Of a stretch of 64,000 bases of DNA, positions 1 to 64,000 are shown piece by piece. Every line of letters begins with the position of its first letter. Positions within the stretch are counted from its first letter, which is position 1. The notes under the pieces are model-generated. The model had not been told where the DNA came from. It did no database searches and was given only the letters and a program-made list of their open reading frames with translations. This DNA is from Ulva prolifera. Lineage: Eukaryota; Chlorophyta; Ulvophyceae; Ulvales; Ulvaceae. The position numbers and the translations under genes are program-made. Location: contig CM041203.1 of NCBI GenBank assembly GCA_023078555.1, positions 5,106,538 through 5,170,537 of the forward strand, in the 5' to 3' direction.

Positions 1-2156
1 TCTGTCGGTGGTGGCCCCAGCACCGGGGAGGGAGAGGAGATGCAGACTCTGGGAGGGGGAGGCCGTGAAGAACACCCCGGCGGCGGGGCGGAGCGTGCGC
101 ATGCGCCCGTGTCGGTGGCGGCCTCCTCCGCAGGGCAGAGCGAGGAGCAAGCGCATGCGTGGACGCCCTGGGGAGCCGCGGTGCGGCAGCGCACGCACCC
201 TGCGGCGCTGTCCCGCCAAAGCAGCAGCACGGCAGCACAGCCGCGGGGCGTGGTGGTGGGAACACCGCGCCGCACGCGCGGCAGCCGCAGCGACGTCGGG
301 GCGGCACGGGAGGCCGCGATGGCGCAGCGTGCGGCTTTGTGCGAAGCGGGGTGTACCCCTAATGAGCAGCCCGGCTGCGGCCGCCGGGAGGAGGAGGGCT
401 ATCCAGAAGGGGAACATGATTCGGGAGGAGGGCACGATGCTGACGGGCAAGGCGCGCCATTGTCAATGAAAACCTCAGACAGATTTGCAGATGCGGAGGA
501 GTTGGATGAGTCCGCTGGGGGTGCGGCTGGGCAGCTGTGAAAGATTCCGGATGTTCCACGGGCGCGCTCGAGGTGATGGCTGTGGTGCGTGCTGGCATGG
601 AGCACGTGCGCGAGCTGCTCGCACCACTGGGCTGACATGTCTTGAATTTGTCAGGAAATCGCGAAGTCAGAGGCACATCCGCCCAGGCTGGAGTCTGCAG
701 TGGGGCTGGTGCTACACAAGCTACACATTTTGGGAACTAGGCACTGTACACTGAGAGGTCGATGATAAACTGGATAGCTGAACATTTGAGTCAATGGCAT
801 GCAACAGGGGCAGCCAAGACACTGAACAGGTTGGCAGGACGAGGCTGTGGAAGTTACAGTGGATCAGATGCACCTATTTCCTAGCCATGGACACACCGCA
901 GCATACAAGACTGTTGTTTCGTACATGCCGGGTGGGAGGGTGTTGCCAAATCCTGAGGGCATCCAAGACCTCAGGACCTGTTACTGTGTGAGAACAGATG
1001 CAGAAGTTTTACCCAGCACACCACCTGTGATGGTCCTTCTGCTGCCAGTTCTTTACCATCTCACGCTGTTCATCAGTGCCTATGACACAGCACACACACG
1101 AATATATGCAGCGTTACAGTGTGCAAGTACAACTCAGATGAGTACAGCAAGCACAACTCACCAGTGCATGAAAAACAGATTTAACATTCCCAGTTAACAG
1201 GCATGCAAGGTCACCCTGCGTCCGCCAGGCTGAACACTTGGTTGGCAGTGGCATGTAACTGAGACAGCTCATCGCCGCAGCGAAACCCACTCGCAGTGAA
1301 AACGAGCATGTGGCCTCACACACTGGGCTCAGCAGAATTCGTGTCTGTGGCGATAGCTCAACATGAGGCACACAGACATGGAGGTCGCAAATCAGAATGT
1401 GGCCACACGTGGCCGCTCGAAAATCCGCAGCCTTTTGAGATACTCCTCCAGGACTGAACAGTTCCTCGGATACCCCAGATGGTCAACAGCAACACCGGCA
1501 TGCAGCCCCTGCTTAGGGCGAGCTGTGCTGCGCCGAGCCCTATCACCGTCAGCCTGACTGCAACAGACGCCGCAGCCACAATGCTGCCCGGCGTTTCCAG
1601 TGACCAACATGCATGCATCAACTGGGCGCCCTTGCACTTCTCCTCGTACCCAATTCCACTACTGGCTGACACCAGCAGTCACCTGTCCCCGCGCCAGGCC
1701 GCTTGCTTAGCAAAGGTGACTGTGCATGCTCATAACTGGCCCAGCGCAAGGCCGCAGGCACACGCATCTCTGTGCCGCACTCGCAGCCGCTTGTGGCCAC
1801 TCCAGACTGTTGAGGCCCCGCCGCGATGGACGGTAGAGCAGCAGCTAACGCCTCAGCACGACGGGGGGAGGGCAGGTGGGGTTGCACTGCAAGCGCCACC
1901 GTCACTCACACCCGCCATCCGCCTCTTTGTAGATCGAAAGTGGCACCGACGGGCCAGCAACATCTGCGGTCATCGCACATGCATGACGACCACGCATGTC
2001 TAACAGCATCAGAGCAACACAGCAGAGTATCGATGTGCTGTCTGCCATTACCCGCATGCATGCCACGCAGCCCTGAACCCACACAAGCTGCACGTCGAGG
2101 TCTTCAACGCCGTCGTTCCCGCAAGCGTGCATCCCATGCATGACAGCCATGCACGC
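1..2156. other. Left flank without a recognisable gene
   Basis: Positions 1-480 are very GC-rich and open in several frames, but no frame shows a family motif and the residues are those expected from random GC-rich DNA (Arg, Ala, Gly, Pro). The rest drops to mixed composition with CA-rich and TGCATGC motifs and no convincing exon. A minus-strand frame starting at 638 could be the first exon of a gene leaving the window on the left, but nothing supports it beyond openness. The segment next to 2157 should contain the UBA1 3' untranslated region. Confidence 0.4.
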
Positions 2157-5100
2157 CTAGCAGTAGCGGATCGACACGAGCGGCACGTCGATGTCCTCCC
2201 CGTCATCGTCCTCGCACGCGATCACGACGTCAAAGTGGCGGCGGCCAGCCGGCAGCGCGACCTTGGCGACCGACACGAGCAGCTCGCTGAGCTTGCTGCC
2301 GAGGCGCTCCTTGTGACGCGGGAAGATGTTGTTGTAGAGTAGCGCGGCACCATACGAGATGGAGTACGCCTCGAGGCCCTTCGCCTTGAACCAGTCCAGC
2401 ACATCCTGCACAGCACAGCAAGCGCTTCTGTTCGAGTGCACACCCCACGTGAAGCTGTGCCACGTGCCTGCGTCGCCAGATTTACGCGCATCCGGGGCAA
2501 CCCGGGGCACCCGCAGCCCTCACACACGGCAATGGAGGAGGGGCTTACACCACAACGTGGTGACTGTGCAGGCCTGCGTGCCCGAGCCTCCAGGGGGTCT
2601 ACCTTGGCAGCATCCCCCCATGTCGCAAACGCCGTACACTTCGTGGTCAGACCTGTGAAACCGGACCACACACCCACAGTGCGGTGCAAAACTACACACG
2701 TCCCAGTGGGCCAGTCGCGCCGGGCCAATCGGCCGCCGCCACCGCCGCTGGACGGGTTGCATTTCACGATGTGGCGGCACACGGCTGTGTCGCTACAGGG
2801 TTTAATATATACAAAAACTCGTATGCATGCTTGGCGGTAGCGAAGTGGCCCCATAGGGTTGCACCAGCTCCGCCGCAGCCGGCCGGGCGCACCTGGACGG
2901 TGAGGTCCCCCTCCAGCGTCCACCGGTCCCACAGCGTCCACGCCATGTCGCGGTATGCCTCCTTCTTCGCCGGCAGGGGCTCGGAGGCCGCGAACAGCGG
3001 CAGCGCGAGGTTGACAAACGTGTTGCGGTACGCCTCGATCGGCGCGGCGTGCAGGAGCTTGTAGAGGTCGAGGCAGATGAGGCCGGTGGCGAGGGCGGTC
3101 GCGGTCGCGATCGCCGGGATGATGCGCCCCGCGATCAGCTTGGCCTGCAGCTTCTCCACCTGCACGCCCGCGCGGTTGCCATGCCCGTGTGCATGATGCA
3201 TGCATAGCTACAATACATAGTCACATCCACTGCGGCGTAGGCGACTCCTGTTTGAGTACTGTGGCAGCGGAGGGTGCGGACGGGCGGCTATCTCGCTGCG
3301 CCAGACGGTGGGGCTTGCCCCCTGTGACACATTGCACACGCTGATGTAGGGAGTGGTGTGCAGCAGTTACGCACGGCGCACACAAGCGCCGTTCGCAGAG
3401 GTGCCGCAACTGGCATGTATGTGGAAGGCGTGCATGGTGGCACTCAACTGGCGTGCTAATGGTGGCAGCGCCAGACATGCACATGATGAGTTGGCGCCAC
3501 GGCGCGGACGGATATAACCAAGCGCCTGCAACGCAGTATAAAGCATGCAGGCTCCATGATGCCGCCCACGCCACTGGCTGTGCGGCGCAGGCTCGCAGCG
3601 CAGGCAGGGTGCCGGCGCACACCTCCGTGATGCCGTAGTTGCGGGCGCGCATGTTGGCGAGCGCGGTGATGAGGTCCATGTGGAAGTTGGCATCGTCGTC
3701 CTTCTCAAACAGCACCGGCGACACGCGGAAGCCGGCCGGCAGCTGCTGCCGCACGCTGTCGAGCTGCGCGCACAGCGACGCGATGCGGGAGTCGACGTCC
3801 TGGTGGCCGCCGCCGCCGCCGCCGCTCGCGTCGTCGGCCTTGGCGTTGGGGTCGGTCTCGATCTTGACGTTGTCTCTTGGCATGAATTTCTCCACCTGCA
3901 CCGTGGCGGCCATCGAACACAGAGCGTGCTTGGGTGAGTGCACTCTATGAGGACGGCATGCGAAATCATTGCATGCATTACTGGGAACACAGGACACCTA
4001 GGGATCGCTCCACCCGCACCTGGGCACACACACATTGCATCCGAGATGGCTGACTGGAGGTATGCATGTGGCGCCAGGCGATGAAATACTGGAACACTGC
4101 AGCTGGTGCACACGTGTGGTGATCATACACCCAGCGGCGCCGGTCCAGCAGGGAACCGCCCTGACATTAGAGCCCTCGCCATCCTGCTCTCCGGTCACCC
4201 CATGCAGCTCACAAACGCGCCGGCAGGCAGCACGAAGCAGCATACAGCACGACATAATGCGTTTGTGTCATAATGCACGACATAAAACGCGCCGGCAGGC
4301 AGCACACAGCACGAATCATGGCCATGGGAGGTGCACCATCACCCGGACAGCAAGCAGCATGCCTGCAGTGTCGCCGTGCGGAGCTGATTTGGCTCGGACC
4401 GAGCTGTGTGATCGCCTACGGTGCTACTCACCTCCCTGACTCTGTCATTCTTACAAAACCATGACCAATTCAATACCACGAAGTCGTTATTGCTTACATT
4501 TTCTCAGTGAAATAATGCAAACGTCGCATCACAGCACGCAGCACGTGGGAGGCGCACCGGGACGGCGGCGGCCTTCAAGGCGACCTCGGCCGCGTCCTCC
4601 GCCCACGGCGGCCTCTCGACGCCGTACACCTCCGCAAAGAGGATGGCGGAGGCCTGCAGGTAGGCGCGGTGTGCGGGGTCCGCCGGGTCAAACTCGACGA
4701 CGCGCGGGAAGCGCTTCGGCGGCGACCAGAAGAGGGCGCCGGTCGACGTCTTGGCGTCCTCCGGAAAGGTGTACGTGAGCTGCGCGATCTTGTTGTGGAA
4801 CCGCGCCTGCAGGCAGCGGCACAGTGCTTGCAGATGGGGCGGCACGCAGCATGTGGGAGCCACGGGGGAACTGTCACAGGAGGATCTGTGTCACCGGACA
4901 GATATGCAGATTGATCGTGGATGAACTTAGCCATATCCACATTGGACCTTAACAACAGCGGCAAAGGTGGATGGTGGCGCTACGGCTGAGCGGCGGTGGC
5001 GTGTCCCGCAGCCGCTGGTGCACGCGAGTTTCGCTTTGCAAGGATTGCATACCTCTCCAACACAGACACAATGGCAAGGGGTCAGCAGCCATGCCGTGCA

Positions 5101-8100
5101 TGCAATCCCCCCGCCCTCCCCAAAGCACGATCACAGGGTCAACAGGCACACACCTCCGGTGAAGGGGAGGGGAAGGGGGGGGGAGGAGCGATGCCACCTG
5201 CTGATCAGGCGCTCAGTGGCGGCCATAAGATCCCACAACTTCGCGCTCGCAACAAACAGGACTTGGGAGACGACGTGAGTGCGCACCTCGAACTGGTGGC
5301 GGGAGAGGGCGATGCAGTCGTCGAAGGTCTGGCAGCGCGAGGCGCCGAGGCATTCGGCGACGGCCTCGAGGTTGGCCTGCGCAGTGTGGTCTGCCGCCGC
5401 CTTGGCCGCCGCGAGGTACTTCTCTGGATCATCTAGGAAGCTATTAACCTCTGCACGCCGGGGGCATGTTTGTTTGCAGGGGTCGGCAGCTGGGGGCTGA
5501 CGCGCACGGCACGGTCGCGGGCGCCGCACTGTGGCCATGGGGTCGAAGCTCAGATGCGTGCAATGCAACCGCAAGAAGCCAATGCATGCGTGTGCCGTGA
5601 CCATCGCGGCCCATTAGATAAAGAATCAACCGCCCCGCGCCTCTTGAATGGGAGCGACCCCGAGTGGCAGTGCGCAGAACGTGTACGCGGTGCAGCATGG
5701 GACGGGGATGGGGGTGGCGCACCCTTGGGGTTGTTCTCGAGGTTGCCCTCGAACTCGGAGCGGGCCCAGGTGAGGCAGTGGTCGATGTTGTGGGGGAAGC
5801 TGTGCAGGGTGCACATCGGGGCAGACTTCTCCGGCGGGTCGCGCGTCGCGCCGTAGTTCTCCGTCAAGTTCGGGATCACCATCTGCACATCGCGGAACTT
5901 GAATTTTCCCGCCCTTCGGAGCCCGCTGATCCGCACAACACGCTGAACTCATAATGCACGGCAGTTCAGTAAAAGGTCTTAAATGGGTGACCGCGATGAC
6001 CATACAAGCATCTGCTGCACCGGCTGCTAATGTGCCAGCAGCGCGCAGGACGACTGTAGCATCTGGACACACTGCGCTACCTGCGAAGGGGCTTTCCCGG
6101 ACAGACCATCCCCATCAGCGCAGCATTTGTGTGTTCAGCACTGCCATGCAGCACTGTGCATGGGTTGTTGGACTGCGCAATGTAGGATATAGTCTCTGCA
6201 GCCTGCCCGGCGATCACGCAGCCGCGGCTGAGACTCGAGCATCATACAGCATGCGCGGCGCACCTGCGTGTTGCACTTGGTGCCGAGCGTGCCGCTCTCC
6301 AGTAGTGGCCGCTGGAAGTAGACGCAACGGCTGTCGACGTACAGGCGCGCGTTCACGTTGTCCAGCGCGTTGACGACGACGTCCAGCCCCTCCCAGAACT
6401 CGTCGTTGAACACGTCCTCGGTGTCCACGCTCACGCGGTTCTGCAGCAGCTGTGCGCGCAGCGCCGGGTTGATCCGCTGCGCCGCCGCCCCGGCCACCGC
6501 CGCCTTGAACCCCCCGATGTCCCAGTCCCGGAACAGGAACTGCCGGCTGAGGTTTGACTTCTCGATGACGTCGTCGTCGGTCACGATGACGCCGGGCGTG
6601 GCGGTGGCGGCGGCCGCGGCGCCGCCGGGTGCAGGCGGCGCGTCGCCGCACGCGACACCCATAAGCGCGAAGTTTTTGAGAAACTCACAGCCGAGCGCAC
6701 CGGCGCCTACGAGGAAGGTGCGGAGGGAGGCGAGGCGGGCCTGCAGGGTGCGGCCGAAGACGGCGATCTGGTGGTCGTAGCGGCAGCCCGCGGGCTCGTA
6801 CTCGGCCTCGGGCAGCACCTCACTCGGTAGCGATTCCACACTGCAGCACGGACGCTCCTGTCACAGATTGTTTTGTGTATATATGCATGCCCGTAGGAGG
6901 GTCGAGAACTCCGTCATCCAGGCCCAGACGAGGCTTCCCAGCTGCCGCTTGATATGTATGATCCACACATGTATGCCTTATTGTGTGCCGGTGTGCGACT
7001 ACAGCGGAGAGAGCCTCAGAAAGTCGCGATCCCACACAAACACACGAGGCTCGATCACATGTGTGCCGCAGCCTGGAGATGCAAACCAAGCACCGACGGC
7101 CTGTACGATCGCACCTCAACGCATCGCAGTCTCAACACGTCACACTGCAGCAGCAGCGGCGGCGGCGGCACACCTGTCGAAGTAGAACCACTGCGTCATC
7201 GGCGTGAACTTGCCAGAGATCGCCTTCACGGCCTCCTGCCCCACGATGCCGCCGAACATCGCGGCCATCGGGTTGAGCTCCGCGCTGCACGTCGACGCAA
7301 ACTGCGCCAGCACCGCCTCGCTCGCCTCGGCCTGCTGCTCCTTCGGCTGCACCGCCACCGCTGCTGTCACCTCGCTGCAGCCGGCAGCGGCCCGCTGCTA
7401 CCGTACATGCTGCAGCGCGACATGCCACTTGGCCGCTGGTAAAGTGAACTACATCTGGGTTTACTGAGCGGTATCCTTAGATGACAACTCCAAATGAATG
7501 GGACCATTTGCCGACATACAGCTGTTGCCAGCTCATCACGGCTGTCAGGCTGCCGCAGCGCACTGTGGGGCAGGTACACGCTGAGCTGGCTGTACAGTAC
7601 ACGGGCGCATGTACCACATGCAGCTGCACCACGCGGCGCTTGCCTTTGGCACGTGTAGCTGCAGAGCGAAGGATGGGTGGGAGGGGGAACGCATTAGCAT
7701 GGCTCAGAATACAACAATGTCCTATAGGATACGGCTCCGTAAATTCGGATTTGCTTTACAAATACATGGGCTTATGACTGCGCCCGGTGGCGTAGGAAAT
7801 CTTTGCATTGGAAGACAGCGCCTCCACAGATCATCACAGCTTGGATGAGCGGCTGAGAGCGGCTGGGAGTGGCGCACCTGTGAGGCATTGAGCTCCTCGA
7901 AGACAGACATGAAGGCAGCGATGTCCGCCTTGCTACCGGGCGTCGGCAGCTTGCCCTGTTTCTCCACGAACACCTCGAGTGCCTACACAGCAGCACACAT
8001 CTCAGACGCACCCTCACAGCCCTCGACACTGTCAGTCTATGGTGGGGTCGCGATTGGCTGTGACCATATCTGCGCCACTGCACCACGAGCACACAGTCTG

Positions 8101-11100
8101 TCCGCCGTAACGTTTCTGCGCAAGCCGCTGCACACCCAAGCATGAGCTCTGCTGCCTCCGTGTTCCGGGATCAGTCAGGCATGGCACGTGTCTGCATGCT
8201 GAAACGTCAGTGGCGTCAGTAACGATAGTCAGTCGCCCCTCCCCGGCCAGCGCCCTGTTCCGTTCTCACTTTCTTCGGGGAGAGGAGAGCAGAGGCCCTC
8301 GACACCGATGACCCCCTGTCCCATCCCGCAGATTTCAGCAGCGGAGCGGGCGAGCGGTCTGTCTGGGTGCGGGCGAGCATGTCTGGGATCAGATTACAAG
8401 AGCACGGGCCATTGAATGGCAGAGCAACAACACATACTTCAACTCGTTGCGAGCGTGTCTGGGGCACACCTGGAAGGCGATGTGCAGCAGCTGCGGGCGC
8501 TCGATCTTGGAAAAATCGGAGAGCAGGAAGTCCCCGGGGTCGGCCATGCATGCGTCCATGCTGCGGTGCGACATCTGCTTCGGCTCCTTGTACTGCGTCA
8601 CGATGCCCCCTGCACCGCGGCCGTACACTGTCACCTGCCACGCCACGTGCCCACACGCGCAGACCCACACGCACACCCACCCACAAAATGCAGTTGTAGC
8701 CGTGCCCGAGGCGGCCCAACACCAGGCTGCCCGGCCGAGCCACCTGCCCGCGGGGCACCCGCACTGCCATCAGCCACGCATGACGAGAGACGCTGTCACT
8801 CTCATGCCTTCCGGGAGCCACGACCTGTGGCTGAGCATGACAACTGCGCCATTGCGCGATGGCGACCGCCTGCACTGTTCGTGCTGGGCAGGCGGTGCGG
8901 GCACAAGGCTCCCTCAGCGCGACGGAGCACCGCCTCTCAGCACCCTGCGCCCGCACACGGAGGCTCTGATGTGGTGTGCAGACCCCATAGCAAAGACCCG
9001 CACAGAGACCCACAATCAAGCAGTGGACGCAGTGACTGACGCCGACCGTAGTCAGGGGCGGACCCGGCCCTGCGCTGGTGCATTCTTCTACCAGCAGGCA
9101 TGCTTCGCGAGGCCAGCCGGGCTGCAGTGCAGCAGCTACTCACTCTACACCCACCAACCCACCGTCCTCTGAACCAGCTCAGCCATGTCCCGTGCTGAGA
9201 ATCAGCTGCCAGACCAGCCCCATCCCGCCACCTGGCCCGGTCCCCAGACATCTCTGCAGCCACTGCCGCTCCAGGAAAACAGCAGCGACGGAACCCGCTC
9301 AAGTAGCTCTGGATGTGTTCACACCACCATGCATACACACATTAGCACTACGTTTCCCCGCAACAAGTCTTGGCGCTCAACCAACGAGCTTCAGAAGCTG
9401 CGATCCTCGACACATTCTAGCTGATCCTGTTGAAAGAGGATAGCCGTTCAAACCTTTTCGGCCAGCCGACCCCCTCCAGCATCAGGGCGCACGAGGGGGG
9501 GTGCAGTGGGCGCCAGGGGGGTCGTGCACCCTCAGGGGGTCGTGCCCCCTCCAGCATCAGTGCGCTCGAGAGCAATTGCACGAGAGCGGATATACAAACG
9601 ACCGAATCCAGCGCCACAGGCGTCTGTCCTGGTGTAGTACAGGCCACAGGCGGCTGTCCTGGTGTAGTACAGGCCACAGGCGTCTGTCCTGGTGTAGTAC
9701 AGGCCACAGGCAGCGCACCGGTGGAGTACGCCGGGAACTGCGTTGTGTCGAGCTCAATTTCGATGGAGTACGTCGTCTTGGAGCGCACGCGCGCGGGCGG
9801 CGCCGAGTTGAGGGGTTCCATGCCCGTGACCTCCGAGAAGGTGACGAGCTCGCCCTCTGTGAAGCCGAGCCGCTCCTCCTCGACGCACGTGACCACCGTG
9901 TTGGCGCCGGCCGGCGTGATGCCAGCGATGATGCCGGAGTGCGGCGGCTCGCCTGCACACACTCGCACACATGCATGCGTTCCTGTGGTGCTGCGTGCAT
10001 CTGAGCCTTCTTCCTTGGCAAAACTAGAAATGCATACCCCCGCATTCAGTGCTGCCAGACAGGCTGGAGCCGCTGCCAATGGCAGCGCCGTACGTGTTGG
10101 CTGTAATGCGCGGGTGTGCGATGTTGACGCGACCAGGGGGTTTGGCCACGGCGTGCGAATGGGGTGAGAGAACAGGCATTGTCTTGCGATGGTATATATT
10201 TCGCCTATCTTGACACAGGGCAAGCCTCACGAGCTTCAAGAAAGCCAGTGGGCTGCTGTGCGAGACGATTACTGGCGACAGGAAGATGCAGTCAGAGGAC
10301 CGTGAGCCGGATGTCTCGTGCGATGCAGTCAGGGGTACACAGGCTGAGGCTCGGCTGGGATCATGTGCCAACCGGCCACCTCATCTGGCCGGCAACGATT
10401 GGGGATGCATGCAGGGCGATGCCAGCCTCACAGCAAGCACAGGTGCCGGTGGGACGGCGGCTGGTGTGCTGCAGGTGACGATTTGTAGCAGCACCGGCGC
10501 GATTTTTTCAAACCACAGGGCGGGGGTCGGGGTCGCTACAGGCAGGCATGCACACAAGGAGATGACCGAAAAAGGCGCACCGTTGGTGTCGAAAACGACG
10601 AATTCTGGGCCAAAGTCGCAGAAGATCTGGCCGAAAACGCCCGCCGTTTTGGCGTAGACGAATGGGATCGGCGGGGACTGCGCCCGGCAGAAGGTGTCGT
10701 ACTGCTGCGCCTCCTTCAGAGAGGAGGACGTGCACACGACCACCTGCACCGGCTGTCGAGCTCAGCTCGATCGTCACATGAAAACTGCTCGATCATCACT
10801 TCACATGCAGGCCAGGGTGTTGCTTGTGGGTGCAGCCGAGTGGCAGGTACTTTTCTCCCACGGCCGGACATTCCTACTGTGTTCGCTCCAGGGACCCATC
10901 GTCCTGTCCAGACCAGCGACCGACAGAATCACCTCTGTATCAGGCATCAGCGTATGCTAAAAGAAGGCAGTTGGCCAGCTGCAGCAAGGTGCAGCTGCTG
11001 GGACCGGCTACGGATTTGCAATGAGAAGATGCTGGAACTGAATGTGAAGGTAGACCGAGGCTCGCTTTACTTGAATGTAAACGCCTGAGCCGTGGCCAGA

Positions 11101-11926
11101 GTGGCAGATTGTGCAGGGTCGACAGCATTGATCCAAACTGGCCCCCGGTTTTGGCACTTGATGCTGATCAGCAGGGCGCTGATCGATCGTAGGCTGAAAT
11201 TTCTCAGGCACGCTGGGCACACCTGATAGTTGGTCAAAACTTCATTCGGAAGGCTCTCTAGAACCCCAACCTGGACTGCTTTGTTCAGCTCCTGTAGGCT
11301 GTCCTTACAGGCAGCTGCCGTAGGCTTCCCCACATCGTCTGGAGTGAGATAGAATTGACATCCAAGATCTTTGATGTCGACAGGTGAGGGATCATACAAG
11401 GCGACAGCCTTGACACCGGCTAGGATCACATTCTTGGCTGCAAATCACACCAGCGGCATGTCAGCTGAATGAATACGTGTCAAACATTTGGAGCTGCAGT
11501 GCGTGATCACAGCGTGTTGCAACGCAGACGACTTAGGCTCACAGCACTTCAGCTGAAGATGTAAAGCAGAGGCTGGCACGGTGGCTGTGCAATACAGCAT
11601 CGTATTCCGTATCCATATTCATAGAATGTCTAACGACAGGGGCGTCGAATAGCATGGCCTGCGCATCCGGATTGGCGGAGACGATCACAACATCGATGAC
11701 CAGGCTTCGCACCAACTTCGACACCCAGGCCTTTGACACCCACGATCAGAACTGAAGCGTTCGCCATACGCTTCATGCTCTCTTTCCCGTAGACTGCCAA
11801 TTGCCGAGAGTGCAAGTCTTCATCGATCTTGACCCCGGCTTCGGAGTCAACGTTCATAGGTGTTGCCATTTTCGCTTTCTTGATGTTATCCTCAGAAGCC
11901 TGAATTTCCGCAGGACGCTTCACCAT
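2157..11926 (-). CDS. UBA1: Ubiquitin-activating enzyme E1 (UBA1), complete, 14 exons
   Basis: E1 enzyme: uses ATP to adenylate ubiquitin, holds it as a thioester on a cysteine and passes it to E2 enzymes; cytosol and nucleus. Exons: 11926-11713, 11437-11223, 10743-10581, 9952-9719, 8627-8470, 7982-7878, 7370-7174, 6840-6264, 5882-5723, 5450-5287, 4806-4558, 3895-3623, 3159-2893, 2405-2157. All junctions are GT-AG and phase-consistent, giving 1074 aa, the usual family length. The inactive adenylation half starts near residue 40 ([15 protein letters not shown]). The FCCH region is in exon 4. The active adenylation half has GAGALGCEF at about 474 and [16 protein letters not shown]. The catalytic cysteine is in [10 protein letters not shown] (about Cys645). 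The C-terminal ubiquitin-fold domain ends [13 protein letters not shown]. An Ala/Pro/Gly-rich insert follows LMGVACG, and a six-Gly run lies in exon 12. The exon 7 acceptor has an in-frame alternative (after 7343). The long introns carry a SINE fragment and a minisatellite. Confidence 0.97.
7714..7762 (+). repeat. SINE-like fragment (family 1)
   Basis: Contains the family core ATAGGATACGGCTC followed by a GTAAATTCGGATTTGCTTTAC-like 3' part, as in the copies at 33461, 45141, 55320 and 60378. It lies in UBA1 intron 6, antisense to the gene, and is a 3' fragment without the tRNA-like head. Confidence 0.8.
9613..9710 (+). repeat. 30-bp minisatellite in UBA1 intron 4
   Basis: Three copies of a 30-bp unit (starting GCCACAGGCGTCTGTCCT, with starts at 9613, 9643 and 9673) and the beginning of a fourth at 9703. 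It sits immediately downstream of the exon 4 donor of UBA1. On the minus strand it is open in the same frame as the exon and encodes a ten-residue repeat ([10 protein letters not shown]). Confidence 0.95.
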
Positions 11927-12637
11927 GTGCCTTCTAATACGAGACTTGCCAGCATAATGCAGTTGAGCTGTGGAACACAAGTATGGCGTATCACACAGCC
12001 ACTGCGCACGCTGAAAACTCGGGGACACGTTCAAGTTTTTCTGTCCGGACAGAAACTAATCATGCCACTTACTTCAAGTGTATTTGCGGGGCCTGTGTGA
12101 CCTCGGCCGCACTTTCCTTACACATGCTGGTCTCGACGCTTCTGCACGACCAATTCCCGAGGAAGCGAGGCAAGTGCATGCATGAGCCATGGTATATACG
12201 TGCGCTGCAGCCAATCGCAACAAAATCTAGTGGCTGTAGCACCACTTTGAATTGACTGCATGCTACAAAGCAATAATAACAAATTCATCATATGTGTACG
12301 TCCCTTGGACATGTGTCTGCTGGACCTGTGTGGCAACCTTCTCCTTGCGCGCCGATGCTTTACGAGCCTCGCAGTAGAATCAGTCGCCCGAACAGCTGTG
12401 AAGGTCATTGACGGGCTCGCAAAGTTTTCCTCAGCCAAGTACCTGTGGCCATGCGCACCTTGGCGCAACGGTTATGTCGTGGAAATGTTTCCAGGCCCCA
12501 CTCTCTGCATGGGTCTAGATGCAAGACGGTACGTAGCTTGCTCCGGCAATGTCATCCTGTCTCTATGGCCCTTGAGACTTAAGGATGATATCTTGGATTC
12601 GTTTTGGTGACTGCACGGCTGCATTGCGTTAGCGCAG
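11927..12637. other. Intergenic region between divergent UBA1 and DUF1997 genes
   Basis: About 700 bases separate the UBA1 start (minus strand) from the first supported exon of the DUF1997 gene (plus strand). It should hold both promoters and possibly an upstream first exon of the plus-strand gene: an open frame at 12260-12610 begins MLQSNNNKF and has Ser/Ala/Arg-containing sequence. I see no clear TATA box or defined regulatory site. Confidence 0.45.
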
Positions 12638-12647
12638 GCATCAACGC

Positions 12648-14752
12648 ATGCCCGTGCCGATTTCTGGTTGTCAGCTCACAGCAGTACTCCACGTGCAGAG
12701 GGCGCAGACACAGGAGCAGCCAGTGACGACGGGCTTTGTAGATTTGGAACTGGATGCAGATCCGGAGAAGATTACTACATTGGAAGCAACCAAGGTGGAA
12801 ATCCGGGAAGTGCAGGAGGCAGACCTACCTTTGAGTATGCATCGACCGTGCCTGCATCAGTCTCATACATCAGCCATGCATAGCACGATGCTGCATTTGC
12901 GGTCGTGCGCCTGCTAATTTCTGCTTGGTAGTTTGCAGTCCGTGTGCCCGGTCGCTTGGCGACGATATTGAACACGGTGGCATCCCAGGTACACCCAAGC
13001 ACCGTGCGAGCGGAACTACAGATGGACTGCTTTGTTGGACACGCACTGAAAAATTGATGCTAATCACGTATTTTTCGAGGGCTGCGCCGGTGCACGTGTG
13101 CAAACGTTTGGTATGCGCTTTAGCAGGGAACGTTCGCCGCACATCACAGACTCACAATCAGATACAATTATGTTCAGATCGGGTCATAACGTCTGTATAT
13201 CATATACAAATTCATTAAACTCTGTTTGTAATGTGCAGGCGACTACATGGCATTGCCAGCTAGCCAGTACTCTGTTCTTGACGGGGCCAAAGTAGAGAGG
13301 CTAACAGACGACACTTTCCGAGTATACGTTGGGTGCATTTCATTCTTCAACTTCGAGGTGGAACCTGTGCTGACGCTGATGGTACAACCCAGCGAAACCG
13401 GATGCTGCATCGAGATGCTGGCTTGCAAGCTCAAGGGGTCTCCACTGCTCGAGTCCCAAAACTCCAAGTTCTCGGCCCGCATGAAGAACGTTGGTACGCA
13501 CTCCTGGACCTCGCAGTACGGTCTCCTTGATGGCAGTTTGGGTGCTCGCAAGCACCCAAATGCTGAACACGCATTGGTTCTTGCTACACTCGAGACATGC
13601 CTCAGCACTGCCCTGGTCATCTAGACACTTGCCATGGCATCACTCGCAGCATCTCGCACTCTATAAATGCTACCTGCGAGCCATTCCGTTCGAGACCTTG
13701 ACCATTCTGCGTCGCTGCCAGCACACAGTGTAAATTTTCTGTCCGTTCCCCACTGTTTGCCGACCCATCACTGCACAGAGCCAGTCCGCACTGCACCATC
13801 TGATTCATACAGCAGGCACCTCCCTCCTCGCCCCGTTCATCACATCGCCACATTCTTTGCTCAGGGCTGCCTGAAAATCAGAGCATGCCGCAGTGATCAG
13901 GTCCATTCACCCAGCACGGCGCGCCTGTCACCGCCTCAGCCGCGGCCGACATCGTGGCCATGCCGCGTACCGCCGGATATCACCCGGGCGCTACCATCAA
14001 CTCAATGCATGTATGTGGAGGCCGCTCGCACACCTACATGCTCAGTGCCCCCGCACTCAGTAGGCGCACTGGCCAGCATGGGGGCACTGACTAGCCGAAG
14101 TCGGGTTTGCACTAGCTTGCGCCTGACACACAACACCCCCACGCATGCGGGTGTACGCAATTGCGCTGCACACATAACCGCCCACGGACATGCACGAACG
14201 CGCCATGCAGACCTTCAGCGTCTGATGTAGCCACAGTCGCACATGACCACGTGCAAGGGGACACTGCTCTGAGCCTGTGCCGTCTGGCTCACGTCAGCGT
14301 CTGACTGCCGCAGCTGTCGGCTGCGGCCGTCGGCCACCCCGCATGCACGATCAGATCACGTGCGGCAGCGCATGCATGGGGGAGCCCCCGCCCCTCTCCA
14401 CTGTTCACAGACACGCAGATGCACACGGGGAGCAGGCTTGTTCATAGCCTGCCCCCACTACCCACGCCCGCCCCGTGCCCTCACCCCGGCTCCTGCTGCA
14501 GTGGAGTGGCGGGACACCGACACCCCCGGCGTCAAGGCGATCGCCTCGGACACGACCATCTCCGTCGGCCTCGTCATCCCCTCTTGGTTTGTGCTCCCGA
14601 AGGCCGTCGTGCGCAGCACGGGGAACACCGTCATCGCCGCGATCCTCTCGGCCTCGGTGCCGCGCTTCCTGGAGCAGCTCGAGAAGGACTACACCGCGTG
14701 GGCCGCGGGGGATGTGAGCCGCAAGCCCCTTGGGAACGGCGAGCTGCTGTAG
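12648..14752 (+). CDS. DUF1997-family protein, probably plastid-located
   Basis: DUF1997 proteins occur in cyanobacteria and in plastid-bearing algae and plants; their function is not established. Exons 12648-12834, 13239-13493 and 14502-14752 join with matching phases (1 nt carried over each time) into 230 aa. The joined protein shows the family signature: LSDYMALPASQYSVLD at the start of the domain, a middle FRVYVGCISFFNFEVEPVL strand-rich part, and the end PKAVVRSTGNTVIAAIL with RFLEQLEKDYTAWA. The start is uncertain. The first exon may begin at 12638 after a GCGCAG acceptor, with a plastid transit peptide encoded further upstream, because the first 60 residues as drawn do not look like a good transit peptide. 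The intron of about 1 kb before the last exon holds no convincing exon. It is divergent from UBA1 with no functional link apparent. Confidence 0.85.
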
Positions 14753-17086
14753 GCGGAGCCCCCCCTGTGTGCCCTGTGGACGCGAGGCTGGGGACCTGCG
14801 CGCGCTGGCGCGGCGCACCGGCCGGCGCTGCGGCGCGCCTGCTGCCAAGGGGAGAAGGGAGGTGAACGGCGAGGCGTGGCGGGAGTTGGCGGGCGGGGTG
14901 CACGCACGGCGGTGCTGTGGTGCAGGCGCGCCGGGCTGCTGGCAGCAGCTTTCCGCGTCGTATCGGATCCTGCGTCGATGCGGGGCCACCCTGGGGACCG
15001 CAAGGTGGCACCGGAGTCCAGTAGGGGCGCGTGTGCTCAGCCTCGCTCCACCACAGCACCCCTGCCCGCGCCCGTGGGGGGTGCTGGCACAGGACTGTGC
15101 GTGCATGCGCAGCCACTGCCGGAGCCCCCGTTGTGCTGGCGGCAGCCGTGCCGTTCCCTTTGAGTCATGTATTTTCCTCTCCAGGCGGTCCAGGCGGCGG
15201 GCGCGGTACTCAGGAGAGCAGCGACGTTTGCAGTCACGTGCGTAGGCCTGGCAGCAAGCTGGATGAGCGGTGCGCAGAGATTGGCGCCTCACATTCGGCC
15301 CCATTGTGCCCGGCGCTAGCCTTTCTAGAAGCCCACCGGGGTGCCTGAGGAGCGGCACCGCGCGCACGCCACGCTGCGAGAGCAGAGATGCGTAGCTGGG
15401 CCTCACAGCATGCACAGCATACCTCGCTTGCGAGTGGCGTGGGGGCGGCTCTGCTGCAATTGCACCGCGGGGGTGTGGTGCAGGTGGCGCGGCAACGGCC
15501 GCCGTTGCACGGTGCGTCAGGCGCAGTCAGTACAGATAGAGTCGCGTGCCGACTGACACAGGGCGGAAGACATGGTGAGCAGGCCTACTGGCGGGCATGC
15601 TGCGCGCACTGGCTGCACGCGGGCAATCGTGATGTCCGGACCTGCGCCTGCCGCCGCCGAGGCGGGGTGGGGGTGCGGTCGGCTGCTGGAGTTGTTGGTG
15701 AAGACGGCACATGCAAGTGAATGGCGGCGGGCGGGGATACTCTGCTTGGCGAGAGCTGGCCGCCATGTTGATCGTGCAGCACTGGCGCTGGGCGGATGCA
15801 GTGTCGTTTTGTCCTGGGGGAGAATCATTCCGCCACATACCCATGCCATGCCATGCGATGGTGTACTTGCTGCGCCTCCCAGAAGGTACCAGTCAGTATT
15901 GGGTGGCATACGCCGGGGTGTCTGTGAGCCTGTGCCGCCCGTGTGGGTCGGGCCCGATCATATGTAACAATTCCGAATATTCAGCTCTAGTTTCTGGGTG
16001 GCGGCCCTGGAAATGCTGCAAAGCGACCCAACAGTGGTGCCGCCCGTGCCTCCGGGAGCTGCGCTTCCGCAGAGCGATCTCGATTGAAGTAGCTGAGTTT
16101 TGATCTAGACAAAGTAGGTGGCGCTGGGTGATCTCGGTGCCGCTGGGTCTGTGTGGCCTCGGGCCTACGAGGGCAAGCACCCCGGCAGGCATGCCGGTAC
16201 ATGCTGTTGAGAGTGCCTGCAAGTGGCAGTTCGTTGCAGCAGGACCAAGTGCCAGGGCAGGCTGTAACAGGCTCCGATACAGGGCAGCAGTGCTGCACTG
16301 CAACACTCTGCTCCCGCGGCAGATGTAATTCACCAGTCTCGCGGATGCTATGGGCCCCACGAGTCAGTGCTTGTGCCCTGTCGACCGGAAGTTGACTGCA
16401 TAGCATGCCATCGCTTATACCGACTGCAGCACCCAGCGACACATCGCTACAATTCGCTAGCTGTGCGTGGGTCACAAGAGCCCATTTTACATGCATATGA
16501 CGGCCGCGCAAGGAGGCGTTGAACGGATCCGGCCAACGTACGAAAGACGCCGGGCCTGCATACGAGCCTCGTGGAGCGTTCGTGCACGCTACGCATGCAC
16601 ATCGCCGGCGCGAAGATGGGTGCTCGTCGGCACGCCGGTGCAGGTCGTCTGCACGCTGCCACGCGCCGAAAGAATTCCCGCTGGGCCGCGACTGCGCGCA
16701 GACCCTTACGCCACGGCGCGCTTGGCGAGGAGGCTATGTGCACACGCTCCGCACAATCATGAGATCTGACCTGATAGAGAGTTCTCAAATCAACTCTGCG
16801 AGCTGATAATTACGAATACTGCATGCTAGCTGCAAAACCTGCGCCTCGAGGTTTTGGCCCAGTTCGGTAGGAGCAGCCATTTCCGCAGCAGCCTAAGTAT
16901 TTGCAATGTCTACGCAGCACCTGGCGGCGCGGCTGCGCAGCACGCTACACAGTTCCAGCGACTTGAGGCTAGCCTGAGAGGGGTTGACACCATGGTGCAC
17001 CATGATGTGAGGTGATCATTGTAAAGCCAACATCAATTTGTCTGACGGCGCAGCCGCATGCATATATCTCGAGATACCAGGCGGCA

Positions 17087-17126
17087 GCAGTCGCCGTACG
17101 ACGTCCGCGCAGTCGCCGTACGACGT
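17087..17126. repeat. Two 18-bp direct repeats
   Basis: GCAGTCGCCGTACGACGT occurs at 17087-17104 and again at 17109-17126. A related GGACGTACGACGTCGTT lies near 17243. The unit contains the self-complementary ACGTCGT/CGTACG words typical of this stretch. Confidence 0.9.
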
Positions 17127-17559
17127 ATTCTCGAATTTTCGTGATTCTGCCGCTGCTTTACTGCTCGTGCTGCTGACTTCCATCGAGAACCCACGCTAGC
17201 GCGGGTGGCCAAGGCACACCGTGCGGGTAAGAATAATACGGTCGGACGTACGACGTCGTTCGACTGACCTAGGTTTTGCCTCCTCGGAGTCTCGAGACCG
17301 CCTCATGTGCGGCCGAGATCACACATGTGGCCACACATACGCACGCTTTAGCAGATACAGATATCTTCAGGTCATACGTGGCACTCCGTGTATCTCTAGT
17401 TCGCACGTACGTGTCGATCCCTAGCTTTATCCAGACCCGGTTCATGGCCTGGCCTATATCTAGGAGCTGCCATGGGCCCATGCAGAAATCATTCATCTTA
17501 TTCCTCAGCAGAAAAGCTAGCATACGGCGCTCCGCCTCTCGTACGGAAGCGCCCTTGGC

Positions 17560-19123
17560 AAAAAGGACACGCGTACCTTGCCCCCCCGAAACTCCATTCC
17601 ATACGAGGCACCACGATAGCCATCCTGCCACATGTGCACAATAGCTCCTCCCAGTTCAATGACGCAATTGTCGTCAGGGTTGTTTACGTTGCACCCACGC
17701 AGCTGGCCAGAAACACTGCTACTATGTCGGCTGTGCATGTGCATGCAGACCCGTCAAGAGGCAGCACAGCTACCAAATAACAAAATGATTTGTGCGTAGG
17801 TGATCTATCGATTGCACGTATACGAACGCAGTGCTGATCTTGCCATGATGCTCCGGAGCCCGGGCCTTTGGGGCCTGCTGGCATGCACAATTGCAAGATC
17901 TGGTCGATGTGACTCATGATCACGTGTCCACCCGAAAGTGTGGGTGCGGCGCGTACGCAGTTGGCTGCGTGCGTTTGCATGCACGTGCACTGTGAAAATG
18001 TACAATGAGCATGCCCGATCACATCGCGAGCGTGATCGTTGCAGACGCCCGGGCATGCATTGCAATGCATGGACAGACTCGTTGCGTCACAGCGGGTTTA
18101 GTAGATCCACTGAGAGCCGCTGTGGCATCCATCTGATCAGGGGTAGCAGGCCAGCACAGCCATAGCTCAACGGGCTCTGCAGTCAGTGTTCTGTTGCGCA
18201 GAACCCCGGCGTGCACATCACGATGCGTCGGATGCTGTACAGGACGTGAATTTAAGGTGAGTCACTGCGGGAACCGGCGTCCGTTACCTCGCATGCATGG
18301 GTAAGAAATCATGTTTGGCGATGACGGACAACAAAACTTTGCAAAGCTGCGCCCAAACCCTGCGGAAGCTGAGAAGCAGGGGTGTCCGCAGCGGTGTTGT
18401 GCGGGCACTGGCTTCCGCAGTATGGATACGTGGCGCAGCAATTCCGGTTCCTGAAGTCACAATTGACAACCAGAGTGTGCTCTTGAACGTGGCCATCGCG
18501 ATTTCATTTGGTCATCCTAGCGCTGCAGGACGGCTAAGGAGGTGAAGACGTCATTGATAAGGTAAACTTGAACCTGAATGCGCGTCGAAAACAGTCCAGA
18601 CGGTTGCCAGGCTAGCCATGAGTGCAGATGACGTAGAATTTCGCAGTGTGTGATTCCAGTCTCGACCCCGCCGGTTATCAAGATTTCGCGGGCGTCATGT
18701 TCACGGCAGCGCAACATAGCACGGCGGGGCGCTGTGGTTAACAGCATTGCGGCATCATTAGCCGGCATTACTTGACCGCGACTGTTTATCCGATCAACTC
18801 TCCGCGGATCCGCGACGGCTGTGCGTGCGGTGACATCCCACCTTCAGGACACAGGGCGCTAGCACTCTTTCTCGCCCCTGCAAATAGTAGCGTCAATAAT
18901 TTGAACTAATTTGTAGAGGCTGGCGTATTGGTACGTTCTGCTGCTTCGTTGCGCTGGTTGTCAACGGCCAGTTCCCCAGCCGTGCTCCGTTGATCGCGAT
19001 TGAGCCTGCCTTCCTTGCCGCCGTAATTTTTAAAGTACATTCATCATCCACCGCTTGGACGCTGCTTTTCTTGATGATATCGCCTTGCGCAACAGCGACA
19101 TCGGGGCCTAGACTTTCAGTCAT
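17560..19123 (-). other. Possible minus-strand gene fragments, unrecognised
   Basis: Three open stretches on the minus strand read more like protein than their reverse frames: 19123-18970 (starts MTESLGPDVAVAQGD and has a balanced charged/hydrophobic composition), 18740-18540 (REILITGGVETGITHCEIL), and 17710-17572 (NNPDDNCVIELGGAIVHMW), the last ending at a plausible donor after FRGGK. I could not join them with consistent phases and recognise no family. Codon choice is less GC3-biased than in UBA1 or the secreted-protein genes, so this could be a lowly expressed, decayed or foreign gene, or no gene at all. Confidence 0.2.
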
Positions 19124-20105
19124 GTGTCTACAAGCATCAACTCATATCCTTGGCATACATTCTATATTTACCTATCTTTGCTGAAAGGTGAACAGTAGCT
19201 GTGTGTATCTTTCGGACGAACGCAGGCGCGAAGAGGACCACGATGGTGTTTTTGTGGTGCATGGCCACAAACCTGACGTTCACGCAGTGATGTCTCTACT
19301 TGCGATGAGCGCTCTCAATGTGCTTCAAACTCAATATAATTGCACACACGTGTTTTGTCTCAGCGCGTGTCTGATTTCTACGGCCAGGAAGTGGTATCGC
19401 TTGGCCTTGTTGACGGATCATCTTCGTCAACCTCACTAGCGTGACCGCATGCAGACACTAGCTCGGGATGACATCATGTCCGGTGATGATCGCTGGTGGT
19501 GCAGCGTTTGACTACTCCTGTCACATCCCTCGTTCAGCAACAGTGTGGGCAGCACCACACACACGCGCGATGTAAAACAGCGACTTGTTACTCCCCGCAG
19601 CCACACCCCTCTTTAATCTCCCTGTACGAGCAGCAGTCGATGACTGTGCAATTTGGCATGGAGACGCCATTCCTGTTGGTCTTACCAATGCCACCAGATC
19701 CTCACCTTAGAACTGCCCTAGTTGCACTGAGTATCATCTCTCCTAATCATCGAAAGTGACTGTCATCAATTCAATGAGTGAGTCTGATGGGTCCACTTGT
19801 TCTCAGGCGGCTGCTGTCAAAAGCAGTCTGCAAGGTCCACTGCCAGGCCCAGTCCATACCTGGTCCCACAGACTTCCCCGTAATAAGCAGCAATCACACA
19901 ACACAGCTGTACAGTCACATACACATTCCCCCCTGCGTCATCGGAGGTGGGTCATTGCTTCATTGGCTGCTTGCTGCTGCAGCCATAGTCCTTCAGCGTG
20001 CTGGCGATCACTCTGCCACTCTTGCACGGATTATGTGGCCCGAAAGCAGTACGGCCAGGTATGTCAGATTTGCTTCTCTTGACACTTGACATTGACGTGC
20101 AGGTC

Positions 20106-22493
20106 ATGCAACGGAGCAGCGTGCTTGCTGCAGCGGCGTGTGCCCTCCTGCTGGCGGGTCTCACTGCAGCTGAGGCTACCGATGTGGACCCTTTCTGCCC
20201 ACCAGGCATGCAGTACCTCGTAGGCCTGAAGTGTAAAGACGGCCCCGTCTCACTCACGTGTGTGCCCGAGCTGCTGCGGCGAGACCTCTGCGAGCTGCCT
20301 GACACTGGCTGGGGCAGGAGGTACTGCCGTCAAGAGATCGGGGTGGCTCTGCGGCCTGACCTCATCGAGGAGATCACCGGTGCGTCGCTGCAGCCCCAGA
20401 TCTATGTAGCAGACACGACCCTGGCTGTCAGTGTTGAGCAAGTGCTTGTGATCCAGCATCACCATCAGCTCGCATCGGCGCTCTCACAGCCCCGTATTCC
20501 GTCCTGAGAGAGATGCTTCTTGTCGCTGCGCTGGGGTACTCTGCGGGCTGGACTGCCTCGAGCACAGCCGTGACCGCGGTAAGCAGCACATGTGTATTCA
20601 GCATTACATGCATCACCCGGCAGCAGCACACGCATGCCCATGCTGCCGCCCAGTGCCAGCACATCCATGTGATGTTGTGAATACATGTGTGGTCAGCCCC
20701 CTTTGCCCGCCCGTGTCGTCTGCACCTGCCATGGGCTGCCATGGCCCACTGGCAACTTAGCTATCGTCTGCATGCGGGCATCTCAGATTCGTCTTAGGGC
20801 GCGACTTCCCTCTCACAGTAGCTTAACCATTGCGGACCATGGCTGCCTGAAAGGATCTATTGCATCAGCAGACCTATGCATGCAGATATTCAGCGCCTGT
20901 GCCTGTGGTTTTTGCGTGACAGCGCATCCATGCACCTGCTGCCCTGGTTCGGCACATCCAGCATCACCATGCACCCGCAGTTATTACTCCAGACAGCATT
21001 CCTGGTTGGATTGTTCCGTGTTCATGGCCCGCCATCGTATCGACACGCCACGCTGCCCGCCGCACTAGCGCAGCCTTCTACCACACTCTGTCAGGGTGGA
21101 GGGCCAGACGCTCCACGAGGCGCGGGAGCACCACCAATTCTGAACAATCCCCCATCCTACAGCGCCGCGCAGTTATGCACCATCATGTCGATCAGTCTGC
21201 ATCAGCATGGTCTATGTTTCACGGATTTGCCCTCAATGACGGGCTGCGCCACACCGGTCTGCCACTCACGAAGCAGTGCAGGCTATGCACAGCTGCCCCT
21301 TGGTTGTACACTGGCCGTTCCCAGCATGACACCCAGCATGGATCTGTCGAGGTGCCCTATTGTCGCACTGCCGCAGCGGTCGTTGATCACTGCATGCTGG
21401 ACACCAGATATCCAGCTTGCAATTTGTTGCGGAGCTCTGCGGAGGAACCTCAATTGTGGGCTGTGCGTCTCCTGCAGCTGCACTACCCACCCCACACATC
21501 CCAGCACACATGCGTTTCACACCCACCACACAGACACACAGGTGTGAGCAGTGTCGCTCAGCCCCCCCGCGCTGCCCTGCAGGCTGCTACTCGATCACCG
21601 ACGGCCCCTGGGAGGAGATCGACGCCAACATCCCCCCCGCCGCCACCCCGGTCTCCTTCTGCTCCGCCTTCCCCGTCAACGTCTCCTCTGCCTTCGTGGA
21701 GAGCTTCGTGAGCACCGAGAGCTTCGAGAGCCCCAACGCACTCGACGCATGGACCCTCGACACCTCGGCCGACCCCGAGCCGGACTTCGCGATCAACATC
21801 GCGTGCGCGGGCGACGCGCCGGACTACGCGTATGGAGATTACAGCGAGTACGGCAACGCTTTCACAAACGCGCTCGCGGCGGCGCCGGACGGGAAGTGCG
21901 CGGCGCGGATCCGCGCCGGGTGCACGGTGGACTACACGGAGGGCGGCACCAACACGCTGTCGCGCGCGTTCCGCGTCGCAAACCGCGGCTGCACGCCGGG
22001 CCTGATGTCGTACGACCTGACGTTTGCGGTCGCGTTTGACGCGCGGGAGGTGTGCGAGAAGTACGACTACGACATCCCGTTCAATGACTTTGCGGAGATC
22101 TTCGTGGAGCTCAACGGCAACGACACCCTCGTGAAGCGCTTCTCAATCTGCCGCGACGTCGACTCGACGGAGTTTGAGTACGTGTCGGTGAACCTTGGGA
22201 GGGTGTCGCTTGGGGAGATGGTGACGCCGAAGATCGCGGTGCGCGTGACGAACGCGCAGGACTGCGTGTTTGACTCGCTGGTGATCCTGGACGATGTGGC
22301 GATCACGCCGCGGAGCGGGCCGGCGCCGGCGCCGACGCCGGTGCAGAACACAGAGCCGCTGCCGCCGCGGCCGGTGCAGCCGCCGCCGGAGCTGGTGGCG
22401 CCGGGTGTGGTGGTCGGGCAAGGGGGCGGGCCACAGCTGCGTCGGGACCGGCGGGACCGGCGGGGGCGCGCGATGCCGCCACGCTCAGTGTGA
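20106..22493 (+). CDS. Secreted protein, unrecognised family, paralogue 1
   Basis: Two exons, 20106-20379 and 21583-22493, join at a GT-AG intron in phase 1 to give 394 aa. The N-terminus is a clear signal peptide (basic start, then AAAACALLLAGLTAAEA). Exon 1 encodes a small Cys-rich module (DPFCPPGMQYLVGLKC, CVPELL, RRDLCELP, RYCRQE). Exon 2 opens with GCYSITDGPWEEIDANIP, then a domain running from ESFESPNALDAWTLDTSAD to DCVFDSLVILDDVAITP. That layout resembles jelly-roll carbohydrate-binding or MAM-like domains, but this is only shape-level inference. The tail is Pro-rich and ends Arg-rich (RRDRRDRRGRAMPPRSV). No transmembrane segment follows, so the protein is likely secreted or cell-wall associated. 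Its paralogue is at 25882-27193, in the same orientation. An alternative is one of the many lineage-specific extracellular matrix proteins of algae. Confidence 0.8.
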
Positions 22494-25400
22494 GGGTGCG
22501 GTTGCGGCTGATGAGTCCACCAGTGGCGAGGGGAAGGGTGGCTGCTGCCCACTGATGACTGTGGGGGGGGAGGGGGTGGGGGGGGGATATATGCAACGGG
22601 GTGATTTGTGCCGCTATGTGCAGTCCCGAAGTGGTGATATGGGCGCGTTTGAACGATGATTGGGGCCTGTGGGGGTGAGTACCTAGTCAGTACCGCTGAC
22701 TAATGCGCTTGCGCATGCATGCGTATTCACATTCCCCTTTGGGACTGCTGCGAAATTCTGTCTCGCTCGCTTGAGCGGGTCTGCTGCATGTTTGCGCCGA
22801 GAGGCGCTGAGCTGCCGTCGGATTTCGTCGCCGGTGAGCACTTTCCGCATGGGAGGCTTGCGCCTCGTGAGAAGGGATGATACGTGCATGCGCGGTCGCT
22901 GCGACGTGCTGCGCTCCATCGTGCTGCGCTCGAGACGGCGTTGCAGCGTGTTCGGCGCCTCGTTGCGCGGCGATGAACTATCGCGAGGTGGCCAAGACTC
23001 GTTATAATGATGGTAGGAGTTTGTATGTATTTTCGTATGAATTGCAGCTGGGCGGGTGCAGTAATCGGCTGGTAATCTCCCGAGGCGTGACGGACGTCCC
23101 ATCGTGTCCCAGCACGCATTTGCAACTCACATCCCCTCGAGATCACAAGGGCCTGGTGCAGACACCATGTGACACACCGGCAACGGATTGCGATGATTGC
23201 TGCACGCACAGGTGATCTGGTGACGGTAACGTGACCCATCTCTGACCAGGCTGCCAAATTCCTATGTAGCTCTGTCCTCGCGATGAGTACTGCAGGATGG
23301 CTGTCGCTTGAAGGAGTTCCAGTAAATATTCAGTTGGTATTCTTTTCGACTGCGATAATGGCGCAGGTGCACTGCGAAGACACCAGGCGGCGTCGGTCTG
23401 CAGCCTGCGACAGGTGCAGAAGACCCCCGCATAGCGTGATGGAACGTGCTCGCTCAAGGTTTTTTGGTCAGATGTGTGTACATCTGCTGTGGCCACGGGT
23501 GCTATAAGAAGGGCACCAACCTGGCAGTGATGCTGTTATATGTGCACTAACGTTAACGCATCAGCTTTGTGAAGACGTAGCCAGGTCTCACTCGTAGCGG
23601 CCTGATGCCGTCGCGCACTGCCGTTGGTACGGACACCACCTGACCTGGCCAAGTCAGCTGGGATGACAGAGCCTGGTGAACCTGCTCTCAGCTGACTCGG
23701 TTGTTTGTTTTGTGGCTGCAATTCCACACTGTCATGCTGCTGACCTATGCATCTATGCTACGTCGTTTAATCGTTTAAACGTCAATTTAATAAATTTATG
23801 AAATGATAGCGAAGCTCTGACTGGTTTCTCTTTCAGCAGCAATCCATCGACAAAACATTACACTCTGGCAGGCTTTTCATCTGTCTTGATGAAGATGTGT
23901 GTGATGGGGATGTGGGAGCCATACTGAGCACATTGAGAGCAGTTGTCATTTTGTTACAAGTATGACTTAAGTGTAACAGTGGTGGCGAGGCCCGGAATCA
24001 GCAAGCAGATCAAGAACACATATTATGCAAGGTGCTGCTGGTACAGCCAGGTACTGCATGGGCAGCCAGAACAGTGGTGCAGCAGAGCTCAGGGTAGGAG
24101 CAAAAGCACACCTGCTCCACTGCATACTTTTGTCGCAGACTGCATGATTGTGACCTACAATTGTATTCTGTGTGGCCTGAGCTAGTAAAAACCGCAGCTC
24201 ATCCTTCCTCCTCTCTGCGAATGGCCAGGTGGGCATGAAATGAACACCAAATCGGGCATGATGGCTCACAAACGTAACATCGGAACGGACCACTGTCAGT
24301 ACACATACATACAGTGCCACATACAGTAAAGTAAATGTGTATTGAACAGTGCTACGCTACACCCGTGCAGGGCCCTGCCAAAGCACATACGATCTCCGAG
24401 CTCTCTGTTTCAGATCTAATCTCGAGACACATCTGCACGTTGCAGCCTCTACATGTCACATGCTCCCTTCAACGTGCTGCTGTACAGGACGGCATGCATG
24501 GTAACATGGCATGCCTGCTTCACATTGCCGCATGCCATATACGATGCCTTGCTGGGCTCTCTCTTGCCTCCAGTGATCGCTTTTGTGCACAAGGCTGCCT
24601 GTGCATCACGAACAGGGCAGGGAATGTAGGCACGTAATATTATAGAGCGTTGTGTTTTGGCGTGCCCTATGCCCCCCCAATGTAGGTCACACGAGAACAG
24701 ATTCGAAACACTTGCGTGCATGGACCAGTGTGTTGTACCCGGGAGATTCTTAAGTGCGCAAGCGATGACTAAGCCCTGGAGCTCATTGCCATTTGGGATT
24801 CAGACCCACCTGCAGTGAGATGTATGCACACAAAGAGTCAGTCACGCACGACTACATCAGCAAAACCAACAATGACAGAGATAGGAAATCAAATGGCCGC
24901 GGATATATCTGCGGATGTGCTGGGGCTTCCTTCCGGCGGATCCACACCTCCCACGCACATCTCCACGCAATCTTGAAATGTGTTGCGCGTTGCAGCGTGT
25001 TTCAAGCACAATTTGCGTGCGATGAGCAGGGAATTTCATTCACACATGCATACAAGACACGTTGACGCCGCACCCGCTGCATCAAAGCGTGCGTTATCAT
25101 GGCATGACGACCGTCACGCAGACTGTACGAGAGGCTGCCCATCCCACTGTTCTGATTGGTTCGTCGTCGTGCCATTCAGTCACCCTCTCCAGCGACCGCT
25201 TTGCCACACCACTTTTCCACGCCTCATTTCATTTGACGTCTTTCCGCAGTAGCTGAGACGACCAGCACGCCAGAGGTGCGATTGCGTGCTCCATGACGAG
25301 TGCGCGAGTGTGCCTTGCGCAGTCAACGCTGCTGCTACGGTAGCTATACGAAGAAAAGGGAAAGTAAGTCGCGTTGATGAGAGAATTGTGCAAATTCTGT

Positions 25401-25881
25401 CTGCATTGCCGCTTCATTTGCACGTCTTTCGTTGCAGCGAGGAAGAGTTGCGGTGTGCTCGGCATTGCTGCAGCGTCGGAAGTCGCACCCGTATCGTGCA
25501 GTCGTGAAGAGAGCAGATACAGACGAGTTGCAATCATGTTGCTTCATCCGCGGACAAAGCAAAGACGCCTTCATCATGCATACTGACGCTGTCGTCGTCT
25601 CGCAGTGCTGACGACTCCGGCCTGTATTCGTGTGATAGCCGGCCTTCCGCATGCACCGATGATCTACATGAGAAGGCTGTTATTTATTTATTCCATGGCA
25701 TGAGTGCTGCAACATCAGCGTGCTTGGCACGAGTAGCCCGTACGGAAGTCCTTGCTTGTCGAAACATGAGCTCGTGGGGCAACAGCGCTCGCTGCATCAT
25801 GAGCTCCCTAGCTGCATTTTAGGCGCGGCCACTGTGCTAATCTCGTGACAATGGATCTTTCAGGGACCAACTTGCGCCATC
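22494..25881. other. Spacer between the two secreted-protein paralogues
   Basis: 3.4 kb with no recognised gene. 22494-22640 is G-rich. The rest has short frames on both strands without motifs, CA/TGCATGC words, and an AT-rich patch near 23760-23810. No third copy of the secreted-protein family is visible. The duplication therefore left either a large insertion or an eroded spacer. Confidence 0.4.
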
Positions 25882-27193
25882 ATGGTGTCGCGTCTGTCGC
25901 TTTTACCTGCTGCCTTCACAGCACTTGCTGCGCTGTCAGCCCCTTCAAAAGCTGTCGCTGATGCGGGAGATTCCTTCTGTGGACCAGGGCTGCAATACCT
26001 GGTGGCGCTACGCTGTGGTGGGAGTGGGCCTGTGGTCCTGCAGTGTGTGCCCGATGCGCTGCGCGGCGAAATCTGCACGCTTCCCAACACTGTCTTCGCT
26101 CAGGAGCTGTGTCGCAAGGAAGTCGGCGAAACTGTCGAGCCGACGCTAGTCGAAGCTGCCACCGGTACGTCCTCAAGGTAACAGGCTCCCTGCCCCCTCC
26201 TGCCTGGCCAGCCCACATGCTCTGCCCTATCCACACCACCTATGAACTCAAACAGATTGCCTACAATGCCATGACTTCTGCTCTCCTCGTGCATTGTAGT
26301 AGGTCTTGCCCATGCATCCTGTCCCACCAGCCTGCCTGCAGTCACAGCCCGAAAACAATGCACATGCACCACGTCACATGAAACCTCCCAGCCAACTGCA
26401 CTCATGCCATCCAGGCTGCTACTCCATCACCGACTTCCCCTTTGACGGCCTCGGCATCAACATCCCCGACTCCCTCACCACCTCCCCCAACACCACCACC
26501 CCCGCCGCGGCAGCCGCGCTCTTCTGCCTCGCCCTCCCTGCCATCCTTTCCCCCGCCCTCCTGGCCACCTTCGAGTCCGCAGACAGCTTTGAGGGCGCCG
26601 ACCCGCTGGCCGCGTGGACGCTCGACACGTCTGCGGACCCGGAGTCCGCGATCCGCGTTGTCTGCGTCGCCGACGACGCCCTCAACGCCACCGCAGCCAC
26701 TGAAACGTTCCTCTCCGGCGCCGAGCCGACCTTCACGGATGTTATCGACGCGGCCGATGACGGCGACTGCGCGGCCGTTGTGCGGGCGGGCTGCTCCGAG
26801 ATCATGGGCGACTACGGCACCCCCGGAACAAACTCCATGACGCGCCAGTTCCGCGTGTTCAACCGCGGCTGCGTGCGGGAGGAGATGGCATACGAGCTCA
26901 TGTTCGCGGTCGCGTTTGACGACCGCGAGCGCTGTGAGACGGCGACCGTCAACGACACGGTCACCGTGACGGTCGAGACCGGCGGCGTCGCCGTCGTTGT
27001 GGCCGAGTTTGTGAGCTGTGCGGTCGGCGGCGGGGACTCCCCCGGCTGGGAGACGGTCACAGTCGACCTCGGGCTCGTGCCGGTCGGGACCGTCGTGTCC
27101 CCGACGTTTGCCGTCGAGTCGACGAACGACGAGGACTGCTTCTTGGACTCGTTCGTCGTCATCGACGACATCCGCATCATGCCAAAGAAGTAG
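25882..27193 (+). CDS. Secreted protein, unrecognised family, paralogue 2
   Basis: Exons 25882-26164 and 26415-27193 join in phase 1, as in paralogue 1 but with a much shorter intron (250 against 1203 bases), giving 353 aa. The signal peptide is MVSRLSLLPAAFTALAAL and following residues. Exon 1 repeats the Cys module (SFCGPGLQYLVALRC, CVPDALRGEICTLP, ELCRKE). Exon 2 opens GCYSITDFPFDGLGINIP and keeps the landmarks DPLAAWTLDTSADPE, PGTNSMTRQFRVFNRGC, YELMFAVAFDDRERCE and DCFLDSFVVIDDIRIMP, each matching paralogue 1. It lacks the Pro/Arg-rich tail and ends soon after the domain at MPKK. An extra Thr/Ala-rich stretch follows NIPDSLTTSP. Function is unknown; extracellular location is inferred from the signal peptide and paired cysteines. 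Confidence 0.8.
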
Positions 27194-27300
27194 CGGGGGG
27201 TGCTTGTAGCTGGGGGTCCCGGGTGCGGCTTAGCTGTCATGCCCAAGAAGTAGCCGGGGCTGCCGCTTGTGGCTTAGGGGGCATGCCAAAGAAGTGGCGC
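27178..27300 (+). repeat. Repeated copies of the paralogue 2 stop-codon region
   Basis: The last codons plus stop of paralogue 2 (ATGCCAAAGAAGTAGC) recur as ATGCCCAAGAAGTAGCCG at 27239 and ATGCCAAAGAAGTGGCGC at about 27282, with GGGG-CTTGTGGCT-type filler between. It looks like a short tandem duplication of the 3' end of the coding region. Confidence 0.75.
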
Positions 27301-30300
27301 CCGCCATGCTGCGCCGCCACCTGATCGTGGCTCGTCCCGGTCGCCACGTTGCTGGCCAGCCGGCCGGCTTGCAGCGGCGCGGCCACAGCACAGTCGGGGG
27401 CTGAGGGTGGAGCACGCATACGTGCATGTGCGCCACACTGCTGTTGCAGCATGCATATGTGTGCCACACTGCTGCTCCTCTCAGACTCGCGTTGTTGCTG
27501 TGGCAGCCGCCCGCGGGAGGCTGCTCTGAGGCTCTCACAGAGAGAGGCCTCCCGAGGTGCGGGGCAAAGCGCTGTGAGCCAATTGATGTGTGGGGGCGTT
27601 GGTTTGTAGCAGTTGAGGAACAGTCATAAGTGCCATCCAGGTAGTGGTCGGCGACCCCGCCTGGGTGGCGTAGGTGCACTGCCACCCGTAGTAGATGTCT
27701 GTGTATCTGTTTGCTCTGTGTGGCCACGAGGTGGGCACCTAGTGTTCGATTCGATGGAGGACAATTGAGGCGCCCAAGCGACGAAATGCTCCAGCCTCTG
27801 GCTGTAGGGACGAAGACTGTATGTATGAATATCACAGGTGCTCCATGCAAGTGCGGCCAGGGGCTGATGGAGTCTTGTCGGGTGCCAGCTGCAGATGAGA
27901 GCTCTGAGCGGGCTGAGTGCTGCTGCAATAATGAGCGGTGTGGTCACCGCTCCGGCAGGTTGCCGCACCTGCTGTGGCGTTCGCGTGCTAGATACGTGTC
28001 GAGGTAGAGGCTGATGACGAGGCACTGCTGCTGACGCGGGCGGTGGCGGGGCCATGCGCACGTGGTGGTATAGGTTGGTGGCGTTCTCTTTGTACACTTA
28101 TAGCCATACCTGCACACCTGAGGTCGCTCCGCAACTCGTTGTTGGTGCAAATCGCCAGTGTAGGCGCGTTCTTGCAGTTGACAGCTTGATTCACTGTGTC
28201 CTTCAAGCTCAAGCACACAAACACCCATGGCACACTGTGATGAGATGATCATGACAAGCCACCTGATCCTGAAACAGATCTGCTGTACTGTGTTCAGAAA
28301 ATGTATCTGGCGCAGTTTGTAGCATGTGTGTACCGCGGCGAATTCAGGCCAGTACGTTCACATGAGGGCATTCCGCTGCATGCTGTGTCTTCTGGCCACG
28401 GTTGTGCTGCATGGGGACTGCACTTGGCAAGCCTCGACAGATTCTCATACAGAGGCGGACCGCAAAGGGCATCACACTGACATGAAAGTCGACCCTCGGC
28501 AACGCCAACGCCTGTGTGCGCATCGTCTGACAAGCACAACTCTTCCTGAGAACAAGCAACATCACGTAGGTGTGTTGGCAGTGTGCTGAGGAAGACCCTT
28601 GTCCGCACGTCCACAGGCCTTCAACACAGGCTACAAAACTCCGAGGGAGACTGTGAGCTCGAGGAGGCCTGCTGACGAACGATCAACTCAAATTACAGCT
28701 GCTTTCACGATGCTTGAAGCAGTTCTAACTAAGTGTTACTGGGAAATTGCACATTGATAGAAAGGCAATTAGATTAATTCTGGTTTGCAATCACAATAGC
28801 CATCATACCTCAGTTAAAGATAGAAAATGTGCCCTGTCTACTGATCAACATGCGCGCCAGCGACAGTGACCTGCTGAAATCGATGTATTCTGGGACTGCT
28901 CGCCTTCACTGAAACGAACTACGTACCATGTGGCAGACGGTGTATCTAGCTGTAGTGATTCCTCAGGCAGCCAGAGGCCATGCTCATGGGTGGTCACGGA
29001 TCGCATCTGCAAGATACTCATCTGACAACAGATCTGGCATATACCTGGAGGACCAAAGCACACTACAAAGAAAGACGATGTTACCATGTCTGCCAAAGCA
29101 CTGCACAATAGCAGCATATGGGAAGCTGTCAATGTCCTCGTCGGGATATGGCTGAGTAAAGCCAGTTTGACTTTACATTGGTAGATGCAAAGCCACATGC
29201 CATATACATCAATGGGATGTCCTTGTGCAAGGATTGTCAGCATTAAATACAGCCTCGCCCGAACCTTGCATTTGCCAAATCATGTCCTTTCGACCCTGCT
29301 TCAGATTCAAACCTGAATCAAGCAGCTGTAATGACAACCCAGTGCTGGTAGCATACTTTCAAATGAGGCATTACCAGCAGCAGTGTGCATGATTTTTACC
29401 TGAGGTCTGCAGCTCAGAGCATCGAGCCCATCAGCTGTGCAAGCAGTGTAAAGAGCGCATGCTACTGCACCTTGGCGTGTGCAACTGTGCAGCATCCCAT
29501 CCAGCAGCAGCCATGCCATATGGGCCGACAGTCTCTGACATGGAGCGTCCTCAGGCTCTGTGCACGTGGTATCCTGCCGGCCACTGCAGCCACGATTATT
29601 GCGCGAACTGTACTCGCAATGAGAGTCACTCAACACTGGAGCTCTGCTTCTCCGCTGGCAGAGTGCAGTGTTGCATGCACAACAGCCATGATCCCGCTGC
29701 CAATGTGCCACTCGATCGCAGGTGCAGCTGCAGTATTGCACAGTACCTTTGCTGGCACATCAACAAAGGCAGTGAGCTGTAAGAAGCGATGAGCAGTGTT
29801 TTTGTCACGTTGCCGCGCCACACAGATCCGTTGGCAGGCTCACACGGCGTGTACCTGAGATTGACTCGTCAACTGAATGTTAATCTGAAGTAAAGAAACC
29901 CGATGCTTGTACCGTAAACGGTCTTGATTTGAAGCAATCCAATTGAGAATAATGAAATGTGTAATTACACCTTTAAACTAAGTGTCAAATTGGGATCTGC
30001 GTGCAGTAAGCAGCAGCCCTACCTGTGAGCCTTCCAGGGTAGCTTTCTGCTCTTCAATACACCAAGTCTGCTCTTCAACACATCAAGTCAAATGGGCAGC
30101 ATTCACATGCTGTTCTTTTGTTGTAAGTGCGGAGCAGGTAACCAGTGGACATGTCCTTACAGAGGCACGCCATGTGCTCAAATGACAGATCCGGTGAATG
30201 CATGTTGCTGTCGGGTTCCAATCACATTACATACAAGCATCAACACGTCAACATCGACATCACCAATGCAAGTTGATGCCCAGCCCAACAGGCCTGCATT

Positions 30301-30638
30301 ACACCAACAGCATATGATTGAGATCTACGCTTGTCAGCAGAGTACCCAGGGCATGCCTAAGAGCACCGCCAGCCATACACTGGCGTTGCCTGACTGTACC
30401 TCTCAGCCAGTACGCCCTGCAATCTGCTGCCACGCATGTCCTGACATGCCTCAGCAACTCTCCACCACAATATAATTATTTTCTAAATTCTGGCTCCTCC
30501 GTCTGTGCATGAGGCAGGCGCGGCAAACAGCCGGGGGGACCGCGACCACTTCACATGACCATCCATGCATATGGCCTCGCGTGACGCAACCGCGCCTGCC
30601 TTCATACCCTCCATGACCACATGACCCTCGGCGCCGCT
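27194..30638. other. 3.4-kb stretch without a recognised gene
   Basis: No family motif was found. A long minus-strand open frame at 27230-27928 has the residue mix of chance translation. Around 28950-29300 the minus strand contains exon-like pieces: 29151-29085 reads PYPDEDIDSFPYAAIVQCFG between a TCAG acceptor and a GTAAC donor, and a neighbouring frame reads MLTILAQGHPIDVYGMWLC. Near 30030-30095 the minus strand reads EEQKATLEGSQ before a GT donor. These may belong to one minus-strand gene that I could not assemble. Confidence 0.3.
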
Positions 30639-33600
30639 CTAATTCTTGCGACCGGATCGCTCCGCGCCGTCCCCACCGCCGCCGCCGCGGCCACCTTGCC
30701 GATTACCATTGCCACCCCCCCGCCGGCCTCCGGAACCGCCTTGGGCCCCGGATCCGTCCCCGAGGTTCCCGGAGCGCCCACCGCGCGACCTCACGCCGCG
30801 GCTGTTCTGCTTCCCATACGCACGACCCTCGCCGCGCGTCCCCTTCTGCCCCCCAGAGCCCCCCCTCTGCTCCCCGTCGCGGCTCCCCTGGCCGGCCGCT
30901 GCGGAGACGTCGCCGCGAGTCTGAGTCGGGCCCGCGGTCTGCCCGGAAGGCCCCGCCGTGGGCTGCGCGGTGCGCCGGGGAGCGGCGCCGATACCTGAGG
31001 TGCCACCCTCGCCCTTCAGCTTACTTGCAAAGGTGGCGTTCCCGGACCCCCAGGCACCCGCCACCGGGGGGCCCACCTTAGCCACCGCATCACTGGCACC
31101 CTCCGCGGGACTGTCGCTGGCCGGTTGCGCGTCCGCGCCGCCGGCGGCTTGCTGTGGGGGCTTCTGAACGGGAGGTGGAGGCGCCTGGCGGACCTCGCTG
31201 CGGCCCGCTGCAGCAGCAGTGGCCTGAGCGGCCGGCGCCTGCCTCCCCCAGGCCGAGCTGCGTGCGCCTGGCCCAGCAGGCGCAGCAGGCACAGCGGGCG
31301 GCTCGGCGGAATCCCCAACATGAACGCCATTCTGCGGCCGCGCCTCCTCGGTCGCACCCCGGCCCGTCTGTGGCTCATCGCCACCACGCCTGGCGCCAGC
31401 GGATCCTTGCCGTTGTGGGGCGGGTCGGGCCGATCGGGCGGGGGGTTGGGGCGGGGGCGGGGCCGCCACCGACGCCTCCGGCGCAGCACGAGAGGCGCCA
31501 GCCGGGCGGCGCGCCTCCGTCGATCGGCGGGAGGGCGCCGTATTTGCATCAACGCTGGCACCGCCGCGTCTGCCACTGTCGGCAGTGGGGCCCGCCGCGA
31601 GGGCCGGGGGAGTCGGGCTGTTGCCGGTGCGGGTGAGGAAGTCGCTGCACACCGCCGCGTCTGGGGCGGACGCATTCCAGCGCTGCCGCTCGCCAGCGAT
31701 CGACGTGTCCGCCGCAGCCGCCGCCGCCGAGGCCGTCGCCGGCCGCTCCTGCGGTGCGTCCGGAGCTTGCCCTGGGAGGAGGTGCGCAACTCCAACGCCA
31801 GGCATGCGTGCAGGAGGTGCCTGCCCGGCGGACCAGTGGCTTTGCGGCACCGGCTGTTGCCCTGTGGGCTGGACCGCATGCATGGCCGGGTGCTGGTATA
31901 TGTGTTGCACAGGGTGGCCCTGGGGGTATACGGCCTCTCGTGCGCCGCGCCCGCCGCGCTGAGCCGCGTCGAGGTCATGCCGGGGGTCATGCTGCGCCAT
32001 CTGCTGCGGTTGCGCTCGCGCCGCAGCCGCCGCCACGGCCGCCGCCTGGATCTGCAGCTGCTGCATCTGTAGCTGCGGCAGGTGCTGTGCCTGCTGTGCG
32101 TGCTGCGTATGCTGCAGAGCGTGTTGCTGCGCCGCGTGCTGCTGCAGAGACAGCTGATGCTGCAGTTGGGGCTGGTGGTAGGGTGCGTATGCGGCCGCAT
32201 GCATGTCGGCGACGCCGGCGCTGCTGCTCGCTTCGTTGCTATGTCTCTGCGCCGCTGCAGGCTGCGGCCGAGCATTGTAAGGCAAAGCGCCTGTGGCCCC
32301 CCTCATGGGCCCCATACTGGACCCAGGTGCTTCCCCAGAAAGCCCCGGCATCGCCCGTTCGCCGCCGTGGCCGCCGCTAGGCGCACCCCTTGCGATCTCT
32401 CCATTCTGCACTTCAGATTGCGAGGGCTGCCGTGCAAAGTGACCGCGTGCCGCTCCGGCGCTCCATGCATGCTGCTGCTGTTGCGGCAGCTGTGGACGGG
32501 GCTGCTGCTGCGCATGCTGCGGGTGCTGCGCATGCCGCGGAATCTGCTGCTGTTGGGGCTGGGACATGACCGGCTGCTGCGGCTGCTGCTGTGCATGCTG
32601 TGCTTGCCGCGCAATCTGCTGCTGCTGCTGCTGTGCATACTGCTGCTGCTGCTGCTGTGGTGGCTGTGGCGGCCCCTGTTGCTGCTGCTGTGCTGGTTGC
32701 TGCGGCTGCTGTGCATGCTGTGGCTGCTGCCGGTGCGGCACCGGCACCGGCTCCGCACCCACGCTGTGCGTGCTGTGCTCCTGTGCGACGGAGGCATCAT
32801 TGAGTTGCAGGTGGTACTCGATCTGTTGGTCCACGATGCCATCCAGCTTTGGGGTGGGCTCCAACAGCTTGCTGTTCACCGCCTGCATGCAGGCCAACAC
32901 CTCTCTGAGCACACCCGCACTGATGTTGTTCACGCAGTGCATCAGCGTCGCTCTACGGCTGTCGGGCCGACCCATTCCAGGCACCACGCACACGCATGGC
33001 GGCATGCGGACATGGCCGGGGGGCGCACCTCCTGGTAGAGCATGAGCTTGTCGAGGGCGGCGCGGCGGCGCTGCGCGAGGGTGAACGCCTGCGCGTGAAG
33101 CGCCGTCAGGGTCGGCAGAATCGAACCCTGCAGCACAGCCGGCTGTGATGAAGAGCACGATCAACCATGCGCCTCGACACACCATTTTCTGCTGTACGAT
33201 GTATCTGTCAGCATGCAAGCTCAGCAACCACCAGGCAGCTGTCGTGGGGAGAAGTTGAAGCAGCAGACGAATGCAGCCACAACCGGGTAGGCTGATGGGT
33301 ACCTCTGGGCTGGGTCCGGGTGAGCTGAGGGTGGCCAATAAGCGCAACGCACGCGGCGGCCTCGTTGCTAACCTAATGCATGTAGCATCGGCATCACCGC
33401 AGCCTCCAGGGAGATCGTACGACACTCCGCGCATGACTCCAAATTGACACTACGAAGCGTTGGGTCCAATGGGTTGAGGACGGATTAAAAGCTACCCCCT
33501 CCGTTTCAGGAGGTCGTGGGTTCGATTCTGCGTGCGCTTTGGGGAATCGAAACGGCCGCACGTGACCACCTCGCTTAGAACAGGAGGAGGCCCTGTGAGT

Positions 33601-35810
33601 TGCGTACGGTCGTCTGAGGGGGGTTTCCAGGTGGTTTACCCCTTCGGCATATGTGGTCCCGTTAATTCGGAGTGGTCAATGTCCAATAGGATACGGCTCA
33701 GTAAATTTAGATTTACTTTACTTTACCAAGCGAAGTATGACCTCCCTCTGATCCTTACACCACCTTGTCAACTCCACCAACAAACAGGCGATTACCCACA
33801 GCATGCCGTATGACAAAAACCAAACAAGAATAAAACCACAGTCGCGACACAAGTGAGAACGCTCGCAGCGCCTTGTGAGGAGAGGGGAGCACCTGTAGCA
33901 GGTCCGACATGCTCTGCTGCAGCACGCCGGTGCAGTACAGGGTGCGCGCGAAGGCCTCTGCGGGCGGCGGCAGCTGCGCGTCGAGCGCCGCCATCTCCTC
34001 CGCGTACGGCGTCCACTCCTCCTGCTTCAGGCTGTTGATGCGCGCGACGACGTCGTGCAGCGCCGCTCCCCGCGCCGCGTCGCCGTCCGCCACGAGCGAC
34101 ACCGGCACCAGCGAGTGCTCCCATGCCGGGCCCTCTGCCCGTGCGGCCTCTGCATGCATGCACGCCCGTCGCACCGTGGGGCCGTCGATCAGCAGGCGGA
34201 ATCGCATGATGGGGGACCGTGTAGGCTGTGGATGGGGGGGGTGCAAAAGAGGCAGGGCACCACAGGGTGAGGGGGTGGGACCGGTTGGGGTGAGGGGTAG
34301 ACTGCATTACAAGGACCAAGACGATGGCGCAGGTAGAGTGGAAGGATGTGCGTCGACTGTAGGGGAGCGCGGTGCTGTGCTGCGCCGAGATCCAAGCCAG
34401 GTGTCAAGTTTCATAGCCACGAAGGAATCGACACTCCGGCGATGGAAAGGTCAACAAGCGCGGGTGGTGTGTCTCTGCTGCGCACAGTGGTCGGGCGGCG
34501 GTACCTTCGCGGGACTCCCGCAGGGCAGCCCGCATCTGCGAATCCTCCTCGGCATCATCATCGCTGGCCCCGAGGTCTGGCACCACCCGCTGCGTTGACT
34601 GGAAGGCAATCACCTGCACGCATGAGGCGCAACGTGAGCGCATGTCCTGCTGAGGGGTGCCTGTATCAGCTGCAGTGTGGTGACAAACCAACTGTGCTGG
34701 GCGACAGGCAATGAAAGAGGACATGTCGGGGTGCCGAAGTCAATCAGAATAGGGAACAGAAACCACAGCTGTGTATCATTGGTCAGAGGCTCATACCTGT
34801 ATCCTGTCTCCCTGCTCAGGAGCTTGCAGGCTGTTGAAGCATGACACGATGATGCCAACAAAGCCTTCATCGAGAGCCTGGTAGCTAGCCTGCAGATCAG
34901 GGCACGCTCATTGAACGGATCTGATGGAGCCTGATGGATCCTCCAGGCATAGATCGTTGCTGAAGCATGCAGATGGGCTTGCGCCAATGGCAGTGCTTGG
35001 GCGCGCCTGTGTCTGAACATCGACGTGGGAAGGCAACGCGGTGATGTGCGGGTGGCTGTGATACCATCCCACAACCCGCGTTGTCCTGTTAGAGTTTCGC
35101 GTTTCCTCTTCGGCAAGCTGTGCAACCTCAGCCATTTGCGTGCTGCTGCATTCCACTCGATCCTGCAGCATGCGGAGCTCGTTGACGACCGCCGTAAGCA
35201 CAGCACATGCGACATTGGAGCCCTGTTGCGCACAAAGGTGATTATTCTCGCGGCACGCAGCTCACACATCAATCTTTGGGTCCGCGGCAGGAGAAAGGGG
35301 GTCGTCGGAACGGCACACACTGCATCTACGGGACAGTTCATACCAAGCGTCCGGTGGTCAACGTACGAGCACTGGCTCCGTGACCATATCATCACTCACA
35401 TAAAGGCAACACATAGCATGTTCAAGAATGCTACTCTGCACTGCAGGTCGCATTTATTAGAGCAGAAGCAGCGTGCCTTGCGGCGGTCTTTCCTGATCTG
35501 TGGCACTACCTTCCATATATACGTGACGATCTCACCGCTCTCATCCGTGACCGTGTCACCCAGTAGAAGGCCCATGATTTCCTCCTTTTCAGTTGTGAGC
35601 GCATGCGCGATGCAATTGCAAAAAACGCCTGCACAACACGATCGGCCGGGTCGAACTCCGTCATGGCAACAACTGTACCACAGCCACATGTTGAAGCATG
35701 AAGCATGTAATGTACAACACTCAATTGTCTTCGCCATGTTTGCCTTGATCTGCACGCGAGCAAGGGGGAGACAAACCATGGCTGACTTCGACACGGCTGA
35801 CAGGTTTCAT
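30639..35810 (-). CDS. BRCC36: BRCC36-type JAMM deubiquitinase with a long Gln-rich/RGG tail
   Basis: BRCC36 is the K63-specific zinc deubiquitinase of the BRCA1-A and BRISC complexes. Exons: 35810-35777, 35628-35477, 35162-35007, 34889-34797, 34613-34505, 34149-33893, 33127-33029, 32882-30639; all phases agree, giving 1047 aa. Residues 1-300 follow the plant BRCC36 order: HALTTEKEEIMGLLLGD (catalytic Glu28), RKDRRK-DRVE, the JAMM motif GWYHSHPH...PSHVD (His97, His99, Asp110), EGFVGIIVSCF, RIQVIAFQS, then a helical C-terminal region. The first exon encodes only 11 codons and is the least certain. Introns 2 and 3 use GC donors (AAG|GCACGC and CAG|GCGCGC), giving exactly the family spacing. The last exon adds about 747 residues: poly-Gln/His/Ala blocks, Pro/Ala-rich stretches, and a Gly/Arg RGG-type C-terminus. 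That tail is absent from the family members I know and could instead be a neighbouring gene joined by my exon choice. Confidence 0.88.
33461..33727 (+). repeat. Longest SINE-like copy, with tRNA-like head
   Basis: Lies in BRCC36 intron 6, antisense to the gene. The 5' part has box A-like TGGGTCCAATGGGTTGAGG (33461-33479) and box B-like GGGTTCGATTCT (33518-33529), spaced as in RNA polymerase III internal promoters. The body leads to GTCCCGTTAATTCGGAGTGG, GTCCAATAGGATACGGCTCA and a TTTACTTTACTTTAC tail ending near 33727. The 3' third matches the other copies in the window. The stems do not pair well enough for a functional tRNA. Confidence 0.7.
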
Positions 35811-36767
35811 TGTGGCAGGGCGAAACTAAGCAGAGAACCTCGGACAATCTAGACAGAATTCGCTCACGATTGTTCCGGCCGCTTGATCGCTTTGAAGCAG
35901 GCCCTGTGATACAGCAGGCGCGTCAACGACTCGAGACGTGTACTGCTCGCAATCTACCGCACGGACCTAGCCATATTTATTTAGGCCAACCTCAAGAACA
36001 GTGTATACATATACACAAAAATGTTGCCGCCTTGCGCGTTGTAGCCTTCGACGGCCATAGGAAGCATCGGCCCAAATGCATTGTGGCGCGAAACTTGGCC
36101 GTCACGAGTTCACTCGCGGCTGAGCTCGTTGCTCTGTCCGTTCAAAACGATAGCAGGATGCCTTACAAATTCAGTTATCATGAATTCATCCCGAACAACG
36201 CTGCCATGTTGGGGTCCATCGGGTCCAAGGCCTCAGCGAGCAAAAGGTAGAGCCTGCAGGCCGACGCCATGACACGAGCACTGCCGAGTGTGCTGAACAC
36301 GGATCTGTCGTCGTCTTCTGCACCTGGCCAGACCGACACCCTCAGCACGGCACAGGGACCTACCAAATTCGTGATGTTGCAGCCTGCATGCGTGATGCAC
36401 TGCAAATTGCAAGCCGTGTGTGACCTGGGCGAATCGCAGCTGCATGTTTGGGCAATGAGAAAACCTTATGGCATTACAGGTCCCAAGCTCCAAGCAATCA
36501 TTAGATTTCACTGCACACCCAGACTCGACATGTGTGCCATCAGGGATGTCGCTGTGCATGCCCTCAGCGACTCGACCTCTCCAGATCCTTGCCAATGTGT
36601 TCGCCCGTAGGCATGCCTTGTCACACGCCCTAATGCCTCCCGCAAATCCCACAAAGCAGCAGCTGAGTCCTTCAGCAGCTGGGCTCCTTGATCGTTTTCT
36701 GTTGTTGAAAGCTGGCTGCACCGCTGGGCATGAGGTCCCACATGCACTGTGCATTAACAGATGTGCA
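35811..36767. other. Gap between BRCC36 and the next minus-strand gene
   Basis: About 950 bases, expected to contain the BRCC36 promoter and 5' untranslated region and the 3' untranslated region of the gene ending at 36768. Short frames occur on both strands; none has a recognisable motif. Confidence 0.4.
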
Positions 36768-38158
36768 TCAGATGACTCCCTCAGCGGTCTGCGCCCTGTA
36801 CGTGGTCATGTAGAACGTTGATGGCAGCTTGTAGGCCGGCATCTGCAGGCCGCGGAACCGCGTGGACTCCAGCGCAAAGAAGTACCGGTCAAAATCCTGT
36901 AGCCACCACGCCACAGTCACCGAACAACGCTTCCTTGTCATTTTCCTCGGAAACGCACACAGGCCCCAACTGTCTCCCGCAGCCGGGTCCAGGTCCAGAA
37001 CAGGCGCTGCAACTGCCTCCAGGGTACCACATCCTGCCCAACCTCCAGCCTGCTGGTCCACACCCTTCTGGCCATCCACCCTTAATCACTGGTCGGCAGA
37101 GCAATGCCATCGACGCAAGATCCCGAAGCCAAGGGCACCCAAACGGAGCTCCCGTGCGCAAACGCAAGTGCACGGACAGCGGCAGATGCTACTGCCCTGC
37201 TGTTCAGTGGACGCCATATGAAGTGAATGCACAGAAGTGGTCCTGCTTGTCCGGATTTGTCAATGTCCGAAAAGGGATACGGCTTAGTAAACCCAGATTC
37301 ACTTCACTTTATGGACCGATCGATGCACGACCGTAAAACCGCGACCAGGGGGCGCACCCGCTTGTGAGTCTCCAGGGTCTCGTTGAGGCGCGCGGTGATG
37401 ACGTCGGGGTCATACAGCTTGCACCTGCCAAGGCCCCCGTCTCCAGTCACCTGCACATTTCTCTTCGTGAGGATGCAAACGTGCAGCCATGCAGTGCAAT
37501 GTCACCGAGCAGCCGCCAGCGTCGACGGCATCACACAGCGCCGCTGAAGGTCGCACACGGGCGCACTACCATATCCCACGGGAGTCCGCTGTGCCCTGGT
37601 CCGAGCCAGATCTTACGCAGATTTGTACAGAGGGGGTGGGGGGAGGCACAGCAATCAGAGATTCCAGCGTACCTGCATCATCTTGGTCATCGTGTCGCTC
37701 GCAAGCGTCGCCCTCGGCGGCGCCTCCAGGCGCGCGAGCACCTTGCTCTGCAGCAGCACGTAGTCGTGCGCGTACCGCACGCAGATCAGCGTCTGTGTGT
37801 CAAACACGCCCCACGGCACCACCGCGCCGTACACCGGGCCCCCCGCCCCCGCGTCCGCCCGCCGCTGCAGCTCCCCAAACGCCCCCTCCAGCGACACCGG
37901 CGCCGCTGCGCCACTGGCGCTCACGATCTCCTCGATCACGGGCACAGAGGAGGCCTCGACGTAGACGATCGGGCGCACGGCGTGGGTGTCGGGGGCGGGG
38001 GTGGCGCGGGGGTGGAGCGCAGCCAGGCGGGGCACCTGCCCGGGCGCCGAGAGGGTGGCGAGGGTGGCCTCCGCCGGGAGCAGGTTGGCGTCGGCGGCGG
38101 AGAGGTGCTGCACGGCGATGGAGTTGCGCGCGCGGATGCAGAGGTTGCTGACCAGCTT
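36768..38158 (-). CDS. Unrecognised gene, C-terminal 224 residues (three exons)
   Basis: Exons 38158-37673 (162 codons), 37417-37358 (20 codons) and 36896-36768 (42 codons plus stop) are all in phase 0 with good GT-AG signals. The protein part begins KLVSNLCIRARNSIAVQHL, has a GC-rich Ala/Pro middle, then VYGAVVPWGVFDTQTLICV, ARLEAPPRATLASDTMTKMM, LYDPDVITARLNETLETHKR and a strongly conserved-looking end (DFDRYFFALESTRFRG, PAYKLPSTFYMTTYRAQ). The N-terminus must lie upstream, probably including the exons at 39345-39600 and 40036-40197. I do not recognise the family. There is no signal peptide or transmembrane segment in this part; the composition suggests a soluble protein. Intron 2 of this part carries a SINE fragment in antisense orientation. 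Confidence 0.65.
37251..37311 (+). repeat. SINE-like fragment (family 1)
   Basis: Reads GGATTTGTCAATGTCCGAAA, GGGATACGGCTTAGTAAA and CAGATTCACTTCACTTTA, a diverged copy of the 3' part of the element at 33461. It lies in an intron of the minus-strand gene ending at 36768, antisense to it. Confidence 0.75.
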
Positions 38159-39025
38159 CTGCATGGCATGGGGGCAAGCTTCGGCACAGAGCTGGAGGTG
38201 TGGCTGCGGTGCACTTCCGGCACGAGCTTTCCTCCTGTTCGAGACCTGGAGCGCAGGCCCCACCGTCCCACTCCCATTGAGTCGGGGGGGGGACGGGGCG
38301 ACGATTGTGTAGCATGCATGGGGCGTAAGCATGGGGCGTGGCTGCACTGTGTGGCTTCGGGTCCTGTTTCAAGACACACAAGAACAACGCGAGTGCACTT
38401 TCAGTTGGTGTCAGCCCGTTGCTGCCGGTCACGGGCAGCTCTGTATGACCAGACACACGTTATGAAGTCTTGGACCTAGACGACGAAAAAGCAGGGCTGC
38501 TGCTGCATGTTTGCGCACATGCTCATGTTGTCGGACACATGCTGGTGTGACATGAATACAGGACAGCGGTAAAGCGGGATGCAGTGCGACGGTGAAAGAG
38601 CATGCGCAATGTCATTGCAGGGCATTGAGCTTCTGCGGTGGAGGCAAGACGGAATGAGTGATCAGATGCAGGGCATGCTGCGGAAGCGAGAGGACAGCTG
38701 CGCATCGGCTCCAGGATCCACCAGCCCCAGGCACTGGCAAGAACGCAAATGCAAAGACATTGGCCACAAGTCCATGGCTTGTTGGCATGTGGAGACGACA
38801 AAGCTGCACGAGAGACAGCATCCAACGACATGGATACATGCCTTGGCGTCATGCACAGTTTGAACGGTGAATCCATGCAAAGCGACAGTTGAAACTTGGC
38901 CGCTGTTCGGATGCTGATGCAAGGAGGAATTTACAAGGCACGGCGAAGCTGAGGACTCGAGTAGCACGCAGCTACTTTGACACAGTACGAGCTTGTACTT
39001 AAGAGGTGTGCCAGCGCACCATGAA

Positions 39026-39086
39026 CCATTGGCCAGACTCCCAGGCTGCTACAGAGGTGTATGGCAGCCTGGGAGTCTGCCAATGG
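39026..39086. repeat. Near-perfect 23-24-bp inverted repeat (hairpin)
   Basis: Left arm 39026-39049 (CCATTGGCCAGACTCCCAGG and four more bases) and right arm 39064-39086 are complementary except for one bulged base, with a 14-nt loop. The surrounding sequence is not complementary, so the hairpin is isolated. It could be a small-RNA precursor, a miniature-element remnant or a stem in the transcript of the minus-strand gene. Nothing distinguishes these here. Confidence 0.85.
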
Positions 39087-39344
39087 CGCAGAACATGGCA
39101 TTCACTGAAAGCATGAACAGGCAATTGCCATATTCTAAAAAAAAATGTGTGGCAGTTGATCAAAACCGGAAGCATGGGGCATCCCTGTCCTCTTTGTGCA
39201 TGTTATAGACAGCAACTTGATCCCAGTGGGAGTCAGAAATAGCAAGGCTAAGTTCGGGGGCCGCAGCAAAAGCGCTACAGCAGATTGGCAATTGATTAAT
39301 GCCACCTGCTGTTGGGCCGAGTCAGCCCAAATTGTGTGTGGCAC

Positions 39345-40197
39345 ACCTGCAGATTGAATTTCGGCCACAGGAATAGGTTTGCATCAATCGCAATGGTGTC
39401 CATCGCAGCAGTTGGGCCCTGTGCCTCTGCGATGCGGCGCATGGCCATCGCAAGATCTGCCGCATGCCCTCCCCACTCAGCAGGCGTTTTGCAGCCGTTG
39501 CAAAAAGTATGGCTGCCCTGCCACTCACGGGAGAAACGTCCAATGTCATCAAAGAAGCCAGCAACGCCAGCATACTCATCGTGATTCTGGGAATTTGTCA
39601 CAAGATAGAGGGAGTCTGTGAGAGGCCTGCACTGATGCACACCGTGCAGTGCATTTGTAACGCTTGCCAATGAGTGCCCGCCTTCACCAACAGTGATCAG
39701 TCCTGCTGGAACATGAGTGACGCCATCCTGTGAACGCACATCACTTGTCATGGTAACTGGTTGGCATGAGCAGATAGTGGACTCAGGGCCAGTTCCGTCC
39801 ATATCTTTTGATACATGTCCATCACCCTTCATGAGTTCTGTGTGGATGTCAAATCAGAGCTATGGACAGGGGCACCCAAATGCGTTGTTCTTGTACTTAG
39901 ACTTCACTCATGAAGTTCTAGAAGTCAGGTATTGTGCCATGCCCAGTTCTGTAGATGAAGTGACTGGAATGCATTGTCCACCGCGGCATTGAACTCAGGT
40001 CACACAAGCTTGGGACTGCACGATATCAAAAGCACCTTCGATCTACGAAGCATCGTCGCCGTGGTGTCCTTGACAAGTGTATCATTCTGGTTTTTGTGTA
40101 TAATTGCATTGACCAGCTCTGTGTTGAAACCTCCTGCTAGAATCACAACGTTGACTTGGGCACTCTCCGCAGTCTGACACACTGGCGCATTGTCCAG
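39345..40197 (-). CDS. Candidate upstream exons of the unrecognised minus-strand gene
   Basis: Exon 40197-40036 is exactly 54 codons, phase 0 at both ends, between a CATGCAG acceptor and an AAG|GTGCTT donor. It reads LDNAPVCQTAESAQVNVVIL, AGGFNTELVNAIIHKNQNDT and ends MLRRSK. A second exon, about 39600 to 39345, reads NSQNHDEYAGVAGFFDDIGR, FSREWQGSHTFCNGCKTPAE, then DTIAIDANLFLWPKFNLQ before a GT donor, also phase 0, so it could splice directly to 38158. Its acceptor is not fixed. The strand-turn-helix look of the first exon recalls an alpha/beta fold, but no family is recognised. A further minus-strand stretch at about 40870-40720 (HFTWIRRRTYKLMKTTFEPP) may be another exon. Confidence 0.45.
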
Positions 40198-40879
40198 CTG
40201 CATGAAAACAATCTGGTTTAGCTGCTGCATTCAGTGGACCACCTGTGGTGCGCAGCGAACACTAGACTTCGCTACATCAACGTGACACGAACTGCTTCGT
40301 ATGATGTGAGTGCGAACCAGGATGGCTCTTTCTGACTTGGATTTGAGCAAGGTCGTCATGATTGTATTTGCGCCTTAGCTACTGAACCCACGTCCACGGG
40401 CTCTCCGCAAGACGTTAGCAAACACTTGACTATGGCTCAAGGACGTGGCAGACGGTCGCGGAGCGCAATCTGTGAGGCATGATCACGTTCACTATCCTCG
40501 GGGGATGTTTTCTCAACGTGCAGGATTACATCGTTGGTCGTGTGGACGCACTCCGGCGTGCACTCATGCTGACCACCCGAAGCCACTGACTGCGACCCCC
40601 TTGTGCACAACGCCGGCACTGGGCGAATACGTCAATCCGACCACATTCAAATCAGCTCGTTCACGATGCGGTACTAGTAAGTGCGTTGTGGCCTCATTCC
40701 GCATGCTGACCGCGTCATAGTGGCGCTTCTGCATGTGACGTCCACTTGGAACTGCCGCTGTTCGTGCACGTAAAACACGCTTGAGCCATGCGCCTGATTG
40801 TCAGGGGGCTCGAAGGTCGTCTTCATGAGTTTGTATGTCCTCCGCCTAATCCACGTAAAGTGGTCGCAGGGTAACACGG

Positions 40880-41666
40880 ATGAGTTGTCTTAGTGCGGGC
40901 ATACATTTGCAGACCTGCGATGAGGAGACATCCATGAAGGACATCAAGGCAGATCTTGTGGTACTGGAAAAAGTTGACGAGACTCAGATTCTCCTCGTTC
41001 ATGCCGGACAGCCTCTTCGGGATACGGACATTCCCATGGTGGACCTGGCGAATTTCAACAGGTCTGAAGAGATCATGATAGACCTGCAGGTTCCCTCTGC
41101 CCTGTGCTCTGTGAGCTGCATCCCACAACTGATTTCGCTTTGAGCATATGAGATATTGCGCTGCAGGTCAAAATGCGAGACCCAGTCCACATCTTCCTGT
41201 CCAGCCCGTTGGGCCGGAACAAGCCAATTTGTGAGGCAGTCGAACGTTCCGCCCGTGTCACTGACATCTTAGACTTGCTGGAAGATCATGGCCTAACAGC
41301 GAGTATAGAGCGAACATGTGCCATTGTCCCCAAGCGAGCAGATGGTTCGACCATTCCTGTTCCTCTGGTCACTTCGTACACTGTTGCTGACATTTATAGC
41401 CATCTGCAGACAAAACTGGTGCGGAACCTGTGTTGCCACAGGTGCACACGTCTGCTGAGGCATGTCTGACCCGGTAGTGAAAGTCATCGCTTTGTTGGCC
41501 ATAGCTAAGCCTACGAATGCTCTTGCAGATGTCAACAGTTCGCCACTTGACGTTCATTCCAGCACTGGACGGCTGCCTCCACATCATTGCGACCCCAAGT
41601 GCTGAGGCGCCAGGAGACACACACTCTGTGTATTCTCGGACAGTGCAACCGCAACCAGTCATCTGG
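40880..41666 (+). CDS. Unrecognised plus-strand gene, first three exons
   Basis: Three exons join in phase 0: 40880-41089, 41167-41418 and 41529-41666. The start is either ATG 40880 or the in-frame ATG at 40934, which opens MKDIKADLVVLEKVDETQIL. The following landmarks are VDLANFNRSEEIMIDLQ, RDPVHIFLSSPLGRNKPICE, RVTDILDLLEDHGLTASIER and FIPALDGCLHIIATPSAEAP. The balanced residue use, exact phases and clean GT-AG borders support a real gene, but I do not recognise the family. Downstream exons are needed, because the third exon ends at a donor before a stop; a candidate lies at 42273-42590. It could conceivably continue into the uridine kinase exons on the same strand, though no known uridine kinase has such an N-terminus. 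Confidence 0.5.
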
Positions 41667-42272
41667 GTGTGACCCTGCTCTTGTCGTGTTTGCAGCAGGC
41701 CGCGTTGGCTGGCATGCCATCCCATCGATGCTGAGATGATGGGTGCACATCATTTGGAGACGTCATGTCACGTTTGTACGGAGCACGAGGCATGCTGCTG
41801 TCTATGCCGTCCACTCCAAGCAATGTCAGCACGTTACCGGCTGCACCATGCGGTGATGTTGTTTCATGCAAGTGAAGTCCAACCACAAGCCCTCGACATA
41901 GTTAGCGCATCGGTGTTGATTTTCTGGACTCTTTGCTGCATCAAGAAGCCACATGTATGATGTCAAGATGTCAAGTGTTGCGACCCGGGCCCAATGGTGA
42001 AGCAGTCACTCACCGCTCCACTGGGCTATCACAGTGTGCAAGCGCATTCCCTGTGCTCTAGAGTGCTGCCAATGTCCACATGAATGTGTATTGGTCCTGT
42101 TGGTGTGGTGTGTGAGCATGAATGACTCGAGCCTCCTGGTCTACGTGCTGCTGTCGCTCCTCGTTTGGAACGCATCGACGCTCTACACAGTGCACTGTCA
42201 ATCTATTATCTGTGGCCGTACCCACCTGAACTCCACCGTTTCTGTCTCCTGCAGAAACATGAACATGGCCAG

Positions 42273-42590
42273 CCTTTTGGGAAGCTCTGCAAGTCGGTGT
42301 GTTTGTGACGGGAGTCGTTGGGCTTGTACTGGCACCCAGAGCTGGAGCAGCGGATGCGCGTGGCTCGAATCTGCAATCTGAGAAGGGAGCAGCTCGACCA
42401 GAACACTGCGATGCAGAAGTGCCCATCCCCTGTGGCAGCCGTGGAAGCCCTGCCACTGCCGACTTCTTCCGTAACCACTCGAGCTTGGTCCCTGGTGCTG
42501 GGTATGGGCACTCCTGGAGGAATCACCATCGGGACAAAAGCAGGCGTCTGCGCATGTTGGCAGCGAACATGGCTAGCAATAACAGTTCTG
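42273..42590 (+). CDS. Candidate exon with one transmembrane segment
   Basis: Open between a GGCCAG acceptor and a TCTG|GTTTGT donor. It starts FWEALQVGVFVTGVVGLVLA, a likely membrane helix, followed by a polar, basic region (RNHHRDKSRRLRMLAANMAS). It may belong to the plus-strand gene starting at 40880, but the linking exon between 41666 and 42273 was not found. Confidence 0.3.
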
Positions 42591-43501
42591 GTTTGTATGT
42601 GTCCAGCTTGAGGTGTAGCGGCCGCTATCTGCACTGCAATTTGGAAGTCCGGGTTGCGCAGGCCGGTGCCCCTGAGGCACCTGGGTGAGGCACCTGGGTG
42701 AGGTGCAACGCCGGTGTGGACTAGGTGGTGAGGAAGAGGTGAGTGGGCTGAACAGGAGATCAGCGTTGTTTGCGATATGCCTTGGTGTTATGCTCCCTCG
42801 ATGCTTTTGTGACAGTGGCGCCAGGCTGAAACAAGCCGCTCCAGCAGAATCTGTGCAAGGGCTTTGGCACGGAATCATCGTTCGGTGGAGCTGTAAATTT
42901 TGGCTGTTCGCGTAGAGACTGTGGGCAGATCGCCAGGAAAACCATCATGCGGTGAAGCACTGGGGGTGCTCTGATGGCAGTGAGCCCTGACACTCGACCT
43001 TGGGGCTGCCTGATGGCTGCGACATGTTTGCGGCCATTATCGGGGGCTCGCGTGTCTGCAGGTACTACGACTCTGCGTGCCCATGCAGCCAGTGTCATGC
43101 TCCCCTGAAGATTCACACTCGGTGTTGCGCACAGCGGACCCAGCGTGCGGCTTGCACCAGGCGAAACACAGAGCGGGGACCTCGATTTAGCAATCCATAG
43201 CATCACCTCTGGTACCTGCCAGTTGCACGTGCATTGGCGTTTGAACGGGTGTTCACTGCTGTCGACGGATGCCGACGCTACCTGCCACGCAGCAGAGGCA
43301 CTGTACGAGCCTGCGCGCTATGCGCCGTCAATTCATAGACAGAGCTACTTTTCACATTGTATCATTTAATTTTGCGCACACGGCACCTCAAAAGCGAAGC
43401 GCGAGAGTTGTCACAAGCACCGGAGCTGGCGATGCACCTCACAGCTACGCCGAGGTGTCTGCCTCCCACCTGAATCGAATGAACATTATCCCAATATTAA
43501 G

Positions 43502-46500
43502 CTTGGCGGCTACTTCCTGGACCGCCTCGCCTTCGACTTATCGCGCGCTCCCACTGCTGAACAGCAAGCCGGCCTGCATACGGGGGTTAATCTGCAGGCT
43601 CGATATTACGGCCCTCCAGGAAATGGAGTGAATAATAAAGCTGCTACATCCATACAGAAGCCCCTTGTGATCGGGGTAGCCGGCGGAACAGCTTCAGGAA
43701 AAACCAGCGTCTGCAACGAGATCATCAAGAAGCTGCAGGATGACCCGGTATGTGTACCGCCTGAACACCTACATGATGTCATAGTAAACCGACAACATGC
43801 TGATGACATTCAGTCTCCAACTTATATGCCACTGGCTCAGGAGAGCCGAAAATCTGTATCAAATGCCACCCGCTGTGTGGTGCCATGGCACCAGCTTGCT
43901 CCATCAGCACAAGCTGAGCCTCCGCTTGCAAGCATGTTGCTAGACGATATAGCCACAACAGCGCAACCAGAGTGTGCTCGGTGCATCACCTGCATGCGAC
44001 GTACAGCTGAGTGCGCAGTAAGCGTTTCATCTTCACTGTTGACCTCCCCATGCGCGATTGCCCCACACCACCCACCCAAACGCGCCAAATGCGCACAGCC
44101 ACTAGACTCCAATGGCTTCCGTAATCACCTCACTGTGGACAGCATGCCATGGGCACTTGTTGTGTCTCGTACTGTGTCTGACACAAACCAGCCCTCGAGC
44201 TGCAGTGCCACACCTACACCCCGCTCACGGCAGCCCCCTCTACCGCTCACTGCACCCTCTAACCAGCCTGGTGTTACAAGAACACGGAGGCAGGCAGCAC
44301 CGCAGGAACAGTGTGCACAAGAACCCGCTCTGCCCTTTCTAGTGCACCTACACATGTCCTGGAGTCTGTGTACAAGCACGCACATGACCTAGGGCCGTCC
44401 CCACCAGATCACATCAGCATGCAGCAGCTATTGCAGCCAGCCCCCCCCTCCCCACGGTCAAACCCCCGCTGCTCCCTGGCCACCCCACACGGCTCAATCA
44501 CAGATCTGTGATCGCATGCATGCTGTCGTTCACCAACACGCACGCATGATGCGTTGTCACCCACACGGTGGTACGAGTACTGGCTGCCACTCAAGTATCA
44601 CGATACATGCATCCGATCCTCATCATTGACCATTAATGCTTCGGGGTTGGCGCTTAAAGCTCAACACACATAGGCCCTCATGTCCCCCTGAGGGCCCCAT
44701 AGCCACCCACCTCTCGTGATTCCCATGCGCGCTCCACACCGTGTTGGCCGTCCTCCCTAGCAGCGGCACACACCGGCTTGCGCGGTACGTCGGCTCGGCA
44801 GCGCATGCAGCACACCCCAGAGCTGGGGCTCCCCCACTTGGTCCACCATACTGCAGCGCAGCCACGCTGAAAGCTACGGTCGGCATGGCCACCTCCTGCC
44901 ACAAGGAGGTGAATGTGGCAGAACCGGCCACATCGCCCGCAGTGGCCGGCCCATGCGCACTCCATCGCACCACCTTCAGCATGGAAACGTGCGACCCTTT
45001 CAACCCATCTGCGGGGCCCTGCTCGGTGGCGCAGACAGAGCTGCCGTAACACAGCGAGCGGGTATAGCATCCGCAGGATTCCCTCGTCAACAGGCGACCA
45101 AAGGCAATGGCCACACTGGGGGTTCACCACGTCGGCATGTCGTCCCATTCATTCGAAGTTGGCTCCGTGTCCTCCAACGGATACGGCTCAGTAAATCCAG
45201 GTTGACTTTACTTTGGTTTGCTTCACACTCATGCATTGTGTTGAGACAGCATGCTACCCTCTACCCAGGCAGCAACCCCCGGCGCGGCTCACAGTGCGCT
45301 GACAGCGCGCGGTGCCTGTGGACACATGTGGCCGTGTCCGGAAACGTCATCAGGGACTCATCACACACCCGCACCCAAGCTTCCTCTAGCTGCAGCACAG
45401 CGCGTGCCGGGGATTTGAAGCAAGGCAAAGAGGGAGGCCACCCGCACCCCCTCCACGCTGCATCAGCGAGATGATGAATGTATCGATGTGTTCAGATATA
45501 GCCATACACACATAATTTATGTGACATAAACAATACACTCGTGGCTTCAGTGGTCCCGCGTCCTACTGCGGACAGCCAATTCTGTCGGCACCCAGCTGCT
45601 GCATACAGGTTCCCAGTGTGGACGTTATGATCCCATGTTCATGCGCTACGATATCCCGCTCTCTGAGCATTGGCGCTGCGTGAGGAGATGGTTTTCTGCT
45701 GGCCGTAAGCCAGCGCTGTTTGCTGCAACGGCTTTGACGATCATGCAACATTGGGCTGCGTGGTTGATGACTGGCTGCTTCCTTGTAAAGCTGGATGCCT
45801 GTGTTTTCCCTAATTGTGAAGACGCTTTTGTAGTTTCTCATGTGCAGTGCACTTGCCCGTAGTGGGCGTGCACGGAACTGGTGAATGAGTGGATTTGCAA
45901 GTGCATTCCGAGCAACGCCTTGCTGCCCGGCCTCTGTCCTTTGTAACCACATAAACAATAAAGCCATACATCCGTTTGGACATTGACAGCTCCGAATTCC
46001 GGGATCGGGGCTGGGACCGATGTATGTGACGTACCGTTGCTCTCGTCACCTGCAGGCCGCCTGTGGCCGTGGAGTCCTCTCCATCTCGCAGGACTGCTTC
46101 TACCGCGACCTCTCCCCGGCCGAGCGCGCCGCCATCGCCACCCACAACTTCGACCACCCCGACGCGTTCGACTTTGCCGAGATCCGCGCCACGCTCCGCG
46201 CGCTGCGCGCCGGCGCCGGCGCGTGCATCCCGACCTACGACTTCGTCACCTCCGCGCGCACCCCTGTCGCCACCCAGGTCCACACCACCGACGTCATCCT
46301 CTTCGACGGCATCCTCGCGTTCTACGACCCCGAGGTGCGGGGGCTGTTCGACCTGAAGGTGTTTGTCGACGCGGACGCCGACACGCGGCTCGCCCGGCGG
46401 CTGCGGCGGGACCGGCGGGACCGCGGCCGCAGCGTCGACGCGGTGCTGGACCAGTACGAGCGCACCGTCAAGCCGAGCTTCGAGGGCTACATCGCGCCGA

Positions 46501-46640
46501 CGAAGGTGCACGCGGACGTGATCGTGCCGCGGGGGGCGGAGAACGTGGTCGCGATCGACCTGCTGTGGCAGACGATCCGGAACCGGATCCAGGCCGGGGC
46601 GGCAGAGGGGGCGGCGGCGGGCGCGGAGCCGGCTGCGTGA
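43502..46640 (+). CDS. Uridine kinase (UCK type), 5' end unresolved
   Basis: Phosphorylates uridine (and cytidine) with ATP in pyrimidine salvage. Two exons are clear: one ending at 43747 and 46056-46640, joined in phase 0 across a 2.3-kb intron. The first carries the P-loop GVAGGTASGKTS and ends KKLQDDP. The second continues GRGVLSISQDCFYRDLSPAE (substrate-binding Asp/Tyr region), then HNFDHPDAFDF, VILFDGILAFYDPEVRGLFD, VFVDADADTRLARRLRRD, and VKPSFEGYIAPTKVHADVIVPRG, the standard family order. It stops after a short Ala/Gly tail with no uracil phosphoribosyltransferase domain, unlike the two-domain plant enzymes. Coding sequence is readable back to about 43502 (LGGYFLDRLAFDLSRAP) and the frame is open to 43370. 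The true start and any transit peptide lie further upstream. Confidence 0.9.
45141..45215 (+). repeat. SINE-like fragment (family 1)
   Basis: GGATACGGCTCAGTAAATCC followed by a GACTTTACTTTGG tail, preceded by a diverged CATTCGAAGTTGGCTCCGTG segment equivalent to the body of the copy at 33461. It lies in the uridine kinase intron, in the sense direction. Confidence 0.8.
45950..46008 (-). repeat. Strongly diverged SINE-like fragment
   Basis: TTGGACATTGACAGCTCCGA at 45976 onward matches the reverse complement of the body segment seen at 33656-33690 and 60418-60450. The expected GGATACGGC core is heavily altered. It ends about 50 bases before the uridine kinase second exon. Confidence 0.5.
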
Positions 46641-47974
46641 CGGTGGCGGGCCGGGTCCGCGGGCAATGCTGCGGCTGTGATCATGTGACAGCTCTACAGC
46701 CTGACACATGGTGACGTTCGTGCGGCGGTGTGACGCTTAGGCCACGCTTTGCGGCGCTGGCGGGGGCTGAGCTTGCCGCCCATGGGGGTGTGAGATTGGA
46801 CGCTGCATGCCGTTTCTCCGCTTGCGCAACCCTCGGTGTGTCCGAGGTGGCGCATACGGCGTGCTAGGTGCGCATGTGTGTCTGGTCGGTTGTGGCTGCA
46901 GGCGGCGCGTCTTCAGGTTCTGGGTGCGCAAATGGGAGGGGGGCAGGGAGGCCACAGAGATAGAGGGGGTGATGGCGGCGGTGCACCCACGCTGTACCGG
47001 CATGGAGCTGAGCCGCCTGCATGGCATAGCTGCCTCCTGCTCCGCGGACATGGTGCCCTGCAGGCAGCACTGGCGAAAGGTGCTGATGCCGCACTGCATG
47101 GTGCGCAATCGCGTGGGTCCACGCAGGGGCAGGCCCGCGTGAGGGTGGACAGTTTGCACCCCCGTGGCAGAGAAGTAGTGCTCCTTGAGAATGTGTGTGA
47201 GCCCAGAAAACCTGTGATGGATTGGCATCCGCTTTTAGTGTGTTGCTCGTGCAGCACGAGATGATTGGCTACGCTGATTGTGCAGCATTTTCACCTGTTG
47301 TAACTCTGGCACTCGGCCGTTCGAGTAATCGCCTTCGTGCAGAGGTTCGGGCCGCACATTGTTCTTGATTCACAGGTGGTGGGATGATCGACGTCAGGCA
47401 ACAGTGCCACTGGCTGGTTTGTGAACGGTAGACCACTGTAGGCATGAAATGATGTTGCCTGACGACACTTGGTCAGAGATGATGATGAGAACAGCACTCG
47501 TGCCACATCATGCCAGACCCCAGAGCATACGGACACAGGTTCTGCAACCAGAGCGGCATGTGATGAAGGCACCAACAGCAGTGAACGTACACCCAGTGTC
47601 GCAAAGCAGCAGCAACTCAGATAGTGTCTAGAGCAATTCGGTTGAGCGAGCCAGGCGCGGCTGTACAACTACCAAGCATCAGTAGCTTGGACGGCCACTC
47701 ACTACGTGCTCGATGTGTCTAGTTACAACCGCTCATGTCAACGACATGCATCATCGGCCCCAGCTGTATCACCGGACGGCCGCTCACACACTCATGAGTG
47801 CAAGAAACGGTGGGTTGCTGCAAAGCCAGGTCCTCTCGCATATGTCCGACTTTGTCAGCTCCTGATCCAAACTGCCTGATAGCAGGCTCAGAGATGCCGC
47901 AAATACCACAAGTGACTTGTGGCGATCGGCTTCATGGGCTGCTCGCCCCGAAGCTGCTGCAAGGCTGATGCTGC
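46641..47974. other. Convergent 3' region between uridine kinase and psaH
   Basis: 1.3 kb between two stop codons facing each other. It should contain both 3' untranslated regions. Frames at 46800-47260 are open on both strands but carry no motif. No polyadenylation signal could be assigned with confidence. Confidence 0.45.
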
Positions 47975-49267
47975 TTACAGGCGGCCGGTCTTGCCACCGG
48001 CGCCGTTCTCGCCCTTGGTCTGGGGTCCCTTGGTGATGGGCAGACCAGCCTGGGCAGCGCCCAAAGCGCCCCAGGTCAGGAGGGCCCCCGCGCTAGCTGC
48101 AGCACACACACCACGTCAAGGACGGCTCCTCCGAAACAGCATATCACCGTGTATCATGACAGCAGCAGTACATATCATGCATCGTTGACTGTGTGGAGAA
48201 CTTGTGGGGTAAACTGCCCAACCAAGGTGAGGTCAGGGAAGCAAGCTACACATGGCTTGAGCTGCTGATCAGGCCACAGCCAGACATGTCTTCTCGCACC
48301 GCAGACTATACACAGGTCATTCAGAATGCCAGATGTAGTTGTGCCATGGCGAGCTGCCCTGGAACCACAGTCCCAAGGACGGTGTAGATCTGTCCGTTGA
48401 AGTGTAGAACAGCTCATGAAACCATGGCTGTCGCCCACCTCGATGCATTTGCTAGAGCTTTGCACGATGTTATTGTCTTGTGATAGACAAGGTTACACTC
48501 GGTGGCGTACCGACAGCGCAGAATCGGAGCATGGAGCCACGTGACGAGAGGCCACCGGCAGCGCGCTCGAAGAACTCGTTCTGCATGTCGGGGTAGCGCT
48601 TGGTGTCCTCCTGGCCGTACATGTCCCAAGCACCGACGGTGTTGTCGAGGTCCTGCACATTGCCCGCGTGTTAGATGCGATTGCAGTCATCCGCACGCTA
48701 CAGCATACAGCGCTTCCTGATATTGCAACATCAGCATCGCCAACCAAACTTGAGTTCTGATACGAGCCTCATGGTGATCAAATTCGTTTTAAGAACGGCA
48801 TGACTAGCTGAATATGATGAAATCACCCTGAACACGGTGGCGCAGCGCGCGATTCGCTGGCAAAGACAAGCTCAGCGCAATAACAAGTCATCATTTGCGT
48901 TGAAACACGATCCCTAGAGCATCCGGCGCGGCCTTGTGCCCGGCCTGTCAAACAGGGTCTTGCAGTACGCAGGATCGCACGTTGAGGTCAAAGTACTTGC
49001 TGTCCTCGCCGTATGCGGCAACTGGGGCAGCCCTGTAAGCACATTCTGGTCTCAGGATGCCAGAAGAGGTCTGGCGAGCGCATGGAATGGCGAGGCAGCT
49101 GCGGTGCGCTTAGCTGACCAGCACACCAAGCCCACACCGACGCGCCGAGACCGAACCACCGAAGCAATGATTCACTCGAAGCAAAACAGCTTATCTTACC
49201 TTTGCGCACGAACAGGGCGAGCTCCCAGAGCGGGGCGAGCAGATGCGGCCTTGAATGAGATGGACAT
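47975..49267 (-). CDS. psaH: Photosystem I subunit VI (PsaH) precursor, complete
   Basis: PsaH sits on the stromal face of photosystem I and helps dock LHCII during state transitions. It is encoded in the nucleus and imported into the plastid. Exons 49267-49200, 49032-48981, 48652-48511 and 48096-47975 join with phases 2, 0 and 1 into 127 aa, close to the usual length of about 130. The first exon is a typical algal transit peptide (MSISFKAASARPALGARPVR). Exon 2 gives AYGEDSKYFDLN, exon 3 DLDNTVGAWDMYGQEDTKRY followed by PDMQNEFFERA, and exon 4 a hydrophobic stretch and the end LPITKGPQTKGENGAGGK. The order and spacing match chlorophyte PsaH. All introns are GT-AG. As PsaH is confined to green algae and land plants, this gene places the window in the green lineage. 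Confidence 0.96.
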
Positions 49268-51010
49268 GGCTAGTTCGGATTTGGATATGAGAAAACCTGA
49301 AGCCTTTTCGATCGAACGATTGCAACTGGTGGCGATGGATAGTGGATTTCTGGTCTATGTTGTTCCTTCCTGCGCAGTACATGCTGGTTTCCATTCGCAC
49401 GCGATCTTCACCACCGATGAAAAGTCCCGACGAATCGCGGTAGTGGTGATGCGCATCCTCCGATTCACCGCCGATCCGGTCTGTGCCTAGTGGAGCCATG
49501 CTCACTAATATGCACAAGTATCGGAGAACATTACCTTCCCATCGATCGAACCGGGTTGTATGTAGCACGAATTGCCGGTCCAGACGGGAAGTTCACGCAT
49601 CATATCAACACTGCTGCAGCCTGCTAGCCTCTGCTCAGCATCAATGAAGGCCAGCACAAGGAAACACAGGACGACGTCACTCGCCCATGTATACGACTTT
49701 CTAGCTCGGCATTTCCGCGTCTGGGCGATGTTTATCTTCATCTGTATTGTGGACGGGCACTGTTGCAGCAAGGACATCAGGTGAATATGCCAGCCCACAC
49801 TTTCCAATGTACCATCAAATGATAGCTTGCTCAGGACACATCAGTCCACAGCATTGGCACCAGTTGTCGCCGTGGGCACTGTCAACGCTACACCTGCAGT
49901 GTCGAAGAGGACCACCTGCATGGCTGCCTGGCACCAACGTTCTCTTGCACACAGCCAGCATCCGGTGCTCACTGATGATAACCACAAAGCTGAAGAGTTG
50001 GCAGAGCCCTGCCGGTACGCCCGAGGTCCCACCTTCACAACCACACCAAACAAGCCTCACCGGCCCGTGCTCTGGCAGTTTGTTACACGGCTTGACTGTG
50101 GTACAACCTGCCTCTCTGCCTTTGTAGCACTCGCAGAGGCAGAAGAGCACATTGCGCCACAGACGATCACACTGCAGGAGCGCAGCTGCATGTTTGCTAG
50201 TATATGGGTCATGCTGAGCCTGGTGGCAATGGGTGCCTCTGCTGAAGCTGCTATGGCATACAATGTACGCATCACCATGTTGGACAGAAACGAGCTGCAT
50301 AGTCGCATATGTATGGCTGGGTCTGGTGGCTCACTTTCTGAAGACAACTGAGTGGATCACATACTCCAGCAGATTCCTGACTTTGGCCACAGACCCACTT
50401 CACACAGCTGGGATCCTCATGGAGCTGCCATTTGGACTTTCGTGGCCACGCGTGGTTCATCTCTGTTCGCGATTATGTTAACAACTTATCTTCCCAGCAA
50501 GAAAGTCTGCTGGCAGCGTGTCGCCAGGAGCACAGATCATGCAAGCATGCCATGCTCTACAGCTCAACACGCCTCCACCTCAACTCCAGCTAAGTCTCAT
50601 CACGTGGCCTGCAGCATGCTCAACAGCACTCCAGAGCCACTGGCTGCACCCAAACAATATTGTGTGGCAATTCCGTGTCGGCCCATGCTACGGACATCTT
50701 GTCGAATGCCCGGGTGTCCCTCAGTCCTGAACATCAGCACCGAAACAGTGCTGCTGACTCATTGCTTGTCTGCCTGACTATTCTTTCCACATCACGGGCG
50801 TTCTCGCTGGTGTCATCTACACAGGCTTAGAAGCAACAGCGATGTTCCGCTGCGGCAAAATTTTCGGAGTGCAAGTCGTGTTGCCAAGCCTGGCAGGCTG
50901 TGCATCGATGGTTGTGGGCAATGATTGGCCTGGGTTGAAGCTGGCGGCAGCAAGCTGCGACGTTCTTGAGGAAGGCTGTGCACCAAAGGCATAGGACCAC
51001 TTCAGGCAGC
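49268..51010. other. Region upstream of psaH, no recognised gene
   Basis: Should contain the psaH promoter just above 49267. A minus-strand frame at 49505-49807 includes a hydrophobic stretch (WASDVVLCFLVLAFIDAEQR) and ends at a possible GTAATG donor. On the plus strand, 50100-50270 reads AEEHIAPQTITLQERSCMFA plus a likely membrane helix, 50340-50480 reads TTEWITYSSRFLTLATDPLH, and 50518-50730 is open. They may be exons of one plus-strand membrane protein gene, but phases were not resolved and no family is recognised. Confidence 0.3.
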
Positions 51011-51070
51011 ATGTGGGTGTTACAAGGCCAAAGCCAGAGAGGCATGCCAGGTAGCACCGCAGGGCACAGA
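51011..51070 (+). repeat. GC-rich interspersed repeat (family 2)
   Basis: TGTTACAAGGCCAAAGCC followed by a GGCATGCCAGGTAGCACCGC segment, a diverged copy of the element best seen at 60894 and 63842. Confidence 0.6.
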
Positions 51071-51853
51071 CAGGGGCACCACACCCACCGCAACCAGCAC
51101 GCAACACCGACCAGCACACCTGTGCCGCCGCACACGCCAGCACCCACCCCCGCCAACAGCCATGCACACACAGGCGCTGACAGCTTGTGTGTCGTATGGA
51201 TCGTTACGGTTGCTTCAATGGACGATCCGCGTGTACATCCATGGCGCATGGGCTCCTGTTAATTGCTAGAGCCCAGTGCCCCGTGGTAGCCGAAGGCGAT
51301 CCTCGCACGCGGTGCCATCTCTGGACGAATCCAGTGCCCCTGTCGCTAGAGTGCAGTGCCCCATTGCAGCTGTTTCGCCAGGCGTCCTGGCTTCTTACCC
51401 GAAGCTCTTCTGAGTGATTACATGCTCTGTCACAATAGTGGCTGCAGCCAGGGATCAACGAATGTTTACACACAGCTGCAGGCCTCTTGGAGCAGGGCCA
51501 GTATACGCAATCGCGGCATCTGAGAATTGGGACGATCACATCCAGAAAAACTGCTGTACATGCTGTGGAGACCGTAGTCAGCATGTCGACAAATGTGCGA
51601 TCACTATGCACACGTGCCAATATCTAAAGCAGCAAGAGCCTGCAGTCAGTCTCTTGCTCGAGCATTTAATTCCTGCCAAGGCAAACCTGCATTTTGCTGG
51701 GACTGCAAACAACACGGATACTTCCCACAAACTGAATTCCCATGCCGTGCCTGTACACATCCCTTCTCCTCGCATGTCCATCGCGCTCCACTGCCACCAG
51801 AAGACGAGAACTTGTTCAGTACATTCTTTCCAAGAGTCTATTGTGACACTCTG

Positions 51854-52828
51854 TCAGTAGCGCCTGATGGCTTTGATGACAGCATCCTTCTGTTTCTGGA
51901 GGCCCCGCTCCCCAGGAAGCGCCAGCTGTTGCTTCCTGCTGCGCCAATGTGAGTTAGTTCTGCGACCGAGCTCTACGGATTTGATGAAGTACTGTGTTGG
52001 TTGTGGAAAGCGTGGTGCATCCATAGTGCCTTTAAGACGCATCCAGGAGTTGAGGACTCCCCTTTCCAGGACGTAGAAGATGTCGAAGTGGTCTTTGATC
52101 AGCTGCTTGCTCAGGTGCCAGTACGAGTGGCACTTGTACCGATTCCGGCGAGTTGTGGGATCGAAGACAAGCTCAATAAGTTTTGCGATAACTGCAGGGT
52201 GGTCTCTGAAGTAGTTCTGCAAAGCCAAAGGCGATCAAGGCCACAGGTATGTCGTTTTCCACTCCATTGCATCCTGGGCTATGGACGGCTGCGACGTCAC
52301 GTCAGATGCGACCATACACCCAGTGTGCGGTACCTTGTGTATTCTCTTCTTTGGCCAGCACTTTTGCCGTGGTGGAGACACGCACTGTGTCGTGTGAAAG
52401 GTGCCCAACAGACCGCGCCCATATGCTGGTGTACCCTGTCCCCCAAGATATGATGCGCTGTCCATGCCAAATTTAGGGTCGCGAAATCTCAGCAAACTAC
52501 TGCTGTTTCGATGGCTCAGTGCGGGTTGAACGTTACGATTTGCATACTCGTTTTTTATTGTGTGACAGCGCTTGCCATCGCCGAGCCTGCTGCAGCTTCG
52601 TAATCAGCGCCAGATATCCAAATATCTTGATGAGCTGCACAAGTGTTGACATGGCGGGCTGTCATGCTCGCGAAGGCACGCACCTGTTCACACCACTGTC
52701 GCCAGCGCATGGACTTACAGTCGAGCTTTGCGCACCAGGACGTCGCCGAATACATAGTCCCCAGTCAGGAACGGATGCTTTGGTATCTTCTTCCATTACT
52801 GCGGAACCGCACTGCACTGCTACAGCTT
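51854..52828 (-). CDS. Unrecognised duplicated gene, copy A (3' part)
   Basis: Two exons are supported by comparison with copy B at 55710-56687. Exon 52828-52684 (GTTACAG acceptor, AACAG|GTGCGT donor) contains DWGLCIRRRPGA. The last exon, 52216-51854 (TTTGCAG acceptor), encodes 120 residues starting NYFRDHPAVIAKLIELVFDP, then RYKCHSYWHLSKQLI, FDIFYVLERG, FPQPTQYFIKSVELGRRT and ending IKAIRRY at a stop that aligns with the stop of copy B. A middle exon near 52340-52450 (GRGLLGTF...SPPRQK) is suggested by similarity, but its borders are uncertain. About half the residues of the last exon match copy B, mostly conservative positions, which supports selection on the protein. I do not recognise the family. 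Similarity to copy B continues beyond the stop (51500-51640, about 50940), with a stop codon interrupting copy A there. Confidence 0.6.
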
Positions 52829-54650
52829 CTGTAACCAACAACGGGCGAAGCTTTCGACCTGGACGCAAAGACTCATACGACACTCGTACACCTGAGTCCT
52901 GCGGCACGACCGGTTTTCCTCGTCCCGATTTCCACAATGCAAATATAACACATTCCCCGTTGCAGACACATTCTCATTACACACAAGCATGCAGAATCGA
53001 TATCAGCACACGCGGCACTCGGCAATGCATGGTCGCGGGTGTTACCGCACGAAGCGAACCCATGATATTCAAGCAGAACATACACAGCTGAACATTTTGC
53101 CGCGTAGCTGCGGAATCTGTCCTTCAGCCAATTCCATACCTTCGTACCCCAGTCCTTGAACATGCTCCGGTCATGTAGGCAGAGTCCTTGACGGGCGCAG
53201 CCTCCTTTGACAGTCGCATGAGCATCAGGATACGCCATGCACTGCTGAAGTGAGAGCGCGATCAATCCATCCACAAACCTGTGCGCACGCATGCATGCCC
53301 AAGCGTATGGGCTACGCTAGGGCGGCCTTACATTGTCATCTGTGCGTCAGCGCCCCCGCGGCCTGACCGCAGGCTAGCATGCTGTCCAGCGTTGGAGCCC
53401 CTCCGCGGACTGGGGTGTTCATCGCCTGACCATGCACTCGCACTTGTCGAGGCGCGCAGTGTCTGCAGCCGTACGGCGGCACCCCTGGCCTGAGCGCTTC
53501 GGCTGGCCCGCACTGCGGCTGCCCGCCCCAAAGCAGCCTGGGCCCTAGGGCCCTAGGGCCTAGTCTGCGCTGGGCTGGGCAGCCACAGTGCGAGCCAGCC
53601 TGGCCCTGCTCTAGATCTAAGTCAAGAGATGGCCCCTCGGCCCTTCTGTGGGATGACTGTGGACAACTCCATGATTACGTAAGAATTCAGACCACCACAC
53701 ATCCTCAGCACATCGGTGCTGCCGGCCCCTCCGGCTTTGTCCTTGTAACCCACATCCCCAGCACGTCACGGTACATGCCGCGGTCACGGCGTCCACACGC
53801 CTGAGGACACGCAGCGCGGCTGCTGCCCCCCCGGAGTGCAGCCGCTGTGCGAGCCCTCCTGCCTGAGGAACTGCCCCGGGGGCCACATGCTGCGCGCTGG
53901 GGGCCCCGCATGCATGCGTGCGTGTTAGCGGTTGCATTGGAGAGATCCGTGTGAAGCCGTGCCGCAGGCCCCGGGTGTGCACGCGCAGCGCCGACATCCG
54001 CAATGGCCAGCGCCGCAGGGGAGGGGGGGGGTGGGGGGGGGGCTTCGCAAGCTGATGCCCCACGAATGGCTGCAGGCTGTTGTACGGATGACACGCGGGT
54101 ATCAGCCATGGCATGCAAGGTGCTGACACGCGTGCTGGCAGCCCTGCATAAGCACAGCACAGCAGCCGCACATCTCTATCGGCGCCTGCGGAGTGTCTTG
54201 TGGGGCACATTTGGTGCTGCAGGTATCGCAGAGATCGGCTCAGCGCCGGGCGGCCATGGCCTCGTCCCAGAGTGTTATTCAATACTTTAAACGAGTGAAC
54301 TGCGCACAGCAGGGCAGGGTCGCGGCGGCCAGCGCCGCGCGCGCCCGGTGCATATATATGATATAATACATATGTACACTGATGCGTTGTGGTCGGTGCG
54401 GCCGCGGGGCTCTCTTTGTTCTATTGTCAGTTCACAATTTTGGCCAAGTTCTCAAGCGCTGCGGGCTACTTCCGGTGGTGGCCGTGGCGCTCAGCCCTGC
54501 CGGGTGCATTACAGGAGCAGCTATCAATTCTCTGAGCGGGGGGCGTAGGGGGCGGCCATGGCGCCAGTGGGGGTTCTGATGGCCAAATGCTCGCGGTCTA
54601 TGAGACCTGGGAGTATGTGGAACTAGCGCGGAAAATGAGGCTAGAAGATG
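52829..54650. other. Stretch without a recognised gene
   Basis: Upstream exons of copy A are expected here; a minus-strand frame near 53190-53080 (SMFKDWGTKVWNWLKDRFRS) is a candidate. 53290-54250 is GC-rich with many open frames lacking motifs, including a short CCCTAGGGCCCTAGGG palindromic run near 53545 and a G-tract at 54020-54040. Confidence 0.3.
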
Positions 54651-54708
54651 TGTCACAAGGATAAATGTGGCGAGGCGGGCAGCACCGCGGAAGAAGCAAG
54701 CAGAGCAA
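54651..54708 (+). repeat. GC-rich interspersed repeat (family 2)
   Basis: TGTCACAAGGATAAATGTGG then CGAGGCGGGCAGCACCGCGG and AAGAAGCAAGCAGAGC. It aligns with the copies at 59401, 60894 and 63842. Confidence 0.75.
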
Positions 54709-55319
54709 GTACAGCCCCAGAAACCCACGCATGCAACACAGGAGGAGGCTAGGAGATGTGTGTCTGGGTGGGTGCTTTGGTGTGCTGAGGTACTGGCCAG
54801 CTGCCCCCGGATTGGTCGACAGCGCTCGCTGCTCTGTGGAAACGGATGCGAGCATTGGAATCATCGTTGTACATTTTTGTATTTATGTTTTGCTTTTCTC
54901 TGCAAGTAACCCGCAGCAGCCTCATCAGCCCCCATAGAAGCCATTACATGTTTCCCATCGGACTGATGTTTGTCGGGTCAGCTCATTGCATGCTGTGGAC
55001 ATCTGTGAAACTCGAACAGTGCAGGTGGTCAAACTCTTACAACCTCAGCACCGGGGATGTTCGTCTCTCGACCGTGATCCTTGCTCATGTCATCCACATA
55101 GCCTCAGGTGTTTCCGAGATCGTCCATTCTGCGAAATGTGATCGAAAGCCCCGGCACAATGCCTGTCGGTGAAAACAGTGACTCTTGTGACTCTTGTGAG
55201 TACAACTCAACCCTTTTGAAGCTGGCAGCAGCAAGCTGTTGTGGCAGGAAGCCGAGGGCAGCCACGTTGGAGGCCTCCTGTGAGAGTCCAGTGCCGAATT
55301 TGCAGCTTTCTTGCCTGTG

Positions 55320-55362
55320 AAGTAAAGCAAATCTGAATTTACTGAGCCGTATCCTGTTGTTG
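55320..55362 (-). repeat. SINE-like fragment (family 1)
   Basis: Reverse complement reads AGGATACGGCTCAGTAAATT followed by CAGATTTGCTTTACT. It interrupts the block duplicated between copies A and B: the equivalent place near 50960-51590 in copy A has no such element but holds other repeats. Confidence 0.8.
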
Positions 55363-55709
55363 TGGCGTTTGATCCAGGCCTGTTGGAGCACGGCGAGCAG
55401 ACAATCTTGTCGTCTGAGCAGTAGGGCAGCAAGATGCAGACAGAACGGCGTGTATACGAAAAAGACCTCGGTCAGCATGTTGACAAAACCACGATACAGG
55501 GGAATGCAGCCAATCTCGAGCTCGAGCACTTGAAGTCTTCCTTGAAGACACTGCCTCTTGCTGGGGTAGCATAGACCACGGACAGACGAGCCACGTTGGG
55601 AAAACCAGTTTCAGGATTGACACATCTGTGTCCCTGAAATTTCCATCACTTTCCATTGCTAGGGAGATGGGCACATGCTCTCCTTGGATCAGCCGATTGC
55701 GACGATGTG

Positions 55710-56687
55710 TTAGGACCTCTTGATGCCTTTGATGAGAGCTTCTCTCTGTTCCTGGCGGAAACGATGTCCAGCAAGCTCTTTCCGTTTTACACAGTGGGTT
55801 CTGCGACCGAGCTCAACAGCTTTAAGGAAATACTCGTTTGGTGTTGGAAACTGAGGTGCATCAATTGTGCCTGTAAAATCCAGCCAACCTGCGAGGGTCC
55901 CGTTTTCCACAACGCAAAAGATGTCGGAGTGATTCTCCATCAAATTTTTCATCAGGCTCCAACACGAGTGGCACATGTACCGAGGCTGGCGGGTTGTGGG
56001 ATCCAAAACAAGCTCGATAAGTTTCGAGATGACTTCAGGGTAATCTTTGAAATAGTTCTGCAAAGTGCACGGCATTCAAAGCCGAGGATCCGAACACATC
56101 CGCCCGTCCTGCTGCGCATGATGGGTTGCGGACGGCTGCGGCATGCTCTCGACAGCTCCCGAGAGAATAGACACGCATTACCTTTATTATTTATTTTTAT
56201 TAGTATTTTTGTGTTTTCATAGGCTGGACTTCTTGCCGTGGCGGAGGCCCGCGGGGCGCTGAGAGCAAAGCTCCCGGGAGACCGCGTCCAGTCTGTGGCG
56301 CACCCTGTGCGGTAGCATACGCTGTGCTGTCCTGATGAAACTTTCGCCTACATAAGTTTAGCAACATGTTGTTCAGTGGTTAGTTTCAGGAGGTGGAGAC
56401 CAGCGTTCGCATGTTCCTGGCCTACGGCGTGCCAACTGGCACCATCGGATGGCCTGATGTTCAAATCTTAGGTCCATTACTACAACACTGCCATACTGCA
56501 TGATGTCGATGATGTCAAGCCATGGTGGACGGTCCCACTGGCGATTGGGCACACCTGCTCACCGTTCCATCGCCTGTGCCTGGCGTTGGAGCACCAGGGG
56601 GACGTCGAATGCAAGAACTCCAGTTAAGGGCCGTTGATGTTGCAGGAGATTCCATCGTCGCGCGGCTACGTTGTAGTGTTACAACCT
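55710..56687 (-). CDS. Unrecognised duplicated gene, copy B (3' part)
   Basis: Exon 56687-56555 (GCTGCAG acceptor, GAGCAG|GTGTGC donor) contains NWSSCIRRPPGAP and is 133 nt, four codons shorter than its copy A counterpart with the same phase. The last exon, 56057-55710 (TTTGCAG acceptor), encodes 115 residues starting NYFKDYPEVISKLIELVLDP, then RYMCHSCWSLMKNLM, SDIFCVVENG, FPTPNEYFLKAVELGRRT and ending IKGIKRS and a stop. Between them, GRGLPGAL...PPPRQE near 56220-56300 may be the middle exon. Paired cysteines and the conserved VELGRRT suggest a folded domain, but the family is unknown to me. Beyond the stop, similarity to copy A continues through a frame with FVNMLTEVFFVYTPFC (near 55460) and QLAAASF (near 55225), possibly further exons or decayed remains. 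Confidence 0.6.
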
Positions 56688-59400
56688 CTGCAGCCGGTAG
56701 CGAATTCAGGTAGGCGTCGACGCAACGCGGGCCACGGCACCCGTACATCAATAAGACCAATTTACAGTGTGCTGCATTTCCAAAGTACAGCTAGACCTGC
56801 TCACCGCTGCTGTCGACACCCTCCTGGCTTCAGGCGTGCAACGACCATAACGTGGCACGTGATCGTGGTCATACCGTGATGATGATGGCAAAATTGCATT
56901 GCGTACGTACCGTCAACCGCAGACCCCGTGATGCCTTGTAACCTGTAATCACTCAACTGCACTCCGCTATCGCTTCGCTCTTGAAGAGAGAGTCGCGAGT
57001 GACACAGAAATAATGCACCTCCGCGACACTGATGCGGACGGCGCTGGACTGGTTACGTGCGTCATGCTGTGGGCCAAATCCACCCACAGGAGTGGAGATC
57101 GACATCGTTCTGGCTATGTCCATATGATCGTAAGGTCTGGCGGTCCTGCGCTCGTGCTCTTCCACACAAGCAGTACCCCGTTTCACCAGTGGCGCTGACA
57201 ACGGCGTCCCGCTTGAGCCAGAAACACGTCTATACGTACCTCATGATGCTTGTCTCTCCATCATTATCGGGACTGTGCGAAGCTCGCTTACACATGGCTG
57301 GCCTGACGTCGGGCTACTTGTGCACACGGAAACGAAGTGATGCTTCGCCGAGTAACATGAAGCATCAGGATCTCAATGTGAAAAGAAGCGGGCGAGCAGC
57401 CAGTGCTCGACGAGCTGATGTGGCCGTGGGCGAGATAGACTGTTTGATCGGTTGCGCATACGAAGAAATCGGCGCCGATCTGGCCACCCGATCGACCTGC
57501 TGTCAAGTGGAGTCACTCTACGTTGCCTTCATACGTACGCAGTATACGCTGCATGTCTCGTCTCGCTAGCCAAAATCATTACGCGTGCCCGACGGATCGC
57601 GACAGACGAGATGCGCCAAGGATATGGGTGACTGTTGGTCCGGAGGCAGGAACAAGCGCATGCTAGAGAAACAATTACAATAATGCTGCGGATCGTCATG
57701 GTATCTCCCCGTAACCTGGAGGCGGATCCATGTGTCTCCGAGCTGCACCAAGTGGTCTCCACTTCTGCAGTGTCGATGCGCAGCGTTGAACAGCGCCACA
57801 GCCGAAACGGAGCAGCTATGACGAGACATGTGGATCTACACATCAGCAGGCGTAGCGTTTCGACGACTGTGGCATGTTTCTCGGCACCAGTCCTGCAGAT
57901 GGGTATCTCGTCCCTCCCAAAGATACCGCGTCAACAATAAGAATTGCTACAGCCAGCTCTCACTGCAGGTTCTGTGTTGGTGCCTCTTGACGTTTCAGTC
58001 AACCTCTGTTGCTCAGCAGTAGCACATCATCCAAGTCGTGGGATTGTGGACTGTGCTCTGCTGGGCTGCAATATCGATTTCCAAAGTACAGCAGATCGTC
58101 GTGTGTTGTCCATGTCACCTTCAGCATACCGCTGAATAAATCCTGATTGACTTCACAGCACTTTTGGCCAACATGTGCCGCAACATGATGCAACATGAAC
58201 TGCAGCCCCGCTTCAGGCGGCCCCAGAGAGAGGGCAACATCACGCATCCTGCGATAATACTCTCTTGAGCAAAGGACATCGCGATGTGAACCCTTCACTG
58301 TGACCTTTTCGAATAGCCCACACATGTGGAGTCGCGGTGGAGAAGGGACATACAGCACAGGGCCCTTGGTATAGCAAACTGTTTTTACCGGAAATCGGCT
58401 GGGCTGTGCGCTGAAATTTTGTTCGCATTGTGTTGTGGTTTGACTGCTGTCCTGCCATACAATGGCTCGAGCTTTTGTAAATCGATCCATGGTACAGAAA
58501 ACTCTGGAATTGTGTAGGTGCTGAGATGGGGGCAGCAGTAGCAGCACGATTCCACGTCGTCTGCACGTATTTGGTGCAACTTGCTCGGATGTGGTGTTGC
58601 TGCACCGCTGCAGTGCCTCTGTGTTGTTCTGTGTTAGATGAAGGATGCATCCTGGCTTTCTTGTAAAGTGAAGTTAACATTTTCACATGTGCTGTGTCCT
58701 TGTGTGTGGTTCCTACAATGCTGCCATGTCATTGGAAATATAGCTTGGTGTTTTATACAAGCTGTACATTCCAAGCTGTGCATTTCAGTGTGAATCCTGG
58801 CACCTTCAAGCCCAAGCTTGTTGTTGTCAGATCCAAGAAGGAGGCTCCTGCAAATGTTTTCTCTTTATGTGGCAGTGCAACTGTCCTGCGTGCCTGGTTT
58901 CCTAGGTTCATGCCTGCATTCCAGCTTGACTGCAGCTTGCAAACAAATGTGGGGTGCAAGCTGCAGTTGCCATGCACATGAAGAACACCAGCTGATGTAT
59001 GCCCACCATACCTGCTGCAGGTGCCAATTGTCAAAGCTCTGCAACATATGGCGCCCTTGCAGGCTGGCTGTACCACATGATGCCTGCACCAGCCATTACT
59101 GAGCTGCATTCATTGAGGCATTCATCGGACGGTGTGTGCTCGAGGCAACCCGGTGCCGCTGACAAGAATACGACGTGCAGTACGTTTGACATACAATTTA
59201 CATGATGTAAGGATCCAGTGGTGTATGACTGATGACACGGGACTGCAACAGTGCTACCTGCCTCTCAGCTGCCACCTGCCTCTCTGAACTTGTGAAAGGA
59301 TGCTTGTGCCTTCTCTGAACAAACTTTGTGCAGCCATCCTGGCTTTTCTTTTGCCATGTGTGGCAACCTGTGATGAAACTCTGAGATGAAGCATACACCC
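56688..59400. other. Stretch without a recognised gene
   Basis: Upstream exons of copy B may lie here, but none was identified. 56880-57950 resembles the 16.5-19.2 kb stretch in word use (CGTACG, CGATCG, weak GC3 bias). Frames at 57529-57843 (minus) and 58326-58517 (plus) are open but carry no motif. Confidence 0.3.
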
Positions 59401-59460
59401 ACATGTGTTACAAGGACAAAGGCAGCAAGGCGGGCAGCACTGCAAAAGAAGCAAGCATAC
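59401..59460 (+). repeat. GC-rich interspersed repeat (family 2)
   Basis: ACATGTGTTACAAGGACAAA then GGCAGCAAGGCGGGCAGCAC and TGCAAAAGAAGCAAGC, a well-preserved copy of the family. Confidence 0.8.
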
Positions 59461-60377
59461 ACCCACATGCCTCCAAGTATGTGAAGTGGACTACTTCCTG
59501 ACCACACAGGCATGGATTGATGTGGCTCACACCCAAAGATCCAGGGGCGGGCATCACCACACAGGCCACACAATCCAAGACACTGTTTGGTGTGTACAGC
59601 TCACTGCTGATGCAGGTGTGGAGTAAGTCCAGCATATATGCATGCACAAGTGAGAGAGAGCAGCCACGGGGCACAGCAGCAGCAGGCATTGGGCAGCTGA
59701 GCCATCTGAGCAGCTGCAGCTCCATTGCTGGCCCCTGACAGCATGACACAACTGACAATTTTCCACAAAGCACAGGCACACGACGAGCCACACAATGAGC
59801 TCAGAGCTCAGAGAGCACCGCACGTGAAACATATACCAGTGCTACATGCAGCAGGAAGTACATCAATATATATCGGATCCGTGCAGACGTGCGACAGCCA
59901 GCTTTGTCCTCTACACCGAACGTTTGTTCAAAAGCAACAAATTTGCGTCCTTTGCATGTGCACTGAGCAATAAGTGCAACAACCAACAACGCTGAGACTT
60001 GAAGCAGCACTCACAGTGCCAGCTATCTCTTGAGGCAGGGAGTTGAGGGAGCTGGGCCACCACATGGTGTTTTTGTGCGAGGCCGAGGCAGGTAGAGTAC
60101 CTGACAGGCTGGATGACAGCCACTGTCAGTCAGCTTCAGGAACAGAACTCCACACGCCATGCATACACACACACGCCTGCCTGCCCCCTGCTATCATGCA
60201 GCATGCATGCAAAACCAGGAAGGCACCCCCAGCATTGCAATCTTGGTCCAAGATCAGATTGCATGTATTGGGGAGAGTTGAGGTTTTGGCCTCAGGTTGG
60301 TGTGCCACCCCCGGTAGCTAGCTGGCGCAGAGTTCTGGGTGTCTGCACTGTATAGCACAGGTATCTCAGGTAGGAGA

Positions 60378-60458
60378 TAAAGTAAAGTAAATCTGAATTT
60401 ACTGAGCCGTATCCTATTGGACATTGATAACTCCGAGTTACTAACGGGACCACATGTG
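60378..60458 (-). repeat. SINE-like fragment (family 1), well preserved
   Basis: Reverse complement reads TGTGGTCCCGTTAGTAACTC, GGAGTTATCAATGTCCAATA, GGATACGGCTCAGTAAATTC and a CAGATTTACTTTACTTTA tail. It matches the 3' part of the copy at 33461 over its whole length. AGTAAAT-CTGA-ATTTACT at the junction with the tail is self-complementary. Confidence 0.88.
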
Positions 60459-60805
60459 CCTCAACCACCGGGACCACAGGTGTTGTGAGGAACAGCACAT
60501 AGGGGGCATTGCATGCAGTGCTCAAGAGCAACACCCCTGGCAAGATCTAGGTTTGCATGCAGTGAACCATCAGGTGTTGGTTGCTGCTGTTGTTGACTGT
60601 TGTGTGCTTTACAGGGATCACAAGGATGGAGGCAGCTAACAGAGCTGAGGCATTCAGTGGCAGGTGATGTCACATGTACAGAAATGTCACATGCCCATGA
60701 TGGGCCAAGGTGCCACCAGGGCCAAGGTGCAAGCAGGATAATGTTGAGGAGGCAGGTAGCACCACCTACAGGAAGGTGGCACTGCCTTGACATTACCCTC
60801 ACCCC

Positions 60806-60846
60806 AGTGTCACAAGGATGAGGGCAGGAGGTGGGCAGCACTACTG
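60806..60846 (+). repeat. GC-rich interspersed repeat (family 2), diverged
   Basis: AGTGTCACAAGGATGAGGGC then AGGAGGTGGGCAGCACTACTG. It shares the ACAAGG and GGGCAGCAC landmarks. A further partial match (GAGGCAGGTAGCACCACC) lies at about 60748. Confidence 0.5.
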
Positions 60847-60893
60847 AATTCAGGTCAACCAGAATCCAGACCCCAGAGACGACCACATTCCTG

Positions 60894-60956
60894 TGGTACA
60901 AGGACAAAGCAAGCAAGGCAGGTAGCACCGCGAGCAGCAACCAGGGAAACCGCACA
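60894..60956 (+). repeat. GC-rich interspersed repeat (family 2)
   Basis: GGTACAAGGACAAAGCAAGC, AAGGCAGGTAGCACCGCGAG and CAGCAACCAGGGAAACCGCA. Nearly identical, in inverted orientation, to 63842-63906. Confidence 0.88.
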
Positions 60957-60983
60957 CTACACACTACACACTCCACACTACAC

Positions 60984-61012
60984 ATTTAGATTTACTTTAC
61001 TTTACTTTACAC
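60984..61012 (+). repeat. Tail of a SINE-like element
   Basis: ATTTAGATTTACTTTACTTT plus one more TAC repeat: the terminal part of family 1 without the GGATACGGC core. It sits directly after a CACTACA microsatellite. Confidence 0.6.
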
Positions 61013-61421
61013 AACAAGCATCACACACCAACACATGTGGGTGCACCCACGCCGGCTACAGCCATACAGCCACACACACAACCACACACACCCACATTCC
61101 TGTGTGCCACTGCAATGTGCAAGGAACATGCCTGCGTGGCGTTCCGGACCTACACCCCACCTGCAATGATTCGCTGTCTGTGATGCTGCAGCATGCATGC
61201 TCCCTGCTGCCCCGTCCAGTGCCCCCTCCCCCATGGTGGCTGTTGCAGGGCAGCTGAGCCGCGCAGCAGATATCTAATATTGCGCACAGAGTGATCCAAT
61301 ACTCAAGGCGTCATTCCAACGTTCCAACAGTCCGCGGAGCAGGGAGCAGCGCTGTCCCCGTAATGCTGACAACGAAGGAATGAATACATCCTTTGGCTTC
61401 GGGATTCATGAATGCATCCGC

Positions 61422-61528
61422 ATGCATGCTGTGTCCATACCAACGCCCGGCATCCTCATGGGGTTGAGATGCCTGATGCATGCTGTGTCCATGCCAACGC
61501 CGGCATCCTCATGGGGTTGAGATGCCTG
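61422..61528 (+). repeat. 54-bp tandem duplication
   Basis: ATGCATGCTGTGTCCATACC... at 61422 and again at 61476, each running through CGGCATCCTCATGGGGTTGA to GATGCCTG. The copies differ at two positions and one single-base gap. Confidence 0.93.
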
Positions 61529-62071
61529 ATCCTGTATTGCTGTGCCATTCAGCCAGCCATGGACCCTGCTCGAGCAGATCTAGATCTTGCTGCGGGGTCC
61601 AAGCTGGTGTGCTGTGGAGTCGCCTGACGGCAGCCCGTGTGCTAGATGCAAGCATGAATCCAGGCTTCAAAGGCTGCCCAAACAGTGTGCCACAGTGGGG
61701 GTGGGTGGCAGTATTGCAATGGCCGGGAGGGGGTCCTCTGGGGGCAGGCCGAGAGGGGGGGGGGGGGAACGACTATCATTTTTAACGTCTTAGTCCAGCT
61801 CAACAATATCAAACTACCCCATGCACTTATGCATAAGTTCATGAGAGTGTCGTGAGAGTATAACCGAGGGGGCTGAGAGGAGATGTGTACATGCTCTGCA
61901 GGGATCCCTCCAGGTGGAGCGGCGGGCGTCCGCGCCGAGGGGGCACCGGCAGCACCTCTCGTCAGCGTTACCTCGATCGTCGGGCCCTATCACATAAAGC
62001 GATTTAAATACTCAGGTCCACATTCTGGGTGGCAGCGCCTGGAAGTTCTGCGGGGCGACCAAACACTGCCT

Positions 62072-62379
62072 CTCAAGCTGATGTGGAAGCTCATCATCAG
62101 CATCACACTGAGCCGTCACGCGACCGCCTTTGTCCTTGCAACGCGGAAGAGCCACAGACACAACTGACGGACGATGCCAGCGCGCACCCTGACAGTGGTG
62201 GGCACAATCACATGGAAACATTCCAGAGATCCAGGCATAAATGCTGGATTGCATGCAGCTCTGACAATTCTGCAGGCTGCCCCGGCGTGTTCACCGCCTC
62301 CCAAGCTGATGTGCCACATCAGTGGCAGCTCATCGTCAGCACCGCACTGAGCCGTCACGCGCGACCGCCTTTGTCCTTT
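62072..62379 (+). repeat. Imperfect direct duplication, about 225-bp offset
   Basis: AAGCTGATGTG, GCAGCTCATC(A/G)TCAGCA-like and CACTGAGCCGTCACGCG followed by CGACCGCCTTTGTCCTT occur at 62075-62139 and again at 62300-62378. The two segments between the shared blocks are partly alignable. Confidence 0.8.
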
Positions 62380-62950
62380 TCACACTGATCATGAGCTGCC
62401 ACGTCGCGCGGTATACTAGTATATGCTACAGACGCGACTGGTTTACGATTTCAGAGCGCTCCCCGACAGGCGCGGGCCTCCCCAGCTGGCATCTGTGTCT
62501 GGGTGTACTCCCACATGCCACCAACACACAGTTGGGAACTTGAAGGCAGGGGGGTCCTTGGCGCATCGTATCCTTGGCGCATCGAGGATCCCGGGTGCGC
62601 CTGCGTGGCACAAGGACGCTGACGGAGAGGACAGTATACCTTCCGATAGCACCGCCAGGGCAACGCACAAGCGCAAAAATTCAAAGCCACCAATCACAGC
62701 AGACGCCGAGCCACGCCGAACCCGGCCCCGGCTTTCGAGCACAGCAAGATGGCCGAACACCCACACAGCCCCCACACACCGGTTCACCCACACACCCACA
62801 CTTCTGAACCCACACGCTCCAATCACCGGCAGCCCCGCGCCCACAGAGCGGCCCCGCCGCCCGAGCGGCCGCGGTGGTCCAAGCTTAAGCCGGCAGCACG
62901 GCCGCAGCCGGCGAAAATCCGGGGGCGCCCGGGTCCCCAGGCCCCCCAAC

Positions 62951-62970
62951 CCCCCCCCCCCCCCCCCCCC
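62951..62970 (+). repeat. Poly-C run of 20
   Basis: An uninterrupted run of 20 C follows CCCCCCAA, next to GC-rich Pro-coding sequence at 62700-62990. Its true length is uncertain, as such runs are error-prone in sequencing. Confidence 0.85.
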
Positions 62971-63152
62971 AGTCAACGCCTGGTGCACCTGTGTGGCCCA
63001 GGTCTAGTGCTCATGCATGATGCTGGGCCCAGCCGCCTGCTGATGCATGATGAGTGCTCCTGCATGGTGGCATATGCTCCACAGTGATATCATGCATAAG
63101 TCTCAGTGTTGCCCCGCAATCATCCTAGCTGGCTGCCAAATTTGGTCCACTT

Positions 63153-63265
63153 TATCCAGAGTTGCAAATAATTGGTAAGGATACAGCTGAAATAATCATA
63201 AAACTGGCCATGGGTATCCAGAATTGCAAATAATTGGTAAGGATACAGCTGAAATAATCATAAAA
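63153..63265 (+). repeat. 62-bp tandem duplication, AT-rich
   Basis: TATCCAGAGTTGCAAATAAT at 63153 and TATCCAGAATTGCAAATAAT at 63215 each continue through TGGTAAGGATACAGCTGAAA to CATAAAA. Only one mismatch is seen across about 51 bases of the shared part. Confidence 0.93.
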
Positions 63266-63500
63266 TTCGGGATAATACGTCGGCAGTGCAGGGACCTGTC
63301 TGATTTACAGTGGGCATCCCGCATCCCATGGTGCCACCTGAATGTACATTAACTTTCTTGAAGGTTGGATTCCTGATACTGGCACCGCCACTGGCTTTGC
63401 CGTTGAGCCCTGTAGTAGGTAGTACCGTACTAAATTAATTGCATCGCGTAATGCTGGGTGTTGTAGGTACTCACCTAGGTATAGTTTATCATGATCTTTT

Positions 63501-63543
63501 GTGGCAATCCAGTGATATTGCCGCAATACCACTGGATTGCCAC
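63501..63543. repeat. 43-nt near-perfect palindrome
   Basis: GTGGCAATCCAGTG at 63501-63514 pairs perfectly with CACTGGATTGCCAC at 63530-63543, and the inside continues TATTGC/GCAATA around a single base, with one A/C mismatch between the two stems. No gene is recognised around it. Confidence 0.92.
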
Positions 63544-63841
63544 ATCTTCCGGGGTGACTGAGCCAACAAAGATGGGAAATTTCTGACCTAGACCCCATGT
63601 AATGCTGGCCTCGATGGACGGTGTACCACCTCTGGCAGCACCATGGGGGCCGTGCCGTGCCTGCACTCCAGGCCCTGGAGCACCTGCAGCGCTGTGCTGT
63701 GCATATGCATGCTACACAGAATATTGTCTTGTGAGTGTTTGTGGGTGTGTGGCTGTGTGGCTGTGGCCGGCGCGAGTGCTGGGCGAGTGCTGGTGGTGCG
63801 TGGGTGTGTTGGTGTGTGCTGCATGTGGCTTGTTGCGTGGT

Positions 63842-63906
63842 GTGCGGTTCCCCTGGTTGCTGCTCGCGGTGCTACCTGCCTTGCTTGCTTTGTCCTCGTC
63901 ACACAG
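63842..63906 (-). repeat. GC-rich interspersed repeat (family 2)
   Basis: Reverse complement reads GAGGACAAAGCAAGCAAGGC, AGGTAGCACCGCGAGCAGCA and ACCAGGGGAACCGCACAC, nearly identical to 60894-60956. CACACAGAATATTGTC flanks it on one side (63899 onward) and also occurs about 190 bases earlier, at 63714. Confidence 0.88.
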
Positions 63907-64000
63907 AATATTGTCAGAGTGATCACAGCCCCCGTGGTGGTGCTCCGGCTGATGCTCCAGCTGAGCATGGGCTTGCCTGGTGTGGGTCCACATCAGGATG

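Follow-up and report, generated by a model that had tools for sequence, protein, structure and literature searches.

The window analysed here, a stretch of 64,000 nucleotides (64 kb) of the Ulva prolifera genome, carries a BRCC36-like gene on its minus strand. Reassembly gave eight exons between 35810 and 30639 (Table 1), which together comprise 3144 bases, i.e., 1047 codons and a TAG stop codon. The reading phases agree at all seven junctions. Exon 8 is joined in phase 0 at residue 301 and supplies residues 301-1047, referred to below as the tail. The exon count, the length of 1047 residues and the tail coordinates given in a preliminary description of this DNA were reproduced by this reassembly.

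Table 1. Features of the modelled BRCC36-like gene and of its intron 6
Feature	Coordinates	Strand	Content and evidence
Exon 1	35777..35810	-	Start codon, MKPVSRVEVSH; intron 1 identical with plant guide
Exon 2	35477..35628	-	First part of JAMM, catalytic Glu28 (TEKEE); reassembly, PDB match
Exon 3	35007..35162	-	JAMM HSHP and SxxD residues; reassembly, PDB match
Exon 4	34797..34889	-	End of JAMM core; intron 4 recovered by plant guide only
Exon 5	34505..34613	-	UIM-like motif, residues 167-182, EEDSQMRAALRESREE
Exon 6	33893..34149	-	Between JAMM and C-terminal helices
Dispersed repeat	33478..33730		In intron 6, outside protein; SINE-like by eye, with tRNA-like stretch
Exon 7	33029..33127	-	Presumed C-terminal helix; weak similarity; unused by guided alignments
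Intron 7	32883..33028	-	GTGCGC...TGCAG
Exon 8	30639..32882	-	747-residue low-complexity tail and stop codon

Pieces of the intron 6 repeat recur at 60378-60460, 45118-45214, 55317-55359 and 7715-7759 (43-99 bases, 76-91% identity) and at loci L025, L048, L050 and L060 (67-146 bases, 73-96% identity). ARAGORN called no tRNA in the 64-kb window. Nine open frames of the window outside the BRCC36 gene yielded one weak Pfam match; a 339-residue open frame on the plus strand (43370-44386) matched Zeta_toxin below the cut-off (6e-4) and is perhaps a P-loop kinase-like exon.

In a PDB search, residues 4-153 of the model matched the JAMM domain of BRCC36 (E-value 3.5e-36), and Pfam gave a JAB match to the same core (1.8e-21). 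Among the 35 PDB matches listed, eight BRCC36 sequences scored from 3.5e-36 to 1.9e-30, the best RPN11 6e-10 and the best CSN5 2.9e-7; no AMSH chain was among those 35. The JAMM motif, Glu plus HxHx(7)SxxD, is complete (Glu28, His97, His99, Ser107 and Asp110). Judged by these matches, the core is nearer to BRCC36 than to other JAMM proteases, RPN11 and CSN5 included, and its earlier assignment to a BRCC36 JAMM domain is confirmed. Human, zebrafish and other BRCC36/BRCC3 chains in the PDB (e.g., 6r8f, 5cw6 and 5cw3) are alike in this core and in the catalytic residues. The BRCC36 chains listed have 255 to 335 residues (316 for human BRCC36), whereas the U. prolifera frame has 1047, and human BRCC36 gives no significant alignment past residue 153 of the model.

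A JAB profile search of the genome (88.9 Mb, 44 contigs) listed ten exon matches. One is the BRCC36 gene and the best is CSN5; identity is fixed for just these two of the ten, so we make no claim that BRCC36 is single-copy. Genome searches for BRE (PF06113) and with an approximate human ABRAXAS1 sequence, which ignored introns and were run without a positive control, gave no match.

The exon structure was compared with spliced alignments guided by human BRCC36 and by an approximate, shortened sequence of Arabidopsis BRCC36A (the plant guide). The human guide recovered introns 2 and 3 (both GC-AG) and, for intron 1, the acceptor only, and went astray after intron 3. With the plant guide, introns 1-4 were recovered in identical form. 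Beyond that point this guide ended exon 5 at 34587, leaving out the UIM-like motif, and placed intron 5 at 34586-34226; exon 6 then started at 34225 with its frame unchanged, and the last intron lay at 33860-33721. Introns 5-7 as modelled were recovered with neither the human nor the plant guide, and exons 7 and 8 were not used. Since the guided alignments diverge from the model past intron 4, the evidence for exons 5-8 as drawn consists of their open frames, phases and splice signals, and we infer the splicing of the modelled chain from these. The fusion of BRCC36 to a long tail, as first proposed, is upheld in its frame, phases and JAMM domain, but its introns 5-7 are not reproduced by guided alignment.

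All seven introns of the model end in TGCAG, and their donors comprise five GT and two GC, the latter after exons 2 and 3. GTGCGC, the donor of intron 7, was also found at two of 15 introns taken for comparison from CSN5 and two PABP genes; alignments at L003+L004, L005+L006 and L013+L032 (scores 43-44) were dropped from this comparison.

GC-AG introns, which usually make up about 1% of introns, look frequent in this genome. They account for two of the seven introns of the BRCC36 model (35476-35163 and 35006-34890), and GC donors were seen in 5 of the 15 introns of CSN5 and the two PABP genes (L001, L014+L028 and L022+L034), with some placements uncertain. At one PABP site, ttaag/GC in one paralogue corresponds to ttaag/GT in the other.

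The UIM-like motif follows the JAMM domain and precedes the C-terminal part of the protein. The pattern that picks it out, drawn up for this analysis, also matched when the 90 residues around the motif were shuffled, in 86 of 20000 trials, and no UIM was reported by a Pfam scan of the model. A similar stretch is presumably also found in Arabidopsis BRCC36A.

Where the normal protein would end was examined at the junction with exon 8. Resemblance to solved BRCC36 structures ends at about residue 153. Residues 214-316 of human BRCC36 aligned no better than to shuffled sequence (P 0.8), and the C-terminus of the approximate plant sequence aligned slightly (P 0.026). BRCC36_C, sought as the C-terminal helical domain through which BRCC36 pairs with ABRAXAS/KIAA0157, had no match in the Pfam scan of the model, nor in a genome search run without a positive control. 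When shortened human BRCC36 and the plant guide were aligned to the model with MAFFT, the plant sequence stopped at residue 309 and the human one at residue 322; the hhalign match stopped at residue 315. The guide ends thus fall 9 to 22 residues inside exon 8, and adding this exon to the plant alignment raised the local score from 45 to 48. These positions lend weak support to exon 8 as the last exon, since MAFFT tends to place ends together and the gain is 3 points only.

An alternative is that intron 7 is kept always or sometimes, so that the main product is a BRCC36 of 328 residues and the tail exon serves as 3' UTR or belongs to a minor isoform. Reading on without splicing past exon 7 adds 28 codons before a stop, which gives a length near that of human BRCC36; and the support for intron 7 comes from consensus signals and phase only, where a phase match is expected by chance in one case of three and each strand has a TGCAG about every 263 bases. 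However, the plant alignment gains nothing from the 28 codons (score 45 with and without them), and the tail frame is open beyond what composition predicts, as described below. We regard retention as rather unlikely.

The tail exon is open for 747 codons. In first-order Markov simulations based on the tail, an open run of at least 740 codons in any frame appeared in 3 of 3000 trials, and the median longest run was 292 codons; the frame is therefore longer than composition predicts. The stop-to-stop frame that holds the tail has 936 codons, more than any other in the window. Second comes one of 428 codons, which overlaps it on the same strand, and the longest elsewhere in the window has 380. 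Translation of the tail as part of BRCC36 is, in our estimate, probable.

The tail exon could also be a separate gene or open reading frame that was joined to BRCC36 mechanically in the model. An in-frame ATG stands directly before the acceptor (TGCATGCAG), so that a 749-residue protein could start there, and no homology connects the tail with BRCC36. Such a gene would, however, need a promoter inside BRCC36 (in exon 7 or introns 6-7), and the donor, acceptor and phase for joining are all in place. We consider a separate gene very unlikely.

The tail is rich in a few residue types (A 18%, Q 15%, G 13%, P 11% and R 7.5%). Gln is concentrated in two blocks, residues 345-445 and 533-586, and the end is Gly/Arg-rich. 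It is probably disordered, as far as composition indicates, and no Pfam family matched it. The tail holds seven RGG triplets, four of them within the last 115 residues, where shuffling gave a mean of 1.9 (P 0.09); aromatic residues number 16 of 747, with none in residues 1001-1047. In condensing domains, Arg usually has aromatics as its partners, and an RG/RGG-rich RNA-binding region is defined by RGG beyond composition together with nearby aromatics. The tail end stands out in neither its RGG count nor its aromatics. The end had been called RGG-type: it is indeed Gly/Arg-rich, but its RGG triplets do not exceed composition.

Apart from the exon itself, a DNA search with the tail gave 16 partial matches, all in its Gln-rich stretches (15 within query positions 132-417 and one at 768-849). 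At the DNA level, no parent gene from which the tail could have arisen by duplication was seen. Scans of viral contigs and prokaryote genomes gave no relatives.

Biased exons recur elsewhere in the genome. We picked 20 loci because they had CAG repeats or resembled the tail, and ten of them had Q-rich open frames of at least 350 codons. Of ten such frames searched against Pfam, one had an RRM, one an hnRNP Q acidic domain and one pieces of retroelement gag/pol; of the rest, one had a below-cut-off match to a histidine-rich family and six had none. We also considered 37 RRM/JAB loci, some of them overlapping, that had not been chosen for repeats. In nine of these, at least 55% of some 60-residue window belonged to three residue types, and none of the 37 reached 15 Gln in such a window, so it is not routine for a domain-bearing exon to carry a Q-rich tail. 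Exons of biased composition are ordinary in this genome; an enzyme with a Gln-rich tail is less ordinary. Low-complexity regions of tetrapods lie preferentially at protein ends and in GC-rich genes (PMC11285758).

At L010 (contig C19) and L011 (contig C4), the RRM matches are equal in score and profile coordinates, which suggests a duplicated or haplotype segment in the assembly.

Three further approaches to coding potential were uninformative. Synonymous codon bias, using a table of 2303 codons from the RRM and JAB matches, did not single out the frame in either the core or the tail. Among single-step neighbours of CAG in the tail, first-position changes were absent (0 of 42 in one count and 0 of 49 in another), and in control loci they were present in open (47/437) and non-open (29/193) sequences alike; this spectrum was dropped as a coding test because open and non-open loci were not separated, and its stop counts were circular, as the groups had been split by openness. 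On the minus strand, TGTAA is missing between 33759 and 30303 and present at 30303, 30231 and 30161, past the stop codon of the tail. In the 1300 bases downstream of the 37 RRM/JAB loci, TGTAA occurred 28 times in sense and 48 times in antisense orientation; it is not enriched in the sense direction, so its placement as a poly(A) signal favouring one long message was given no weight.

The explanation that we favour, with some reservation, is that the BRCC36 core is ordinary and that the last exon adds to it a disordered, lineage-specific extension of 747 residues, which grew by repeat expansion. It draws on the in-phase introns, the BRCC36-like JAMM domain and the TGCAG acceptor and GTGCGC donor of intron 7, and also on the frame being open beyond composition, the guide ends near the start of exon 8 and the recurrence of biased exons in the genome. 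Arabidopsis BRCC36A and BRCC36B are not known to have a long Gln-rich tail. A literature search by titles and the opening lines of abstracts, which covered few subscription papers, found no BRCC36 with such a tail.

Under this explanation, the JAMM core most likely does its usual work, i.e., cleavage of K63-linked ubiquitin chains together with an inactive MPN partner. PMC7692841 describes purified BRCC36 as inactive and as activated by an inactive MPN protein (ABRAXAS, ABRO1 or KIAA0157), with the coiled coils of BRCC36 and ABRAXAS forming a helical bundle. As the catalytic residues are intact, activation by pairing with an MPN protein would be expected here as in known BRCC36. The extension would begin just past the normal end of BRCC36 and leave the helical bundle at the end of the coiled coil, and it may have grown mainly through expansion of CAG and GC-rich repeats (repeat slippage). 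At most, it would serve as a flexible appendage that associates weakly with itself and possibly binds nucleic acid. Arabidopsis BRCC36A functions in recombination and in the repair of crosslinks, and it localises to the nucleus after genotoxic stress (PMC5776116).

The preliminary description went further and suggested that the tail could couple K63 deubiquitination to RNA granules or repair condensates. That the frame of a BRCC36 core can continue into a long low-complexity exon agrees with our results, but the coupling itself is without direct support. In this proposal the tail would be a functional module for condensation or RNA binding and would bring the enzyme to repair foci or RNP granules, working like RAP80, whose UIMs and disordered region condense on K63 chains. 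The modelled chain does combine a UIM-like motif with a long Gln- and Gly/Arg-rich stretch. RAP80 (UIMC1) is not known to have a JAMM domain. It combines UIMs with a disordered region and is linked to the BRCA1-A complex and to K63 chains (PMC12051939). Phase separation of RAP80 through IDR1, enhanced by K63 chains, is reported (Qin et al. 2023, cited via PMC12051939). For the U. prolifera tail, a condensate or RNA-granule role is weakly supported: aromatics make up 16 of its 747 residues, RGG triplets do not exceed composition and Pfam recognises no domain; moreover, the viral and prokaryote scans provided no relative showing conservation, and the plant-guided gene model omits the UIM-like motif. 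Condensation or RNA binding by the tail is possible, and its operation as a RAP80-like module seems to us quite improbable.

A stronger version would make the protein a single chain joining parts that animals divide between two proteins, BRCC36 and RAP80. Its JAMM domain would cleave K63 chains, its UIM would bind ubiquitin and its long disordered tail would self-associate; the protein would form K63-ubiquitin condensates, or enter existing ones, and its own activity would dissolve them. We give this version very little credence.

The core is of a known kind whichever reading of the tail holds. If the tail is not part of the protein, the locus is an example of in-phase joining to a long open GC-rich stretch that mimics a fusion. 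If transcripts confirm the model, the BRCC36 of U. prolifera would be about three times as long as its human counterpart, and this protein would offer a natural test of whether a disordered tail alters where or how a K63 deubiquitinase acts.
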